From Myroides odoratus DSM 2801 (GTDB lineage Bacteria > Bacteroidota > Bacteroidia > Flavobacteriales > Flavobacteriaceae): a DNA stretch of 64,000 bases. Positions 1 through 64,000 of the stretch are shown piece by piece. Below the pieces are notes generated by a model. The model was not told the origin of the DNA. It worked only from the letters and a program-made list of their open reading frames with translations, and ran no database searches. Position 1 is the stretch's first letter; each line of letters begins with the position of its first letter. The position numbers and the translations under genes are program-made. The stretch covers positions 1,968,352-2,032,351 of the forward strand of contig NZ_CM001437.1 of NCBI RefSeq assembly GCF_000243275.1. Direction: 5' to 3'.

Positions 1-1
1 T

Positions 2-1384
2 ATTTTTATAAAAAATGATTTGTCCTTTGAGAAGAAGTATTACAATGGTAAGATGGGGATTGTTCAAAAATTGAGTCCAAGTGAAATTTATGTCAAGTTT
101 CCGGAGGAGAATCAAGTGATAGAAGTAGAGCGTTATGAATGGCAAAACATTCGCTACAAAGTCAATCCGAATACAAAAGAAATAGAGGAAGAGCTTTTGG
201 GAACCTTCACCCATTACCCTTTAAAATTGGCTTGGGCGATTACCGTTCACAAAAGTCAGGGATTAACCTTCGAAAAAGCGATTTTAGACGTTTCTAAGGT
301 GTTTTTGCCAGGTCAGGCTTATGTTGCCTTATCTCGATTGAAATCACTGCAAGGATTGGTTCTTTTGACACCTATTCAGATGAATGGACTAAAGAACGAT
401 TACGATGTCATGCAATACGCCAAAAACAAGGCCGATAAAGAGACCTTAGAAGAAGAAATACACAAGCAGACCTTGCTTTTCTTAGAAGAGCGACTGCAAG
501 AAGCTTTTTCTTGGAAAGGATTGAGTCAAAATTGGCGCAATCACTTGTATTCGTATAATGACGAAGCCGAGCGAAGCAAGAAGAGTGAATTTAAGAGTTG
601 GACGATGAAAATTGTTCAAACGCTTGAAGAATTAGTCGTGCTAGCGGATAAATTTATCATCCAATTGAAGCGCCTTTTTCTGGAACCCACAGTGGATATT
701 AATTTTGTAAAAGAACGCGTAGATAAAGCCTATGCCTATTTTTTCCCAACGTTAGACCACGTGGTGTTTGAATTGTTATTTACCATGGCTCAAGTGAGAG
801 GTAAAAGACAAATGAAAACGTTTTTTACGGAATTAGAAGCTTTAGAAGATCAAACTATTAAAGCTGTTTTGGATGTGAAAAAGGCCAAACAAATTGTGGA
901 TTTGGTAATCAAAAAAGAACGTCTAACCAAAGAGAATTTAAGAAGTTTAGAGGTAGGGGAGTATCGAATTAATCACCTCACCCATATTGCTTCTCTTTTG
1001 CGTACGAGTCGTTTGGATTTACAGGATGATTATGATTTAATTGAAGACTTAAAGACCAAAGACAAGGAAAAGAAAGAAAAAAAGAAAAGTACTTTTGTTA
1101 TTACGTATGAGTTGTGGATGGATGGACTACGAGTTGATGCTATTGCACAAGAACGCAAGTTAACACCAACAACTATTTTTTCGCATTTAGCTAAATTGAT
1201 TTCGGATGGTAAGATTCAATTGAATGAAGTGCTAGATCAAGACAAAATAGAGCGATTACAGCAAGTATTTACCGCACATGAGGGCAAACCTCTTGCGGAA
1301 ATAAAAAATGCCTCAAATAACGAATTTACTTGGGAAGAATTAAAATTATACCAACGTACAATACCAGATAGCGAAACAGAATAG
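2..1384 (+). CDS. ATP-dependent DNA helicase, C-terminal part (partial at window edge)
   Basis: The reading frame is open to the left edge of the window, so the gene starts outside; the first ATG or TTG inside is not the true start. Near the start is a superfamily 1 helicase C-terminal motif block with TVHKSQGLTF followed by YVALSRLKSLQGLVLL, typical of the RecD/Pif1-like UvrD_C_2 fold that completes the ATPase site. The C-terminal ~70 residues (GLRVDAIAQERKLTPTTIFSHL) look like the HTH_40 winged helix-turn-helix found at the end of RecQ and of a Bacteroidetes helicase family. The Walker A and B half lies outside the window. A role in DNA repair or replication is inferred from family; the exact pathway is not visible. 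It converges on holB, 5 bp away. Confidence 0.8.
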   Translation: MFIKNDLSFEKKYYNGKMGIVQKLSPSEIYVKFPEENQVIEVERYEWQNIRYKVNPNTKEIEEELLGTFTHYPLKLAWAITVHKSQGLTFEKAILDVSKVFLPGQAYVALSRLKSLQGLVLLTPIQMNGLKNDYDVMQYAKNKADKETLEEEIHKQTLLFLEERLQEAFSWKGLSQNWRNHLYSYNDEAERSKKSEFKSWTMKIVQTLEELVVLADKFIIQLKRLFLEPTVDINFVKERVDKAYAYFFPTLDHVVFELLFTMAQVRGKRQMKTFFTELEALEDQTIKAVLDVKKAKQIVDLVIKKERLTKENLRSLEVGEYRINHLTHIASLLRTSRLDLQDDYDLIEDLKTKDKEKKEKKKSTFVITYELWMDGLRVDAIAQERKLTPTTIFSHLAKLISDGKIQLNEVLDQDKIERLQQVFTAHEGKPLAEIKNASNNEFTWEELKLYQRTIPDSETE

Positions 1385-1389
1385 TTTCG

Positions 1390-2538
1390 CTATTTTTTGT
1401 GGATCAAACGCGTTAATTTGATCGATAAGTCAGTGAAAATCATTTTGCTGTTTCCATTGCGCTCAATGTGGTACATCGCTTGAGATAGTTCTTCAAAAAT
1501 CTCATCAATATTGGCACCATTGACAAAAGGAGCAAAATTTTCTAATTTAAATTTATCTACAGACGTTTGATAATATACTAGATTAGGCGACTGATAATTG
1601 TATAAAAGCGCTTGTCTAAATAGTTCAATGCAAAATTCTAAAAACTGCTTTTGTTGCTCTCTTCCTAAGGTTGCTAAATCTTCGCTCCATTCAATCAAGT
1701 CCTTAATTACCGCGGCATTGCCTTTTGCTCGAAAAGCAGCACGTACCCAAGTAACGAATTTTTGTTCAAAATCAGCCGAATCAGCAGCATTGGAAACCAA
1801 CTGTAAAGCTTTGTTGTAATTGCCTTGTGCTTGACGTGAAAGTAATGCGGCTTGTTGTGCATCACAATGCTGATTAGCTATAAGTGCTTGCTCTATTTCA
1901 ACGCTGTTTAGGGCGTTAAAACGCAATAATTGACAGCGCGATAAAATCGTTTGAAGAATGGATTGCTCATTTTCGGCAATCAAAATAAAAATAGTTTTGG
2001 CAGGCGGTTCTTCCAGAATCTTTAAAATCTTATTGGAAGCCTCTGTATTGAGTTTATCAGCCATCCAAATAATCATAATTTTATATCCTCCTTCATAGGA
2101 TTTTAAAGCTAGTTTTTTCAGAATTTCACCCGCTTCATCTACACCAATTTGCCCTTGTTTATTTTGAATATCAATGTGGTTATACCAATCAAAAAGACTG
2201 CCATAAGGATTTGCTTTTAGAAACGTTCTCCACTGTTCTGCAAATTTATCACTTGTTGGATGTTTGGTTACCTCACTTGTAGTAGCTACAGGATAAACAA
2301 AGTGTAAATCAGGATGCATTAAGGCATTGAATTTGATGTTACAACTTTCGTTTCCACCGGTGTTTTCACCTCCCGTATTTTTACAAAGTAAATACTGTGC
2401 ATAGGCAATTGCCATAGCTAATGTTCCTGTTCCTTCTTGTCCAATAAACAATTGAGCATGAGGAATTCGACCTGTGCTAGCACTTTGAAGTAAGTGATTC
2501 TTGATGTGGTTTTGACCAACGATTTCTGAAAATAACAT
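1390..2538 (-). CDS. holB: DNA polymerase III subunit delta'
   Basis: A 382-residue clamp-loader AAA+ subunit. It begins with FSEIVGQNHIKNHL and GRIPHAQLFIGQEGTGTLAMA, the usual N-terminus of delta'/DnaX proteins; the P-loop is GQEGTGTL rather than GxxGxGKT, so it is probably not catalytic, as is normal for delta'. The zinc-module region is reduced to two visible cysteines. A later stretch, KILEEPPAKTIFIL, followed by ILSRCQLLRF, is the conserved sensor 1/SRC region. In the holoenzyme it helps open and load the sliding clamp. A TATATTTG element (minus strand, 2543-2550) ends only 4 nt before the ATG, so the mRNA could be nearly leaderless. Confidence 0.9.
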   Translation of the reverse strand: MLFSEIVGQNHIKNHLLQSASTGRIPHAQLFIGQEGTGTLAMAIAYAQYLLCKNTGGENTGGNESCNIKFNALMHPDLHFVYPVATTSEVTKHPTSDKFAEQWRTFLKANPYGSLFDWYNHIDIQNKQGQIGVDEAGEILKKLALKSYEGGYKIMIIWMADKLNTEASNKILKILEEPPAKTIFILIAENEQSILQTILSRCQLLRFNALNSVEIEQALIANQHCDAQQAALLSRQAQGNYNKALQLVSNAADSADFEQKFVTWVRAAFRAKGNAAVIKDLIEWSEDLATLGREQQKQFLEFCIELFRQALLYNYQSPNLVYYQTSVDKFKLENFAPFVNGANIDEIFEELSQAMYHIERNGNSKMIFTDLSIKLTRLIHKK

Positions 2539-2863
2539 AATGCAAATATAAACGATTTCTTTGGGTATGAGGAAGTCAAAAAAAAGAAAACTTTACGAGT
2601 ATTTACTGGGTACTATGCTAACTTGATTTGGATTAGGTTTGAATTAAGTGGGGATGAAGTTAGAGAAAAAGCCCATTTTTTGAGGTTGATTCAAAGAAGA
2701 GTGGGAGGTGATTCGAACAAAGTAGTTTCTTTCGGTAGAAAATATTCCATAATTGATGCATAAAAAAAGGAAAGGGTATAGAATAATCAAAAATAAACGT
2801 CCATTGGATTTTAAAAAGATTTATATTTGCGTTAATCAGAACATATTTTAGAAAAATACAATT
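2539..2863. other. Intergenic region holB/pgk with divergent promoter elements
   Basis: A 325-bp AT-rich gap between divergent genes. I see a minus-strand TAnnTTTG at 2543-2550 for holB and a plus-strand TATATTTG at 2822-2829 for pgk. No RNA gene or conserved ORF was recognised in the rest. Confidence 0.6.
2822..2829 (+). promoter_or_regulatory. Candidate -7 promoter element of pgk (TATATTTG)
   Basis: TATATTTG matches the Bacteroidetes TAnnTTTG -7 box exactly and lies 34 nt before the pgk ATG. A TTGG at 2804-2807 may be the -33 element, but its spacing of 15 nt is a little short. Confidence 0.55.
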
Positions 2864-4054
2864 ATGAAAACAATTGATAATGTGAATTTTAAAAATAAAA
2901 AAGTATTAATTCGCGTTGATTTTAATGTACCTTTAAATGAGGCCTTTGAAGTAACAGATACCAATCGTATCGAAGCTGCAAAACCGACAATTGAAAAGGT
3001 AGTAAACGATGGAGGAGTGGCTATATTAGTTTCTCATTTAGGTCGTCCAAAAGGAGAAAAAAATGATGCCTTTTCGCTGCGCCATATTGTTGCAAAAACA
3101 GAAGAGGTACTAGGTGCTAAAGTTACATTTGTTGCTGATTGTATTGGTGAAACAGTAAAAACTGCAGTAGAGCAGAGCCAACCTGGAGACATTATTTTAT
3201 TAGAAAACTTGCGTTTTTACGCGGAAGAAGAAAAAGGAGAGGAGCAATTTGCAGCTGCATTAGCTTCAATTGCTGATTCCTATATTAATGATGCTTTTGG
3301 TACTGCACACCGTGCACATGCTTCTACAACGATTGTAGCTAAATTTTTCCCGAACGATAAGTGTTTTGGATATTTATTAGCGAAAGAAATTGAAAGTATT
3401 GACAAGGTTTTGAATAGTTCTGAAAAACCAGTTACTGCTATTTTAGGTGGTTCAAAAGTTTCTTCTAAAATTACCATTATCGAAAATATCTTAGATAAAG
3501 TAGATCATATGATTATTGGAGGAGGAATGGCCTTTACTTTCGTTAAAGCCTTAGGTGGAAGTATTGGAAATTCACTTTGTGAAGATGATAAATTAGAATT
3601 GGCAATGCGCATTATGGAACAAGCGAAAGCAAAAAATGTTCAAATTCACTTGCCAATTGACGTAGTAGCTGCGGATGCATTTGCTGCAGATGCAAATACG
3701 CAAATCGTGGATGTTAATGCAATTCCAGCTGGATGGCAAGGACTAGATGTAGGTCCTGAGACATTAGCTAGTTTGAAAAAAGTGATTTTAGATTCAAAAA
3801 TCATTCTTTGGAATGGACCGTTAGGGGTATTTGAGATGGATAAATTTGCCAATGGAACCATTGAACTAGGAAACTTCATTGCTGAAGCTACTAAAAATGG
3901 AACATTCTCTTTAGTAGGAGGTGGAGATTCTGTTGCAGCGGTTAAGCAATTTGGTTTAGCTCCAAAAATGAGTTATGTATCGACTGGAGGAGGAGCTATG
4001 TTAGAAATGTTAGAAGGACAAATATTGCCTGGTATCAAAGCAATACAAGAATAA
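2864..4054 (+). CDS. pgk: Phosphoglycerate kinase
   Basis: A 396-residue protein of normal length for bacterial Pgk, which transfers the 1-phosphate of 1,3-bisphosphoglycerate to ADP in cytosolic glycolysis. Diagnostic pieces are KVLIRVDFNVPLN near residue 14, the SHLGRPKG loop near residue 58, DAFGTAHRAHAS near residue 145, ILGGSKVSSK near residue 194, and the C-terminal GGGDSVAAVKQFG. The ATG start follows a TAnnTTTG box. It is followed by a strong hairpin and then a lytic transglycosylase gene; it is probably transcribed alone or with limited read-through. Confidence 0.97.
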   Translation: MKTIDNVNFKNKKVLIRVDFNVPLNEAFEVTDTNRIEAAKPTIEKVVNDGGVAILVSHLGRPKGEKNDAFSLRHIVAKTEEVLGAKVTFVADCIGETVKTAVEQSQPGDIILLENLRFYAEEEKGEEQFAAALASIADSYINDAFGTAHRAHASTTIVAKFFPNDKCFGYLLAKEIESIDKVLNSSEKPVTAILGGSKVSSKITIIENILDKVDHMIIGGGMAFTFVKALGGSIGNSLCEDDKLELAMRIMEQAKAKNVQIHLPIDVVAADAFAADANTQIVDVNAIPAGWQGLDVGPETLASLKKVILDSKIILWNGPLGVFEMDKFANGTIELGNFIAEATKNGTFSLVGGGDSVAAVKQFGLAPKMSYVSTGGGAMLEMLEGQILPGIKAIQE

Positions 4055-4060
4055 TATCTT

Positions 4061-4091
4061 AGGGTATAGCTACGGGATGTGGCTATACCCT
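4061..4091 (+). terminator. Hairpin between pgk and the transglycosylase gene
   Basis: A perfect 10-bp stem (AGGGTATAGC paired with GCTATACCCT) with an 11-nt loop starts 6 nt after the pgk stop and is followed by a short T-rich stretch. It may be a terminator or an intercistronic mRNA-stabilising hairpin. Confidence 0.6.
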
Positions 4092-4110
4092 ATTTTCAAA
4101 ATATAAAATT

Positions 4111-5604
4111 ATGAATTACAAAGGAGTAGCGTTATCCCTCTTTAGCCTATTATCTTTTACGTTAAGTGCACAAGAACAAACAGAAGGAATTGAATTAAGA
4201 AGTAAAGAATTAGATCCACAAGTGTATTTGGATTCGATTAAAGCAAGTTTTGTTAATCATTCTACTAGCGAACGCATCGAGAAGCTTTGGCTAGATGAAT
4301 TGATCAATCAAGATTTGTTTGATGAGATGAGCGAAGACTTGACAAGCGATGAATTCTTTAATGATGAAGACGGTGAATGGGATGGATTAACAACGGCAGT
4401 CTTAAAAGAAAGATTGGCGTTGATGAATGAAAAAACACCCTTTAATGTGGAGTATAATGAATCTTTAGAACGCCTAATTAAATCGTTCTTAAAGAAAAGA
4501 AAGAAGTCATTTGAGCGTCTATTAGGACTTTCAGAGTACTATTTTCCCATGTTTGAGGAACAATTAGCTAAGAATAATATTCCGTTGGAAGTTAAGTATT
4601 TAGCTATTGTAGAATCCGCTTTAAATCCAAAAGCAGTTTCTCATATGGGAGCTACGGGTTTATGGCAATTTATGTATGCTACTGGTAAACAGTATAATTT
4701 AGAAGTTTCTTCGTTTAAAGATGATCGTATCGATCCTTTAAAATCTTCAGAAGCAGCAGCTAAATTTTTAGGTGATTTATACAAGATTTTTGGCGATTGG
4801 GACTTGGTATTGGCTTCTTATAATGCTGGTCCAGGTAACGTATCTAAAGCAATTCGCCGCTCAAATGGTTTAACGAATTACTGGAATATTCGACCAAATT
4901 TACCACGTGAAACACAAAACTATCTGCCTGCTTTTTATGCAACCATGTATATTTTTGAATATGCCAAAGAACATGGAATAAAAGCAAACGCTAATATCCC
5001 TATGAAATTAGTTCAAACGGATACAGTAGCAGTAAAACGCATGATGAGTTTTGATCAAATTTCCAAGTTATTAGATGTTAGTCAGGAAGAATTAGAGTTC
5101 TTGAATCCGACATATAAATTGAAAGTTGTTCCCTATTCTTCTAGTGAATTGCATTTTTTGCGTTTGCCTTTAGATAAAGCTGGAATGCTAGTTTCAAATG
5201 AAGAAAAAATTTACGCTTATGTAGATTTTGAGGAGAATCGCAAAGAGAAGCCAAATTATGATATTGCCATTGCGCAAACTTCTGGAGTTCGCAATAAATA
5301 TCACACCATTAGAAAAGGAGAAAGCGTTGGTGTTATCGCTAAAAAATACGGATTATCTATCGTTGAATTAAAGCGTTTAAATAACATGAAAACGAATGTT
5401 ATTTATCCGGGTAAAAAGTTAGTGGTAGGTAAATCTACGGTTGCACAAGCATCTACTAGTGGCTATTATGTGGTTAAAAAAGGCGATTCACTTTATTCAA
5501 TCAGTAAAAATTTACCTGGTGTAACTATTTCGAAATTGAAAGCGCTGAATAATATGAGCGATAATTCGATGTTGCAACCTGGTATGAAGTTGAGAATTAA
5601 TTAA
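4111..5604 (+). CDS. LysM lytic transglycosylase (MltD-like)
   Basis: A 497-residue exported murein hydrolase. A signal peptide covers about residues 1-20 (hydrophobic core, cleavage after LSA). The SLT domain lies around residues 150-300, with the catalytic Glu in AIVESALNPKAVS at about residue 168, then GATGLWQFM and LASYNAGPGNV, which are classic family 1 transglycosylase motifs. Two LysM peptidoglycan-binding repeats follow at about 397-438 (YHTIRKGESV...) and 452-497 (YYVVKKGDSL...). It cleaves the MurNAc-GlcNAc bond to yield 1,6-anhydro ends, in the periplasm. The following lipoprotein gene begins within 10 nt, so the two form an operon. Confidence 0.93.
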   Translation: MNYKGVALSLFSLLSFTLSAQEQTEGIELRSKELDPQVYLDSIKASFVNHSTSERIEKLWLDELINQDLFDEMSEDLTSDEFFNDEDGEWDGLTTAVLKERLALMNEKTPFNVEYNESLERLIKSFLKKRKKSFERLLGLSEYYFPMFEEQLAKNNIPLEVKYLAIVESALNPKAVSHMGATGLWQFMYATGKQYNLEVSSFKDDRIDPLKSSEAAAKFLGDLYKIFGDWDLVLASYNAGPGNVSKAIRRSNGLTNYWNIRPNLPRETQNYLPAFYATMYIFEYAKEHGIKANANIPMKLVQTDTVAVKRMMSFDQISKLLDVSQEELEFLNPTYKLKVVPYSSSELHFLRLPLDKAGMLVSNEEKIYAYVDFEENRKEKPNYDIAIAQTSGVRNKYHTIRKGESVGVIAKKYGLSIVELKRLNNMKTNVIYPGKKLVVGKSTVAQASTSGYYVVKKGDSLYSISKNLPGVTISKLKALNNMSDNSMLQPGMKLRIN

Positions 5605-5612
5605 GTCATTTA

Positions 5613-6599
5613 TTGAAGCAGATCTTATTTTATATTAGTTGTTTTGTGTTTTGTATGGGCTGTAAAAATCCCATGCAGAAAGAAGACATGCGAACTCCTT
5701 CACAAGGACAAATAAATCAAGTTTTGTTAGTTATGGACGACGATTTGTGGTTGAGTGATGTAGGAGATACCATTCGCAATTATCTAGCGGCAGGCATCGA
5801 TGGCATTATTCCTGCAGAACCTCGATTTGATTTAGATCAGCAGTCACCAGGTATTTTCGGCAATACAGCAAAAAATAGAAAGAATATTGTGTACGTTTCT
5901 ATGCGTGAAAAGAAAACTAATTTTGAATTGATTGTGGATCAATATGCACAACCTCAGAGTTACTTTTTGATTGAAGGAACAGATAACAAGAGTATTATTG
6001 CTACTTTTTTGAAATATAAAGATTCAATTATCGACCGATTTCACCAACAAGAAATTGTAGATATTCAACAGCGTATCAAAGAAGGACCATTATATGAAAC
6101 GGTGCTGTTACACGATAGATATCATATCGATATCGACTTACCTGCTTCGTATAAACGAGTTTTAGTCGATGATAATTTTGTCTGGTATAAAAAGGAAATA
6201 GCTTCAGGAAATAGCAATATTTTGGTGTATAGTTTACCCTTTGAAGTGGTTAAGCCTTATACAACCCAACGAGAGTTTGTATTAGATATGGATTATTTGA
6301 GAGATTCAATTGTAGGAAAGTACATTCACTCTTCAGAACCAGAGACCTTTATGAATATGAGTGTTGATTTTGAGCCCTTTCATAAAATCATTCAACCTAA
6401 AGGTCTAGAAGTTACAGAAATAAAAGGGACGTGGGATATGGAGAATAGCTTTATGAGCGGTCCTTATCTCACCTATATTGTTAAAAAAGAAGGGTATTAT
6501 CTTGTAATAGAAGGATTTACGTATAATCCCTCCATGAGTAAGCGCAATGTGATGCTGGAATTGGAAGCCATTATGGAAACATTAAAAATAGTTCAATAA
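5613..6599 (+). CDS. DUF4837 family lipoprotein
   Basis: A 328-residue predicted lipoprotein: the N-terminus KQILFYISCFVFCMGCKNP has a hydrophobic core and a lipobox ending at the Cys of MGC. The rest resembles the DUF4837 family of Bacteroidetes, whose function is unknown. The start codon is TTG (5613-5615); no in-frame ATG exists between the upstream stop at 5598-5600 and residue 15, and starting at that later ATG would remove the signal peptide, so TTG is favoured. It directly follows the transglycosylase gene and precedes a terminator, which suggests an envelope role, but that is inference. Confidence 0.8.
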   Translation: MKQILFYISCFVFCMGCKNPMQKEDMRTPSQGQINQVLLVMDDDLWLSDVGDTIRNYLAAGIDGIIPAEPRFDLDQQSPGIFGNTAKNRKNIVYVSMREKKTNFELIVDQYAQPQSYFLIEGTDNKSIIATFLKYKDSIIDRFHQQEIVDIQQRIKEGPLYETVLLHDRYHIDIDLPASYKRVLVDDNFVWYKKEIASGNSNILVYSLPFEVVKPYTTQREFVLDMDYLRDSIVGKYIHSSEPETFMNMSVDFEPFHKIIQPKGLEVTEIKGTWDMENSFMSGPYLTYIVKKEGYYLVIEGFTYNPSMSKRNVMLELEAIMETLKIVQ

Positions 6600-6600
6600 A

Positions 6601-6628
6601 AAAAGCCGAGATATTTCTCGGCTTTTTT
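6601..6628 (+). terminator. Rho-independent terminator after the DUF4837 gene
   Basis: Stem AAAAGCCGAGA / TCTCGGCTTTT with a 4-nt loop (TATT) and a T-run, starting right after the stop codon. It ends the transglycosylase-DUF4837 operon. Confidence 0.9.
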
Positions 6629-6711
6629 TATGTTATATAAATTAAATAAGGCGATTTAAGCCTTTTAAATAATTACAAATCACATTGAGTTGTTTGTAAA
6701 TAGAAACTCAA

Positions 6712-7125
6712 TTAAATCGCTTGATTTTCGCTTTCTGTAGGGGTTGTTTGTTGTTGTTTGATAAACTTTTCAAATAATCCTTTCATCTTGTGCTCTACTT
6801 CTTGGTAATTTAAACGATCCTTGGTTTGATAAAAGAGCATCATCGCAAACTTCTTATCCATCTGATCAACGAGAAGGTGTTTGTTTTTGCGGTAGGTTTC
6901 TCGAAGTAAACGCTTGTAATAATTGCGGTCAACTGCCTTTTTAAAATAGCGTTTGGATACAGATACACCCGTTTGAAATTGCGGAACTCCCTCTTCATCC
7001 ACTTCAATATACACCAAGCGAAGGGGATATTTACTAACAGATTTACCTGTTATAAATAATTCATCTATAAGCCTTTTTGCTTTTAGTTTTTCTTCCCTTG
7101 GATAAGTTTCGTTTTGTTTTGTCAT
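6712..7125 (-). CDS. rnpA: Ribonuclease P protein component
   Basis: A 137-residue basic protein that binds RNase P RNA and helps mature the 5' ends of tRNAs. The RNR motif region appears as AVDRNYYKRLLRETYRKNK (the family usually has RNxxKR), and the N-terminus EKLKAKRLIDELFITGKSV is typical. Unlike in many bacteria there is no rpmH next to it; it sits downstream of a separate M1 peptidase gene whose terminator lies between them. A minus-strand TACCTTTG at 7134-7141 lies 8 nt before the ATG, suggesting a very short 5' leader. Confidence 0.93.
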   Translation of the reverse strand: MTKQNETYPREEKLKAKRLIDELFITGKSVSKYPLRLVYIEVDEEGVPQFQTGVSVSKRYFKKAVDRNYYKRLLRETYRKNKHLLVDQMDKKFAMMLFYQTKDRLNYQEVEHKMKGLFEKFIKQQQTTPTESENQAI

Positions 7126-7162
7126 AGGTTGTGCAAAGGTAGAAAAGGAAAACGATATGTAT

Positions 7163-7190
7163 AAAAAAAGTCCTAGAAATATTCTAGGAC
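7163..7190 (-). terminator. Rho-independent terminator of the M1 peptidase gene
   Basis: On the minus strand, GTCCTAGAA / TTCTAGGAC forms a stem followed by a run of seven T residues. It separates the M1 peptidase transcript from rnpA. Confidence 0.9.
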
Positions 7191-7218
7191 CTTCTTTTGT
7201 TTGGTATCAAACAACGCT

Positions 7219-9114
7219 TTAATTGTTGTGGTACACGTTGTTTTCTTGGTTGACATCAGCCATAAACTGACTAGGATCAATTAAAATAGTTTTAATCGCG
7301 CTTTTTGGTTTATTGATAATGAATTTATATTCTGGTTGTGCCCAACCCCAACCTTCTAAAATAGTGCGCTCATATTCTACATACTGATTGGGTTTATTCC
7401 AATGCATTGAAGTATATGGCACATAGAACGTTTCCATTGAACCATCTTGGTAGGTTACTAAGATATCCAAAGGCATACCTGCACGTCCAATGCGTTTTAA
7501 GGTAACTAAGGATTGATTTTTCTGAATTTCCTCTACAAACAACACTGCATAATCAACAGTATTTGTGGTCATTGTCCAATCTGTCATATACCAATCCAAA
7601 TTTGCCCCTGTTAAACGCTCTGCTGTGCGTTTGAAGTCATTCGGTGTTGGATGAGTAAACTTATAGTCACGGTAGAACTCTTGTAGGGTTTTCATCATAT
7701 TATCCCAACCAATGATATAGGCCAATTGAGTCAAGAAAATAGATCCACGACTATACGCTGATATCGAATACGCTCTATTCGTTAAGTAATGATCAGAATG
7801 CGTCGTTAAAGGTTCTTGAATATTACGGGCTATCATGTTGTAATAGCTTTTATACGTTGAAGCAAAAGGATTATCATCTTCTAAATCCTTTTTTGGAAGG
7901 ATTTGCAACATCGCTAAATCTGAGATAAAGGTAGTAAATCCTTCATCCATCCATTCGTGTTTCGTTTCATTCGTAGCCAAGGTATGTTGAAACCAGCTAT
8001 GTGCAAGTTCGTGTGCTGTTACCCCCACTAAACTTGGAAAATTACGTTCTCCAGTAATTAACGTACACATTGAGTATTCCATACCACCATCACCCCCTTG
8101 AATTACGGAATATTGTGAATACGGATATTCTCCTACATTCTTGTTGAAAAAATCCATCAACTGAGCCGTAACAGGTTGTAAATTCTTCCAATTCTCAAGA
8201 ATTGCTGGATTATTCTTGTATAAGAAATGTAATTTTACACCATTTGGGCCATCGTAAATATCGTGGATGTAATTAGGATCTGCTGCCCAAGTAAAATCCA
8301 ATACATTCTCAGCTTTAAAATGCCAAGTCAATGTTTTGCCTTTAGTCGTTGGTACAGTTACTCCTGCATCTTGGTATCCATGTCCGATTTCATTGTTGTT
8401 TTGTAAGATTCCCGTTCCTCCAACTGTATAGTCTTTATCCAGGGTAATTTTTACATCATAATCGCTCCAAACACTGTGAAATTCTCTTCCTAAATACTGT
8501 TCCGTATGCCAGCCTTCGAAGTCGTATTCTGCTAATTTAGGAAACCATTGTGCCATAGACAAGGCAACACCTTCTTTGCTATTGCGACCAGCACGACGAA
8601 TCATTTGAGGAACTTGGCCCTCAAATGTCAAATCTAATACAGTCGTTTGGTGAGGAGGTAAAGGCGTGTTTAACGTCACTTCTAATACCGTTCCAACTAC
8701 TTTACTCTCAATAGGAGAACCATCTTGTGCTAGTTTTTTTACTTTCACAAAACCAATCTCATTCTCTTTGAGTTTATTGATTCTACTTTCTGATATTTTT
8801 CTACCGCGGATTTCCTTTTTATCCACCATACGGGGATCTGGATCTGGAATACTCATTAACAAAGCATCCATATCGCTATTCGGTTGAAACGCATTGAAGT
8901 ATAGGTGGTAAAAAACTTTGCGTAACGTATCAGGTGAATTATTGGTATAGGCTACCGATTGTGTTCCTGTATACGTGAATTTTTTGACATCCATCTTAAC
9001 ATCCATGCTATAATCAGCATGTTGTTGCCAATACCCTGGATTAGGGTTCTGTTGTGCGTCAGCCTGATGAATAAAAGGCAAACAAAATAAGAAAGCTACA
9101 ACTAATTTTTTCAT
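7219..9114 (-). CDS. M1 family zinc metallopeptidase (secreted aminopeptidase-like)
   Basis: A 631-residue exported protein when started at the ATG at 9114. The reading frame extends 10 codons further upstream to 9144, but that extension runs into the terminator hairpin of the preceding gene, and the inner ATG gives a clean signal peptide (KKLVVAFLFCLPFIHQADAQ). The catalytic zinc site is HELAH at about residues 368-372 with the third ligand in the downstream WMDEGFTTF, and the substrate N-terminus motif GGMEYS lies just before it. M1 enzymes remove N-terminal residues from peptides; the substrate here is unknown. It may support periplasmic or extracellular peptide use. Confidence 0.92.
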   Translation of the reverse strand: MKKLVVAFLFCLPFIHQADAQQNPNPGYWQQHADYSMDVKMDVKKFTYTGTQSVAYTNNSPDTLRKVFYHLYFNAFQPNSDMDALLMSIPDPDPRMVDKKEIRGRKISESRINKLKENEIGFVKVKKLAQDGSPIESKVVGTVLEVTLNTPLPPHQTTVLDLTFEGQVPQMIRRAGRNSKEGVALSMAQWFPKLAEYDFEGWHTEQYLGREFHSVWSDYDVKITLDKDYTVGGTGILQNNNEIGHGYQDAGVTVPTTKGKTLTWHFKAENVLDFTWAADPNYIHDIYDGPNGVKLHFLYKNNPAILENWKNLQPVTAQLMDFFNKNVGEYPYSQYSVIQGGDGGMEYSMCTLITGERNFPSLVGVTAHELAHSWFQHTLATNETKHEWMDEGFTTFISDLAMLQILPKKDLEDDNPFASTYKSYYNMIARNIQEPLTTHSDHYLTNRAYSISAYSRGSIFLTQLAYIIGWDNMMKTLQEFYRDYKFTHPTPNDFKRTAERLTGANLDWYMTDWTMTTNTVDYAVLFVEEIQKNQSLVTLKRIGRAGMPLDILVTYQDGSMETFYVPYTSMHWNKPNQYVEYERTILEGWGWAQPEYKFIINKPKSAIKTILIDPSQFMADVNQENNVYHNN

Positions 9115-9132
9115 ATCGCTATTTAAATTAAA

Positions 9133-9165
9133 ACTCCACAACAAAGAATAGCTAAGTTGTGGAGT
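9133..9165 (-). terminator. Terminator of the S8 peptidase gene
   Basis: A perfect 10-bp stem, ACTCCACAAC / GTTGTGGAGT, with a 13-nt loop, followed on the minus strand by TTTTAATTT. It lies between the S8 and M1 peptidase genes, showing that they are separate transcription units. Confidence 0.8.
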
Positions 9166-9197
9166 ATAGGATCATTTTTCTTTACAAATTGAAAAGA

Positions 9198-10811
9198 TTA
9201 TTTTTTTGCCTTAGCTAATTTTTCAGCTAAAAGTAAGGCATTGTATGCATTAACAAATTTTCCTGAAGTAGAAATTGAATTGAAGTTTCTCACCTCTCTT
9301 TTCTCTCCAACAATTACATTAATATTTACTGCTACACCTGAATCCATGATAATTTTTTTCACTTCAGCAGCTGTAAATTGTGGATAGTATGCTCTTAGTA
9401 AAGCAGCAACTCCAGCAACGTTTGGCGATGCCATTGACGTTCCTTGTAAATACTCATATGTATTGTGTGGTGTTGTAGCGTAGATTTTTACTCCAGGAGC
9501 AAAAACGTCTACGTCATAGTGTCCGTAGTTTGAGAACGTAGCCACCATATTTTCACCGAATTTTGGATTTAAAGCACCAACAACTAAGAAGTTGCTTGCT
9601 ACTTCTGGCCCCATTTTTACGTTGTCATTTGGATAGCGTTCTACACCACCTTCAATGTTTAAATCCATTGCATCATTTCCTGCTGCAACAACGATTAATA
9701 CATCTTTAGATTCTGCATACTGAATTGCATCACGTACCCATTGGCTGTTTTCTTCAAAGTATTTTCCGAAACTACCATTGATTACTTTTGCACCATTATC
9801 TGCTGCATAGCGAATCGCTAATGCGATGTCTTTATCGTACTCATCTCCATCAGGAACTGCACGTAAAGCCATAATTTCAGCAACTTCTGAAGCAACACCA
9901 TCTCCACCTAAATTGTTGTTTCTCGTTTGAGCAATAATTCCAGAAACGTGTGTTCCGTGTTTTGCCTCATCGCGATCTGGACCAATTACATCATTGTCTC
10001 CATATACGCGATCATTGATATTACTATGGTCATCACCAACAAGTTCACGACCATTGTAATCTACGTTTAAGTGGTATTTTAACTTACTATCTCCGTAGTT
10101 TTTGTATGTTTCTAACCAAGAAAGCTCACGGCCATTGTTTAGAATGTTTGAAATTACTTTTTTAGAATGCGTGATTTCTTCTGAAGCATCATCTCCAATC
10201 GCATTTAAATCTTCAATCGTATAGTCTTTCTTTCCTAAGAATGTTGCCAATCTTTCGTTTGCGCGCATTAACATGTCCGCTCTAACTTGGATTTCTTTCG
10301 CCTCTTGGATTTCTTTTGCAAGCTCTTTTACTGCTCTTTTGTATTGTTCTGACCCATCGTCACCTCTTCGCACTACACGTACCATTTCTACATTTTCGTG
10401 TACTGATTTTCCTAAGAAGTTCCATCCATGGATATCATCGATGTATCCATTGTTGTCATCGTCAATATTATTTCCAGCAATTTCCTTTGGATTAGTCCAA
10501 ACTTGATCTTTCAAATCATCGTGATCAATTTCAATTCCAGAGTCAATAACTCCCACAACTACTTTTTTAGGAAGTGGTTTACCTTTTAAAAGTTCTTCAT
10601 ATGCGCGATCAACTGACATTCCAGGAACAGTATCTCTTAAGATGTCTAAATGACTCCATCTTTTCAATTGTTCTTCTGGTAATGCACTCGTTCTTGTAGG
10701 TAATTGATCTACATCTGAAATTGGTTTTTGAATGATCGCTTTTGAGCCTCCACAGCTAGCTAAAGCAAATGCCAAAGCTGCAGAAAGATAAATTGGTTTA
10801 ATCAAACGCAT
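9198..10811 (-). CDS. Subtilisin-like S8 serine peptidase, lipoprotein
   Basis: A 537-residue protein with a lipoprotein signal (ALAFALASC, Cys at residue 20). The catalytic triad is visible: Asp90 in VVVGVIDSG, His285 in KHGTHVSG, and Ser459 in LQGTSMASPNVAG; the oxyanion Asn region is VINGSFG near 344-349. Unusually, about 190 residues separate Asp and His, with a charged, helical insertion from about 140 to 270; classical subtilisins have about 30-40. The protein probably sits on the cell envelope and cleaves proteins; its substrates are unknown. No T9SS C-terminal sorting domain is seen. Confidence 0.92.
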   Translation of the reverse strand: MRLIKPIYLSAALAFALASCGGSKAIIQKPISDVDQLPTRTSALPEEQLKRWSHLDILRDTVPGMSVDRAYEELLKGKPLPKKVVVGVIDSGIEIDHDDLKDQVWTNPKEIAGNNIDDDNNGYIDDIHGWNFLGKSVHENVEMVRVVRRGDDGSEQYKRAVKELAKEIQEAKEIQVRADMLMRANERLATFLGKKDYTIEDLNAIGDDASEEITHSKKVISNILNNGRELSWLETYKNYGDSKLKYHLNVDYNGRELVGDDHSNINDRVYGDNDVIGPDRDEAKHGTHVSGIIAQTRNNNLGGDGVASEVAEIMALRAVPDGDEYDKDIALAIRYAADNGAKVINGSFGKYFEENSQWVRDAIQYAESKDVLIVVAAGNDAMDLNIEGGVERYPNDNVKMGPEVASNFLVVGALNPKFGENMVATFSNYGHYDVDVFAPGVKIYATTPHNTYEYLQGTSMASPNVAGVAALLRAYYPQFTAAEVKKIIMDSGVAVNINVIVGEKREVRNFNSISTSGKFVNAYNALLLAEKLAKAKK

Positions 10812-10884
10812 TGTTTTTGTTTTTTAATTTCGTTTAAGACCGATAAAAATAGTATATAATTGATTGAAAACGTTCTGCTTAACA

Positions 10885-11745
10885 TTAAATTAAGATATCA
10901 GAAGTGCGAAGTATTTCATTTAATCGTACTCCTTTTTCGGTATGTTGTACTGTAATTATCTCGTTATGTGCATCATGTTCTAAGAATAACAACCAATTTT
11001 CATCTGCTGCCATTTTTAAAAATTTTTCTTTTTCACTAAGTGTTAACAACGGACGCGTATCATAACCCATGACATAAGGCAAGGGAATATGACCAGCTGT
11101 TGGTAATAAGTCTGCCGTAAAAGCTAGCTTACGTCCTTTGTAATTTAAGATGGGAATCATTTGCTTATCGGTATGTCCATCTGCAAAAAAGATAGAAAAG
11201 CCTAAATCAGTCTCTAATACTAAATCAGAATCGTTTCTTTCAATAAAATGAAGGGCACCACTTTCTTTGATGGGCAGAATATTTTCAGGTAAAAAAGACG
11301 CTTTTTCTCTTGCATTGGGTTGAGTGGCCCAATTCCAATGTTCTTCATTAGACCAATAACGCGCGTTTTTAAAGGCATTGACATAGCCTGTGCGAGCTGC
11401 ATTCCAATTTACTGCTCCGCCAACGTGATCAAAATGCAAATGGGTCAAAAATACATCCGTAATATCATCAGGATGAAAACCGTGTTTTGCCAATGACTTT
11501 TCCAGTGTGTGATCTCCCCAAAGCGAATAATAACCAAAAAACTTATCTGATTGTTTGGTTCCCATTCCGGTGTCAATTAAAATTAGTCGCTGGCCGTCTT
11601 CAATGAGTAATAAACGGGCACCTAAATCGATTTGATTATTTGAATCTGCGGGATTGGTTTTATTCCAAATGGATTTGGGTACTACGCCAAACATGGCTCC
11701 ACCGTCTAGTTTAAAATTGCCACTTTCAATTTGATATAATTTCAT
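10885..11745 (-). CDS. Metallo-beta-lactamase-fold hydrolase
   Basis: A 286-residue cytosolic-looking protein with the binuclear metal motif THLHFDHVGG (HxHxDH) at about residues 102-107, later metal-ligand candidates in FADGHTDKQM and the C-terminal FLEHDAHNE. Together with LIDTGMG these place it in the MBL-fold family, near lactonase-like and other alpha-beta/beta-alpha hydrolases. The substrate cannot be deduced: quorum-quenching lactonases share this layout, but so do many uncharacterised hydrolases. It has no signal peptide and no obvious operon partner. Confidence 0.85.
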   Translation of the reverse strand: MKLYQIESGNFKLDGGAMFGVVPKSIWNKTNPADSNNQIDLGARLLLIEDGQRLILIDTGMGTKQSDKFFGYYSLWGDHTLEKSLAKHGFHPDDITDVFLTHLHFDHVGGAVNWNAARTGYVNAFKNARYWSNEEHWNWATQPNAREKASFLPENILPIKESGALHFIERNDSDLVLETDLGFSIFFADGHTDKQMIPILNYKGRKLAFTADLLPTAGHIPLPYVMGYDTRPLLTLSEKEKFLKMAADENWLLFLEHDAHNEIITVQHTEKGVRLNEILRTSDILI

Positions 11746-12264
11746 GTCGTTTTCATTTTAACGCTAATAAGTGCAAAGTACTACATTTATGGAAAAGATG
11801 GGCTGTTTTTGTAGAACATCCTGTCGATGCCTTCTTTCAGCCAGCTAAAAAAAATGGAAAAAGTTTATTTTTGCAGGTGAAATAAACGGCTTTTTTGTCG
11901 AAATAGGTCTAGTCATGCGCCATAGAAAAGAAATACAAAGAGAAGGAAAATGCGTTTCTTGGATTTGTTCAATCCTTTCTTTTTTTTGTGTCTTGTTTAT
12001 CCAAAATTAGATGCGAAATTTGTAACGAAAGCTTTTTAAATAGAAAAAGAATTTATTTGGACTATTAAACGGATTTTGATTTGGTAGTAAATTAGCTAAT
12101 CTACTGCTTAATAAGTAATTAAAAATGGTTTACAACTATAGATTTTATCGATTTTAGTATTAAAACTTCTAATCGTTATAAATATGTTAGTTAGTGTTAG
12201 AAACCATTTTTTTATAATACCTTTGTCAATCGGTATAGAATTAATCTATTTTAAGTAACAACGT
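11746..12264. other. Intergenic region upstream of the SUF operon
   Basis: A 519-bp AT-rich gap between divergent genes. The only element I can support is TACCTTTG at 12218-12225 in front of sufA. I found no ORF with family resemblance, no tRNA-like fold and no clear terminator. Confidence 0.55.
12218..12225 (+). promoter_or_regulatory. Candidate -7 element of sufABCD (TACCTTTG)
   Basis: An exact TAnnTTTG match 39 nt upstream of the sufA ATG. I found no convincing TTG at the usual -33 distance, which could mean the promoter needs an activator. Confidence 0.6.
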
Positions 12265-12594
12265 ATGATAAAAGTTTCAGATATAGCAAGTAAACGCGTA
12301 GCTCTTTTGATGGAAGATGAAGGTTTTGATTCTACAAAAGATTACGTTCGTGTAGGGGTAGAAAGCGGAGGATGTTCCGGCTTATCGTACCAATTGAAAT
12401 TTGACCACGGAACCACAGAAGACGACAAAGTTTTCGAAGATAATGGGGTTAAAATTGCTGTTGATAAAAAAAGCTTTTTGTATTTAGTAGGAACAACTCT
12501 TGAGTATTCAGGAGGGTTAAACGGAAAAGGTTTCTATTTTAACAACCCGAACGCAAGTAGAACTTGCGGATGTGGAGAAAGTTTTTCTTTATAG
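12265..12594 (+). CDS. sufA: SUF A-type iron-sulfur carrier (HesB/IscA family)
   Basis: A 109-residue A-type carrier that receives Fe-S clusters from the SufBCD scaffold and passes them to apoproteins. The three family cysteines are present: Cys37 in SGGCSGLSY and Cys101/Cys103 in the C-terminal RTCGCGESF. It is first in a sufABCD operon and follows a TAnnTTTG promoter element. A partial hairpin (about 12600-12626) lies before sufB and may adjust the ratio of the two products. Confidence 0.93.
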   Translation: MIKVSDIASKRVALLMEDEGFDSTKDYVRVGVESGGCSGLSYQLKFDHGTTEDDKVFEDNGVKIAVDKKSFLYLVGTTLEYSGGLNGKGFYFNNPNASRTCGCGESFSL

Positions 12595-12681
12595 TACAGA
12601 AAGGGAGGATTAAGTTCTTCCCTTTTAACAAAGTAAAGTCTAATGTAGAAGCAGGTAATAATTGCTTTTAAGTACCAATAT

Positions 12682-14130
12682 ATGAGCAAGTATACAGAAG
12701 AAGATTTAAAAAAAGAATTAGAAGGTAAGGAGTATGAGTATGGATTCTATACAGATATAGAATCTGAAACATTCCCGATTGGATTGAATGAAGACATCAT
12801 CAGAGCGATTTCTGCAAAGAAAGAAGAACCTGAATGGATGACAAACTGGAGATTAGAGTCTTTCCGTATCTGGAAAGAAATGACGGAACCGGAATGGGCC
12901 AACGTACACTATGAAAAACCAGATTTTCAAGCCATATCTTACTATTCAGCACCAAAAAGTAAAGACAAATACACAAGTTTAGATGAAGTGGATCCAGAAT
13001 TATTGGAGACCTTCAATAAATTAGGTATCTCTATTGATGAGCAAAAACGTTTGTCTGGAGTTGCTATGGATATTGTAATGGATTCCGTTTCAGTCGCTAC
13101 GACGTTTAAATCAACGTTAGCAGAAAAAGGAATTATATTCTGTTCTATTTCAGAAGCGATTAGAGAATATCCTGAATTAGTAAAACAATATTTAGGAACA
13201 GTAGTGCCACAAACAGATAACTTCTATGCGGCATTAAATTCAGCTGTTTTCTCTGATGGGTCATTCTGTTATATTCCAAAAGGCGTTCGTTGCCCGATGG
13301 AATTATCAACGTATTTCCGTATTAATCAAGCAGGAACTGGTCAGTTTGAGCGTACATTAGTTATTGCTGATGAAGGAAGTTACGTTTCTTATTTAGAAGG
13401 ATGTACAGCGCCATCTCGTGATGAAAATCAATTGCACGCTGCTGTTGTAGAGTTAATTGCTTTGGATAATGCTGAAATTAAATATTCTACAGTACAAAAC
13501 TGGTATCCTGGTGATAAAGAAGGAAAAGGTGGAGTTTTCAACTTCGTAACTAAACGCGGATTGTGCGAAACAAACGCTAAGATTTCTTGGACACAAGTAG
13601 AAACAGGATCAGCAGTAACTTGGAAGTATCCATCATGTATCTTGAAAGGGGATAATTCAGTTGGAGAGTTTTACTCTGTAGCGGTTACAAATAATTTCCA
13701 ACAAGCGGATACTGGTACAAAAATGATTCACTTAGGTAAGAATACGAAATCGACGATTATATCGAAAGGTATTTCAGCTGGTAAATCTCAAAATAGTTAT
13801 AGAGGTTTAGTACAAGTAGGCCCACGTGCTGAAAATGCTAGAAACTTCTCTCAATGTGATTCGTTGTTAATGGGTAACGAATGTGGAGCTCATACCTTCC
13901 CTTACATTGAAGCGAGAAACTCAACGGCTCAAATCGAGCATGAGGCGACAACAAGTAAAATTGGGGAAGATCAAATTTTCTATTGCAACCAACGTGGAAT
14001 TTCAACAGAAAAAGCTATTGCTTTGATTGTTAATGGTTTCTCTAAAGAGGTGTTGAATAAACTACCGATGGAATTTGCTGTTGAAGCACAAAAATTATTA
14101 GAGATTTCATTAGAAGGAAGTGTGGGTTAA
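12682..14130 (+). CDS. sufB: Fe-S cluster scaffold subunit SufB
   Basis: A 482-residue SufB, the scaffold subunit of SufBC2D on which clusters are built. Typical segments are the central [40 protein letters not shown], and the C-terminal beta-helix/end region [20 protein letters not shown] with GFSKEV. The conserved cysteine of the C-terminal core (in [20 protein letters not shown]) is present. The length is normal for the family. The gap to sufC is 59 nt, so both belong to the same operon. Confidence 0.96.
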
Positions 14131-14189
14131 TCCACGTCGCTTTAATGGAGGCATTCGTATCATTACAAATTTAAAATAACAAACAGTTT

Positions 14190-14936
14190 ATGTTACAGAT
14201 AAAAAACCTACACGCAAGTGTTGAAAATAAAGAAATATTAAAAGGAATTAATTTAGAAGTAAAAGCGGGTGAAGTTCACGCGATTATGGGACCTAATGGT
14301 GCTGGTAAAAGTACATTATCTTCTGTGATTGCTGGAAATGAGGCTTTTGAAGTAACGGAAGGTGAAATGTTATTGGATGGTGAAGAGTTAGGAGAATTAG
14401 CTCCTGAAGAAAGAGCACACAAAGGAGTGTTTTTATCTTTTCAATATCCGGTGGAAATTCCTGGAGTTTCCGTGACTAATTTCATTAAAACAGCAATTAA
14501 TGAGGCAAGAAAAGCAAAAGGACAAGAAGAGATGCCTGCCAATGAAATGCTGAAACAAATCAAAGAAAAAGCTGAATTACTAGAAATCGATAGAAAATTC
14601 TTATCTCGTTCATTAAACGAAGGTTTCTCAGGTGGTGAGAAAAAGAGAAATGAGATTTTCCAAATGGCGATGTTAGAGCCAAAAATTGCAATCTTAGATG
14701 AAACGGATTCAGGATTAGATATCGATGCATTGCGCATTGTTGCTAATGGAGTAAATAAATTAAAAAGCGAGGATAATGCTGTAATCTTAATTACGCACTA
14801 CCAACGTTTATTAGACTATATCGTTCCTGATTTTGTACACGTATTACACGATGGTAAAATTGTAAAAACAGGAGGAAAAGAATTAGCCTTAGAATTAGAA
14901 GAAAAAGGATACGACTGGATCAAAGAATCGCTTTAA
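14190..14936 (+). CDS. sufC: Fe-S assembly ATPase SufC
   Basis: A 248-residue ABC-type ATPase that powers SufBCD. The Walker A is GPNGAGKST, the ABC signature [14 protein letters not shown] and the Walker [14 protein letters not shown]; the last carries the SufC-typical ETDSGLD rather than DEPxxxLD. It has no membrane segment and acts in the cytosol with SufB and SufD rather than in transport. It lies between sufB and sufD in one transcription unit. Confidence 0.96.
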
Positions 14937-14995
14937 TCAAGGCGGTTTAATAGAACAGGACACAGTCATTTTAATCTAATAGGTAAATAAGGAAT

Positions 14996-16315
14996 ATGGA
15001 ACTTAAAGATAAATTAATAACGTCTTTCGTTGCTTTTGAACAACAATTGAGTGGAGAGCATGATACGCTACACAATATTCGTTTAGAAGGACTCAAGACA
15101 TTTGAAGATAAGGGATTCCCTACAAAAAAAGAGGAAGCGTGGAAATACACGTCTTTAAATTCAATTTTAAAGCAAGATTTTTGTGTGGTTCCTAAGAAAG
15201 AAGTAGCGGTTGATTATAAAGATGTAAAACAATACTTTTTAAGTGATTCGGATACGTATAAATTGGTATTTATCAATGGAGTATTCAGCTCTCACTTATC
15301 ATCTACTACACATGATGGATTAGACGTATGTTTAATGTCTTCTGCTTTGACTAAACCAAAGTACAAGATGTTAATTGATACATATTACAATACAATAACA
15401 GACAAGGAAGATAGCTTAACTGCTTTGAATGCTGCGTATGCAGTGGAAGGCGCTTTTGTTAATATTCCAAAGAGCAAAGTGGTTTCTAAACCAATTGAGA
15501 TTGTATACTTGTCAACGGCAGGAGAACAAGCCTTATTGGTTCAGCCACGTAACTTGATTATCGTTGGTGAAAATGCACACGTTCAAATCTTAGAACGTCA
15601 TCAAAGTTTAGATGAGTGCAGCATCTTCACAAACTCAGTAACGGAAATTTTTAGCCACAAACGCGCTATCGTTGATTTCTATAAGTTGCAAAACGATTTA
15701 GATACAGGTACGTTAATTGACAATACTTTTATCAAGCAAAAACAAGAGAGTAGAGTATCTGTTCACACGTTTTCTTTTGGTGGAAAATTAACGCGTAATA
15801 ACCTGAATTTCTATCAAGACGGTGAGCGTATTGATAGTACAATGAAAGGAATTACGTTAATCGGTGGAAAACAACACGTGGATCACTATACCTTAGTTTC
15901 TCACGATAGTCCAAACTGTGAAAGTCACCAAAACTACAAAGGATTGTATGATGACAATTCAGTAGGGGTATTCAACGGTAAGATTTACGTAGATAAAATC
16001 GCACAAAAAACTGATGGTTTCCAACAAAGTAACAACATCTTGTTGAGCGATAAAGCGCAAGTATATACGAAACCTCAGCTGGAGATTTTTGCTGACGATG
16101 TACGTTGTTCACATGGTTGTACAATTGGTCAATTAGACGAAGATGCCATGTTTTATATGCGTCAACGTGGTATTCCTCAAAAAGAAGCAAAAGCGTTATT
16201 GATGTATGCCTTTACAGATGAAGTAATGGAATCAGTTAAAATTCCAGAACTTAAAGGAAAGGTTGCGAAAGTGATTGCCTCAAAATTAGGGGTATCAATG
16301 GGATTTGATATTTAA
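14996..16315 (+). CDS. sufD: Fe-S assembly protein SufD
   Basis: A 439-residue SufB paralogue. The N-terminal helical part contains the family phrase KKEEAWKYTSLNSILK; the beta-helix core follows, and the C-terminus has DDVRCSHGCTIGQLDEDAM with the conserved His used in cluster assembly, then YMRQRGIPQKEAKALLMYAF. It completes the SufBC2D complex. A terminator directly follows, so sufABCD is a closed unit here, whereas sufS and sufE lie about 35 kb away. Confidence 0.95.
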   Translation: MELKDKLITSFVAFEQQLSGEHDTLHNIRLEGLKTFEDKGFPTKKEEAWKYTSLNSILKQDFCVVPKKEVAVDYKDVKQYFLSDSDTYKLVFINGVFSSHLSSTTHDGLDVCLMSSALTKPKYKMLIDTYYNTITDKEDSLTALNAAYAVEGAFVNIPKSKVVSKPIEIVYLSTAGEQALLVQPRNLIIVGENAHVQILERHQSLDECSIFTNSVTEIFSHKRAIVDFYKLQNDLDTGTLIDNTFIKQKQESRVSVHTFSFGGKLTRNNLNFYQDGERIDSTMKGITLIGGKQHVDHYTLVSHDSPNCESHQNYKGLYDDNSVGVFNGKIYVDKIAQKTDGFQQSNNILLSDKAQVYTKPQLEIFADDVRCSHGCTIGQLDEDAMFYMRQRGIPQKEAKALLMYAFTDEVMESVKIPELKGKVAKVIASKLGVSMGFDI

Positions 16316-16337
16316 TATATTTTATTCGTTATAAATA

Positions 16338-16376
16338 AAAAGGGTACTTAACCAAGGTGTTAAGTGCCCTTTTTTA
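16338..16376 (+). terminator. Rho-independent terminator after sufD
   Basis: Stem AAAGGGTACTTAAC / GTTAAGTGCCCTTT with one mismatch and a short loop, followed by a long T-run. It closes the sufABCD operon. Confidence 0.88.
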
Positions 16377-16529
16377 TTTTTAGGCGTTTTAAGCGCTTAT
16401 TTTTTTATTATGCGACAAGAGTGCTTTTTAATTTAAAGAATTCATTACATCGAATAATAGAAACAAATAGGGTGATATTTCACCTAGATCTAGGTTTACT
16501 TCATTAACGGAATCGCCTGATTCCTATTT

Positions 16530-17183
16530 TTATTTGTAATTGTGCAGATGTTGTTCTACACAATACGTGATTAATTGAATCTTATTCTTCACGTGAAATT
16601 TTTCTGTCAACTTCTTAATATACGTTTCAATGGTACGTCCACTCAAGTGTACCATTTTTCCAATTTCATTGTTTGTCAATCCCTTACAAGCGTGATTGAT
16701 GATTTGTAATTCGATGGAAGAGGGAGTATAAAGCAGCGGTCGAGCAGCAAGCGTATCCTTCGTAAACTCCTTGCTATTGTAGTTTTTCCATTGCTCTATA
16801 TGTTGAGTATAAGGGGCATGGTTGCCATGATACAAAGCGGTGAGTAGTTTAAATACAATATGACTGTTTTTTTGACAATAATAGACCTGATCATAGGTGT
16901 TAAAGAGGTTATATAAGTCTTCTTGGTATACCTGAGTATACATAATAATAGGTGTTTTATTGTGCTTAGCACGCAATATTTTTAAGGCTTCTATACCCGT
17001 CATAATTGGGGTAAAAGCATCGATTAATAGAAAATTATTCTGTTTGTATTGTAGCCTGTTAACCAACTCAAAACCATTGCAATAATACTCTAATAAATCG
17101 AGATTTAAGGTTCGTTCAATATGGTCTACAATGAGGTTTTTAAAATGTAAGTCTGATTCACAGAGGGAGAGATAAATGGGCAT
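16530..17183 (-). CDS. LuxR/NarL-type response regulator, divergent to the T6SS operon
   Basis: A 217-residue two-domain regulator. The N-terminal receiver has the phospho-acceptor Asp55 (FLLIDAFTP), Thr83 (IIMYTQ) and Lys105 (YYCQKN), but the acidic pair near the start is CESD rather than the usual DD. The C-terminal LuxR-type helix-turn-helix is at about residues 153-213 (GLTNNEIGKMVHLSGRTIETYIKKL). No histidine kinase gene is near it. It is transcribed away from the T6SS operon with an 89-bp shared upstream region, so it is a candidate regulator of that operon; this is inferred from position only. A TAATTTTG -7 element sits at 17209-17216. Confidence 0.88.
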   Translation of the reverse strand: MPIYLSLCESDLHFKNLIVDHIERTLNLDLLEYYCNGFELVNRLQYKQNNFLLIDAFTPIMTGIEALKILRAKHNKTPIIMYTQVYQEDLYNLFNTYDQVYYCQKNSHIVFKLLTALYHGNHAPYTQHIEQWKNYNSKEFTKDTLAARPLLYTPSSIELQIINHACKGLTNNEIGKMVHLSGRTIETYIKKLTEKFHVKNKIQLITYCVEQHLHNYK

Positions 17184-17197
17184 TTATTTTTTTTTAG

Positions 17198-17228
17198 TTT
17201 GGAAAAAACAAAATTAATATTATTTTTG
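17198..17228 (+). promoter_or_regulatory. Promoter of the T6SS operon
   Basis: TTTG at 17198-17201 and TATTTTTG at 17221-17228 are separated by 19 nt, a complete Bacteroidetes -33/-7 pair, 44 nt before the first T6SS ATG. It overlaps the minus-strand -7 element of the regulator gene (17209-17216), so the two promoters probably compete or are co-regulated. Confidence 0.7.
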
Positions 17229-17272
17229 AAACGTTATATTATTCGTAATAAATAATCAATTTTAATTCTTTT

Positions 17273-17788
17273 ATGTATTTGAAAAGTGTAAATATTAAGC
17301 AAATTTATTTGTCAATTTCGTTTTTTTGTATCAATTTCTTAATATTGATATTTGTATTTTTTATGGCAATTTATTTCTTTTATGAAAGTTCTGAACAGCA
17401 AAAAAAACGCATGGAAAAGGATCTTCTGGCCTATAAAACACTGTTAAATAAGCAGTATACTTTAAAGAGTAAAGTAGATACGGTGTACTATCACATGAGT
17501 TTACTTAATACTGGAAAAGTAGAACACGACCTCTTCTTAGGGCAATATATAGCGAAAGATGTTGAAGAGATAAAAAAACTAATAAATAATGAAAATGTAG
17601 AAAATTTCAATGGGTACAAATTGCTTTTTTCACAACTGGATAGTTTATTGGTTTTGAAGGATCAAATTATGGACGTTTCAAATCAAGAAACAGTAGCGTT
17701 ACGTGACCTCAATGAGTGTATGTCTCGTTTTAAAAATGTTTACGCAGAATTGACAGATGATCCAAGTCGTAAGTTCAATAAAAGATAA
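17273..17788 (+). CDS. T6SS TssO-like membrane coiled-coil protein (first copy)
   Basis: A 171-residue protein with one N-terminal membrane segment (about residues 12-36) followed by charged helical sequence predicted as coiled coil. It opens the T6SS operon and its topology is like that of the next gene product; both also carry a DDPxRK motif. This suggests that the two are a TssO-like pair, but sequence identity is low by eye and I cannot exclude that this one is a lineage-specific component or a stand-in for TssQ. The expected role is part of the T6SSiii envelope complex that replaces TssJLM. The start is ATG at the right distance from the promoter. Confidence 0.65.
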   Translation: MYLKSVNIKQIYLSISFFCINFLILIFVFFMAIYFFYESSEQQKKRMEKDLLAYKTLLNKQYTLKSKVDTVYYHMSLLNTGKVEHDLFLGQYIAKDVEEIKKLINNENVENFNGYKLLFSQLDSLLVLKDQIMDVSNQETVALRDLNECMSRFKNVYAELTDDPSRKFNKR

Positions 17789-17794
17789 GGGATA

Positions 17795-18316
17795 ATGATG
17801 CATCCCCACCAGTCTCTCTCAAAAAAAGAACAAGGTTATCAAGTATTGTATTTGGTAGGTATGTTATTGTTCGCACTAGTATTGCTCGGGTTGATTTGCT
17901 TGCGCGGGTATCATTCGCCTTTTGCAAATGAAACCCAGTTGGAGGCAGAAATGCTAGAACAGAAATATAGATTTAATACACAACAAAAAAAGGTAGAGCC
18001 TTTAGTTGTAGCCACTTTTGAAAAAATTAATACAATAGCTTTTACAAGCCCCAAACCTGTAGAAGAGAATGAAATCGTCACAAGTATTAATCAAGTATCC
18101 AATTCGTTTGTACACACCACTATTGACGATCCGCGTAAAGAGGTATATATCCAAATGGGGTATTTCTACAGGATGTATTTAGAGGATAAAAAAATCATAG
18201 CCAAAAAAACAGAAAACATCAAGTTGTTCCGCAAGCAATTTGAGGAATGTTCGATTGGCTTTAAGGATAAAGAACAACAGGTGATTCAACGTAGAAACAT
18301 GCTATTAACTAGATAA
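17795..18316 (+). CDS. tssO: T6SS TssO-family transmembrane protein
   Basis: A 173-residue protein with a short cytosolic N-terminus (LSKKEQGYQ), one membrane helix at about residues 18-36, and a helical periplasmic part ending in FRKQFEECSIGFKDKEQQ. The layout and position match TssO, one of the proteins specific to Bacteroidetes T6SSiii. Two adjacent ATG codons (17795, 17798) can serve as start. It lies 6 nt after the previous gene and 6 nt before tssP, so the genes are co-transcribed. Confidence 0.72.
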   Translation: MMHPHQSLSKKEQGYQVLYLVGMLLFALVLLGLICLRGYHSPFANETQLEAEMLEQKYRFNTQQKKVEPLVVATFEKINTIAFTSPKPVEENEIVTSINQVSNSFVHTTIDDPRKEVYIQMGYFYRMYLEDKKIIAKKTENIKLFRKQFEECSIGFKDKEQQVIQRRNMLLTR

Positions 18317-18322
18317 ATAAAG

Positions 18323-19228
18323 ATGAGTTATATCAAAAAAAATAAAGAAAAATTAGTGCTGTTTATAGGTGGGATTTTCATTCTATGTTTTGTTGGGACG
18401 TACATCTTTCAACAACAGCTTAATTCTACTGCATGGCAAGGGAGTGTTACTGTTTATCCAACAACTTTACAAGTAGGAGATACCCTGTTTTTTAAAGAAA
18501 ATGCACCGAATCCTAGTCTCAGAAAATGGGAATTTGGTGATGGTGATTTGTCGCTTGAAGTTCTGGGGTATCACCAGTATAAAAAACCAGGATTCTATCA
18601 AATAACATATACCGCAAATGAAAGGGATCGTCAAACGTTCTCGATTGAAGTCAAACCCAAGACTACTTCAAGTAATGGGGATTATTTCACTGAAATTGAT
18701 GCACCAGCTGAGGCTATGCAATTTGAAAATGTAGTGTTTCGAGCGGTAACAGATAAGGCTAGTTTATTTAGCTGGAAGTTTGGGGAAACGGGTACGATTG
18801 ACGCCAAAGAGGCTTTTGTTATTTATGCCTATCAAGAGGCAGGGGAGTATGAAGTCTATCTCTATACTGATGAAACAGCCTATCCTGTGGTACATAAAAT
18901 AAAAATTCATCCGTCATTTAAGGATCTTAATGAGGAACTAAATGTAGAAGACGACTATAAATCCATTGACAATGATATTAAAGACCATCTGCAACAGATA
19001 GCCAACGGAGCTCCCTTTAATCAGCATTATAATTATTTGGTTAATACTTATTTATGTCAAAATGAGAATGCAGTTGTACTGGTCAACACAACCAAACGCA
19101 ATTCTTTTTATTACTACTGCATGGGGTTGAGATTCGATCGAAATGTCAGTATTGAATCGGTTAAAGCGGGTTTCAATGAAGAAGCAAATTGTGTAACTAA
19201 ACTGAATGTTATTCAAACAAGTAAGTAA
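18323..19228 (+). CDS. tssP: T6SS TssP, membrane-anchored PKD-domain protein
   Basis: A 301-residue protein with an N-terminal membrane anchor (about residues 11-31) and two PKD-like beta-sandwich domains: KWEFGDGDLS...YQITYTANE (about 70-112) and FSWKFGETG...YEVYLYTDE (about 150-195). PKD domains are usually extracytoplasmic and mediate protein contacts. PKD-containing TssP is a known T6SSiii-specific component. It is flanked by tssO and tssR with only a few nucleotides between, so it belongs to the envelope-complex part of the operon. Confidence 0.78.
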   Translation: MSYIKKNKEKLVLFIGGIFILCFVGTYIFQQQLNSTAWQGSVTVYPTTLQVGDTLFFKENAPNPSLRKWEFGDGDLSLEVLGYHQYKKPGFYQITYTANERDRQTFSIEVKPKTTSSNGDYFTEIDAPAEAMQFENVVFRAVTDKASLFSWKFGETGTIDAKEAFVIYAYQEAGEYEVYLYTDETAYPVVHKIKIHPSFKDLNEELNVEDDYKSIDNDIKDHLQQIANGAPFNQHYNYLVNTYLCQNENAVVLVNTTKRNSFYYYCMGLRFDRNVSIESVKAGFNEEANCVTKLNVIQTSK

Positions 19229-19230
19229 AG

Positions 19231-21726
19231 ATGAGTCCAAAAAAAATAATGATACTGTGTCTATTAGGGATGATTAGTTTGTCTGGTTGCAGTGTAAAAC
19301 AAAGAAGTCTAAAACAAACACCCGCTGTTAGTGTTGTTGGTACATATGATGAATATTCGCTGTTGTCTGGTTATCCCAAACACGCAAAACCATGGATTGT
19401 TTATGTAGCCAAGCAAAACGCTTCTTTGTATGCTAATGCTACAAGTGAATCAACAGATAAAAAGGTGGCTTTTTTTACCCCACTTATCGTGCTCAAACAA
19501 AAGGGAGATCGTTATGAGGTTGCTGAGTATGATGCAACAAGTATTGTAGAAGGGAAGATTGATGTAACAAAACTCAAAGGACAAGGCTGGATTCATCGCC
19601 ATGATCTACTGCTATGGACAGCATCGCTGCGAGATGCAACAACAGGTTTTCGCTTGAAAGGAATGTTAGCGTTACAAGAAAAAGCAGCAGTAACTAGGCT
19701 TGAAAAGTATATGGATAATGATTCACTTTATGTTTTTAAAGACCCAAGTTTACTCCACCGAGAGGATCGCAAATTATCTCTCAATACCCTGGTTTACCTC
19801 TATGCGTTTACAGCAGATAAAAAGAAGGTCTTCATTGGCGAATCTCCAACCATTGTAGAGGGGAATCCCGACAATAAAATGTATGGTTGGGTAGATACTG
19901 ATGTATTGGGAATATGGGGAACGCGTACTGCTTTTCGAATCAAACCTTCAGCTAATGAACAAGAAATCCAATTGACCTTGGAAAGGAAGGATCAAAGCAC
20001 CATTCGTTTTACTCCTATTGAAAGTAGGGATAGTCTACAAGGTAATTTGCGGATTGAACAACTTTATCCTTTGACATATCGTCCTAGTGTGGATGAATTT
20101 CAAATTAAATACCTAGATCAACTTCTAGATTACAGTGAAAATAAAGTATACAACGTTGAGGGGCAACCGATTTACTATGATGCATATCGAAAAATTCTAG
20201 CTGGCAATCGAAAGTTGAATGTGGTATTTGTTCTTGATGGAGCAATAGAAGCGGCAAGTCTAACTCCGTTAAAAGGAGTTTTTCAAGGATTAGGAACGCA
20301 GTTAAGCTCTTCGTCCTATTTTACTTCCATTTCATACGCAACGCTCTTTTACCATATTGATCCAAGAAGCATGAAGAATAATACGAGTCAACTTCTTGAT
20401 TTTAACCATTGGTCTAATTCATTGACAACCGTTTTTAATACGAGTCCTCCATCAACGATACCAACGACTTTATATACGGCTATGGAAGATTTAACTCGAT
20501 TGCTCAAATCAAAGGAGAATCAAAGCAATGTGGTAGTGATTGTTGGACAGCGTTTCACAATTGAAGATCAAGCGAAACAAAAAGAATTAGTTAGACAAAT
20601 TGCCAGTACAGGTAGTCGGGTAATTTTTTATCAGGTGAGGGGAAATCCCAATGATGCACACAATGATTTTGTTTTGGCAGGAGAAGAGATAACTAAAATT
20701 TCAGCAGCTCAAATCGCAAGGGATAAAAAACAACGATTAGTTGATTATAAAGGCATAGTAGACAACAATGTGTTTGATTTATCCCAAGAGGATCAAGGGG
20801 TCTATCAATTGGATTATCCCATGCAAAGTATGCATCAGGGAGCGGTTATCTTTCCTCGTAAAGGAGAGGATAATAAGCCTTTACTCCTACAACAGGTTTT
20901 TTCGAAAATGGTACAAGATATAACGATGGATAACCAACATATTGACAGTACACTGACTGCCGTTTTTCGAAGTGATGTTGGTGTAGCCTATACAAAAGCG
21001 AAACCCGATTATGTATCCTTCAATCAGCAAACAAAGAACAAGGTATCCATTCCAATCGCGAAGCAACTAATTCATCGAGATTATGCTTTTATGCGCGAAG
21101 GAATACTTCAAAATGCTGTAGTAATTGCGGAAGAAAATAAGGAATATGGCGTACTTCTAGATGAAGAAGAAATTGAGCAAGTACAACAATATTATCGAAG
21201 TGTGTATGAGCATGTATTCAAAAAAGGTGGTTTGAACAATAAAAAGATGATTCGAAGGTATATCACGACAGCAAGAAAAAATAGTTTAACACCGAAGAAA
21301 ATGAATCGAAAATTCTGGCGTACGAATCCCGTGGCTATCGGTTTATTTCACCAAACGGGGTTGTATTTAGCGACGGTGGATACGCTTGCGCAGCAAAATC
21401 TGAAACAATGGAAGCATGCTGATTTTGTAAATGCGCATATGCTAAAACACTTTTTCAAGTCCTTCCAAACGCTAGCAGATCAATTGAAGGAATACAAGGA
21501 AAATCAAACGGAGATAGCACAACAAAATGGAACAAATTTTTACTGGTTCAACCAAACCTATATTCCTGTATTGGATTATAGTAAGATAAAAGAAGTAGAT
21601 CATTCTTTTGATATTCTTCCCATTGAATTGGAGCAAATCCAGGCTTCTTCAAGCCAAAAGAAAAAGAATAAAACGAGTACCAAAAAATACCTAACACGAG
21701 TAAAAAAAGGAATATTAAACAAGTAA
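19231..21726 (+). CDS. tssR: T6SS TssR, lipoprotein with von Willebrand A-like domain
   Basis: An 831-residue predicted lipoprotein: the N-terminus ILCLLGMISLSGCSVK has a lipobox with Cys at about residue 20. An SH3-like beta region (WIVYVAKQNASLYANAT...) comes first; around residues 330-480 is a VWA-like fold with NVVFVLDGAIEAA and NVVVIVGQRFTIEDQ, although the MIDAS motif (DxSxS) appears replaced by DGAIE, so metal binding is doubtful. TssR is specific to Bacteroidetes T6SS and is thought to be an outer-membrane-side component. The C-terminus is basic and lysine-rich. It lies 2 nt after tssP. Confidence 0.8.
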   Translation: MSPKKIMILCLLGMISLSGCSVKQRSLKQTPAVSVVGTYDEYSLLSGYPKHAKPWIVYVAKQNASLYANATSESTDKKVAFFTPLIVLKQKGDRYEVAEYDATSIVEGKIDVTKLKGQGWIHRHDLLLWTASLRDATTGFRLKGMLALQEKAAVTRLEKYMDNDSLYVFKDPSLLHREDRKLSLNTLVYLYAFTADKKKVFIGESPTIVEGNPDNKMYGWVDTDVLGIWGTRTAFRIKPSANEQEIQLTLERKDQSTIRFTPIESRDSLQGNLRIEQLYPLTYRPSVDEFQIKYLDQLLDYSENKVYNVEGQPIYYDAYRKILAGNRKLNVVFVLDGAIEAASLTPLKGVFQGLGTQLSSSSYFTSISYATLFYHIDPRSMKNNTSQLLDFNHWSNSLTTVFNTSPPSTIPTTLYTAMEDLTRLLKSKENQSNVVVIVGQRFTIEDQAKQKELVRQIASTGSRVIFYQVRGNPNDAHNDFVLAGEEITKISAAQIARDKKQRLVDYKGIVDNNVFDLSQEDQGVYQLDYPMQSMHQGAVIFPRKGEDNKPLLLQQVFSKMVQDITMDNQHIDSTLTAVFRSDVGVAYTKAKPDYVSFNQQTKNKVSIPIAKQLIHRDYAFMREGILQNAVVIAEENKEYGVLLDEEEIEQVQQYYRSVYEHVFKKGGLNNKKMIRRYITTARKNSLTPKKMNRKFWRTNPVAIGLFHQTGLYLATVDTLAQQNLKQWKHADFVNAHMLKHFFKSFQTLADQLKEYKENQTEIAQQNGTNFYWFNQTYIPVLDYSKIKEVDHSFDILPIELEQIQASSSQKKKNKTSTKKYLTRVKKGILNK

Positions 21727-21730
21727 AAAA

Positions 21731-24220
21731 ATGAATGTATTATTATCCAATGAGGGCCTACAAGAAGTAGTTCAAATTGCTAAGTCAATTGCAAAAGAAA
21801 ATTACAATTCCAAGTATTCAGGGGCTCATATTTTACAAGCTTTACTGCATAAAAGTCTTGATGTATGTGATTTTTTAAACAGTATAGGAAAAGATCTCAA
21901 CTATTTTTCTGAATGGGCAGAGATTAGAATTGAAGAATATCCAAAAACAACCCAACAAGTAAGGGAAATTCAGGAGGATGATAACCTCCAAGGAGTATGG
22001 GAAAACGCGGAAGAGGTAAGGGATAAGTTAGGATTACAAGAGATAACACCTTTGTGTTTGTTGATGAGTCTTATCAAGCCTTATGTTGCTTTTACTGCTG
22101 AACAATTGCAATCTTTACCCTTGAGTGAATCGGACATGTTTGCGCTTATCCAAGCGGAGGAAGATATCCTTTTTCTGTCTAGTGAGTTGAAGGTTAGCGA
22201 AGAAACTAGGTATGCTATAATGCAGGAGGAGAAATCGACTGCTTTAGCCATGTATTGTGTGGATTTAATTGCAAAAAGTAGAGCTGGAATAGGTACTACT
22301 ACAATGGTAGGACGTGAAAAAGAGATTCGAACACTTTTCGAAATAATAGAACGAAGATCAAAACCCAATGTGATTTTAATTGGTGAACCAGGTGTAGGTA
22401 AAACAGCATTAATTGAGGGTCTCGCCAAACTATTAGAACAGGGAAAATTGCCACAATTAGGCGGAAATCATCTCTATCGGCTAGATTTAGGTTTATTAGT
22501 TGCAGGGGCGAGTTACAAAGGTGAGATAGAAGATCGTTTTAATAAAGTTTTAGATCAATGTAACTGGCGAGGCGCTATACTTGTCATTGATGAAATTCAT
22601 CGACTCGTTGATTCAAAAGAAAATTTTAGTGGATTAGCGAATTTATTAATGCCTAATCTAACTAAAGGGGATATCACAGTGATTGGAACAACCACCGTAG
22701 AAGAATATCGCAAGTTAATTGAGCCTGAGGGAGTATTTAATAGAAGGTTCGACAAAATTGAAGTGCAAGAGCCAGATGAACAAACTTGCGTAAAAATGCT
22801 GGAAAGGAATGTCCGAAACTATGAAATTTATCACGGGATTCAAATAGAGCCAGAAGCACTTAATACTTGTGTGGCGTTGGCTAAACGCTATGCTAAGGAT
22901 AAAAAATTACCCGATACAGCTTTTGATTTATTGGATCAAACAATGGCTGCTGTTAAATTGCTTGATGAACAGGTGATTACAGTATTAATCGATTGGAAAA
23001 CAGATTACGATCAAAGTTTAAGTAAAAACTTTGCGGATGACCAAGCTAAATGCAGGGAAATGGTCTGGCTTTTTACCCAATTAGAACATCGAATCAGCCC
23101 TATTGTTTGGGGGCTTTTGAAGGAACAACCTCAATTGGAATTGAACATGGGCAGTGAAGTATTACAGATCATCATTGCATCAGTTTATGATGAATTAGTA
23201 GTGAATGCTGAGCATAAAATTACCAGTATCTCCAAGGTAGAGTTAGCTGCTATAATGGCTGCAAAAACAGGTATTCCTATAGGAAAAATTCAAGCGCAAG
23301 AAAAAGAAAAGCTCTTAGCTCTGGAGGAACTTTTGGGGCATCGTGTAGTTGGACAACAACATGCGTTGAAAGCTGTCTCGGATGCAATTATTGAGAGTAG
23401 AAGTGGGTTGAACAAATCTGGACAACCCGTGGGATCCTTTTTCTTTTTAGGTCCAACAGGGACAGGAAAAACGGAATTAGCAAAGGCAATTGCATCCTTG
23501 CTTTTTAATGATGAAAAAGCTATGATTCGCTTTGATATGTCTGAATTTAAAGAAGAACATGCAGCCGCGTTATTATATGGTGCTCCTCCTGGTTATGTTG
23601 GTTATGAAGAAGGGGGAATGTTGGTTAATAAAATTCGACAACAGCCTTATGCTGTGGTGTTATTTGATGAAATTGAAAAAGCACATCCTTCTGTTTTTGA
23701 TGTATTTCTCCAGTTGATGGATGAAGGCAAAATACACGATAAACAGGGAAAAGTCGGTGATTTTAGTAATGCGCTTATCTTGTTTACTTCCAATATTGGT
23801 AGTGAAGAGATTAGTGCCGCTTTTGGAGCAGATCGAATTCCAACTGCTAAAGAATTAATGCAGTGGATGAAAGGTTATTTTCGCCCAGAATTCTTAGCAC
23901 GTCTCACAGAAATTGTCCCTTTTGCCCCAATTACGGAAGAAATGGCAGAACAAATATTTAGGATTCAATTGAAAGAATTAATCGCTGCATTTCAGCATTT
24001 GCACATTGGTTTTGAAATTACCGATTTAGCTTTAAAAAAATTGGCAATTTCAGGATTTACAGCCGAATATGGTGCAAGGCAAATAAGTGGTGTAATTCGA
24101 CAACAAATTGCTCGTCCCATATCTAAAATGATTGTCAAAGAAGAACTCGTCTCAGGGCAAAAAATAGTAGTGGATTGGCACAAGGATGAGGTGGTATTGC
24201 AGCTTATAGCAGAAGAATAA
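21731..24220 (+). CDS. tssH: T6SS ATPase TssH (ClpV)
   Basis: An 829-residue Clp/Hsp100 disaggregase that extracts contracted TssBC sheath for reuse. It has an N-terminal Clp repeat region (about 1-150), a first AAA+ domain with Walker A GEPGVGKT near residue 218 and Walker B AILVIDEIHRL, and a second with Walker A GPTGTGKT near 574 and Walker B VVLFDEIEKAHPSVFD. The middle coiled-coil part is short, as in ClpV rather than ClpB. It lies 4 nt after tssR and 2 nt before tssE. Confidence 0.93.
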   Translation: MNVLLSNEGLQEVVQIAKSIAKENYNSKYSGAHILQALLHKSLDVCDFLNSIGKDLNYFSEWAEIRIEEYPKTTQQVREIQEDDNLQGVWENAEEVRDKLGLQEITPLCLLMSLIKPYVAFTAEQLQSLPLSESDMFALIQAEEDILFLSSELKVSEETRYAIMQEEKSTALAMYCVDLIAKSRAGIGTTTMVGREKEIRTLFEIIERRSKPNVILIGEPGVGKTALIEGLAKLLEQGKLPQLGGNHLYRLDLGLLVAGASYKGEIEDRFNKVLDQCNWRGAILVIDEIHRLVDSKENFSGLANLLMPNLTKGDITVIGTTTVEEYRKLIEPEGVFNRRFDKIEVQEPDEQTCVKMLERNVRNYEIYHGIQIEPEALNTCVALAKRYAKDKKLPDTAFDLLDQTMAAVKLLDEQVITVLIDWKTDYDQSLSKNFADDQAKCREMVWLFTQLEHRISPIVWGLLKEQPQLELNMGSEVLQIIIASVYDELVVNAEHKITSISKVELAAIMAAKTGIPIGKIQAQEKEKLLALEELLGHRVVGQQHALKAVSDAIIESRSGLNKSGQPVGSFFFLGPTGTGKTELAKAIASLLFNDEKAMIRFDMSEFKEEHAAALLYGAPPGYVGYEEGGMLVNKIRQQPYAVVLFDEIEKAHPSVFDVFLQLMDEGKIHDKQGKVGDFSNALILFTSNIGSEEISAAFGADRIPTAKELMQWMKGYFRPEFLARLTEIVPFAPITEEMAEQIFRIQLKELIAAFQHLHIGFEITDLALKKLAISGFTAEYGARQISGVIRQQIARPISKMIVKEELVSGQKIVVDWHKDEVVLQLIAEE

Positions 24221-24222
24221 GC

Positions 24223-24663
24223 ATGCAACATACCTTTTTAAAATTTCCTTTTAACCCAGAGTGTGCAATGACAGAAGGCGTATCGTTGCCTACGTGTAGT
24301 TTAGCCGAAAGTATTGCTCAACATATCATGTTGCTGGTCTTAACGCGAAAAGGAGAAAATCGATTCAATCCTAATTATGGCAATGCAGTATGGGATTTGG
24401 AATTTGATAATGCTGTGACTACGGTAGTATGGGAACAAGTGTTTGAAGAAAGTCTCTTAGAACAACTAACCCAATATGAGCCTCGAATTTGTTACCCCAA
24501 AATTCAAGTTCAAGTGGAATATGTAGAACATAATTATGGGACAAAAGACTTTGTAGAGATTAGAAAAAAAGCCAAAATAGGAATCAATGCAGTATTGACG
24601 GAAATAGGTGAACGCTTCACATTTAGTACACATATTTACCTAAGTCCAATGGCAATAGACTAA
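24223..24663 (+). CDS. tssE: T6SS baseplate protein TssE (gp25-like)
   Basis: A 146-residue homologue of phage T4 gp25, a baseplate wedge protein that starts sheath assembly. The family signature is clear in ILTRKGENRF-like sequence (LLVLTRKGENRFNPNYG) followed by NAVWDLEFDN, and the C-terminal half has the alternating beta strands of the fold. It acts in the cytoplasm at the baseplate with TssF, TssG and TssK. The stop codon touches the start of tssF. Confidence 0.88.
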   Translation: MQHTFLKFPFNPECAMTEGVSLPTCSLAESIAQHIMLLVLTRKGENRFNPNYGNAVWDLEFDNAVTTVVWEQVFEESLLEQLTQYEPRICYPKIQVQVEYVEHNYGTKDFVEIRKKAKIGINAVLTEIGERFTFSTHIYLSPMAID

Positions 24664-26562
24664 GTGAAAAAGATGAAAAAAATAACGAGTAATTATGGAA
24701 AAGAGGTCATTAAATCAAGGATTATGAAAAATGCTACAAAGCTATGGGGAGTGAGTAATCCCCATGCTTTGGATCCTTTTATAACCTTGTTAATTGATGC
24801 GTTTAGTACGGAGATTTTCAAAGTAAATAACGACATTGAACAAATTAAGGGGGGCATCTTAGAAAAGATTGCTCGCTTGTTAACGCCAAGTATGTATACT
24901 AGTTCAAAACCAGCTCATGCAATTGCGGTTATTGAACCTGAGGAATCACAACAGGTGCTCTTTGATCATCAAGAGTTCTTTATGAAGAAAACATTTACTT
25001 CCAACGTAAAAGCTACTTCAGATTTCAAGTTAGATATCCCCTTTACAGCTATTGACAACATCAACCTTATCAAAGCCAAGGTGAGTTATACGCTTATTGG
25101 AGATACATTGTGGGAATATGATGCTTTTTATAATCGGGTGCCAATAGCAAAAGTCAAGCAAGATATAGCAGCGAATCAGTTGTTTTTAGCGATAGATTTA
25201 AGTGCTTATGAAAGAGAAGATACGCCAGTATGTTTTAGTTTGTATTGTGATAATCCAACGTTTGATCATCTGGAGTTTGTCTACAACCTACTGCCTTTCA
25301 TTGAGATGACAGTAAAGGATGATCCACTTGAAGTTACTGCAGGATTATCATTTCCAGCAAAGAAGAATAAAACGGGGTTCGAAGCTGTGTTTGATGACTA
25401 TGCTATAGAGCGTAGGATTCAAGAAAATGTCAAGACAAGCTATGCTAGTAAGTTTATTGAACTAAAAGGCTTCAAAAGGAAGGTTGAAGATTTAAAATTA
25501 GAAATTTTACCCCAAGAAATAGCTTTTTTAATGGAAGACAATCCAACGGCTACTCACTTACAAAATAAGCGGTTGCTTTGGGTTAAAATGGAGTTCCCTC
25601 CTCCGTATACCAAGGAAATAATGGAAGGGTTTTCTTTTTACTTGAATGCTTTTCCAGTGTACAATAGAGGATGGAGATGCAATGAATCTAGCTTGGATAT
25701 TATGGGAAATACAATCCCCCTTGTGACAAAAGTTGGAGAGGATTTTCTCTATACTCATCAGGTAGTGGATAGTCATATGAGAGTGTACAATGAAATTCCA
25801 TTTGCAGAGGAAAGCAGCTTGATGCAAGGACTATTTACGATTCGAAAAGGAGGGATGGAGCGTTTTAGCGAACGCAATGCCATTGATATGATTAGTTATG
25901 TCATTGAATTAACCCGCGATGAGGTATCGGCTTTTGGTATTCTTGAAAGAGATAAAGTAATTGAGGCTCTTCAAAAAATGGTGTACCAAATGCAAACATT
26001 GAATCAGAAAATAAAAACAGTGAATGACCATGTAGCCAATGAAGTACAATATGTTATTGTAGAGCCTTTACCAGATACTGAAGCAGTGAAAGCTTCGTAT
26101 TGGATTACCCATTGTGCTTTGGCAAATAATATTCGAAAAGGGGCTCAACTTACCCAACAAGATAAGGTCTATGAGAATGTAAACAAGCATATCGTTTTGT
26201 TGAGTACAACCCAAGGTGGGGAACAGGAAAAGAAAGGTACAGACGCTATTCAAGCTTATAAATATGCCTTGACAACCCGAGATACAATTATATCGAAAGA
26301 AGATATTAAAAACTATTGTATTCTAGCGTTGCAAGGGCGTTGTAAAGCGGTACATATTTCGAATGGAGTTCAAGTTAGCGAGAAACCTAAAGAGGGTTTT
26401 ACTCGGACGGTAAATATTGAAATTACGGTTGATAATTATGAAGCTGGTAGTCGTCAGTATTGGATTGATTATGCGCGTAATTTTAAAAAGCAATTGACTC
26501 ATAGAGCAATTGATGGAATCGTGTATATCGTAGAGTTTAAAGGAGAAAATTCAACTGAATAA
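24664..26562 (+). CDS. tssF: T6SS baseplate protein TssF
   Basis: A 632-residue protein in the position and size of TssF, the large baseplate wedge subunit. The N-terminus LWGVSNPHALDPFITLLIDAF corresponds to the conserved TssF beginning (FARRYP...P DPxVERLLEAFA in other systems). The first possible start is a GTG at 24664, abutting the tssE stop; an ATG 9 nt later (24673) is equally possible and may be the real start. It forms the wedge with TssG and TssE. Confidence 0.85.
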   Translation: MKKMKKITSNYGKEVIKSRIMKNATKLWGVSNPHALDPFITLLIDAFSTEIFKVNNDIEQIKGGILEKIARLLTPSMYTSSKPAHAIAVIEPEESQQVLFDHQEFFMKKTFTSNVKATSDFKLDIPFTAIDNINLIKAKVSYTLIGDTLWEYDAFYNRVPIAKVKQDIAANQLFLAIDLSAYEREDTPVCFSLYCDNPTFDHLEFVYNLLPFIEMTVKDDPLEVTAGLSFPAKKNKTGFEAVFDDYAIERRIQENVKTSYASKFIELKGFKRKVEDLKLEILPQEIAFLMEDNPTATHLQNKRLLWVKMEFPPPYTKEIMEGFSFYLNAFPVYNRGWRCNESSLDIMGNTIPLVTKVGEDFLYTHQVVDSHMRVYNEIPFAEESSLMQGLFTIRKGGMERFSERNAIDMISYVIELTRDEVSAFGILERDKVIEALQKMVYQMQTLNQKIKTVNDHVANEVQYVIVEPLPDTEAVKASYWITHCALANNIRKGAQLTQQDKVYENVNKHIVLLSTTQGGEQEKKGTDAIQAYKYALTTRDTIISKEDIKNYCILALQGRCKAVHISNGVQVSEKPKEGFTRTVNIEITVDNYEAGSRQYWIDYARNFKKQLTHRAIDGIVYIVEFKGENSTE

Positions 26563-26571
26563 GAATAACAG

Positions 26572-27510
26572 ATGAAGGATTGGAGTGAAGTAAAGTTTCA
26601 AGCGTACAACGGATTAGATACAGACTACAAAGCAGAGGTAATTGCTTATTATATCTGGAAAAGGCACCCGGAGATTGATGGAGTTTTACTCAAGCGATTA
26701 GGAGGGAATAATAGGAGTTTTCACAAAGATTTAAAGCAGATTAAGGAGGAATTCACCGATGTAAAAGAAAAGATAATTAGCGTAGAAAGTTATAGAGAAG
26801 GACTCTATGATTATTTGCCTGAAGGCATTTTTCATCCCCCTTCATTGAAGCACTCACAGCACAATATTGTTGATGTAGTAGAGCAAATTAGGCAAGAAAA
26901 AAGAGTGGAACAAAAACAGCGAACCTTCTTCCAACCTTTTGAGTTGGAAGTCTATTTCTGTCAGCTCAAGGCTTTTGAAGTGATGGATAGTCTCGATGGA
27001 TTGAATCTGCGCAATCATTTTGTTGCTATACTTGAAGAATTATGGCCTCTTTTGAACCTTTTAGATGATAGAAATGCCCAAGTATTTGCTTATTTACTTC
27101 CTCATTTTCATGCCGCTAGAGGAAAGAGAATTTGGATAGAACAATGCCTCATAGCCTTACTCCAGGTACCGATACAGATTAGCTTTACATCGAGCCAAAT
27201 AGAAGTATTTGATGCTATGTCTGCTACAATCACCTTGGGAGACCTACAATTGGGTTTAACAACAGTATTGGCCGATGCATATTGTGATGGTGGGCTCAAT
27301 TGGAAAATCGAATTTGGCCCTATCCCTTACGAAGAATTGCATTTATATCTCGAAGGAAGCCCTTTACGGCGGTTATTACAAGCAATCTATGATTATTGCT
27401 TACCTAATACTGCAACTGCAATAGAAACGTTTGTAACCCTTCCTACTGAACATGCTTTTGAAATTTCAACGAACAACAATAGTCTATTGGGCTATTCCAC
27501 CTATTTATGA
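26572..27510 (+). CDS. tssG: T6SS baseplate protein TssG
   Basis: A 312-residue protein between tssF and tssN, matching TssG in size and order. A family motif is recognisable in the last third (ITLGDLQLGLTTVLADAYCDG, where proteobacterial TssG has ...LG..A.lG.r..d...). TssG dimers link TssF and TssK in the baseplate. The divergent N-terminal region is normal for T6SSiii. The assignment rests mostly on context. Confidence 0.78.
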   Translation: MKDWSEVKFQAYNGLDTDYKAEVIAYYIWKRHPEIDGVLLKRLGGNNRSFHKDLKQIKEEFTDVKEKIISVESYREGLYDYLPEGIFHPPSLKHSQHNIVDVVEQIRQEKRVEQKQRTFFQPFELEVYFCQLKAFEVMDSLDGLNLRNHFVAILEELWPLLNLLDDRNAQVFAYLLPHFHAARGKRIWIEQCLIALLQVPIQISFTSSQIEVFDAMSATITLGDLQLGLTTVLADAYCDGGLNWKIEFGPIPYEELHLYLEGSPLRRLLQAIYDYCLPNTATAIETFVTLPTEHAFEISTNNNSLLGYSTYL

Positions 27511-27527
27511 TGTAAAAAACAAATACA

Positions 27528-28430
27528 ATGATACAGATAGAATTTATAAAAGCCTTTTTTCTCGCTCATTTACTTCTCCCAACTTTGTTAATCATTCTCG
27601 TTTTTCCTTTGGCTTATCTCCAAAAAAAAATGCCCTTTATCAAATCGAAAGAAGTAATTTTTTATGTACTAATTAGTGGGTTAGTATTAGCGCTACCTGG
27701 TTTACTTGGGTTCTCTGGAAATGCTTTTAACCCTTATTGGTATCTGTTGGCGAGTTTACTCTATTTTTTGTTTGGATTAATCCATCTCAATCAACTGTCA
27801 AAGCGATTTCGTGGACAAGATGTACCCCTGCACTTATCCAAGGCTTTTGAAATAATCTTAACCGTATTTACTTTGCTGTTAGGGGTATGTTTATTCGCTT
27901 ATCTTTTTGATTGGTTGAGCCCTTTTAAAGGGTATGCGTATCTATCCGCAACGGCAAGTATAGCCTATTTAATTCCTTTGTTTTTTCACTATAGTTATAG
28001 GCAGTTCTTGCAAATTCCTTACAGCATCTACAAAACTTGGAATTATGATGTAAATAAACCTATCATCGATTTTGATGGGGTTGATTTGAAACAATTGAGG
28101 GTTGTTACACTCGAATTAACGAAGAATGTCCAAGATGGAAACCAATTTAGAATAAAAGCAAAGACCCTTACTTCCGGAGTCACTTTTGGCGATTGGTTTC
28201 AAAAAGTATTGGAAGATTATAATTTTAAAAATGGAACAAATTCCATTGAATTACAGCAAGAAAATGGAGCCTATTACCATTGGATATTTTATACCAAACG
28301 ATCCTTTTTCCACTTTAGAAAATACTTGGATTTTGAATTGGATATAGCACAGAATAAAATAAGAGAAAATGAGGTTATTAGCTGTAGGAGAGTTGTTGAA
28401 AATGAACAAAAAATGAATGAATTGTTATGA
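27528..28430 (+). CDS. tssN: T6SS membrane protein TssN
   Basis: A 300-residue protein with about five membrane segments in its first ~160 residues (for example LLLPTLLIILVFPLAYL and VFTLLLGVCLFAYLF), then a soluble C-terminal domain that probably faces the cytoplasm. This is the layout of TssN, an inner-membrane component specific to Bacteroidetes T6SS that substitutes in part for TssL/TssM. Its stop codon overlaps the tssK start by 4 nt (ATGA), indicating translational coupling. Confidence 0.82.
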   Translation: MIQIEFIKAFFLAHLLLPTLLIILVFPLAYLQKKMPFIKSKEVIFYVLISGLVLALPGLLGFSGNAFNPYWYLLASLLYFLFGLIHLNQLSKRFRGQDVPLHLSKAFEIILTVFTLLLGVCLFAYLFDWLSPFKGYAYLSATASIAYLIPLFFHYSYRQFLQIPYSIYKTWNYDVNKPIIDFDGVDLKQLRVVTLELTKNVQDGNQFRIKAKTLTSGVTFGDWFQKVLEDYNFKNGTNSIELQQENGAYYHWIFYTKRSFFHFRKYLDFELDIAQNKIRENEVISCRRVVENEQKMNELL

Positions 28431-29578
28431 TAAAACCAATCCAATATGATGCTGTCAACTGGGTCGATGGCATGAAAATTTCGAAGAAACACTTTGATGC
28501 ACAAACAAATTTTATTCTGGATGGACTTCGAGACGTTAGAGCAACGTTTAATCAGGTGTTTTCTTATGGGTTATTGCCTTTAGATGCTCAAAATCAAGGC
28601 ATGGATATCATGGAGGTGCGCGCAACCGTTTCAGGTGATGTGGAGTGTGTCATTAAAACATGTAAGGCCATTACACCTTCAGGATGCCGTGTGGAGGTTC
28701 GCGATTTTGACTTCAATGTGAGGTCTTTAATCCCTCTTGTAGGAAACGAATTAGAAAATCAAAAGCGCGCCTATTATGTGGTAGTCGCCATCAATCTGTT
28801 TGATAAAATTCCTTATGGTATGATGGATGTAGAGGAGACACCACCCCGTCATCCTACTACCAAACCAAAGTATCGAATAGAACTTAGACCAGTATCAGTG
28901 TATGATGTAAATAGCATGTACAGTGGTGGAGATTCTGTTATTATTGGTCAGGTAATAATCCAAGGAGAGATGATTCAAATGGAAGAGCATTATATTCCTC
29001 CTTGCACGAGTGTAAGCAGTCATCCATTCTTGCTGAAGCAGTACAACAAGGCAGCAAAAACATTGCCTTTATTGCAACAGTATGCAGTGAAAATTCTGCA
29101 AAAAGAGCACCATATTCAACAAAATACCAAGTTGGCAGGCAGTGTAAAATTGCTTTGCCAAGCGTTAATTCACGATATTGGATCTGTTTATTTTCACTTT
29201 AGAAATGTAGTTCCACATCTACCTCCCATTTATTTTATTGCGTGTTTTTCACAGCTAGCTACTCATTTGCATCAGGTGACACAAATACTTGCTCCAGCGG
29301 ATTTGGAAGAATTACTGAACTATATCGGTGAATGGAATGAAATAGCCCCTCATACTTTTTTAAGTCAGTTGACAAGAGTAACGGAAATCAAATATCAACA
29401 TACAGATTGTGCATCGCCTTTATCAGAAATTCAATTGATGCTCAGTTGTTTAGAAAAGGTATTCTTCAAGTTGAATGAATTGGATTATATCGGGCAACGC
29501 AAAGAGAACATCATTGTAAATGAGCTAGAGGTAACGCCGATTCCTAAAACTAATCGCGGTTGGAGTGTGTTAGATTAA
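28427..29578 (+). CDS. tssK: T6SS baseplate-membrane connector TssK
   Basis: A 383-residue protein whose N-terminus VNWVDGMKISKKHFDAQTNF is typical of TssK (other systems: VxWxEGMxLxPQHFQ). TssK trimers join the baseplate wedges to the membrane complex. The C-terminal helical part is shorter than in proteobacterial TssK (about 440 residues), as is common in T6SSiii. The start overlaps tssN. Confidence 0.88.
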   Translation: MIKPIQYDAVNWVDGMKISKKHFDAQTNFILDGLRDVRATFNQVFSYGLLPLDAQNQGMDIMEVRATVSGDVECVIKTCKAITPSGCRVEVRDFDFNVRSLIPLVGNELENQKRAYYVVVAINLFDKIPYGMMDVEETPPRHPTTKPKYRIELRPVSVYDVNSMYSGGDSVIIGQVIIQGEMIQMEEHYIPPCTSVSSHPFLLKQYNKAAKTLPLLQQYAVKILQKEHHIQQNTKLAGSVKLLCQALIHDIGSVYFHFRNVVPHLPPIYFIACFSQLATHLHQVTQILAPADLEELLNYIGEWNEIAPHTFLSQLTRVTEIKYQHTDCASPLSEIQLMLSCLEKVFFKLNELDYIGQRKENIIVNELEVTPIPKTNRGWSVLD

Positions 29579-29594
29579 AAACAAATACGGTGAG

Positions 29595-30245
29595 ATGCGG
29601 TTATTCAATCAATTGATAAAAGCAGTAAAGACTATTGCGGGATTTGTAGATGCTGTAACTGAACAGAAGGTAGAGGTTCAACAAGAACAATTCCACAAAA
29701 AAGGGAAACGAAGTAATGATGAAGCTAGTCTTACTAGCGCTCAACAACGTATTCTAGATAAGAAAAGAATTAGTATTAATTTATATAAAAACGAGACAAT
29801 GACGATGTTTAATTATGGTGTCGGTGGCAACGAAATCAAAGTGGATGCTAATGAAGCTATCCAGGAAATTCAAGGAAATAAAAGTCTATTGGTAGCCAAA
29901 CTGACAACGGAGGATGCTATATCTCCAGAAATAGTAACGGGATTGAAAACAGTAGAAGAGGTGTTTAATTATTATTCACCTCGGATCGAAATGGAACACA
30001 ATACTCCCGAGGGAGAAACGGTAAAAGAAGAATTTCGATTCAAAAATCTAGGAGACTTTACGCCTAAAAAAATGATTGAAAATTCCCCTTTTTTAAAAGG
30101 ACTAAAAGTGGATGAAGAGCAGTATAACAAGCTTGTAAAACAATTGCGAGTGAATAAAGTACTCCGAAAATTAGTAGAGGATAAAGTTGCAAAAAAAGAG
30201 CTTGCAGCTACTTTAAGAACGATAGCGAAAGAGTTAGAACAGTAA
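29595..30245 (+). CDS. tssB: T6SS sheath small subunit TssB
   Basis: A 216-residue sheath subunit, homologous to VipA. The middle contains SLLVAKLTTEDAISPEIVTG and EEFRFKNLGDFTPKKMIENS, where the last is a clear version of the TssB motif (LxFxSMxDFxPxxV). About 60 residues of charged, Q/K-rich sequence precede the core. It interlocks with TssC to form the contractile sheath. It is followed after 10 nt by tssC. Confidence 0.87.
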   Translation: MRLFNQLIKAVKTIAGFVDAVTEQKVEVQQEQFHKKGKRSNDEASLTSAQQRILDKKRISINLYKNETMTMFNYGVGGNEIKVDANEAIQEIQGNKSLLVAKLTTEDAISPEIVTGLKTVEEVFNYYSPRIEMEHNTPEGETVKEEFRFKNLGDFTPKKMIENSPFLKGLKVDEEQYNKLVKQLRVNKVLRKLVEDKVAKKELAATLRTIAKELEQ

Positions 30246-30255
30246 AAGAAAGAGA

Positions 30256-31608
30256 ATGGCAAAAGTAAATCAAGAATTACAAGCAATCCCTAATGAATTT
30301 CAAGATAGAAATTCGGATGTAGTCGGGGTTGATTTAGAAAAATTTGGGGGTTTTGGGTTTATCGAAACTGTGGTTGATGGTATGGCAAATATGAATCCAG
30401 AACGAAAGGCTCGAAAACAAATTTTTCTTACTGATTCGAGTAAAAAAGAAGAACGCGAGGATTTGTTGAAAAACATTAAACTTTGGTTGGAATTATTGGA
30501 GTCTGAAGAGTCTACAGAAGCGCTTATTGAACGATGCAAGAAAAAATCAAATCAAGCAGTAATTAGCTTGAAAAACAATCTAAAACAAGCGTTGAATCAA
30601 TGCAGACCCTTAGAGGTTAATTATCGAACAATTGCACAGTTTTATAAAAACACTGAGTTAGATAAAGTCGATAATGTACACATTATCAATGCCTCTATGG
30701 AACAAGTAACAGATTTAGATAATCCTGTATTCATGAATTACATAGCGGAAGAGTTCAAGCTGTATTACGATCGATTAGATTTACGCGATAATTATTCTTT
30801 ACTGTCTATCCCCGGATATATGGGATCCAATAGGGTAGTTGATAAATGGGCGAGAATTTGTAATGAAAACAAAGTAATGCTTTTGACAGATTTCGCCAAT
30901 TTGGATAAACCAGATGATGTGGTAGATTTATTTCACTCGGCTAATTTAACGAGTGCTGACATACACAAAAGTAATGTTATTATGACGTGTAATTGGTTAG
31001 TTGGACGCGGACGCGCTGAAGAAGTTGGAGAAGAAGAGGATGTATTCATAGCTCCTTCTACTTCGCTGACAGGAAAAATTCACAAAACACTAATGTCACA
31101 AGTGGCAGCTGGGAAAAAGCATGGAGGAATTAACGAAGTTGATGCCGTTAAATTTGAATTGAAAAAGAGTGAGATTTCTCAATTGGAAAAAATGGGACTT
31201 GTTCCCATGGTCAATGAGTATGGAAAGATCATGGCATTTTCTGCTAAAACGCTATTTGATGGAGATAATATTGGACTCCAAACGTATTCTGTTGTGCGTG
31301 TTTTCGATTATGTTACTAAAGTGTTGTTGGATTTTTTAAATCGCCGTGCTTTTGAAAATTGGAGTGCAAAAAATGAAGATGATTTACGCAAGCAAATTGT
31401 CGTTTTCTTAGATGGAATTAAGGGAGCAGATAAGTTGATTGAAAAATTTAAAATCGTGCGTTTTGAGCAAGATAAACACCAAAAAGATCGAGTGTGGTTA
31501 GATATTCGATTAACGCCTTATTTTCCTGCTAAAAGCTTTGTAATTAAATTAGATGGCCATAAAGGGGATGACGGAAATGATTGGGAAGCTGAATATGTAC
31601 AAGAATAA
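30256..31608 (+). CDS. tssC: T6SS sheath large subunit TssC
   Basis: A 450-residue sheath subunit, the VipB equivalent of Bacteroidetes. By position, size and C-terminal half (YSVVRVFDYVTKVLLDFLNR, followed by VRFEQDKHQKDRVWLDIRLT and FPAKSFVIKLDG) it fits the family. TssBC forms the six-start helical sheath that contracts to drive the Hcp tube out, and TssH later disassembles it. It is the last gene of the 12-gene structural operon; a terminator follows. Confidence 0.87.
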   Translation: MAKVNQELQAIPNEFQDRNSDVVGVDLEKFGGFGFIETVVDGMANMNPERKARKQIFLTDSSKKEEREDLLKNIKLWLELLESEESTEALIERCKKKSNQAVISLKNNLKQALNQCRPLEVNYRTIAQFYKNTELDKVDNVHIINASMEQVTDLDNPVFMNYIAEEFKLYYDRLDLRDNYSLLSIPGYMGSNRVVDKWARICNENKVMLLTDFANLDKPDDVVDLFHSANLTSADIHKSNVIMTCNWLVGRGRAEEVGEEEDVFIAPSTSLTGKIHKTLMSQVAAGKKHGGINEVDAVKFELKKSEISQLEKMGLVPMVNEYGKIMAFSAKTLFDGDNIGLQTYSVVRVFDYVTKVLLDFLNRRAFENWSAKNEDDLRKQIVVFLDGIKGADKLIEKFKIVRFEQDKHQKDRVWLDIRLTPYFPAKSFVIKLDGHKGDDGNDWEAEYVQE

Positions 31609-31621
31609 ATTGCTGTTTTTG

Positions 31622-31656
31622 GGCCAGTAGTCTTTTAAAGGGCTGCTGGCTTTTTT
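31622..31656 (+). terminator. Rho-independent terminator after tssC
   Basis: Stem GCCAGTAG / CTGCTGGC (one G-T pair) with a 12-nt loop, then a six-T run, 13 nt after the tssC stop codon. It separates the structural operon from hcp. Confidence 0.85.
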
Positions 31657-31922
31657 GTGTATACAAAAGGAAATCTTCTATTTTTTTGTATGAAGGTTCA
31701 AATGGCCTAGCGTTGATTGTATATTTTTCAATAGAGATTCTTTTATTTTTGAAAAACGACGTTGAAAAATAGAAATTTTTGATATTTAAATAAAACTATA
31801 ATAATTGATGTTTTTTTGATTAAAATAGTTGAATATGTTCTTTTTAACTCTTTTTTTACAGTAAAAACCCTCTTATTTGTAGGAATACGCATAGAATGTG
31901 ACGCGCTAAAACGATTAGTTTT

Positions 31923-31930
31923 TAAGTTTG
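31923..31930 (+). promoter_or_regulatory. Candidate -7 element of hcp (TAAGTTTG)
   Basis: An exact TAnnTTTG match 28 nt before the hcp ATG. No good -33 TTG at the usual distance. It would allow hcp to be expressed at a higher level than the upstream operon. Confidence 0.55.
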
Positions 31931-31958
31931 ATACAGTAATAATTTAAAACTAATATGT

Positions 31959-32366
31959 ATGGCAGAAAACAATTCAAGAGCCGTTTTAAAATTTAATGGA
32001 GGTGATGCACAAAAGGTATTGAACCTTAAATATGGAGTGTCTCGTTCAGTAGACGTTTCAGGTCGTGTCGCATCAGACCCTTCGAATGCATTGATTACTA
32101 TTACCGTAGAGGCAACAGATAAATCTGATGTCTTAGAAAGTTTACTAAACGGGAAGTACAAGCCAACAACAGGAGAAATTATCTTCAACAAATCCCATGA
32201 GGAAGGAACGTTAATCTCCTTGAAATGGACAAATGGTTATGTGATTCAACATCATGTAGATTTTGATGCAATTAATGCAAATGCGATGTACATCACTTTT
32301 GTTGTAAGTGCAGAGCAAATTGATTATGGAAATTCAGCGTATCAAGGTACTTGGCCAACGGCTTAA
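31959..32366 (+). CDS. tssD: T6SS tube protein TssD (Hcp)
   Basis: A 135-residue Hcp of the Bacteroidetes type: it starts AENNSRAVLKFNGGDAQKV and contains VEATDKSDVLESLLNGKYKPTTG-like sequence (residues about 50-70), the DUF-type Hcp core common in this phylum. Hexameric rings of it stack into the expelled tube and can carry small effectors in the lumen. It has no extension, so it is a plain structural Hcp rather than an Hcp-effector fusion. It has its own promoter region and is followed by vgrG after 265 bp. Confidence 0.92.
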   Translation: MAENNSRAVLKFNGGDAQKVLNLKYGVSRSVDVSGRVASDPSNALITITVEATDKSDVLESLLNGKYKPTTGEIIFNKSHEEGTLISLKWTNGYVIQHHVDFDAINANAMYITFVVSAEQIDYGNSAYQGTWPTA

Positions 32367-32631
32367 TCCTCATGTAAAAGTAGATTAAGTATTGTTTTTC
32401 TATAACCCAGAGTGAGTAAGAGTCTAGTTTACAAATCGCTTTCCAAAAGTAAGGTTTACTTAATATTATCGCTTTGTGTACTCGACTTCTGCTTATTCTG
32501 GGTTTTTTATAAAGTGAGGCAATCTCTTTCTAGAATCTGCTTTTATTCCAAAGAGAGGTTATCTCTTTTAAATGATATAGAACATTATTTTTTATTAACC
32601 ATAACCACCGGTTTATTAAACCATTTAGCCT

Positions 32632-34602
32632 ATGACAACTAAAACTTTATTTGATGAACAAGAGCTAAATCAAACCAAACAAGAAACAGCCTATTTAAAT
32701 CAATTGCACAATACCCATACCAACGTTCAGAGTAATGCTCAAGTAATAGCGGATCATTTACCCCTTGGTGTTAATCCTCTAGTGGATATTAGAATTGTAA
32801 TTGAAGGTTTTGAATGTAAAGGATTTAAAGAGTTTAAGCTGCAACAAAATGTGAAAGACCACCATACGTTTTTCTTAACCTTACCTCACCATGCCTTAGG
32901 AGAAAGTGAAACTTATCGCATGGAACAAACACAAGACCTATTGGGAAAACGAATCGTAGCGCGTTTTACTTACAAATATGGTGGACCAGAAAAACCAGAA
33001 CGGGATTTTATAGGCATCATTACTGAAGTCAGTTTTGAGCAATCTAGAGGAAATCGAGGAGATATTATTCTTACTGGATATAGCCCAACAATTTTATTGG
33101 ATCGTGCCCCTCATATTCAAAGTTTTGGTGGTAAGGATCCCATTTCGTTATCCGCTATTGTCCATCAATTACTAGAAGAGGGATATACACAAAAAGGAAA
33201 ATATAATTATTTGATTCAGTCTCAAAAACAAGGGACACTTTCTTATAGTTGTCAGTATAATGAAACAGCCTACAATTATTTAGCGCGTATGGCTGAAGCA
33301 TATGGAGAACAGTTTTTTTATGATGGAGAAATATTGCATTTCGGTGATGTTCCGCGAATCGAAGCTCCAATTGCTTTAGTTTATGGACGAGATGTTGAAC
33401 AAATAAAAGTTTGTATGGCGGCGCAGCATGTCAATCGAGAGTTGTATGGATACAATAGTTTGGACCATGAACGACTAAGCGCTATTGGCGATACAAATCT
33501 ACAAGTTAGAGGAACGTTAGCTCAACATGCATATGAGCAATCACAACGTGTGTTTACAGCTCCATCTGTACAAGTAGCTCCGGTGAATGCCCTTACAAAT
33601 CAAGATATTACACAAGCACAAAAGGGATTGATTGGTCGGGTGGGAATGAATGTCTTTACTATTTCTGGAACAACAACCATTCCCTTCTTATACCCAGGAT
33701 GTATCATTGAACTTAGTATGTTTCACTCAAAAGAAAGAGAACATCACTTTTTTACTAAATTGATGATTACCCATATTTCACATGAGGTTGATGCATTAGG
33801 CACATACAAAGGTTATTTTGAGGCTGTTGATGCTGAAACAGGCAGTATTCCAAAGGGAACGTATCAAAATCCCCTAGTGGAACAACAAATAGCGACAGTT
33901 ATAAATAATACAGATCCGCAAAATAAAGGTCGTGTACAAGTGCGTTTCGATTGGCAAAATACAGACCTCAACACGGATTTTATACGCGTTATGGCTCCAG
34001 ATGCAGGAAGTAGTGCTACAGTAGATACCAATCGCGGTTTTGTCGCTATCCCCGAAGTGGGTGACCAGGTATTAATTGGATTTATGAATCAACACCCCGA
34101 TCAGCCTTTTGTTATGGGAGGGCTATTTCACGGACAAATAGCTCAAGGAGGAGGAAAAGAAAATAGCATGAAAAGCTGGAGTACAAAAAGTGGTCATATT
34201 ATCGAGCTTGATGATCAGGGAGGTATAAAAATAATAGATAAAACAAAGAATGTGATTCAACTGGATGGAGCGGGCAGAATAGATGTGCAGAGCTCGAAAT
34301 CCATCGTATTACAAGCAGGAAAGTCAAGTTTAATACTGGAAGAAAATGGGAAAATATTTTTGCAAGGTGTAGAACTAAGCCTAAAAGGGGAGATAATTTC
34401 CAATGCAGCCAATCAGAAGTTAGTAGCACAAAGTGGCGATGCTGTTTTAACCTTAGATGCAGAGGAGAATGAAGCTGTTTTAAGCGCAAAATCATCCACA
34501 GTAAATGGATCAAGTACAGCGACAGTGAATGGAGGTCTAGATGCCAAATTAACGGCTAGTGGAACCGCTTCCATTGAAGGGGCTATCGTCAAATTAAATT
34601 AA
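32632..34602 (+). CDS. vgrG: T6SS spike protein TssI (VgrG)
   Basis: A 656-residue VgrG. The gp27-like part (to about residue 420) includes VLGESETYRME- and NYLARMAEAYGEQFFYD-type segments; the gp5 OB-fold follows with DPQNKGRVQVRFDWQNTD and PEVGDQVLIGFMNQHPDQP; the last ~130 residues form the repetitive beta-helix (GHIIELDDQGG, IDVQSSKSIVLQAG). There is no extra C-terminal catalytic domain, so effectors must be carried by partner proteins, presumably the PAAR-like Rhs protein encoded three genes downstream. It trimerises at the tube tip. Confidence 0.93.
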   Translation: MTTKTLFDEQELNQTKQETAYLNQLHNTHTNVQSNAQVIADHLPLGVNPLVDIRIVIEGFECKGFKEFKLQQNVKDHHTFFLTLPHHALGESETYRMEQTQDLLGKRIVARFTYKYGGPEKPERDFIGIITEVSFEQSRGNRGDIILTGYSPTILLDRAPHIQSFGGKDPISLSAIVHQLLEEGYTQKGKYNYLIQSQKQGTLSYSCQYNETAYNYLARMAEAYGEQFFYDGEILHFGDVPRIEAPIALVYGRDVEQIKVCMAAQHVNRELYGYNSLDHERLSAIGDTNLQVRGTLAQHAYEQSQRVFTAPSVQVAPVNALTNQDITQAQKGLIGRVGMNVFTISGTTTIPFLYPGCIIELSMFHSKEREHHFFTKLMITHISHEVDALGTYKGYFEAVDAETGSIPKGTYQNPLVEQQIATVINNTDPQNKGRVQVRFDWQNTDLNTDFIRVMAPDAGSSATVDTNRGFVAIPEVGDQVLIGFMNQHPDQPFVMGGLFHGQIAQGGGKENSMKSWSTKSGHIIELDDQGGIKIIDKTKNVIQLDGAGRIDVQSSKSIVLQAGKSSLILEENGKIFLQGVELSLKGEIISNAANQKLVAQSGDAVLTLDAEENEAVLSAKSSTVNGSSTATVNGGLDAKLTASGTASIEGAIVKLN

Positions 34603-34607
34603 ACAAA

Positions 34608-35948
34608 ATGGAAAGTAATCCGATACAGCAGCGAATAGAAGAATTGGAAATGAAATATGTCGAACTTCGATATACACAAACGTATAAGTATCTCATCTTA
34701 CGGACACCACAAGATGAGCGGGAAATGGTAGAGGCATTTTATGATCATATGTTAGGAATAGAGAATGAGATTGAGGATGTTGTGCTGGTGTTTCAATCGC
34801 CACTTTACGAAAAGAAAACCTATAGTATGGCCTTAATTGAGGAGCTATTTTCTTTGGTGTTTCTATGGAATTTTTCAGAAAAGCCCAGCTGTATAGCGGA
34901 TAATTATGTGGATTGGGAAATGGATAGGAGTTTGGAGTCAGAGAAGAATGTTGCAGCGCTATTTGTGGCTAATCTTAATGCCTTTTGTGAGGCGGTTGAA
35001 CTAGAAGAGCACGCTAATATAGTCTGTGTTTTGGATTATCAAAACAGGGAGGGTAAGCTGATGCTTCAGTGGTTAAAAGATTTAGCTCAATTGGAGTTGC
35101 ATCCTAGAGTTAATCTTCTTCTTGCTGATACATTTGAGCAGCCTCTATTTAATGCGCTGAAAGATTACGCTCCAAAGTCAACACAAATTTTAGTACATCA
35201 ATTCGAATTAGATCAAGCAATCAAAGAGCTGGCAGCTATGGGAGATCCTGAAGCTCCGGACACGAAGTTCAGGTATCATATGGTGCAGTTATTTGAAGCC
35301 ATCAATAAAAAAAGAGAAAAAGATATTGAAAAACACGCTGCCATCTGCTTGCAGGTTGCTGAACAAAATAAAACAGCAGATGCGAACTGGTATGTACAAC
35401 AGATGGTGATATACAGTGCGTTATCAACCTTTGAGTTTGGCAAAAAACAGTTTAAACAAGCGGTAAATTATATTAATCAAGGACTCGATATTTTACAAGA
35501 AATACGAGAGGTATTGCCTGATGATTTCGTCTACCGTTTATTGGGACAGGGGTTGTTGTTCCGAGGTAATCTCTATCTTTTTTTAAAACAATATGAAGAG
35601 GCAAAAGATGATTTTATAAAAGGGGAAACCTATTTTGAAAATTGTTTGGATTATTTGATGCAAATAGAGGCTTTGAGGTCTATCGCTGAAACGGCTAAGA
35701 AAATTGGGGATAAAAAGTTGAGGTATGAAGCGTTGAATAAGGGAGTTCGCTTGGGAGGTAACCTCAACGATACTTTGGCTCAATCGTCCTCTTATGCTTT
35801 GTTAGTGAAAGATGTTTTAGATGCAAAATACAATTCATTTGTTTCGGATAAAGAATTAGATACCATCATCAAGCCTTTGTTAGGAGAACAATGGCGAACA
35901 AAATATAAAAGTGTGAAGAGTATACTCGTAAATAAAGAGATAAAATGA
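34608..35948 (+). CDS. TPR-containing protein of unknown function in the vgrG-rhs module
   Basis: A 446-residue soluble protein starting 5 nt after vgrG. The C-terminal half has TPR-like helices (ALSTFEFGKKQFKQAVNYIN at about 270-295, GNLYLFLKQYEEAKDDF at about 322-340, ALRSIAETAKKIGDKKLRYE at about 354-373). The N-terminal ~220 residues may form an alpha/beta fold, but no Walker A is visible. I do not recognise a named family. Its place between the spike gene and the PAAR-Rhs gene makes it a candidate chaperone or adaptor that loads the effector onto VgrG; this is inference from context. Confidence 0.75.
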   Translation: MESNPIQQRIEELEMKYVELRYTQTYKYLILRTPQDEREMVEAFYDHMLGIENEIEDVVLVFQSPLYEKKTYSMALIEELFSLVFLWNFSEKPSCIADNYVDWEMDRSLESEKNVAALFVANLNAFCEAVELEEHANIVCVLDYQNREGKLMLQWLKDLAQLELHPRVNLLLADTFEQPLFNALKDYAPKSTQILVHQFELDQAIKELAAMGDPEAPDTKFRYHMVQLFEAINKKREKDIEKHAAICLQVAEQNKTADANWYVQQMVIYSALSTFEFGKKQFKQAVNYINQGLDILQEIREVLPDDFVYRLLGQGLLFRGNLYLFLKQYEEAKDDFIKGETYFENCLDYLMQIEALRSIAETAKKIGDKKLRYEALNKGVRLGGNLNDTLAQSSSYALLVKDVLDAKYNSFVSDKELDTIIKPLLGEQWRTKYKSVKSILVNKEIK

Positions 35949-36244
35949 GAACAAAAAATAAGGATTGGTTGGTTGAATTCTTTCTGATATTTCCTGAATT
36001 GCCCGGTATACTGCTGCTGCTGATTGGTTTACTTATTCGGTATGCAGCAATCAAAGGGAATGCTTGGACGTATGATACAGGGGGACCCGGAATCTTTAGC
36101 AATATTACGTGGATAAAGAATACGTTTGGAGAGGCTGTAGCTCAGCGGCTAAACTTGTTTATTGCTTGGGGAATCATATTGATGGGAATTGCCTTAATCT
36201 CTTTGGGGGTGTGGCTGAGAATCGCTAGTATGAACAGTAAATAA
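35945..36244 (+). CDS. Small two-TM membrane protein in the vgrG-rhs module
   Basis: A 99-residue protein with two hydrophobic helices, LPGILLLLIGLLIRYAA (about residues 19-35) and FIAWGIILMGIALISLGVWL (about 72-91), separated by a polar loop with TGGPGIFSN. Its start overlaps the stop of the TPR gene by 4 nt (ATGA), so the two are translationally coupled. I recognise no family. It could be an immunity protein for a membrane-acting part of an effector or a partner of the TPR protein; neither can be shown from sequence. Confidence 0.68.
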   Translation: MRTKNKDWLVEFFLIFPELPGILLLLIGLLIRYAAIKGNAWTYDTGGPGIFSNITWIKNTFGEAVAQRLNLFIAWGIILMGIALISLGVWLRIASMNSK

Positions 36245-36318
36245 GTAGAGAAGCTTCATTAGAAGTATGGAGGGAAAAAAGTCATAGGTATTGTTGTTGC
36301 AAAAAAAGAATAATCATT

Positions 36319-39300
36319 ATGATAGAAGAAAACTTTAAAAATGACGCATCTGATGTGAATGTTGTGGATCAAGAAAAATATCCAAATCGGTATAAAGAAA
36401 CATTGAATTCAGCGTTCGAAAAACATAAAAATACGTTTATTGATATATGGAAGAATGGGTATGATATTGTAAATAATCCTATAGCAAAGCCCACTCAAAA
36501 GGCAAATGCTATGGTGGTACATGTAGCTGAAAGTACATTAAACACCTTTTCTACGGTTACAGGTTTAATGGGGCATGTAAGTGAGGCTCTTATGCTTCCA
36601 CTTTTGCAAATACTGAATATTGCCAAGGGGATTGGTTGTTTACCTGTAGCTAAACAGTTGGATCCCGTAATTAATTTGATCGATATTCACATGGTTATGG
36701 TTCCTCCATCACCTGCACCAGTGCCCATACCACATCCATTTATGGGGTTTTCCTTTCGGCCTAAGGATTTCTTAGCCTTAGCCGCTATGACGGTCAGTGT
36801 TGCCGCTATTGAAGCGTTTGAGCAAACCATTCAACAGAAGGTGGATGATGAGAGTTTATCAGATGTAAATGCAGAAGTAATTACGAGTACTGGACATTTA
36901 GTGAATAATATAGCTCGAATGTTTATTGGTAATCTTGGAGCATCTGTTAAAGTAGGTATCGCATTACCTCGTACGATTGCTGGAACGAGTATTCGCTGTT
37001 TAGAACATACCCCAATAGGTGGTGGATTTCATCCTGTTGCAGCCAATACCATTACAAAAAACACAGGACATTCTTGGTTGGGTAGCATGTTTGTTGTTGC
37101 AGATGGTTCTCCTTTGGTAGGAGCCTTTGCTCATTTGCAAAATGTGTGTTCGGATGTTGGGATGACTTCTATTCACGACTCAGGATCACCACCAGATCCT
37201 GAAAAGGGAGTGAAAGCAAAGTTATATGTACCTACAGGAATGATTATCCCGATTCCATTGACACGATTTGTCTTAACAAACCCCGTACCTTCTGCGATTA
37301 ACCCCCTTACAGTACCTAAAATGCTCTTTCGTGCTGGATTCAATAAGCTCAAAGCCAAACGAGCCAAACAGGTAGCAAAAAATGAGGGTAAGGGAAAACC
37401 ATGTAGTTCCATTTCTACGGTTTTGAACAGAGTCAATAAAAAGCTTTTTGATCATGAATATACCCAAGGGGTCTATAACAAAGTAGATAAAGCACTAAAA
37501 ACATATGTGGGACATCCTGTTGATGTAGTTGGAGGGGATTTATTTACAGATAGTACGGATTTTGCCTTTACCGGAGTTATTCCGTTGTCTTTTAAACGTG
37601 TTTGGTATAGTGATAGTGAATATGAAGGGCCTTTAGGGTATGGTTGGCACCACAGTTATGATATGGCTCTATTTGTGGATCAAGAATATCGTAGAGCTCA
37701 AGTGCGTTTGGGCGATGGCCGTCTAATTAATTTTGATCGCATTCCAACGCAGGAATTTCCAACGCCTCGTTACCACCGTTCAGAAAAATTTTGGTTGTGT
37801 TATCATGTGGATGGATATTACTACCTCAAAGATCAAAAAGAAGAATGGTACTGCTTTGATACGCCTTCCATCGATAAAAAACAAGGTGCTCATCTCTTAT
37901 CTACTATCAGCAACCGCGAAGGGTTTGCTCTGCGATTTACCTATGATTCGAATGGTATCATGACAGAGATTAAGGATTCAGTGGGGCGTGTTTATATGAT
38001 TGAAAGTGATCAACAAGGCCGAATGATGAACGTATGGACAGCAGCTCCAGAAGAGGGAATGCTTAAGGTGTGTCTTGCAGCTTATCGGTATAATCAAGCA
38101 GGAGATTTGATTGTACATTACGATGAGATACAACAACCCCTTCAGATGCATTATGAACAACATCTATTGGTCAAAGAAACCTGGCGTAATGGACATCACT
38201 GGTTTTTTAAATACGATGGAAAGCACACCGGAGCAAAGTGTATTGAAACATGGGGAGATGGAGGAATTCAGCATTTTAAACTTGCCTATTACCAAGGAGA
38301 AACCCATGTTGTGGATGGAGAAGGACATACTACAATTTACAAACACCGTCATCAACTCGTTTATGAAACGGTAGATGCTAAAGGGGCTTTGTGGAAGAAA
38401 TATTACAACAAATACGGTGAATTAGAGCGCAGTACGGATCCTTTGGGAAATGTACAAACGTTGATTCGAGATGATTTTGGTAATATCAAGCAAGTCATTG
38501 AACCTGATGGACAATTTACACAGTTAAAATACCTCGATGAAGATTATCCGTATTTGCCTACAGAAGTTATGGATTCCCGTGGTGGAAAATGGTGTTATAA
38601 GTACAATCAAGCCGGACGGATTCGAACAATTTACAGTCCTTTAGGAGCAAAAACAGAATTTTCGTATCAAGCGGATGGATTGATTTCAGGGGTGAGCAAT
38701 GGATTTGGTGCGTGTACCCAATTGAAGTATGACACCCAATACAATATAGCAGAAATTAGTAATACAGTAGGCCGACGAACACAGTATCAGTATGATTTAT
38801 GGAATCGTTGTATACAAACTACCAATACTCGCGGAGCACAGCAATTCCGAATATTGGATTACTTGGGGCGTGCTTTGGCGATTCTTGATTTTGACGGTAA
38901 TGCGATTCACTTGAAGTACGATGCATTAGACAATGTGATTCAGTATGAAGACCAACATCGAAGTATTCAGTTCCGCTTTAAGGGAATGCATAAACTGATC
39001 AGTCGAAGGGAAGATGGGAAAGTCACTCGCTTTGCCTATGATTCTAATGAGCGATTGCGAACAATTACCAATGAAGAAGGACAGCATTATACTTTTGATT
39101 TAGACGCAGTTGGGAATGTTATAGCGGAATGTGGTTTTGATGGAGTAGAAAAGAAGTACAAACGCAATGAAGCCGGTTGGATTACCACTATTCAACGTCC
39201 GAATCATCGCTGGACTCAATACACATATGATGAAATGGGACAGGTTATTCATGTGGATTATAGTGATGACACGAGAGAAACCTATACGTACGCTACTGGA

Positions 39301-40965
39301 TTGCTGCAACAAGCAGTCAATAGCGCAGGAACTCTTGATTTTCAATATGATGTGGAAGGTCGCTTAATTGAGGAGTGTTTCAACGGTCAAAAGGTACGAA
39401 GTACGTATGATGCTTATGGACGTCGCTCAGGGTTGCAGAGTAGTTTAGGTGCTCATGTTGAGCATCAATTTGATGCGTGGAGTAATGTAGTTGAGAGTCA
39501 ATACAACGACTGGAAGGTGATGCATGAATATGATCCCTTTGGTAGGGAATGCTTGAGAACGTATGAAGGAGGAATGCAACAGACATGGGAATATGATTCA
39601 TTGGGTAGATTATTAACACAAGGAGTCAACAAGCAAGGACCGTTGAGTAGAGGAGTTCCTCAGTTCTATCGAGATTATATTTGGGATGTTGGAGGCGTAC
39701 TCTGTCAGATTACAGATCAAGGACAAAAACATACACGTTATCAACGCGATAAAAGAGGGTTCTTGCAACAGATTATTTACCAAGGCAAGGAAGTAGAAGA
39801 ACGAGGGGTTGATGCTACTGGAAACTTATATCAGCAGTTGAATTGTAAAGATAGAATTTACAGTAAAAATCGCTTACAAGAAACAAAAACGAACAAGTAC
39901 AGTTACGATAAAGAAGGTTTCTTAACCGAGAAAATAGAAAAAAGTACAGGTAAAAAGTGGACGTACCTATGGAATGGAGCTGGTATGCTCAAACAGGTGA
40001 TACGACCTGATGGTTATGCGGTTCATTTTCAGTATGATGCTCTAGGAAGACGCGTAAGTAAGCGTTATAAGACGGGGACTATACACTATGTGTGGCAAGG
40101 CGATGTAGTATTGCATGAATACAAAACCTTTGATGGTCAAGAAACAACAGCAGATGATATTATTACTTGGGTATTTGAGGAAAACAGCTTCGTTCCGATA
40201 GCAAAGTTCCAAGGGCAGAAGCGCTATAGCTTAGTGAGTGATCATTTAGGGACGCCTATCCGCGCTTATACTGCTAGTGGTGATAAAGTCTGGGAACGTG
40301 AGTTGGACAGTTGTGGAAATGCACGAATGACCATTGGCGATGAAGGATTTTGTACCTACCTTTATCAAGGACAAACACAGGATAAGGAGACAGGATTAGC
40401 CTATAATCGCTTCCGTTATTATGACCCTGAAATAGGCAACTACATTGCTCAAGACCCTATTGGTCTAGCAGGGAACAACCCCACGTTGTATGGGTATGTT
40501 TATGATAGTGTAAGTGAAGTAGACCCTTTAGGATTAGTGATTCCCTTAGGGTTTAAAAGTTATGGTCAATTAAGACAATTTGCGGTTGAGATACAGTCTG
40601 CAGTTGCAAAAGCTGGGCATGGTAAAGGTTCTCCTATAATATTGCAAGGAAGTTCTGTGAGTGGAATTGGGTATAAGAGTAAATTACCTTTTGATGTCGA
40701 TAGAATTAGTGATTTTGATGTTGCAATTGTTAATCCATTTTTGTTGAAAAAAGCAGAAGCAGTAGGTTTGTCAAAAATCGGATCAGGAAAATCTTTTCCT
40801 TTAGATGTAGACAATTCGTTTAGAGCTAGGTCTTTAGGGCTTGGTAAATTACAGGATAAAATTTCATTACGAATGGGACGAGATGTTAACTTTAGAATAT
40901 TTGAAAGCATAGAAGTAGCTATAGACTCAAGTATGACTAAAAGTTATACCATAAAAAGTTATTAA
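36319..40965 (+). CDS. PAAR-like/Rhs polymorphic toxin with nucleotidyltransferase-like C-terminus
   Basis: A 1548-residue T6SS effector. The N-terminal part (about 1-320) has a PAAR-like segment with VPPSPAPVPIPHPFMG, SIRCLEHTPIGGG and YVPTGMIIPIPL, expected to sit on the VgrG tip. From about residue 395 (GHPVDVVGGDLFTDSTDFAF) the Rhs shell begins, with many YD-type repeats up to the core end RYYDPEIGNYIAQDPIGLAG. The shell ends at DPLGL (about 1402-1406), after which 142 residues form the variable toxin. This tip has QGSSVSG (about 1443-1449) and SDFDVAIV with Asp1465 and Asp1467, then GRDVNFRIF (Asp1522), the pattern of a nucleotidyltransferase fold. The gene for a probable immunity protein follows after 5 nt. 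Confidence 0.9.
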   Translation: MIEENFKNDASDVNVVDQEKYPNRYKETLNSAFEKHKNTFIDIWKNGYDIVNNPIAKPTQKANAMVVHVAESTLNTFSTVTGLMGHVSEALMLPLLQILNIAKGIGCLPVAKQLDPVINLIDIHMVMVPPSPAPVPIPHPFMGFSFRPKDFLALAAMTVSVAAIEAFEQTIQQKVDDESLSDVNAEVITSTGHLVNNIARMFIGNLGASVKVGIALPRTIAGTSIRCLEHTPIGGGFHPVAANTITKNTGHSWLGSMFVVADGSPLVGAFAHLQNVCSDVGMTSIHDSGSPPDPEKGVKAKLYVPTGMIIPIPLTRFVLTNPVPSAINPLTVPKMLFRAGFNKLKAKRAKQVAKNEGKGKPCSSISTVLNRVNKKLFDHEYTQGVYNKVDKALKTYVGHPVDVVGGDLFTDSTDFAFTGVIPLSFKRVWYSDSEYEGPLGYGWHHSYDMALFVDQEYRRAQVRLGDGRLINFDRIPTQEFPTPRYHRSEKFWLCYHVDGYYYLKDQKEEWYCFDTPSIDKKQGAHLLSTISNREGFALRFTYDSNGIMTEIKDSVGRVYMIESDQQGRMMNVWTAAPEEGMLKVCLAAYRYNQAGDLIVHYDEIQQPLQMHYEQHLLVKETWRNGHHWFFKYDGKHTGAKCIETWGDGGIQHFKLAYYQGETHVVDGEGHTTIYKHRHQLVYETVDAKGALWKKYYNKYGELERSTDPLGNVQTLIRDDFGNIKQVIEPDGQFTQLKYLDEDYPYLPTEVMDSRGGKWCYKYNQAGRIRTIYSPLGAKTEFSYQADGLISGVSNGFGACTQLKYDTQYNIAEISNTVGRRTQYQYDLWNRCIQTTNTRGAQQFRILDYLGRALAILDFDGNAIHLKYDALDNVIQYEDQHRSIQFRFKGMHKLISRREDGKVTRFAYDSNERLRTITNEEGQHYTFDLDAVGNVIAECGFDGVEKKYKRNEAGWITTIQRPNHRWTQYTYDEMGQVIHVDYSDDTRETYTYATGLLQQAVNSAGTLDFQYDVEGRLIEECFNGQKVRSTYDAYGRRSGLQSSLGAHVEHQFDAWSNVVESQYNDWKVMHEYDPFGRECLRTYEGGMQQTWEYDSLGRLLTQGVNKQGPLSRGVPQFYRDYIWDVGGVLCQITDQGQKHTRYQRDKRGFLQQIIYQGKEVEERGVDATGNLYQQLNCKDRIYSKNRLQETKTNKYSYDKEGFLTEKIEKSTGKKWTYLWNGAGMLKQVIRPDGYAVHFQYDALGRRVSKRYKTGTIHYVWQGDVVLHEYKTFDGQETTADDIITWVFEENSFVPIAKFQGQKRYSLVSDHLGTPIRAYTASGDKVWERELDSCGNARMTIGDEGFCTYLYQGQTQDKETGLAYNRFRYYDPEIGNYIAQDPIGLAGNNPTLYGYVYDSVSEVDPLGLVIPLGFKSYGQLRQFAVEIQSAVAKAGHGKGSPIILQGSSVSGIGYKSKLPFDVDRISDFDVAIVNPFLLKKAEAVGLSKIGSGKSFPLDVDNSFRARSLGLGKLQDKISLRMGRDVNFRIFESIEVAIDSSMTKSYTIKSY

Positions 40966-40970
40966 TTAGA

Positions 40971-41315
40971 ATGGAAAAATCATATTATTTAACCTTTGGT
41001 TACCCAAAAGAAGACAAAGCTGAATTAGGTAAAATAATTTCAGATAAGTTGGGAATTCACCTTAAGATTATGTCAAGAGGAACATTAGGATATAGATTTG
41101 GTACAATCGCAGAAACACTTTCTATTATTGAAAATTATAGTGAAGAAGATGATTGGTGGCATGAAGAAACTTTTCAAAATTACCCTGTTTTAGTGAGAGT
41201 ATCATTTACGCAAGGTAAAAACGTTGATAGGAAACAAAGAGCAGGTAAGGTTCGTGAAATTCTCAAATCAGTTGATGATTTAGTTGAAATTAGATTTGAA
41301 GTGGTTGAATCATAA
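40971..41315 (+). CDS. Probable cognate immunity protein of the Rhs toxin
   Basis: A 114-residue acidic, soluble protein starting 5 nt after the rhs stop, which is the usual place for the immunity gene of a polymorphic toxin. It has several conserved-looking aromatic and acidic stretches (NYSEEDDWWHEETFQNYPV). I do not recognise the family. Specific protection against the nucleotidyltransferase-like toxin is inferred from position only. Like the toxin tip it is AT-rich, so the two probably arrived together. Confidence 0.7.
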   Translation: MEKSYYLTFGYPKEDKAELGKIISDKLGIHLKIMSRGTLGYRFGTIAETLSIIENYSEEDDWWHEETFQNYPVLVRVSFTQGKNVDRKQRAGKVREILKSVDDLVEIRFEVVES

Positions 41316-41384
41316 ATTATGATTTTTAGAGTTAAGATGATGAAGTGAATTACTCAACAAAGAAAATTATTAGATATAAAAATT

Positions 41385-41552
41385 AACTATTAGGAATTGG
41401 CAAAATAACAAGGAAAGTGTAAGTTTTGAACAAGATATTTTTGTTCAAGATGACCAGTTAAACATTCAATTCAAAGTAGTAGATTGGCACATCGAGTTTG
41501 TTTTTTCTACTTTAGTATTTCAGCGATGCTCAACGTATTTAAAAGGTTGAGG
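41385..41552 (+). pseudogene. 3' fragment of an immunity gene (duplicate of 42976-43143)
   Basis: This 168-bp stretch differs from 42976-43143 at 8 positions by my count (about 95% identical). It encodes the last ~54 residues of the 130-residue protein at 42749-43141 in the same frame, ending at the same stop position, but has no start: an in-frame TAA lies just upstream (41377-41379) and the sequence before the repeat is unrelated. It is a 5'-truncated copy, probably a recombination scar. Confidence 0.88.
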
Positions 41553-41590
41553 AAGCTGTTTTTTTGTTGTAATTTAATAAAAACACAGCG

Positions 41591-42061
41591 ATGAATACTA
41601 AAATACAAAATATGAAGATTGCAAACTATAAGAAGCAGATACTTGAACAATTTGCTTCTTATACGATATTGGATATTTTTCATGGAGAGGAATTGCAAGT
41701 ATATAGTGAATTCTATCAACGGATAAGTCTTTTAGAGGAAGTAAGACGAAAGAGATTTGGTTATTACAATCCAGACACTCATGAATATCTAGATGATGCT
41801 ATTCCCTATGCAAAAGCATTCGAATATTTTATAACTAATAGTTCGATGTTTTATGAAGAGGAGTCTGTAATTTATTTTATTCAATATCACGAAGAATATT
41901 TTGGGTTGAAAGTGTTATTTCAGTCAAGCCTACTTGCTACCATGCAACAATTCAATCGTAAAAATTTACTTGTGGTAAATGAAAACCAAACAAAACTTCT
42001 TGCCTTGGATTTTTTAGAATATGAGATTGAGGTACTTGCATTTGATTGCGAGAGAGACTGA
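41591..42061 (+). CDS. Hypothetical protein in the immunity array
   Basis: A 156-residue soluble acidic protein, no recognised family. The first ATG is at 41591; an ATG 7 codons later (MKIANYKKQILEQF) may be the real start. It contains GYYNPDTHEYLDDAIPYAKAF and several acidic-aromatic stretches typical in style of small immunity proteins. It lies between the truncated and intact copies of another immunity gene, so it may be an orphan immunity gene kept from an earlier toxin; this is inference. Confidence 0.6.
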   Translation: MNTKIQNMKIANYKKQILEQFASYTILDIFHGEELQVYSEFYQRISLLEEVRRKRFGYYNPDTHEYLDDAIPYAKAFEYFITNSSMFYEEESVIYFIQYHEEYFGLKVLFQSSLLATMQQFNRKNLLVVNENQTKLLALDFLEYEIEVLAFDCERD

Positions 42062-42072
42062 AAGATAAGAAA

Positions 42073-42195
42073 ATGAAGATAAAAGAGCGTATAAAGAAGA
42101 AAATGGACTATACTGGTCGTGCGGATAATCTTGTTATTTCTAAGAGAATTAGTAGTAGGCGAATTGATAATGAAATAATAATGCCTGATATATAA
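42073..42195 (+). CDS. Very short ORF, possible remnant
   Basis: A 40-codon ORF starting 12 nt after the previous stop. It encodes a very basic peptide (KIKERIKKKMDYTGRADNL, then ISKRISSRR). Such sequence would fit the tail of a nucleic-acid-acting toxin more than an immunity protein, so it may be a displaced toxin C-terminal remnant. It could also be chance. Confidence 0.25.
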   Translation: MKIKERIKKKMDYTGRADNLVISKRISSRRIDNEIIMPDI

Positions 42196-42236
42196 TAAAA
42201 AATTGATTGTAAGTCGCTGGTTTTAAATAGTGTGTA

Positions 42237-42752
42237 ATGAAAATAGAAAATAACTACTTGTTTTTTTATAAGAAAGGGTCTCCTTTTTCTCAATGGTTTC
42301 CTTGCTATTTTAGGATTGATAATTGTAGCTTCAATTGTACAGAACAATGGATGATGTATGCTAAGGCGGTATTGTTTAATGATTTAGAAATGGCCCAACA
42401 AATTTTGGAGACTAAAGAACCGATTCGGCAAAAAGAGTTAGGAAGAAGGGTGAAAAATTTTGATGATGTAGTTTGGAAGCAAGATGCAAAGACTATTGTC
42501 TATAAAGGGAATTATGAAAAGTTCAGCCAAAATAAGTACCTAAGAGATCAATTGTTTGCAACCGAAAATAAGATAATTGTAGAGGCTAATCCACATGATT
42601 CTATTTGGGGAATAGGTATGAGTATTGATAATCCAGCCATCTACGATCAAAAAAAATGGATAGGTACGAATTGGTTAGGTGAAATTTTGATGCAAGTGAG
42701 AGTAGATTTATTGAAAGAAAATGAAGAGAAGACGAATCAATTATTGTTATGA
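42237..42752 (+). CDS. NADAR family protein
   Basis: A 171-residue protein of the NADAR (YbiA/RibX-like) superfamily: the start YLFFYKKGSPFSQWFPCYF, the segment FNCTEQWMMYAKAVLFND, and the end DSIWGIGMSIDNPAI with TNWLGEILMQVR match the family pattern (FSNFYP..F, E..M...KA.lF.D, D..WGiG......W.G.N.LG..LM.vR). NADAR proteins act on ADP-ribose or riboflavin-related glycosidic bonds; some reverse guanine ADP-ribosylation in toxin-antitoxin pairs. In this array it could be an enzyme-based immunity protein against an ADP-ribosylating toxin. Its stop codon overlaps the next start (ATGA). Confidence 0.85.
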   Translation: MKIENNYLFFYKKGSPFSQWFPCYFRIDNCSFNCTEQWMMYAKAVLFNDLEMAQQILETKEPIRQKELGRRVKNFDDVVWKQDAKTIVYKGNYEKFSQNKYLRDQLFATENKIIVEANPHDSIWGIGMSIDNPAIYDQKKWIGTNWLGEILMQVRVDLLKENEEKTNQLLL

Positions 42753-43141
42753 TGAATATACTCGATATAGTTGATAACAGTACATTTTTGAATAAGATCT
42801 ACCCAGATGGGCTAGTTCATTTCTCTTTAGGAAATTTTGTCTTGACACAAGACAGGATAACGATGGTTTTACACGAAGAAACAGAACCTGCAATCCGAGT
42901 AGAAAAGTGGAGTGAATGGGGAAAGGATTACAATATAGTAGCGATTGAATTGTTGGGAACAGTAATTCACAAAGCAACTATTAATAATTGGCAAAATAAC
43001 AAGGAAAGTGTAAGTTTTGAACAAGATATTTTTGTTCAAGATGACCAGTTAAACATTCAATTCAAAGGAGTAGATTGGCACATCGAGTTTGCTTTGTCTA
43101 CTTTAGTATTTCAACGATGCTCGACGTATTTAAAAAGTTGA
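42749..43141 (+). CDS. Immunity-like protein (Imm50-like), intact copy of the duplicated gene
   Basis: A 130-residue protein that resembles the Imm50 group by eye: a beta-rich protein with the segment IRVEKWSEWGKDYNIVAIEL and a following INNWQNN. That assignment is tentative. Its start overlaps the NADAR stop by 4 nt, so the two are probably translated together. The last 168 bp recur, truncated, at 41385-41552. No cognate toxin gene is present in the window. Two adjacent ATG codons (42749, 42752) may serve as start. Confidence 0.65.
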   Translation: MMNILDIVDNSTFLNKIYPDGLVHFSLGNFVLTQDRITMVLHEETEPAIRVEKWSEWGKDYNIVAIELLGTVIHKATINNWQNNKESVSFEQDIFVQDDQLNIQFKGVDWHIEFALSTLVFQRCSTYLKS

Positions 43142-43320
43142 GGTAACAAATACAACTGAACAAACAATAGTACAGCGATTTCAAGCCAAATAAGCCACGA
43201 AAACAAATGGATCACTAAGTAAATTATCCAAGTAATGAAATAGCTTAAAACAGCCTGTTTCGTTGTTTTTTGATGAGGTTTGCAAGTAAATCTAATAATG
43301 TGAATAGGATGAATAAGCAA

Positions 43321-43353
43321 AAAGCCTCAAAAAGAATATTTTTGAGGCTTTTT
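43321..43353. terminator. Bidirectional terminator between the immunity array and nrdA
   Basis: Stem AAAGCCTCAAAAA / TTTTTGAGGCTTT with a short loop, with A- and T-runs on the two sides, so it can work in both directions between convergent genes. Confidence 0.85.
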
Positions 43354-43368
43354 ATATTTATTTCTTGA

Positions 43369-45063
43369 TTAAGATTCACAACTGCTACAGTTCACCAAGT
43401 TCGTTACCATTTCTTTCGAAACACTTTGACTTCTTTGGTAGTATAGCGTTTTTACTCCTAATTCCCACGCTTCAATCATCAAGCGGTTTACATCTTTAAT
43501 TGGAAGAGAAGAAGGAATGTTTAAATTCAAACTTTGTGCTTGATCCACATATTTTTGTCTGATGGCAGCTTGTTGAATAATTTCCAATTGACTGATTTCT
43601 TTAAATGTTTTGAAAACAGCTTTTTCTTCTTCTGTTAATCCGTCTAATTGTTGAACACTTCCTCCAGAAAGCATGATATTTCTCCAAGTCTCTTCATTGT
43701 CCATCCCTTTAGACTCTAATAAAGTCGTTAGGTATTTATTTTTACGCATGAAGTTTCCTTTTGATAAACCTGCTTTGTAGTAATTACTACTGAAAGGCTC
43801 AATTCCAGGAGATGTTTGTCCTAAAATAGCAGAAGATGACGTTGTTGGCGCAATAGCCATCGTTGTTGTATTTCTTCTACCGTATCCTTTTAAGATTTCA
43901 GGCTCTCCGTAAATACGAGCTAATTCTTGAGAAGCTTTATCTGCTTTTGCACTGATATCTTCAAAAATTTTGTTCGTCAACATTTTAGCTTCTAATCCTT
44001 CGAATGGAATCATATTCTTTTGTAAGTATGAATGCCATCCTAAAACTCCTAAACCTAAAGCTCTGTGTCTTTTTGCAAAACGGTTTGCTGAAGCTAAGTA
44101 GTAGTTTCCTTCTGTTTTTTCGATGAATTCTTGTAATACTGCATCCAAGAAGAAAATCGCTAATTTTACAGCTTCTGTATCTTTCCACTCATCGTATAAC
44201 TCTAAGTTCATAGAAGATAAACAACAGATGAACGATTCATCATCAGAAGATGGTAACATAATTTCTGAACAAAGATTACTTGCGTTGATACGCATATTTA
44301 AATCTTTGTATACTTGTGGTTTGTTGCTATTTACGTTGTCAGAGAAGAACAAGTAAGGCATTCCTTTTTGCTGTCTGCTTTCCAGTACTTTTGCCCATAA
44401 TTGTCTTTTTTCTTTATCTCCGTCAATCATTTCTTTCATCCAATAGTCAGGAATACTTACGCCATAGAATAAGTTTTGAATTGGATTTCCGATGTTTTTA
44501 ATGTTTAAGAACTCATCACAATCTGGGTGATCAATATCCAAATAAGCCGCAAATGCACCGCGTCTTACTCCCCCTTGTGAAATCGTATCCATAGCCGTAT
44601 CAAAAAGCTTCATAAAGCTTACCGCACCACTACTTTTACCATTATCTGTAACTGCGCTCCCTCTTTCGCGTAAGCCTCCGAAATAACCCGAAGTACCTCC
44701 ACCAATTTTGGTTTGCATAATAACTTCCCCTAATTTGTGCGTAATCCCTTCAATACTATCCGGAATATTTACGTTGAAACAAGAAATCGGTAAACCGCGT
44801 TCTGTTCCCATATTTGCCCAAATCGGTGAACTTAAACTCATCCATCCACGTTCAATCATCTCTTGAAAAGACTCTTTCAATTCTGGTTTAAACAAGCGCT
44901 TTGCAGCTGCCGTTGTAATACGGTCAATAGCTCCTTCAACCGTTTCTCCTTTCAACAAATAACCTCTGTTTAGGATCTGCTCACTCTCTGAGTTTTTCCA
45001 CCACAGTTTTTCTTGTAGGTTATCGTTCTCTTTTACTTCTAGTGGTAATGCGAAATTGTTCAT
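43369..45063 (-). CDS. nrdA: Ribonucleoside-diphosphate reductase, catalytic subunit
   Basis: A 564-residue class I RNR alpha subunit that reduces ribonucleotides to deoxyribonucleotides. Active-site cysteines appear in GLPISCFNVN (first redox Cys), the thiyl-radical region NLCSEIMLPSSDDESFICCLSSMNLE, and the C-terminal pair CSSCES; the radical-transfer region is KTLYYQRSQ. The frame can be extended five codons to a TTG at 45078, but the ATG at 45063 is the natural start. It is shorter than most NrdA (about 760-850) because the N-terminal ATP cone is missing. It lies downstream of nrdB, 29 nt away, in an operon. Confidence 0.93.
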   Translation of the reverse strand: MNNFALPLEVKENDNLQEKLWWKNSESEQILNRGYLLKGETVEGAIDRITTAAAKRLFKPELKESFQEMIERGWMSLSSPIWANMGTERGLPISCFNVNIPDSIEGITHKLGEVIMQTKIGGGTSGYFGGLRERGSAVTDNGKSSGAVSFMKLFDTAMDTISQGGVRRGAFAAYLDIDHPDCDEFLNIKNIGNPIQNLFYGVSIPDYWMKEMIDGDKEKRQLWAKVLESRQQKGMPYLFFSDNVNSNKPQVYKDLNMRINASNLCSEIMLPSSDDESFICCLSSMNLELYDEWKDTEAVKLAIFFLDAVLQEFIEKTEGNYYLASANRFAKRHRALGLGVLGWHSYLQKNMIPFEGLEAKMLTNKIFEDISAKADKASQELARIYGEPEILKGYGRRNTTTMAIAPTTSSSAILGQTSPGIEPFSSNYYKAGLSKGNFMRKNKYLTTLLESKGMDNEETWRNIMLSGGSVQQLDGLTEEEKAVFKTFKEISQLEIIQQAAIRQKYVDQAQSLNLNIPSSLPIKDVNRLMIEAWELGVKTLYYQRSQSVSKEMVTNLVNCSSCES

Positions 45064-45092
45064 AGTAATTTTGTGCAATTATAAGGGGTTAA

Positions 45093-46070
45093 TTAGAATA
45101 AATCTTCAGCGGTTATACTCTTATCGTGTTTCGTATAATCTACTGGTCTTTTTGCAAAGAAATCGTCTAAACTGTTAGCGAAAACTTCCTCTTCAAACCA
45201 CGCCATCGGTTTATATTGCTCTTGCGTGATATTGTACACTTTTTTCAATCCGATTTTCAACATACTTTCATCCACTCTAAATTTCATGAAGTTTAGTAAG
45301 TCATGTTTATTAACCGTTTCGATTGTACCTGTTTCAAAAATCCAATCTAGGATTTTAGCCTCAATATCAATTGATGTTTTTACAACATCATTCACGTGGT
45401 TAATCAATTCTTCATCAAAGAAATCTGGGTATTCCTCACGGATAATATTGATGATATAGATTCCTGCATTTGCGTGAATTTGCTCGTCAACAGAAGTCCA
45501 TGCAATAATGTTACTTACGTTTTTCATTAATCCTTTGAATCTTGTGAAAGATAGGATAATGGCAAATTGGCTAAATAATGATACGTTTTCAATTAGTAAC
45601 GAAAATAAAATTAACGATACTACGTATTTCTTGCGATCCGTGCTATTATTTGAATTTTCTAAAACAGAAGACAAATATTCTACACGCTCTTTGATTACTG
45701 GAATCGTTAGCAAGGCCTCAAATTCGTCATTGTAACCCAATACATCCAATAAACGAGAATAAGCTTCTGAGTGTCTAAATTCACATTCTGCGAAAGTAGC
45801 TCCTAAACCATTAAATTCTGGCTTTGGAAAGTGACCAAATAAATTTCCCCAAAACGTTTTTACTGCTACTTCAATTTGAGCAATAGCTAATAAACTATGT
45901 TTGATTGCCAATTGCTCCTCTTTTGTCAAGTGCGAATGGAAATCTTGTGTATCTGCTGTGAAATCTACTTCACTATGCACCCAAAATGATTTGTTGATAG
46001 CTTCTGTAAATTGGTAGATACCTGGGTATTCGAATGGTTTATAGTTAACTCTTTTATCAAAAATAGACAT
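45093..46070 (-). CDS. nrdB: Ribonucleoside-diphosphate reductase, radical-generating subunit
   Basis: A 325-residue class I RNR beta subunit. Metal ligands are visible: the Asp of FTADTQDF, Glu and His of ECEFRHSEAY, a later Glu in the helix around LLIENVSLFS, and Glu/His of SVDEQIHANAG. A Tyr lies in the expected position four residues after the first His (HSEAY). No N-terminal ATP cone is present, unlike in some Bacteroidetes NrdB. The C-terminus ITAEDLF is the usual tail that docks on NrdA. nrdB comes first in the operon, the reverse of the common order. Confidence 0.93.
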   Translation of the reverse strand: MSIFDKRVNYKPFEYPGIYQFTEAINKSFWVHSEVDFTADTQDFHSHLTKEEQLAIKHSLLAIAQIEVAVKTFWGNLFGHFPKPEFNGLGATFAECEFRHSEAYSRLLDVLGYNDEFEALLTIPVIKERVEYLSSVLENSNNSTDRKKYVVSLILFSLLIENVSLFSQFAIILSFTRFKGLMKNVSNIIAWTSVDEQIHANAGIYIINIIREEYPDFFDEELINHVNDVVKTSIDIEAKILDWIFETGTIETVNKHDLLNFMKFRVDESMLKIGLKKVYNITQEQYKPMAWFEEEVFANSLDDFFAKRPVDYTKHDKSITAEDLF

Positions 46071-46431
46071 AGCAATATATTTTTAAATTAATAACAGACG
46101 TAGTTTTTGCAAAGGCTGTAAACACTGGACGCTTCAGTCAAAAATGTCTCTAGGTTTTTGCATAACTCACTTGGTTTTATACTCTTACAACTAAGGGCTA
46201 AATCAAAAGTGAACAGTGCTAAGTTACTATTTAGATGCTATGATGTCAACTTTATTTTAGATTAAGTTATCAAATATTGTTAATAACTTTTATACCCCTG
46301 ATTCTGCCTTGGCTTTGGCGTGATTCTGCTTGTGTTTGGAAGTTTTTAGCAGATTTATATTTAAATTATTTGATATAGAAATCAAGTTTTTTTAACGGTA
46401 GAAGAGGAAAAAATAACGGTAGAGGATAAAG
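46071..46431. other. Intergenic region upstream of nrdB
   Basis: About 360 bp with no gene. I find no exact TAnnTTTG on the minus strand, which is unusual for this window. There is an inverted repeat AAGTTAT / ATAACTT at 46264-46289 and a direct repeat TGATTCTGC at 46299-46307 and 46321-46329 (22 bp apart), possible operators. Classical NrdR boxes were not recognised. Confidence 0.45.
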
Positions 46432-46467
46432 AAAAAGTGCATCTATTCTTGGTGAATAAATGCACTT
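46432..46467 (-). terminator. Terminator of the haem operon
   Basis: Stem of 14 bp with one mismatch (AAGTGCATTTATTC paired with GAATAGATGCACTT, read on the minus strand) followed by TTTTTC, 19 bp after the hmuS stop. Confidence 0.85.
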
Positions 46468-46485
46468 GAGTATACTTATTTTGGT

Positions 46486-47526
46486 TTAGTTTAATTGAGC
46501 AACTATAGATCTCCAAGTTTCTAATTCTGGAATTCCAGGTTTTCTTTTTCCAAAGAACTGAACGATGATTTCACCCATTTCATTGAATACCTCAATTGCA
46601 GTAACAATACCATCTTCTGTTGGTTTGCGTACCACCCAAGTTTGAGCTACTTTATCCATGTCTAAGTGCATGTTAAAGTCTGGATCTAAAACGTTGTACC
46701 AGTTTTGGTGCCACATCGTTTTATTTACTTCTCCTGTGTGGATTTGGATGTTTCCTCTATTCCCAACAAATACCATAATAGGCGTTTTTTCTGCAGAAGC
46801 TTGCTCTAATAATGTGATAATCGAATCTTTAGAGATTTGTTTAGCATAGAATTCACTTGGCGCTAAACGCAACGCTTGAGTTCTGGTAACGTTGTATTTT
46901 TTAAGTAAGCTGAAGAAGTTGTGCGTATCTTTCAAGCTTTCCCATTCTTGTCTGAATGCTTCAACATCTACCTCTTCGTCTAAACGCTCATCTAAATTTT
47001 GGATGTAAGGCTCAGTTTTATCATTAAACTCTTGAACGTCCGCTTTGTATTTAGCAACTAAAGCATCAAAAGCATCCGCATTGCTGATTGAAGTTAAGTA
47101 AATTTTGTGGATAGCTTCTCCATCTTTACCAAAGAACTGTAAGCTTTTACGTACAATATTTCCTGTTTCTTCTACTACAGCGAATACATATTTCCAATGC
47201 GATAAGAAGATGCGTAAATCGATATCTGGGTTTACGAATAAACCAGCATGAGGATTTGAAAAATCAGGATTACTGTAAATTCCTTTACGCTCGTGTACAC
47301 ATTCATCATTACGTGTTAAAGCCATAACTTTACCTAACGATTCGATTTCGCTTAAAATAGCTACCATTTCAGGACGCAGTAAAGTAGCTGTCTCTCCTAA
47401 AGTAGTCGCTAGTAATTCCATTTCGCTAGCATTTAATTCTGCAGCGGCATTTCGTATACGCAAACGTGGGTTTTCTTCTTTTAATTGTGCCCAACGTTCT
47501 TTTAAAGCTAATATTTCAGTATTCAT
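46486..47526 (-). CDS. hmuS: Haem-degrading/haem-handling protein HmuS (HemS/ChuS family)
   Basis: A 346-residue cytosolic protein made of two similar halves, as in HemS/ChuS/HmuS, which bind haem and release iron or pass haem on. The first half has AWxQLKEENPRLRIRNAAAEL and VMALTRNDECVHERKGIY; the second repeats the pattern with VFVGNRGNIQIHTGEVNK. A His in the first half (ERKGIY region preceded by CVHE) is near the expected haem ligand. It is the last gene of hmuT-U-V-S and is followed by a terminator. Confidence 0.9.
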   Translation of the reverse strand: MNTEILALKERWAQLKEENPRLRIRNAAAELNASEMELLATTLGETATLLRPEMVAILSEIESLGKVMALTRNDECVHERKGIYSNPDFSNPHAGLFVNPDIDLRIFLSHWKYVFAVVEETGNIVRKSLQFFGKDGEAIHKIYLTSISNADAFDALVAKYKADVQEFNDKTEPYIQNLDERLDEEVDVEAFRQEWESLKDTHNFFSLLKKYNVTRTQALRLAPSEFYAKQISKDSIITLLEQASAEKTPIMVFVGNRGNIQIHTGEVNKTMWHQNWYNVLDPDFNMHLDMDKVAQTWVVRKPTEDGIVTAIEVFNEMGEIIVQFFGKRKPGIPELETWRSIVAQLN

Positions 47527-47538
47527 TTTTAATGTTTT

Positions 47539-48315
47539 TTATACTCCAAAGATGATTAATGGAGCGTTATTAACTGGGTTTTTTGTTACAATACACGGAA
47601 ATTTATAAACCTGAGAAATCGTCTCTTGGGTTAATACCTTTTCAGGAGTATCGTAAAGTACCTTTTCTCCTTTGTTGAGTAAAAGGATTCGATCAGCATA
47701 TTGCGCAGCAATATTTAAATCGTGAATAACAACAATGGCTGTATTTCCTTGTCTAGTAAATTCTTTGATCAGATCAAGAATTTTATGTTGATGTAAAACA
47801 TCTAAATTGTTCAGTGGCTCATCCAAAAACAACAATTTGTTTTCTATGGGATTGTTGAGTTGAGATAAGACACGTGCTAAATGTACGCGTTGCTTTTCTC
47901 CTCCTGACAAGTGATTGTACTCCCTGTGTTGAAGCGGACATACATCAATACACTCCATGCTGTGCTGGATTGCTTTCTTGTCTTCTTCAGAAGGGGTATG
48001 TTCAAAATAGGGGTATCGCCCCATCATCACTACATCTTCAACTTGTAGGGGAATATCAGTGTTAAATGATTGAGAGAATTTAGCTTTGTGTTTCGGCAAT
48101 GTCTTTTTGCACCATTTCGGATACTCACATTCTTTCAATAAGATGCGATTACCCGGTTGATGTAATTCATCAGCAAGTAAACTTAAAAAGGTTGATTTAC
48201 CTGCACCATTAGGCCCCAATACAGCAATAAATTCCCCGTTCTGACAACTAAAATCGATGTTGTTGATCAGAAAGGTATCTTTTGCTTTAAAACTAACTTG
48301 AAGTGCTTCAATCAT
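47539..48315 (-). CDS. hmuV: Haem ABC transporter ATP-binding protein
   Basis: A 258-residue ABC ATPase of the iron-siderophore/haem class. Walker [13 protein letters not shown] signature LSGGEKQRVHLARVLSQL, Walker B KLLFLDEPLNNLDVLHQH and the switch His in VVIHDLNIAAQYADRI are present. It drives haem import through HmuU. The start is ATG at 48315, 2 nt after the end of hmuU, in one operon. Confidence 0.94.
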   Translation of the reverse strand: MIEALQVSFKAKDTFLINNIDFSCQNGEFIAVLGPNGAGKSTFLSLLADELHQPGNRILLKECEYPKWCKKTLPKHKAKFSQSFNTDIPLQVEDVVMMGRYPYFEHTPSEEDKKAIQHSMECIDVCPLQHREYNHLSGGEKQRVHLARVLSQLNNPIENKLLFLDEPLNNLDVLHQHKILDLIKEFTRQGNTAIVVIHDLNIAAQYADRILLLNKGEKVLYDTPEKVLTQETISQVYKFPCIVTKNPVNNAPLIIFGV

Positions 48316-48317
48316 AA

Positions 48318-49349
48318 TTACATTGATTTTTTGAATTTAATTAAAATAGCAATGAAAACAGGAGCTCCCATAATTGCAGTCAAGATTCCAATAGGAACTT
48401 CAGTTGGCGGAACTAATGTTCGACTTACTCCATCTGCCAGTAGCAGTAAAATACCTCCGGCTAGGAAAGAAAGAGGAAGAATAAAGTAATAGTTCGACTT
48501 GAAGATTAACCGCAAGATGTAGGGTACTACTAAGCCAACAAAACCGATTGTTCCTGTAAAAGCAACGATGGTTCCTACCATTAAGGCAGAAAACAGAATA
48601 ATTCTTTTCTTGATGCGCTCTACTGTTATACCCAGATGATTGGCGTCTTGTTCACCTAACATCATGGCATTTAATGCTTTGCCTAAGTTAAGTAAATAAA
48701 ATAAAGAAACCCCAATAACAACTGCTAAAATCGCTATTTTCGTCCACGTTGCACCAGCTAAACTACCTAAAGTCCAGAAGGTTAAGTTTCTCAATTCTTC
48801 ATCATTGGAAACAAAAGTCAGCAATCCAGTTATAGAGCCTGAAAGTGCTGTAATAGCTACCCCAGATAATAATAAGATGCTGATGTTGGTTTTGCCATTT
48901 ACTGTGGACATTTTATAGACAAAACTCATCGTGAGAATAGCTCCAATAAAGCTCATGATACTCAAAAGCGAATAGTGGAGAAATTCAGGGATAAACGGTT
49001 TGATAAAGGCGCCTAAAACGATGGTTATGGAAGCAAAAAGTACCGAACCAGAAGTAATTCCTATTAAATCTGGCGATGCCAAGGGATTTTTGAACATCCC
49101 TTGTAACGCAGTACCTGATAACGCTAAACCACCACCCGCTAAAACGGCCATAATAATACGAGGCAATCGCACATGTGTAATGACATATTGATCGCTTGAA
49201 TTTACTTTTTCGGGATGAAAAAGCAAATTAATTATGGTGTTTAGGCTACTATCCTCAAAGTTGTAAACTCCTAAAAAAATAGACACGGCTGCCATACCCA
49301 CTAATACAATACTCAAGGTGCCTAGATAAAAAGAGAGTCTTTTTTGCAT
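48318..49349 (-). CDS. hmuU: Haem ABC transporter permease (FecCD family)
   Basis: A 343-residue permease with about nine to ten membrane helices, BtuC/FecCD fold. The family phrases RLPRIIMAVLAGGGLALSGT and FKNPLASPDLIGITSG near the N-terminus and RLIFKSNYYFILPLSFLAGG near the C-terminus are clear, as is the EQDANHLGI coupling loop for the ATPase. It forms a channel dimer in the inner membrane with HmuV. It lies between hmuT and hmuV. Confidence 0.94.
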   Translation of the reverse strand: MQKRLSFYLGTLSIVLVGMAAVSIFLGVYNFEDSSLNTIINLLFHPEKVNSSDQYVITHVRLPRIIMAVLAGGGLALSGTALQGMFKNPLASPDLIGITSGSVLFASITIVLGAFIKPFIPEFLHYSLLSIMSFIGAILTMSFVYKMSTVNGKTNISILLLSGVAITALSGSITGLLTFVSNDEELRNLTFWTLGSLAGATWTKIAILAVVIGVSLFYLLNLGKALNAMMLGEQDANHLGITVERIKKRIILFSALMVGTIVAFTGTIGFVGLVVPYILRLIFKSNYYFILPLSFLAGGILLLLADGVSRTLVPPTEVPIGILTAIMGAPVFIAILIKFKKSM

Positions 49350-49359
49350 GTTATTTCCC

Positions 49360-50226
49360 TTATTCTGATAACAATTGATTTAATTGTGTAACTGCAGTTC
49401 CAACTCTAGGAGTGAATCCCGTTAACAACAACCCATCCATTGCGATTATTTTTTTGTTTTTTCCGGCATTTGTGCGGTTTAAACTTTCAATTTTTAAAAC
49501 ACCTTCTACACCACCCATGCTTTGTAATCCTGTGTCAAACATCAAGATATAGTCAGGGTTGCTGTTTAATAAAGCTTCTGGAGTAAGGGGTTTGAAATCG
49601 TCAAATCCTGTTACTGCATTTTGTCCTCCTGCTAATTCGATGATATTTTGCATTGGCGTTTTATCCCCAGCTACAAATAAGTTACCAGCACCTCTTGCAT
49701 AAATGAAAAGAACTTTAGGTTTAGTTTCAAAGGTTTTTAACTGCGCTTGATCTTGGTCAATCTTAGCCAATAACCCCTCATAGTCTTTCACGTTTAAAGA
49801 AGCTGCGATGTCTTTAATTAACGTTTTTGTTCCTTCAATTGAAAAATCTTGGTCAATGATAACTAATTTGATGTTTGCATCTTCTAATTGCTTTTTCAAA
49901 TTGTCGTTTAAATCCTTCTTAGCAACGTAAACAAGGGTTGGTTTTAACGCCATTAAAGCTTCAATATTAATTTTATTTACGTGCTCTAATTGGGTAGCTG
50001 TAGTATTCATATCCGCTGGATAGGTACTTGTAACATCAACTCCTACGATATTATTTCGTTGACCTAAATCAACTAAAGTTTCTGTAATTGCTCCATTTAA
50101 GGAAACAATACGTTCGTTTGAAGTAGCTACTTCTGTGGTAGTTGTCTCAACAGCTTTCTCTTCTTTGCTGTTTTTACACGCAACAACTGATAATGCGAGT
50201 AGGACTAAAAGGGCAGTTCTTTTCAT
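49360..50226 (-). CDS. hmuT: Haem-binding periplasmic lipoprotein
   Basis: A 288-residue ABC substrate-binding protein of the BtuF/FhuD type. The lipoprotein signal is LLVLLALSVVACKNS (Cys at about residue 17). The mature part has RIVSLNGAITETLVDLGQRN and LMALKPTLVYVAKKD, usual in HmuT. It hands haem to HmuUV. No outer-membrane TonB-dependent haem receptor lies in the window, so it must use one encoded elsewhere. First gene of the operon with its own promoter. Confidence 0.92.
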   Translation of the reverse strand: MKRTALLVLLALSVVACKNSKEEKAVETTTTEVATSNERIVSLNGAITETLVDLGQRNNIVGVDVTSTYPADMNTTATQLEHVNKINIEALMALKPTLVYVAKKDLNDNLKKQLEDANIKLVIIDQDFSIEGTKTLIKDIAASLNVKDYEGLLAKIDQDQAQLKTFETKPKVLFIYARGAGNLFVAGDKTPMQNIIELAGGQNAVTGFDDFKPLTPEALLNSNPDYILMFDTGLQSMGGVEGVLKIESLNRTNAGKNKKIIAMDGLLLTGFTPRVGTAVTQLNQLLSE

Positions 50227-50261
50227 ACAGGATTCTTATTTTAATTAAATCTGAATAGAGG

Positions 50262-50290
50262 CAAAAATAGGACTTTTTCAAATCAAACAA
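50262..50290 (-). promoter_or_regulatory. Promoter of hmuTUVS
   Basis: On the minus strand TTG (50288-50290) and TATTTTTG (50262-50269) are spaced by 18 nt, a full Bacteroidetes -33/-7 pair, 35 nt upstream of the hmuT ATG. No clear Fur box was recognised. Confidence 0.65.
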
Positions 50291-50477
50291 AATATATTAA
50301 GATTAATTTTAAATAATAGATTGTGTGAGGGATACAAGGCAATTATGTTAAAAAAAATGAAACGCAAATAGAAGGAAATAGTTGCGCTTTCCTAGAAACT
50401 AAAAAAGAAGAAGAAGGGCTTCCTCGCGTTTTGTCAATATGATAATAATGAGAGCGAAAAAGATGTTTTTTTTGCAG

Positions 50478-50485
50478 TATCTTTG
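50478..50485 (+). promoter_or_regulatory. Candidate -7 element of the M48 peptidase gene (TATCTTTG)
   Basis: An exact TAnnTTTG match 19 nt before the ATG at 50505. It lies inside the longer reading frame (from 50439) and so argues for the shorter start. Confidence 0.65.
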
Positions 50486-50504
50486 GGGTATAAAAAAAAT
50501 AACG

Positions 50505-51302
50505 ATGAAAAAGGTTTTATTTACTCTAGCTGTGGCATTTTTAGGAATGGCATCAGCACAAGCTCAATTAGGGAAATTGAGTGGAAAAAAAATTGATGCA
50601 CTGACAACAGCAGTTTCTGCTTTTACAGTGTCTGATGAAGAAATTCAACAATCTGCTAGAGAAGCAGTGAAATGGATGGATGAAAACAATCAGGTTTGTG
50701 ATTTAAATTCGAAACAAAAAGACATGCGTGAGTACGCAGAGCGTTTGGATCGTATCTTTAAACCATATAAAAATTACGATGGTTTAGATTTAAACTACAA
50801 AGTGTACTACGTAACCGATATCAATGCGTTTGCTTGTGCAGATGGGAGTGTTCGCGTATTTTCATCTTTAATGGATATTATGACAGATGATGAATTGTTA
50901 GCGATTATTGGTCATGAGATTGGACATGTGAAATTAGGGCATACGAAAAAAGCGTACGAACAAATTTTACTCGCAGAAGCAGCAACTAAATACGTAGGTT
51001 CTACAAAAGGAACAGCTGCAGATATCATGAATTCTAATTTAGGAGGAATGGCAGAACAATTTATGGGTGCTAGTTTCTCTAGAAAACAAGAATCAGATTC
51101 TGATGACTATTCGTACAAATTCTTAGTAGCACATAAAAAAGATCCACAAGCGTTAGCAGATGGATTCCAAAAATTTGCTGATATGGAGAAAGAATACGGA
51201 ACAGATAAATCAATTGTATCTAAAATGTCTTCTAGCCATCCAGATAGTGAAAAACGTGTAAAACGCGTAGAAGAAAAAATTAAAAAAGACGCAAAAAAAT
51301 AG
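50505..51302 (+). CDS. M48 family metalloprotease, exported
   Basis: A 265-residue exported peptidase when started at 50505. The open frame begins at 50439, but the inner ATG gives a clean signal peptide (KKVLFTLAVAFLGMASAQAQ) and follows a -7 promoter element. The zinc site is HEIGHVKLGH at about residues 142-151, and the third ligand is likely the Glu in RKQESDSDDYSYKFL. M48 proteases of this short type often act in envelope quality control (compare BepA/LoiP); the substrate is unknown. Confidence 0.9.
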   Translation: MKKVLFTLAVAFLGMASAQAQLGKLSGKKIDALTTAVSAFTVSDEEIQQSAREAVKWMDENNQVCDLNSKQKDMREYAERLDRIFKPYKNYDGLDLNYKVYYVTDINAFACADGSVRVFSSLMDIMTDDELLAIIGHEIGHVKLGHTKKAYEQILLAEAATKYVGSTKGTAADIMNSNLGGMAEQFMGASFSRKQESDSDDYSYKFLVAHKKDPQALADGFQKFADMEKEYGTDKSIVSKMSSSHPDSEKRVKRVEEKIKKDAKK

Positions 51303-51323
51303 TCTTTGACGAAATAAAAAAGC

Positions 51324-51366
51324 AAAGGGGCTGTCTCTCATAAAAAGGAGTAAGCCCCTTTTTTTA
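51324..51366 (+). terminator. Terminator after the M48 peptidase gene
   Basis: Arms AAAGGGGCT / AGCCCCTTT around a 20-nt loop, followed by a T-run. Confidence 0.8.
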
Positions 51367-51594
51367 TGTTTTGCATTTTGCTTGAAAAGGATCGGTAGAG
51401 ATGGAGATGTGAAAATAGTATTAAAATGTAAATTCCTTGTTTCTACTATTTAAAGTATTTCGCCGTAGAGTTTTTATTAATCTCGATTTAGAAGTAAAGG
51501 GTATAGGGTGTTTTGGCAAATAATACGCCTAATTTTTAAAAAATAAGTCATTGTATTGCGAATAGATTGTTTTCTGCAAACCGATGGGATTCAC

Positions 51595-51614
51595 TATCTT
51601 TGTCTATATTTTTG
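51595..51614 (+). promoter_or_regulatory. Candidate -7 elements of sufS
   Basis: TATCTTTG at 51595-51602 and TATTTTTG at 51607-51614 both match TAnnTTTG; the first leaves a 5' leader of about 25-30 nt. They show that sufSE is transcribed independently of sufABCD. Confidence 0.55.
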
Positions 51615-51631
51615 ATTAAAAAAGACAGGTT

Positions 51632-52846
51632 ATGTTAGATATAAAAGCAGTTAGAGATGATTTTCCAATCCTGAAACAACAGGTAAACGGGAAACCTTTA
51701 GTATATTTTGATAATGCTGCTACAGCTCAAAAACCAAAAGTGGTAGAAGAAGCGATCAAAACGTATTACGAAACTATTAATGCAAATATCCACCGTGGAG
51801 TACATACGTTAAGTCAATTGGCTACGGATGCGTATGAAGAATCGAGAAAAAAAGTACAACATCATATCCATGCAAAAGAAGATCATGAGATCATCTTTAC
51901 GCCAGGAACAACCTTTGGAATTAATTTAGTTGCTAGTGGTTTTGGTGCATTATTAAAAGCGGGAGATGAAATATTGATTTCGGCTTTAGAACACCATTCG
52001 AATATTGTGCCTTGGCAATTTGCATGTGAACGCTCTGGTGCGACGTTAAAAGTCATTCCAATGAACCAAAAAGGGGAGTTGATTATGGAGGCTTATGATG
52101 CGTTATTATCAGCGAATACCAAAGTGGTTGCTGTATCTCATATCTCAAATGCTTTAGGAACGATTAATCCCATCAAGGAGATGATTGCTAAAGCACATGC
52201 TGTGGGAGCTGCTGTTTTAATTGATGGAGCACAAGCAACACCGCATATTAAACCAGATGTACAGGATTTAGATTGTGATTTCTACGTGTTCTCCGGGCAT
52301 AAAATATGTGGGCCAACTGGAACAGGAGTGCTATACGGAAAAGAAGCCTGGTTGAATAAATTACCTCCATACCAAGGAGGAGGGGAGATGATCAAAACCG
52401 TGACATTCGAAAAAACAACCTATGCGTGTTTGCCTCATAAATTTGAAGCAGGAACTCCAAATATTGCTGGAGGAATTGTTTTAGGATATGCATTGGATTA
52501 TTTGAATCAACTGGGATTTGATAACATACAAGCGTATGAGCATGAGCTTTTAACGTATGGAACACAGCGTTTGTTAGAAATTGAAGGATTACACATTGTA
52601 GGAACAGCCGAAAATAAAACATCAGTGATTTCATTTAATATTGAAGGATTGCATCCGTATGATGTGGGGGTAATTGTGGATAAGCTTGGTGTTGCAGTTC
52701 GTACGGGACATCACTGTACACAGCCTATCATGGATTTCTTCGGTATTCCAGGAACGATTAGAGCATCATTTAGCTTTTACAATACAAAAGAAGAAATTGA
52801 CATTTTAGTGGAAGCGGTGCGCAAAGCACAACAAATGCTTTCCTAA
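51632..52846 (+). CDS. sufS: Cysteine desulfurase SufS
   Basis: A 404-residue PLP enzyme of group II that removes sulfur from cysteine for Fe-S assembly. The PLP lysine is Lys224 (FSGHKICGPTGTGVLYG) and the catalytic cysteine Cys364 (VRTGHHCTQPIM). The N-terminus with VYFDNAATAQKP and HRGVHTLS is typical. It works with SufE, encoded next. The pair stands about 35 kb from sufABCD, from which it is separated by the T6SS, nrd and haem genes. Confidence 0.97.
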   Translation: MLDIKAVRDDFPILKQQVNGKPLVYFDNAATAQKPKVVEEAIKTYYETINANIHRGVHTLSQLATDAYEESRKKVQHHIHAKEDHEIIFTPGTTFGINLVASGFGALLKAGDEILISALEHHSNIVPWQFACERSGATLKVIPMNQKGELIMEAYDALLSANTKVVAVSHISNALGTINPIKEMIAKAHAVGAAVLIDGAQATPHIKPDVQDLDCDFYVFSGHKICGPTGTGVLYGKEAWLNKLPPYQGGGEMIKTVTFEKTTYACLPHKFEAGTPNIAGGIVLGYALDYLNQLGFDNIQAYEHELLTYGTQRLLEIEGLHIVGTAENKTSVISFNIEGLHPYDVGVIVDKLGVAVRTGHHCTQPIMDFFGIPGTIRASFSFYNTKEEIDILVEAVRKAQQMLS

Positions 52847-52869
52847 TCCAACATAGAAATTAATAGAAT

Positions 52870-53286
52870 ATGACTATAAGAGAAGCACAAGAAGAAATAA
52901 TGGACGAATTCTCCATGTTTGAGGATTGGATGCAACGCTATGAGTACATCATCGAATTGGGAAAATCACTTCCTATAATTGATGCCAAGTATCAAGTAGA
53001 GGAAAATTTAATCAAAGGTTGCCAATCTCAAGTGTGGTTACACGCTGAAAACAGAAACGGAAACGTTGTGTTTACTGCGAATAGCGATGCTATTTTAACC
53101 AAGGGAATTATCGCCATTTTAATTCGTGTTTTTTCCAATCAAAAACCAGTGGATATCGTAGAAGCAGATTTGTCTTTTATCGATGAAATTGGTTTGAAAG
53201 AACATTTATCGCCAACACGTGCCAACGGATTAGTCTCGATGATTAAGCAAATCCGCATGTATGCTTTGGCTTTTCAAGCCCAATAA
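52870..53286 (+). CDS. sufE: Sulfur acceptor SufE
   Basis: A 138-residue partner of SufS that takes the persulfide and passes it to SufB. The acceptor cysteine is Cys51 in LIKGCQSQVWL, the same position as in Escherichia coli SufE. The C-terminal LSPTRANGLVSMIKQIR is the usual family ending. It follows sufS by 23 nt. Confidence 0.95.
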   Translation: MTIREAQEEIMDEFSMFEDWMQRYEYIIELGKSLPIIDAKYQVEENLIKGCQSQVWLHAENRNGNVVFTANSDAILTKGIIAILIRVFSNQKPVDIVEADLSFIDEIGLKEHLSPTRANGLVSMIKQIRMYALAFQAQ

Positions 53287-53312
53287 TTTTAATTCAAAGA
53301 AAGAGTTTTAGT

Positions 53313-53633
53313 ATGGAAGAAATAGACGTACAACAATTAGGAGAAAATATCGTAAGAATATTAAAAACAATTTACGATCCAGAAATTCCAGTAGATATTT
53401 ACGAATTAGGGTTGATTTATGACGTATTTGTCAATGAAACCCATGACGTTAAAATCTTGATGACTTTAACATCACCGAACTGTCCAGTAGCAGAAACGTT
53501 GCCAATGGAAGTAGAGGAGAAGGTTAAGTCTATAGATAATGTGAACAATGTTGAGATTGAGTTGACTTTTGAGCCAGCTTGGTCTAAAGACTTGATGAGT
53601 GAAGAAGCACAATTAGAGTTGGGATTATTGTAA
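53313..53633 (+). CDS. DUF59/MIP18-family Fe-S assembly protein (SufT-like)
   Basis: A 106-residue protein of the DUF59 (MIP18) family: ILKTIYDPEIPVDIYELGLI and MTLTSPNCPVAETLP with the conserved Cys. Such proteins help transfer Fe-S clusters to target proteins and are often encoded in SUF operons. It sits between sufE and a DUF2480 gene in the same operon (26 nt after sufE, 1 nt before the next). Confidence 0.92.
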   Translation: MEEIDVQQLGENIVRILKTIYDPEIPVDIYELGLIYDVFVNETHDVKILMTLTSPNCPVAETLPMEVEEKVKSIDNVNNVEIELTFEPAWSKDLMSEEAQLELGLL

Positions 53634-53634
53634 T

Positions 53635-54150
53635 ATGGAAGGAGAAATTGTAAATAAAGTTGCCAATAGTGCATTGAAAGTCTTTGATTTGGAGGATATG
53701 TATCCAACCAACCCAAGGATGGAAGTGGATATTGCTCAGTGGTTATATGAAGGCTTTGTTTTACGAGAGAAAGACTTCAGAGCGGCTCTAAAAGAGATTG
53801 ATTGGTCAATCTATCAAGATGCTTACGTTGGTTTATATTGCTCAACAGATGCGATATTACCAGGTTGGGCGTATATGCTTTTAACGAGTTATTTACAACC
53901 AGTTGCAAAACGCGTTTTCTTGGGAGATAAACACCATTTAGAAAATTCGATTTATCAAGAGTTGTTATTTGCGATAGATTACAGCCAATATCAGGACCTG
54001 CCTGTGATTATCAAGGGTTGCTCAAAGAAAGAGATTCCAGAGGAAGCGTACGTACTAGCAACACAATTGATGATGAATACAGCGCGATCGGTCATGTTTG
54101 GTGAAGCTTGTTCAGCTGTACCCGTTTACAAACGTTTAGCAAAAAAGTAA
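53635..54150 (+). CDS. DUF2480 family protein
   Basis: A 171-residue soluble protein beginning EGEIVNKVANSALKVFDLED, matching the DUF2480 family of Bacteroidetes. Its role is unknown; consistent linkage to sufS, sufE and the DUF59 gene suggests an accessory Fe-S function. Conserved-looking cysteines include GCSKKEI and FGEACSAVPVY. It starts 1 nt after the previous gene. Confidence 0.85.
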   Translation: MEGEIVNKVANSALKVFDLEDMYPTNPRMEVDIAQWLYEGFVLREKDFRAALKEIDWSIYQDAYVGLYCSTDAILPGWAYMLLTSYLQPVAKRVFLGDKHHLENSIYQELLFAIDYSQYQDLPVIIKGCSKKEIPEEAYVLATQLMMNTARSVMFGEACSAVPVYKRLAKK

Positions 54151-54206
54151 TTTTTTTTTGTCTTTTCCGCAGTTTATTGTTATTTTCGTGTTAAAATAAC
54201 AGTATT

Positions 54207-55052
54207 ATGAAAAAATTTTTGCTTAGCATTGCTGCTGTGTTTATGTTGTATTCCGCACAAGCTCAGGAAGCTGAAGGTACTGAAGTGCAAAAAAATTGGA
54301 CTTCAAAAGGGAATTTTGCTCTTATTGCAAATCAGTCTAGTTTTTCAAATTGGCAAGCAGGTGGGGACAATAACCTTGCTGGAAATGTAAACTTGAATTA
54401 CGATTTGAATTACAAGAAAGACGATTGGACTTGGGACAATAAGTTTCAAGTTAGTTATGGTCTAACGAAGTTAAAAGGGGAAAAAGAAAAGAAAACGGAT
54501 GACCGTTTAGAAATTACCTCTTTACTTGGTAAGCAAATGACAAACAAGTGGTATTATTCATTATTCATGAACTTTAAAACACAGATGGATTCTGGTTGGG
54601 ATAAAGACGGGAATAAGAATACACACTTTATGTCACCTGCTTATTTACAAATAGGACCTGGTTTATTGTGGAAACACGATGACAACCTAAAAGTAAACAT
54701 TGCACCAGCAACTTCTCGTTTTATCATGGTTCACAAGCATTTTACTGAATTTGGTGATGCTTTTGGGGTGGAAAAAGGTAAAACAATGGAGTACCAACTG
54801 GGTATGGCAGTTAATGGATACTACAAATTTAACCCAATGGAAAATGTTTCTATTGAGAACATCTTAAACCTGTATTCTAACTACTTAGAAAAACCAGAAA
54901 ATGTGGTATTAGATTATCAATTGAATGTTGTTTTGAAAGTGAATAAGTATTTATCTACAAACTTGACTTTCCAAGCAATTTACGATGATAAAGCATACCA
55001 AGGTTTCCAGTTAAGAGAAATGATTGGTTTAGGAGTAAACTATACGTTTTAA
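54207..55052 (+). CDS. DUF3078 family outer-membrane-like protein
   Basis: A 281-residue exported protein: signal peptide KKFLLSIAAVFMLYSAQAQ, then alternating beta strands (NWTSKGNFALIANQSSFSNW; NLNYDLNYKKDDWTWDNKF) ending with an aromatic C-terminal residue (VNYTF), which is typical of outer-membrane beta-barrels. It fits the DUF3078 family, function unknown. It comes after the SUF genes but has its own weak promoter-like element (TATTTTCG near 54181). Confidence 0.85.
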   Translation: MKKFLLSIAAVFMLYSAQAQEAEGTEVQKNWTSKGNFALIANQSSFSNWQAGGDNNLAGNVNLNYDLNYKKDDWTWDNKFQVSYGLTKLKGEKEKKTDDRLEITSLLGKQMTNKWYYSLFMNFKTQMDSGWDKDGNKNTHFMSPAYLQIGPGLLWKHDDNLKVNIAPATSRFIMVHKHFTEFGDAFGVEKGKTMEYQLGMAVNGYYKFNPMENVSIENILNLYSNYLEKPENVVLDYQLNVVLKVNKYLSTNLTFQAIYDDKAYQGFQLREMIGLGVNYTF

Positions 55053-55073
55053 TTGTAGATTGTACAAGAATAG

Positions 55074-55108
55074 AAAAAAGCTCAAGCCAGAAGGCTTGAG
55101 CTTTTTTT
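55074..55108. terminator. Bidirectional terminator between the DUF3078 gene and asnA
   Basis: Stem AAAGCTCAAGCC / GGCTTGAGCTTT with a 4-nt loop and A- and T-runs on the two sides, between convergent genes. Confidence 0.9.
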
Positions 55109-55109
55109 A

Positions 55110-56111
55110 TTACAATAAGTAAATCTGTTGTTGCGTAGCTTGGGCTCTAACTTCAGTAGGCCATAAACTGACTTGGACTTCGCCAATGTGTTGTTTGCGC
55201 AATAAAAACATACAAAGTCGCGATTGACCAATTCCACCACCAATACTCAAAGGAACTTGATCTTGTATGACCAATTGATGATACAACAAGTTCATTCTGC
55301 TACTGGTTTGAGTGAGCGCTAATTGGTGTAGCAAAGTGGCCTGATCCACGCGTATTCCCATCGAGCTCAATTCAACAGCTTGTTCTAAAACGGGATGCCA
55401 AACGAGCAAATCACCATTCAATCCTCGGTAGCCATCTTCTGTAGCCGTACTCCAATCATCGTAATCGGAAGCTCGACTATCGTGAGGAACTCCATTAGAT
55501 AATGGATGGCCTACACCCACAATGAAAACAGCTTTGTGTTCTTTGACGATGGCTTGTTCTCTTTCTTTTGGACTTAATGTCGGGTAGAGTTGCAAGAGTT
55601 GTTCTGCTTGGATAAAGGAAATCGCTTCGGGAAGCATAGGCTCAATCTGAAGCTCTTGCCAGACCATAGCCTCAGTTTCCCTTAGCGCTTGGTAAATATG
55701 GCGTACAATGGCTTTTAAATAGCTTAAACAACGGTTGTGCGGAGCTATTCTCAATTCCCAATCCCATTGATCTACATAAATAGAGTGAATAGGACTGTAA
55801 TCTTCATCGGCACGGATGGCACGCATATCCGTTAGAATCCCCTCATAAAGCGGTAACTCAAGCTCTTGCAAGCGAATTCTTTTCCATTTGGCTAAAGAGT
55901 GTACAATTACAGCATTAGTAGATAAAAATTTTACAGGAAAAGAAACTGCTTTTTCAACACCATTTAAGTCATCATTAATCCCTGTCCCCTCATGGACAAG
56001 CATAGGAGATGAAATGGGATACAAATTTAGTGCTTCGCTTAGTTTTGCAGCAAAGGTTTGTTTAATTAAGGCAATGGATTTCTCGGTCTGTAAAATTTCT
56101 TTTTTACGCAT
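55110..56111 (-). CDS. asnA: Aspartate-ammonia ligase (asparagine synthetase A)
   Basis: A 333-residue enzyme that makes asparagine from aspartate, ammonia and ATP. Its length and segments fit AsnA: the N-terminus with KSIALIKQTFAAKLSEALNL, PMLVHEGTGINDDLNG, then SIYVDQWDWELRI, and the C-terminal GGGIGQSRLCMFLLRK ATP-binding motif typical of class II aminoacyl-tRNA synthetase-like folds. It is preceded on its own strand by an Asn-rich leader ORF and a terminator hairpin, so expression is probably attenuated when asparagine is plentiful. Confidence 0.95.
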   Translation of the reverse strand: MRKKEILQTEKSIALIKQTFAAKLSEALNLYPISSPMLVHEGTGINDDLNGVEKAVSFPVKFLSTNAVIVHSLAKWKRIRLQELELPLYEGILTDMRAIRADEDYSPIHSIYVDQWDWELRIAPHNRCLSYLKAIVRHIYQALRETEAMVWQELQIEPMLPEAISFIQAEQLLQLYPTLSPKEREQAIVKEHKAVFIVGVGHPLSNGVPHDSRASDYDDWSTATEDGYRGLNGDLLVWHPVLEQAVELSSMGIRVDQATLLHQLALTQTSSRMNLLYHQLVIQDQVPLSIGGGIGQSRLCMFLLRKQHIGEVQVSLWPTEVRAQATQQQIYLL

Positions 56112-56137
56112 AATGGTACCTGTTAAATGTTATAAAT

Positions 56138-56166
56138 AAAAAAAGGCCCCTCGAATGAGGAGCCTT
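56138..56166 (-). promoter_or_regulatory. Attenuator terminator upstream of asnA
   Basis: Read on the minus strand, AAGGCTCCTC / GAGGGGCCTT forms a 10-bp stem (one mismatch) with loop ATTC, followed by a run of T, ending 27 nt before the asnA ATG. A terminator in the leader rather than after the gene points to attenuation. The 3' end of the leader ORF is 26 nt before it. Confidence 0.75.
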
Positions 56167-56191
56167 AAACGTTGAATAAATAATATAAATA

Positions 56192-56287
56192 TTAGCCTAT
56201 TCTCAATCCATAGAAATTCCCCTTCGAAGTGCAGATGCAATTCAAATTTGAAGAGAAATTAGTATTAGTTAAGATTGATATAAGCAT
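56192..56287 (-). CDS. Asn-rich leader peptide of asnA (putative attenuation leader)
   Basis: A 31-codon ORF with an ATG at 56287 and a TAA at 56192, just upstream of the attenuator hairpin. The middle reads TNTNFSSNLN, and five of 31 residues are Asn, all encoded by AAT (codons 8, 10, 14, 16 and 24). This is the layout of amino-acid leader peptides, with the amino acid being the product of the following enzyme, AsnA. When Asn-tRNA is scarce, stalling of the ribosome at these codons could prevent terminator formation. No competing antiterminator was drawn with confidence. A TACTTTTA (one off from TAnnTTTG) at 56318-56325 may be the promoter. Confidence 0.65.
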   Translation of the reverse strand: MLISILTNTNFSSNLNCICTSKGNFYGLRIG

Positions 56288-56360
56288 AATGAATTGGCGT
56301 TTGATTAAACGGAAGAATAAAAGTACTACATTTTATCTTTGCTGTACTCTAAAATAAAAG

Positions 56361-57596
56361 TTAAATTTTATCTTCTTCATTTTCAATTAAATGATCGAAA
56401 TCAGGATACAAGAAATTGTTGTAAGGGAATCGAGTGATGTGAATTTGACGAACGGTCTCATACACTTTTTTTCTAAACTCCTCAAAGTTTTCCTTGTTGG
56501 TCGCTGAGATGAAAATGGCATTATCTACACCCACTTTGTTCATCCATGTTTTTTTCCATTCCTCAATTGAATAGTGACGAGAGGTGCGTTCTGTCATTAA
56601 ATCATCTTCTGCAATCACTTCGGGATGGTAGGCATCAATTTTATTAAATACCATGATGGTTGGCTTATCATCACTTTTGATGTCTTTTAGAATATCATTG
56701 ACTGAGGCAATGTGATCTTCGAAATCATGGTGAGAAATATCTACTACATGCAAGAGTAAATCTGCTTCTCTAACCTCATCTAATGTACTTTTAAACGACT
56801 CAACTAATTGCGTTGGAAGTTTGCGAATAAATCCAACAGTATCAGAAAGAAGGAAAGGCAAATTGCCAATAACAATTTTTCGAACGGTGGTATCTAAAGT
56901 CGCAAATAGTTTATTCTCAACGAAAACTTCACTTTTTCCAATGGCATTCATTAACGTCGATTTACCCACGTTGGTGTACCCAACAAGTGCCACGCGAACC
57001 ATAGCTCCACGATTACTACGTTGAGAAGCCATTTGCTTGTCAATTACTTTTAATTTTTCACGCAACAAGGTAATTCTATCGCGAACGATACGTCTATCTG
57101 TCTCAATTTCTGTCTCTCCAGGACCACGCATCCCAATACCTCCACGCTGTCTTTCCAAGTGGGTCCACATTCCCGATAAACGAGGAAGTAAGTATTGAAA
57201 TTGAGCGAGCTCTACTTGCGTTCTCGCATAGGAAGTCTGTGCGCGTTGAGCGAAAATGTCTAAAATTAAGTTGGTTCGGTCTAAGACCTTACAGTCGAGT
57301 ATTCTAGTAATGTTCTTTTGCTGACCTGGTGAAAGTTCATCATCAAATATGACCGTGTGAATATCGTGTTCGACAATATATGATTTGATCTCCTCCATTT
57401 TTCCCGTTCCCAAGAAAGTCTTCGCATTGGGCTGATCTAATTTTTGACTAAAACGCTTGTGTACTTCTCCACCTGCCGTAATAGTTAAAAACTCTAACTC
57501 ATCCAAGTACTCATTCAACTTCGCTTCATCTTGATCTCTATTGATAATACCTACAATAACAGATCTTTCAAAATTTATTTCTTCTCTTTCAATCAT
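56361..57596 (-). CDS. hflX: GTPase HflX
   Basis: A 411-residue ribosome-associated GTPase of the HflX family, known for splitting stalled 70S ribosomes. The G1 motif is GYTNVGKST, G3 DTVGF, G4 NKID; the family N-terminal domain includes TKTFLGTGKMEEI-type sequence and DDELSPGQQKN, and the linker RGGIGMRGPGETEIETDRR is characteristic. It is transcribed from a TAATTTTG -7 element that overlaps a palindrome (57604-57619). The C-terminus ends close to the asnA leader, without a clear terminator between. Confidence 0.95.
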   Translation of the reverse strand: MIEREEINFERSVIVGIINRDQDEAKLNEYLDELEFLTITAGGEVHKRFSQKLDQPNAKTFLGTGKMEEIKSYIVEHDIHTVIFDDELSPGQQKNITRILDCKVLDRTNLILDIFAQRAQTSYARTQVELAQFQYLLPRLSGMWTHLERQRGGIGMRGPGETEIETDRRIVRDRITLLREKLKVIDKQMASQRSNRGAMVRVALVGYTNVGKSTLMNAIGKSEVFVENKLFATLDTTVRKIVIGNLPFLLSDTVGFIRKLPTQLVESFKSTLDEVREADLLLHVVDISHHDFEDHIASVNDILKDIKSDDKPTIMVFNKIDAYHPEVIAEDDLMTERTSRHYSIEEWKKTWMNKVGVDNAIFISATNKENFEEFRKKVYETVRQIHITRFPYNNFLYPDFDHLIENEEDKI

Positions 57597-57603
57597 ATAA
57601 CTA

Positions 57604-57624
57604 TTGTCTATGTAGACAAAATTA
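57604..57624 (-). promoter_or_regulatory. hflX promoter element with overlapping perfect palindrome
   Basis: TTGTCTA-TG-TAGACAA (57604-57619) is a perfect 7+7 inverted repeat overlapping the minus-strand -7 box TAATTTTG (57617-57624) and ending 8 nt before the hflX ATG. It is well placed to be an operator that blocks initiation. The binding protein is unknown. Confidence 0.5.
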
Positions 57625-57952
57625 GTAAAAAAATATGGGTTGATGGTTTTTGTCAGGTAAGAGTTTGTGATTTGAATGCGTGAAAATTTTTAGAAATACA
57701 ACGGCAACAAGGATTTTGTAGTTAAACACAACGAGTGAAAAAATTAAGAAATGTTAATAAAATAGACGCTTTTGCTTAAATATTTCATTTTTGATGATGA
57801 TGAAAATTATTTTATATTTATAATGAATTGCTATATTCTATTTTTTTTATTTAAAATAAGGTGATAATATGATTTATATTAATTTATGTTTTGTTAATAT
57901 TAATATAAAAAAAATTATATATTTGACAGTAACTAACCTAAAACGAATACAC
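57625..57952. other. Intergenic region hflX / T9SS adhesin
   Basis: About 330 bp, very AT-rich, between divergent genes. Apart from the hflX promoter at its left edge and TATATTTG at 57918-57925 upstream of the adhesin, I see nothing supported. Confidence 0.5.
57918..57925 (+). promoter_or_regulatory. Candidate -7 element of the T9SS adhesin gene (TATATTTG)
   Basis: An exact TAnnTTTG match 27 nt before the ATG at 57953. It lies inside the longer frame (from 57869) and so supports the shorter start. Confidence 0.6.
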
Positions 57953-60900
57953 ATGAAAAGAATTACAGTGCTTTTCTTTTTCTTGCTGAGTGTATATTTC
58001 AGCTACGGACAAGAAATAACGATTGGCACAGGTAGCATTGCTCAAGAGTATCCTTTGTCCAATTATTACGGTTATCAACGTTCAGCGGCATTATATACTG
58101 CAGCTGAAATTAATCAAACCGGTTTTATTAATAAATTAGCTTGGGATATTGGAAAGCTGGGTGATAGTAGACCTGTGAAAATATATTTAAAAGTAGTAGA
58201 GACGGATACTTTAGTTGCAGCGAATTGGGCAACTTTGACAACTGGCGCTACTTTGGTCTACAATGGTAGTTTTGTTCCAAAAAATACGACAGGCTATCGT
58301 ACAATTAATTTGGATCGAAGTTTTAATTATGTTGGAGGTACTAAAAGTGTATTGGTTTTAGTCGAAACAAATGCTGGTGGAGCTGGAATTGATGAAGCAG
58401 AAGGATTGCTCATTAAAGCTTCTGCAAGTACAAATCGACATTTGACCACTAGAGTAGATAATACCAGTGCATCAGGTAATTTGTCTTTTGTTTCGAGTAG
58501 ACCTAATATTAAAATGATATTTGGCCCAGAAATTACATGTTATGGTATTCATGCTGTAATCGATACAGTAAAAGCGAAAAGTATCAGTTTTTCTATTACT
58601 TCTCAAACAACGACAACGTCTTTTTCATATGAAATAAGAACATCTGGTAATCCAGGTTCAGGAGCAACAGGTTTGACAGCATCTGGAACGATTACAGATA
58701 TGACTACACAACCCTTTGTTGTAAGAGGGTTAACTCAACTAACAGATTATACTTTATATGTTCGTGCTAATTGTGCGAACAGCCAAAATTCGTTGTATAG
58801 TGAAGGGCTTGATTTTTCAACACCTTTAGACATTGTTCAACTACCTTTTACTGAGAATTTTGAAGATGAAACACATTTTTATTACGTTAATGATACAAAT
58901 AATAAATGGTATATTGATAGTGCTGTAAATAATGGAGGAACAAAGGCACTTTACATAAGTAAAGATGCAGGATTGACTAATACATACAATAATGTTGGGG
59001 TTCAAGTTTCCCACGCCTTCATGAATGTTGAAATTCCAGAAGGTGCGGAAGATTTAGAAATTAGCTTTGATTGGCGCTGTTTAGGGCAAACGGGACTAAA
59101 GGATTATTTTAGAGTTTGGTTAGTTCCCATGACATATACGCCAACAGTTCGATCCCAGATTACAGCTAATGCTACTAGAATTCAAATCGGAAGAGAACAA
59201 TATTACGATAATGCAGTTTTCTTGAATGAAAGAGCTTTTATTCATGTTGCTCCATTTGCAGGACAGCAAATGCGCATAGTTTTTGAGTGGAAACAGGATT
59301 CAAGTGGGGGAGAAGATCCACCTGCTGCGATTGATAATTTAAATATTAAACCTTATTTCTGTAAAAAAGTTGCGAGTAATACGATTCAAGTTTCTAATAT
59401 AACGACAACTGAAGGAACCGTTAGTTGGACTTCAACTACTGCTCAATCGTATGAGGTGTATTTAACCGAAGCTCCTCATGCTCCAGCAAGTGTTATACCT
59501 CCTACAGGTAATAACGGGATTCTAGCATCAACGAATACTACAACACATACCTTTACTAATTTAAAATCTGGAACTCAATATTTAGTCTGGGTACGTGCAA
59601 AATGTGAACCAAATAAACTAAGTGTTTGGGATGGTCCTAAAATCTTAGCGACAGACATGAAATTAGAGGAGTTGCCTTATAGCGAAGATTTTGAAGGGGT
59701 AACTAATTTTGAGTATAAGAAAAATGATTCAAAAAATAAATGGTTTGTTGGATCAGCAGTGAATAACGGTGGTTCAAAAGCGTTGTATATTAGTGAAAAT
59801 TATGGATTGACCAATACCTATAATGTTACAGGAATTCAAGTCTCTCATGTGTATAAAGATTTTAAAATACCTGCAGGAACCCAGGAAGTGAAAGTGAACT
59901 TTGATTGGCGTTGTGTAGGAGAAGGTACAATATCGGATTATTTTAGAGTTTGGGTAGTTCCTCAGAATTATACTCCTTCTGTAGGGACGCAAATTGCAGT
60001 GGGTACGAATAGAATTAGATTGGGCAGTGCACAGTTTAATGGAAGAGATACTTTTAAAAGTGAAGAAATTATTTTCGATGCGACAGCTTATGCCGGTCAA
60101 AATGTACGTTTAGTATTTGAATGGAGACAAGATAATACAGGTGGTAATCAGCCTCCAGTGGCTATTGATAACTTAAAAGTTGAAGCAAAAAGTTGTGTTG
60201 CACCAACAAATTTTAGAGTAATTGAAACGCGTGGAACTACGGCTAAAGTAGCTTGGACAAGAGTGCCGAGACAAAATAGATTTGAAATTTACTATTCGAC
60301 AGTAAATACACCGCCGGGTGAAACTGTTACGGGGTCAATTATTACGACTCAAAATCCGTATACAATAACGGGATTAACGGAGAGAACAACATATTATGTT
60401 TGGATTAGAACCGTTTGTGGAGAAAACAACAGAAGCTTCTGGAAACCTCTTACAATCAATACAGGACAAATCCCTGCCGATATGCCTTTTAATGAAGACT
60501 TTGAAGGGGGAGGTAATTGGGATTTTCAAAGTCCAGCATTGAATAAATGGGTGGTTGGTACAGCTGTAAATAATGGTGGAAACGAATCTCTTTATGTTAG
60601 TGAAAATGAAGGTGTTACAAATTCATATGATGTAAATGTTGCAACAGTCGCTCATGCCTATCGAGATATTGCTATTCCAATGGGAACAGCTGAATCTAAT
60701 TTAAGTTTTGATTGGCGTTGTATGGGAGAAGGAACAACAACAAAACGTGATTATTTTAAAGTATGGTTGGTACCAAATACGTTTACTCCAATTGTAGGGC
60801 AACAAATTACTGCAGCAGCGGATCATATTCAAGTGGGTGGGATGTTTAACCAGCAGGGAACATTTACTAATTATATAATTCAAAATATTGATTTAATCCA

Positions 60901-63307
60901 ATTTCAAGGACGCGTAATGCGATTAGTTTTTGAATGGCGTCAAGATGCAAATGGTGGAGATCAACCTCCAGGCGCTATTGACAACATAAGAATTGAAAAA
61001 GGAGTTTGCCCGAAAGTTAGAAACCTTCAAGCAGAAGCAATTGAGAATGCTTCTCCTCAAAGCGCATTGTTAACTTGGGATTCCTTTGGTAACGAAACGC
61101 AGTGGGAAGTAATCATTTTCGAATTGGAAGATCCTACAGTTCCTAATAATACGACACCAGGAGGGATTATTGTAAACCAAACGAGTTATGTGTTTAGGGA
61201 CCCAGATCCAACAAACCCAGCGCCTCGTTTTTATAAATTTTATGTTCGTCCAGTTTGTGATGGTGATGGTGGTGGAGCTACAAAAAAATGGACAGGACCT
61301 GCTGCCATATCTTTTATTCCTCCTCCAGGTTGTGCGAAAGTAAAAGCAGATATTGAATTTACAGAAATTGAAGGATTGGAACAGAATGAAAAAGGAGAGT
61401 ATATTATTTGCGAGAAAGGAACATTCGATTTTAAATTAGGAGCTTCATACTATGATATTAAAAGAACGGAACGATATAAAGTAGAACCAATTGAATATAA
61501 ACCACCTTTCCCTTTCAAAGGAGGAGATGCTATTAATTTGACCCGAGATGATGCATGGTCAGAGGTTATTGATCTTGGGTTTAACTTCTGTTTCTTTGGA
61601 AATAGCTACAATAAAGTTTTGATTGGAACGAATGGAATGATAACCTTTAGTATCAGAGATGTAGTGCCAGGAGGAAGATATATACCACTAGATGGTTCTG
61701 GTTATAGCTATACTGCGGCTCATCAAATACCGATTGATAGAGGAGGGACAACTTCTCCTCCATATGTGAACGCTATTCATGGAGTGATGCAGGATATGGA
61801 GCCAGATAATTCACCAGCTGACTATTCTGTGAATTATCAAATTATGGGTAAAGCCCCTTGTCGTACTTTAGTATTTAATATGTATCATATGGGGTTGTTT
61901 GATAGGTTTAGCTGTCCTTATTTTCCAGAAGATGTGGAAACAGCAACAACAACCGCACAAATAGTACTGTATGAGGGAAGTAATATTATAGAGGTTTATG
62001 TTAAAAATAGAAAGGCATGTACTGGATTTAATAATGGTAGTGGTCTGATTGGTATTCAAAATGCAGATGGAACTGTAGGTTATGCCCCTCCGGGTAGAAA
62101 TTCAGGTCCATGGGATGCTCAAAATGAAGCGTGGCGTTTTTCTCCAGATGCTGAATCAACAGCAGAGTTTTTATGGGAAAAAGATGATGAGTTTTTCTCT
62201 ACAGATGCTGAGATTGATATTCAGGTGGATAAAACAGTAAAATATACTGCAAAAGCAATTTATCAAATCTGTGGTGAAGAAGAAACGATAATGACGAAGG
62301 AGTTTATCTTCCTTAAAGAAGATTTTGAAATAGGTCAAGTGAAAGATTTAGTACAATGTACAAAAAAACCAGGTGAAGAAAATATCTTTGATTTGAGAGA
62401 TGCATATCCTGATATTTATGGCAATCTTGATCCAACGCGATATGTCTTGAAGTTCTATGAAACAGAAGAAGATAGGGCTGCCGATAGGGCTTCGCTACCA
62501 GATATCGTTAAGTATAAAGGATCAAATAAACCAATCTTTATTAAATTAACGAATAAACTAACAGGATGTATAGAATACAAAACATTTAGGTTGACTGTTG
62601 ACAAACCTTTGCCAGTGACTATTTTAGAGGATAAAAGTGTATGTGGGTCGTATTTACTTCCAAAATTAGCAGAAGGAGAAGCGTATTATACGAAGCCATA
62701 TGGTGAAGGAATTAAATATGAAGGAGGTGCTATATTTAGTGAGATTGGTACGCATGATATTTATGTTTATAAAGTAGATGAAAAAGGATGCTTTGGTCAA
62801 TCTCAGTTTGTCTTAGAGGTTGTAGAACAGATCGTTGCGGATCGAATAGCAAATATGGTGTTGAAATGTGAGGTATATTCATTACCAGCTTTGTCTGAGT
62901 ATAACAAATATTATACGTTGCCAAATGGAGAAGGTGAAGAATTACCAGCGGGAACAATCATCTATGAGCCAACAACTATTTATATTTTTGCTACATTGGA
63001 AGGTGAAAAAGGAGCTGTTTGTGTGGATCAAAGTAGTTTCACTATCGATTTTGAAGAATGTCCAATTCCGAAGGGAATTTCACCAAATGGCGATGGAATA
63101 AATGATGCATTGGATTTAAGCGGCTATGGAGTTTCAAAAATTCAGATTTTTAACCGAAATGGAATGGAGGTTTATTCCCAAGGTTTATATCAGAGTGAAT
63201 GGAAAGGACAAGATAAATCGGGCAATAAATTACCATCTGGAACTTATTTTTATGTCATTGTTGCTAATGGTGAGATGAAATCAGGTTGGATACAACTTAG
63301 TTATTAA
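57953..63307 (+). CDS. Large T9SS type-B secreted adhesin-like protein
   Basis: A 1784-residue exported protein when started at 57953, which gives a signal peptide (KRITVLFFFLLSVYFSYGQ) downstream of a promoter element; the frame itself opens at 57869. It has three ~180-200-residue similar modules at about 297-495, 574-747 and 845-1017 (each with NFE- or DFEG-type starts, KALYIS-, FDWRC-, FEW(R/K)QD- and AIDN motifs), separated by fibronectin III-like domains. A nidogen-like region follows (WSEVIDLGFNFCFFGNSYNK), and the last ~80 residues, with PKGISPNGDGINDALDLSG and KLPSGTYFYVIVANG, form the type-B (gliding-motility-associated) C-terminal domain that directs export by the type IX system. 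It likely mediates surface adhesion. Confidence 0.9.
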   Translation: MKRITVLFFFLLSVYFSYGQEITIGTGSIAQEYPLSNYYGYQRSAALYTAAEINQTGFINKLAWDIGKLGDSRPVKIYLKVVETDTLVAANWATLTTGATLVYNGSFVPKNTTGYRTINLDRSFNYVGGTKSVLVLVETNAGGAGIDEAEGLLIKASASTNRHLTTRVDNTSASGNLSFVSSRPNIKMIFGPEITCYGIHAVIDTVKAKSISFSITSQTTTTSFSYEIRTSGNPGSGATGLTASGTITDMTTQPFVVRGLTQLTDYTLYVRANCANSQNSLYSEGLDFSTPLDIVQLPFTENFEDETHFYYVNDTNNKWYIDSAVNNGGTKALYISKDAGLTNTYNNVGVQVSHAFMNVEIPEGAEDLEISFDWRCLGQTGLKDYFRVWLVPMTYTPTVRSQITANATRIQIGREQYYDNAVFLNERAFIHVAPFAGQQMRIVFEWKQDSSGGEDPPAAIDNLNIKPYFCKKVASNTIQVSNITTTEGTVSWTSTTAQSYEVYLTEAPHAPASVIPPTGNNGILASTNTTTHTFTNLKSGTQYLVWVRAKCEPNKLSVWDGPKILATDMKLEELPYSEDFEGVTNFEYKKNDSKNKWFVGSAVNNGGSKALYISENYGLTNTYNVTGIQVSHVYKDFKIPAGTQEVKVNFDWRCVGEGTISDYFRVWVVPQNYTPSVGTQIAVGTNRIRLGSAQFNGRDTFKSEEIIFDATAYAGQNVRLVFEWRQDNTGGNQPPVAIDNLKVEAKSCVAPTNFRVIETRGTTAKVAWTRVPRQNRFEIYYSTVNTPPGETVTGSIITTQNPYTITGLTERTTYYVWIRTVCGENNRSFWKPLTINTGQIPADMPFNEDFEGGGNWDFQSPALNKWVVGTAVNNGGNESLYVSENEGVTNSYDVNVATVAHAYRDIAIPMGTAESNLSFDWRCMGEGTTTKRDYFKVWLVPNTFTPIVGQQITAAADHIQVGGMFNQQGTFTNYIIQNIDLIQFQGRVMRLVFEWRQDANGGDQPPGAIDNIRIEKGVCPKVRNLQAEAIENASPQSALLTWDSFGNETQWEVIIFELEDPTVPNNTTPGGIIVNQTSYVFRDPDPTNPAPRFYKFYVRPVCDGDGGGATKKWTGPAAISFIPPPGCAKVKADIEFTEIEGLEQNEKGEYIICEKGTFDFKLGASYYDIKRTERYKVEPIEYKPPFPFKGGDAINLTRDDAWSEVIDLGFNFCFFGNSYNKVLIGTNGMITFSIRDVVPGGRYIPLDGSGYSYTAAHQIPIDRGGTTSPPYVNAIHGVMQDMEPDNSPADYSVNYQIMGKAPCRTLVFNMYHMGLFDRFSCPYFPEDVETATTTAQIVLYEGSNIIEVYVKNRKACTGFNNGSGLIGIQNADGTVGYAPPGRNSGPWDAQNEAWRFSPDAESTAEFLWEKDDEFFSTDAEIDIQVDKTVKYTAKAIYQICGEEETIMTKEFIFLKEDFEIGQVKDLVQCTKKPGEENIFDLRDAYPDIYGNLDPTRYVLKFYETEEDRAADRASLPDIVKYKGSNKPIFIKLTNKLTGCIEYKTFRLTVDKPLPVTILEDKSVCGSYLLPKLAEGEAYYTKPYGEGIKYEGGAIFSEIGTHDIYVYKVDEKGCFGQSQFVLEVVEQIVADRIANMVLKCEVYSLPALSEYNKYYTLPNGEGEELPAGTIIYEPTTIYIFATLEGEKGAVCVDQSSFTIDFEECPIPKGISPNGDGINDALDLSGYGVSKIQIFNRNGMEVYSQGLYQSEWKGQDKSGNKLPSGTYFYVIVANGEMKSGWIQLSY

Positions 63308-63314
63308 TATTAAT

Positions 63315-63348
63315 AAACAACTGTGTGTGATTCCACGCACAGTTGTTT
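63315..63348 (+). terminator. Hairpin between the adhesin and PorP/SprF genes
   Basis: A 15-bp stem with one G-T pair (AAACAACTGTGTGTG paired with CACGCACAGTTGTTT), 8 nt after the stop. No T-run follows, so it may be a partial terminator or an mRNA-stabilising hairpin that lowers expression of the next gene relative to the cargo. Confidence 0.6.
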
Positions 63349-63366
63349 CAAAAAAATAAATCGTAT

Positions 63367-64000
63367 ATGAAGAAAATATATTTAACATTAGGAGTGCTGA
63401 GCTTGCTTAGTTGCCTTGAAGTGAAAGCCCAACAGAATCCACAATACACGCAGTATATGTATAACATGAGTGTTGTGAACCCGGCTTATGCAGGATCGAA
63501 GGATGCTGTATCTATGGGAGCTTTGTACCGCAAACAATGGGCTGGTTTTGATGGAGCACCTGAAACAGGAACTTTTTTCATCAACAGTCGAGTAGGGAAG
63601 AAAGTTGGTGTTGGTTTGTCTTTTATCAATGACCGCATCGGGCCAGTTACGGAGAACAATATTTACGGGGATTTTTCTTATACTTTGGAACTAGGTGGCG
63701 TTCATAAATTAGCCTTGGGTATCAAAGCAGGCGCTACGTTTCACAGTTCTAATTTGTTTTCTGATATTGGAAATGGTTATACCATTGATCCGGATGACCC
63801 TGCATTTGGAGAAGACAGCAAGTCTACTCTTTTCAACGCAGGTATTGGGGCGTACTACTATACGGATAAATACTTTATCGGTTTAGGAGTTCCTAATATG
63901 ATAAAAGAATACTATTTGAACTACGATGGGAAGGACTATGGTCAGCGCGAGATTCACATGTATTTGAATGGAGGTTACGTCTTTGATCTGAATCAAGATT
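63367..64000 (+). CDS. PorP/SprF family type IX secretion membrane protein (partial, runs off window)
   Basis: The reading frame starts with ATG at 63367 and stays open to the window end (211 codons seen). Translation gives a signal peptide (KKIYLTLGVLSLLSCLEVKA) and then QQNPQYTQYMYNMSVVNPAYAG and ALYRKQWAGFDGAPETGTFF, the standard beginning of PorP/SprF outer-membrane proteins. These barrels partner with a type-B cargo, and the gene directly follows such a cargo gene, so it is probably the dedicated attachment or export partner of the adhesin. The 3' end is not in the window. Confidence 0.93.
   Translation, partial: MKKIYLTLGVLSLLSCLEVKAQQNPQYTQYMYNMSVVNPAYAGSKDAVSMGALYRKQWAGFDGAPETGTFFINSRVGKKVGVGLSFINDRIGPVTENNIYGDFSYTLELGGVHKLALGIKAGATFHSSNLFSDIGNGYTIDPDDPAFGEDSKSTLFNAGIGAYYYTDKYFIGLGVPNMIKEYYLNYDGKDYGQREIHMYLNGGYVFDLNQD

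Follow-up and report, generated by a model that had tools for sequence, protein, structure and literature searches.

Asparagine-rich leaders upstream of asnA in Myroides odoratus and other Bacteroidota: a probable family of ribosome-mediated attenuators

The trp, his, leu, thr, phe and ilv leaders of Proteobacteria are attenuators which depend on a ribosome translating a leader peptide. The sequences described here share with them a short open reading frame (ORF) rich in the end product, mutually exclusive 2:3 and 3:4 pairings with a putative 1:2 pairing, and a terminator placed before a biosynthetic gene. They differ by the amino acid and the gene (Asn and asnA), by their presence in Bacteroidota, by their tandem arrangement in a third of the leader-bearing loci and by the lack of any Rfam leader model at its cut-off. 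It would be ordinary ribosome-mediated attenuation in which, as far as we are aware, the amino acid and the gene are new: we know of no leader-peptide attenuator described for Asn, and of few described for any amino acid in Bacteroidota. One study is said to have predicted attenuators in Bacteroidetes/Chlorobi too. Other bacteria reach the same physiological aim by different means: AsnC controls asnA in E. coli and a T-box controls asn genes in Firmicutes, that is, a regulator protein or a tRNA-binding RNA, without leader peptide. The Bacteroid-trp motif (RF01692), which we take to be a Trp attenuator, is found in Bacteroidetes as the asnA leader is; it does not appear among the Rfam matches of our sequence. 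In the sections of Weinberg et al. 2010 (PMC2864571) which concern it, this motif is listed as a likely cis-regulatory RNA of Bacteroidetes. Neither asnA nor asparagine appears in the main text of that paper, of Naville and Gautheret 2010 (PMC2965389) or of Seliverstov et al. 2005 (PMC1262725), the last of which treats Actinobacteria; an Asn leader may have been reported elsewhere.

We have studied a window of 64,000 nt from Myroides odoratus DSM 2801 (contig NZ_CM001437.1, positions 1,968,352–2,032,351). The features of interest are collected in Table 1. A first-pass annotation, made from the letters alone, had described an ORF of 31 codons, five of them AAT, a terminator hairpin of 10 bp with a T-run and an asnA start 27 nt further on, and had read them as an attenuator. 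All of these elements are there on the minus strand: the ORF has five Asn codons, all of them AAT (codons 8, 10, 14, 16 and 24), four of which lie in the stretch TNTNFSSNLN as had been claimed, the stem runs from 56166 to 56143 and the ATG of asnA is at 56111, 27 nt past position 56138. The intergenic region between hflX and asnA has 249 nt. When it is free, the leader folds into the 1:2 hairpin and the terminator; in the absence of a stalled ribosome this hairpin would keep segment 2 paired. In the predicted antiterminator GGGGA (56222–56218) pairs with UCCUC (56161–56157) in the 5' arm of the terminator, with more pairs in between. A sigma-70 promoter scan gave nothing useful; such a scan does not cover the promoters of Bacteroidota, and no promoter of this kind could be located by eye. 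The best AsnB match in this genome has 55.6 bits, as compared with a family cut-off of 267.1; since no AsnB reaches the cut-off, asnA is probably its sole asparagine synthetase.

Table 1. Position of the leader elements and neighbouring genes in the window
Feature	Coordinates	Strand	Evidence or properties
Asn-rich leader ORF, 31 codons, MLISILTNTNFSSNLNCICTSKGNFYGLRIG	56192..56287	-	ORF reading; homologous leaders in relatives
Asn codon cluster, codons 8-16, four AAT; proposed stall site	56240..56266	-	
Segment 1:2 hairpin, AAUUUCUCUUC...GAAGGGGAAUUU	56213..56260	-	-14.4 kcal/mol, z -2.6
Predicted antiterminator	56157..56222	-	Fold with ribosome; co-variation across 24 type A leaders
Intrinsic terminator stem-loop	56143..56166	-	10 pairs, 6 G-C, 4-nt loop
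Terminator T-run	56136..56142	-	Tail TTTTTATTTA
asnA, aspartate--ammonia ligase, putative controlled gene	55110..56111	-	TIGR00669, 397.1 bits, cut-off 292.8
hflX, upstream neighbour, same strand	56361-57596	-	

The ORF is not remarkable by itself, since 49 of 3000 dinucleotide shuffles of the window spacer also yield an ORF with at least 5 Asn. A terminator-like site is found in 151 of 5000 shuffles of the 249-nt region. The combination is remarkable: a terminator and an ORF with at least 5 Asn in the right order appear in a single one of 5000 shuffles. In a residue control, ORFs of up to 40 codons were counted at the 136 usable asnA loci described below. An ORF with at least 5 Asn by the terminator is found at 27 loci; the same count is 7 for Leu, 3 for Phe, 3 for Ser, 2 for Lys and at most 1 for any other residue. 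When the dinucleotides of these regions are shuffled, Asn comes out at 0.08 loci. No other residue shows a comparable enrichment in the leader ORFs before asnA.

The gene asnA occurs patchily. It is present in 5 of 61 genomes of the genus and, in other samples, which overlap, in 30 of 397 genomes of the family, 9 of 395 of the order and 21 of 395 of the phylum. Its patchy distribution in the genus suggests either gain by transfer or frequent loss. All five asnA loci of the genus have an Asn-rich leader and a terminator, three of them with at least 7 Asn: examples are MYQSLNNNNANNNLNRAFDSKGLYIVYDLS (L004) and MILRSNNFSANNNLNNSIRSGRLLH (L005). We have assembled 140 asnA loci, 80 of them named, among the matches listed, the others from the family, order and phylum searches; four have too little upstream DNA or no start, so that 136 are usable, with some duplicates (L006 and L121 are on one contig, L119 and L120 are one place). 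A terminator with a nearby ORF containing at least 4 Asn was automatically detected at 29 of these 136 loci and was not detected by this rule at the other 107. The conservation of the leader and of its Asn enrichment, proposed beforehand as a check on the attenuator, is thus apparent in the genus and at 29 loci of the wider set. The leader occurs in the named hosts Hymenobacter, Solirubrum, an uncultured Mesonia, Vaginella and a Bacteroidales MAG. The rule detected no leader in the 57 usable loci among L028–L085, which are largely from Prevotella and other Bacteroidales. L135, detected by the rule with scattered Asn, was not listed as a leader; the weak cases L122 and L134 were retained as type B.

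Conservation with respect to the nearest relative, L002, covers the whole spacer and not the leader alone: identity is 97% in the terminator, 89% in the ORF, 88% in the stretch between hflX and the ORF and 62% in the third positions of asnA. Codon 8 of the window leader is Asn, it is Thr in L002. The presence of hflX upstream on the same strand brings in another reading, namely that the hairpin is the terminator of hflX and the ORF a chance product of an AT-rich spacer, as the 49 shuffles mentioned above would allow. We consider it highly improbable. The end of hflX is 195 nt away from the stem, and the leader remains with asnA when the upstream gene is a different one: an hflX-like C-terminus is found by eye upstream of L001–L004, whereas other sequences are found upstream of L005 and others. 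Furthermore, Asn enrichment, terminator and antiterminator recur at other loci.

The leaders can be classified into two types. The 24 leaders of type A have a cluster of Asn codons followed by a segment which resembles the 3' arm of the terminator. The 14 leaders of type B are nearer to the gene: they have a run of Asn, in many of them followed by SPPG-like residues, and a GCCTGC-like terminator. The window contains a single type A leader. At ten loci both types are found in tandem, first A and then B: seven were detected by rule (L014, L020, L086, L087, L088, L115 and L117) and three by eye (L090, L095 and L100). In these last three the reading frame of the type B leader extends through its terminator. 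With L115 there are four loci at which it extends into the terminator or past it, unlike a textbook leader.

When 14 chosen genomes were searched with an RNA model (R1) built from the 24 type A leaders, 13 of them gave the asnA leader with 73–113 bits, scores obtained on training sequences; in the fourteenth genome (G757) asnA, L116, has no leader. The best other match has 49.4 bits in the 14 genomes and 51.0 bits in 60 relatives, the latter with stricter filters. In the genomes searched with R1 no second type A copy was seen, although the search would overlook weaker leaders. Of the 33 lesser loci (L154–L186) only L171 and L186 combine a terminator with an adjacent ORF of 6 or more Asn. L186 appears to be due to chance. 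In L171 a Met- and Asn-rich ORF is found about 600 nt before a metX-like gene.

Across the 24 type A leaders, compensatory changes are found at 8 of the 10 pairs of the terminator. The covariation score of the terminator together with the inner 1:2 helix is 0.487, as compared with 0.272 in shuffles, none of which out of 500 is as high, and with 0.235 at best when the alignment is slid. On two other measures the leaders are not exceptional, 27 and 138 of 500 shuffles scoring as high. In the MAFFT alignment A1 the 1:2 helices are 74–75% paired and 5 of 8 pairs have two-sided changes, counts which are probably too low because A1 is out of register for this helix in L001–L004. Folding z values of the 1:2 hairpin are -1.7 or lower in 21 of 24 type A leaders, and mostly near zero in type B.

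The pairing of segment 2 with the terminator, which would form the antiterminator, is the strongest test of the family. In type A (24 leaders) the cognate duplexes have a mean of -15.2 kcal/mol versus -11.0 for the non-cognate ones; in type B the values are -13.1 and -9.8 kcal/mol for 13 leaders, since L095 was dropped, having no type B terminator by the script rule. None of 20,000 permutations reaches the cognate advantage in either type. With row and column means removed, 22 of the 24 type A leaders pair better than expected; when a single leader is taken from each group, the groups being set by hand, the numbers are 16 of 17 for type A and 10 of 11 for type B. The window copy is a poor representative: its duplex of -8.5 kcal/mol is the weakest and least specific of the 24, and its residual has the wrong sign (+0.9, rising to +1.3 when each group is represented by a single leader). 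An antiterminator which would exclude the terminator is predicted across the family, and is weak for the window copy alone.

We have also folded the RNA downstream of a placed ribosome, which is the only part considered in this stall model. When the ribosome sits on the best Asn codon, a choice which favours the model, half or more of the terminator 5' arm is sequestered in all 24 type A and all 13 type B leaders; when it sits on the stop codon this is the case for none of type A and one of type B. Without ribosome the arm is also sequestered in 13 of 24 and 6 of 13 leaders, respectively. The mean stall score over all Asn codons is 0.79 in type A and 0.77 in type B, versus 0.45 and 0.47 with a shuffled segment. 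Single leaders do not reach significance: shuffles are as high in 11 of 40 cases for the window, 15 of 40 for type A of L088 and 22 of 40 for type B of L100. For the window leader the antiterminator is the predicted fold when the ribosome is stalled at codon 8 or 10 and the 3' arm of the terminator has not been made; a stall at codon 14 or 16 gives no antiterminator in the fold, in which pairing across the ribosome was allowed. Once it is complete, the terminator is the better fold in every state of the ribosome, so that, according to these folds, the window switch must be kinetic, its choice being made during transcription.

The mechanism we propose is as follows. The polymerase would transcribe the leader ORF with a ribosome behind it. 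When asparaginyl-tRNA is plentiful the ribosome would pass the Asn codons, segment 2 would pair again with segment 1 or be covered, the terminator would form and transcription would end before asnA. When asparagine is short the ribosome would stall on the AAT codons and cover segment 1; this would leave segment 2 free to pair with the terminator 5' arm, and the polymerase would continue into asnA. Computation shows the parts, how specific they are for the residue, that they are conserved and that the alternative pairings co-vary. From these results we infer that the ribosome stalls, that the charging of the tRNA is the signal and in which direction the gene responds. As judged from sequence, the asnA leader family has the three elements to be expected of ribosome-mediated attenuation: an Asn-enriched ORF, an intrinsic terminator and a predicted antiterminator. 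Most likely the family is a real one and senses the charging of tRNA-Asn. The attenuation reading of the first-pass annotation gains support from the conserved leaders, the Asn-specific enrichment and the co-varying antiterminator, and we are rather confident that a ribosome-mediated transcription attenuator sensing charged tRNA-Asn precedes asnA. The window copy is one of the weaker members and its functional case rests mainly on its relatives.

A leader of the TnaC kind, in which the nascent peptide is arrested and senses free asparagine in the ribosome instead of uncharged tRNA-Asn, would use the same parts, and sequence cannot separate it from stalling at codons. Arrest peptides usually retain fixed residues, whereas the leader peptides vary freely outside their Asn codons: those of two close relatives differ at 7 of 31 residues, and the number of Asn ranges from 4 to 11 with ORF starts as set by the script. 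Arrest of this kind is therefore very unlikely. It is hardly credible that the leader is a T-box binding tRNA-Asn, another riboswitch or a protein-binding leader, with an incidental ORF: asn genes are under T-boxes in Firmicutes, and the window leader folds well (z -5.7), but enrichment of Asn at the codon level has no role in any such RNA. Moreover, no Rfam family reaches its gathering score in the window, and in six further leader loci (four of asnA, one of asnB and one of hisG) only a tRNA was found; the best match below threshold at the leader is Phe_leader, with 25.1 bits versus a gathering score of 55. Attenuation by stalling at Asn codons remains our preferred reading.

As a positive control we scanned hisG, asking for at least 3 His: a His-rich leader before a terminator is found in 16 of 17 relatives (L251–L267), for example MLSNQLHHHHSHYCSQAMC. 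These leaders of Flavobacteriales have the same order and layout as those of asnA, but with His codons (typically HHHH) and one leader per locus in the scan. An Rfam search of the hisG leader locus L252 gave no match, and the relevant passages of the papers cited above do not mention such His leaders in Flavobacteriales. A search for hisG in the window genome gave no match; the organism is possibly a histidine auxotroph. Met-rich short ORFs are found before terminators upstream of metX-like genes at 3 of 21 loci (L284, L285 and L287); L285 has two of them in tandem.

Asn leaders also exist before asnB but are rare. A clear one is found at 1 of 24 asnB loci of relatives (L208). In the family of L208, one family of the order, an Asn leader and a terminator precede asnB in three of the four genomes sampled (L217, L218 and L219, not L220); an example is MNIRNINNCNNLNTPLRLRQ. 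Among 53 other asnB loci (23 from relatives and 30 from the class) only L232 has one, which is borderline. Since AsnA and AsnB are unrelated enzymes, the attenuation logic was probably acquired twice.

In a quick asnA tree with 95 of 133 rows, in which the unlabelled rows of the 80-locus scan were thinned to one in three, 27 of 28 leader-bearing rows fall inside one group of 36 (support 92), several of them on long branches with unsure placement. Seven changes account for the presence and absence of the leader on the tree. From this grouping and from the persistence of the leader when the upstream gene differs, it seems that asnA and its leader travel together and have been lost repeatedly.

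Whether Asn leader attenuation is widespread in Bacteroidota, with separate origins on asnA and asnB and often doubled into a tandem of different types, we consider slightly doubtful. If this is true, the effects of the two terminations would be multiplied in a tandem, and the response to a shortage of asparagine would be a steep on/off one. The set collected here (24 leaders of type A, 14 of type B, ten loci with both) is suitable for tests of tandem attenuation and for the definition of an RNA family. The matching leaders in M. odoratus and its relatives suggest that asnA is turned on in these bacteria when asparagine is scarce, and an attenuator would explain how a genome with a single asparagine synthetase could adjust it without devoting a regulator protein to the task.
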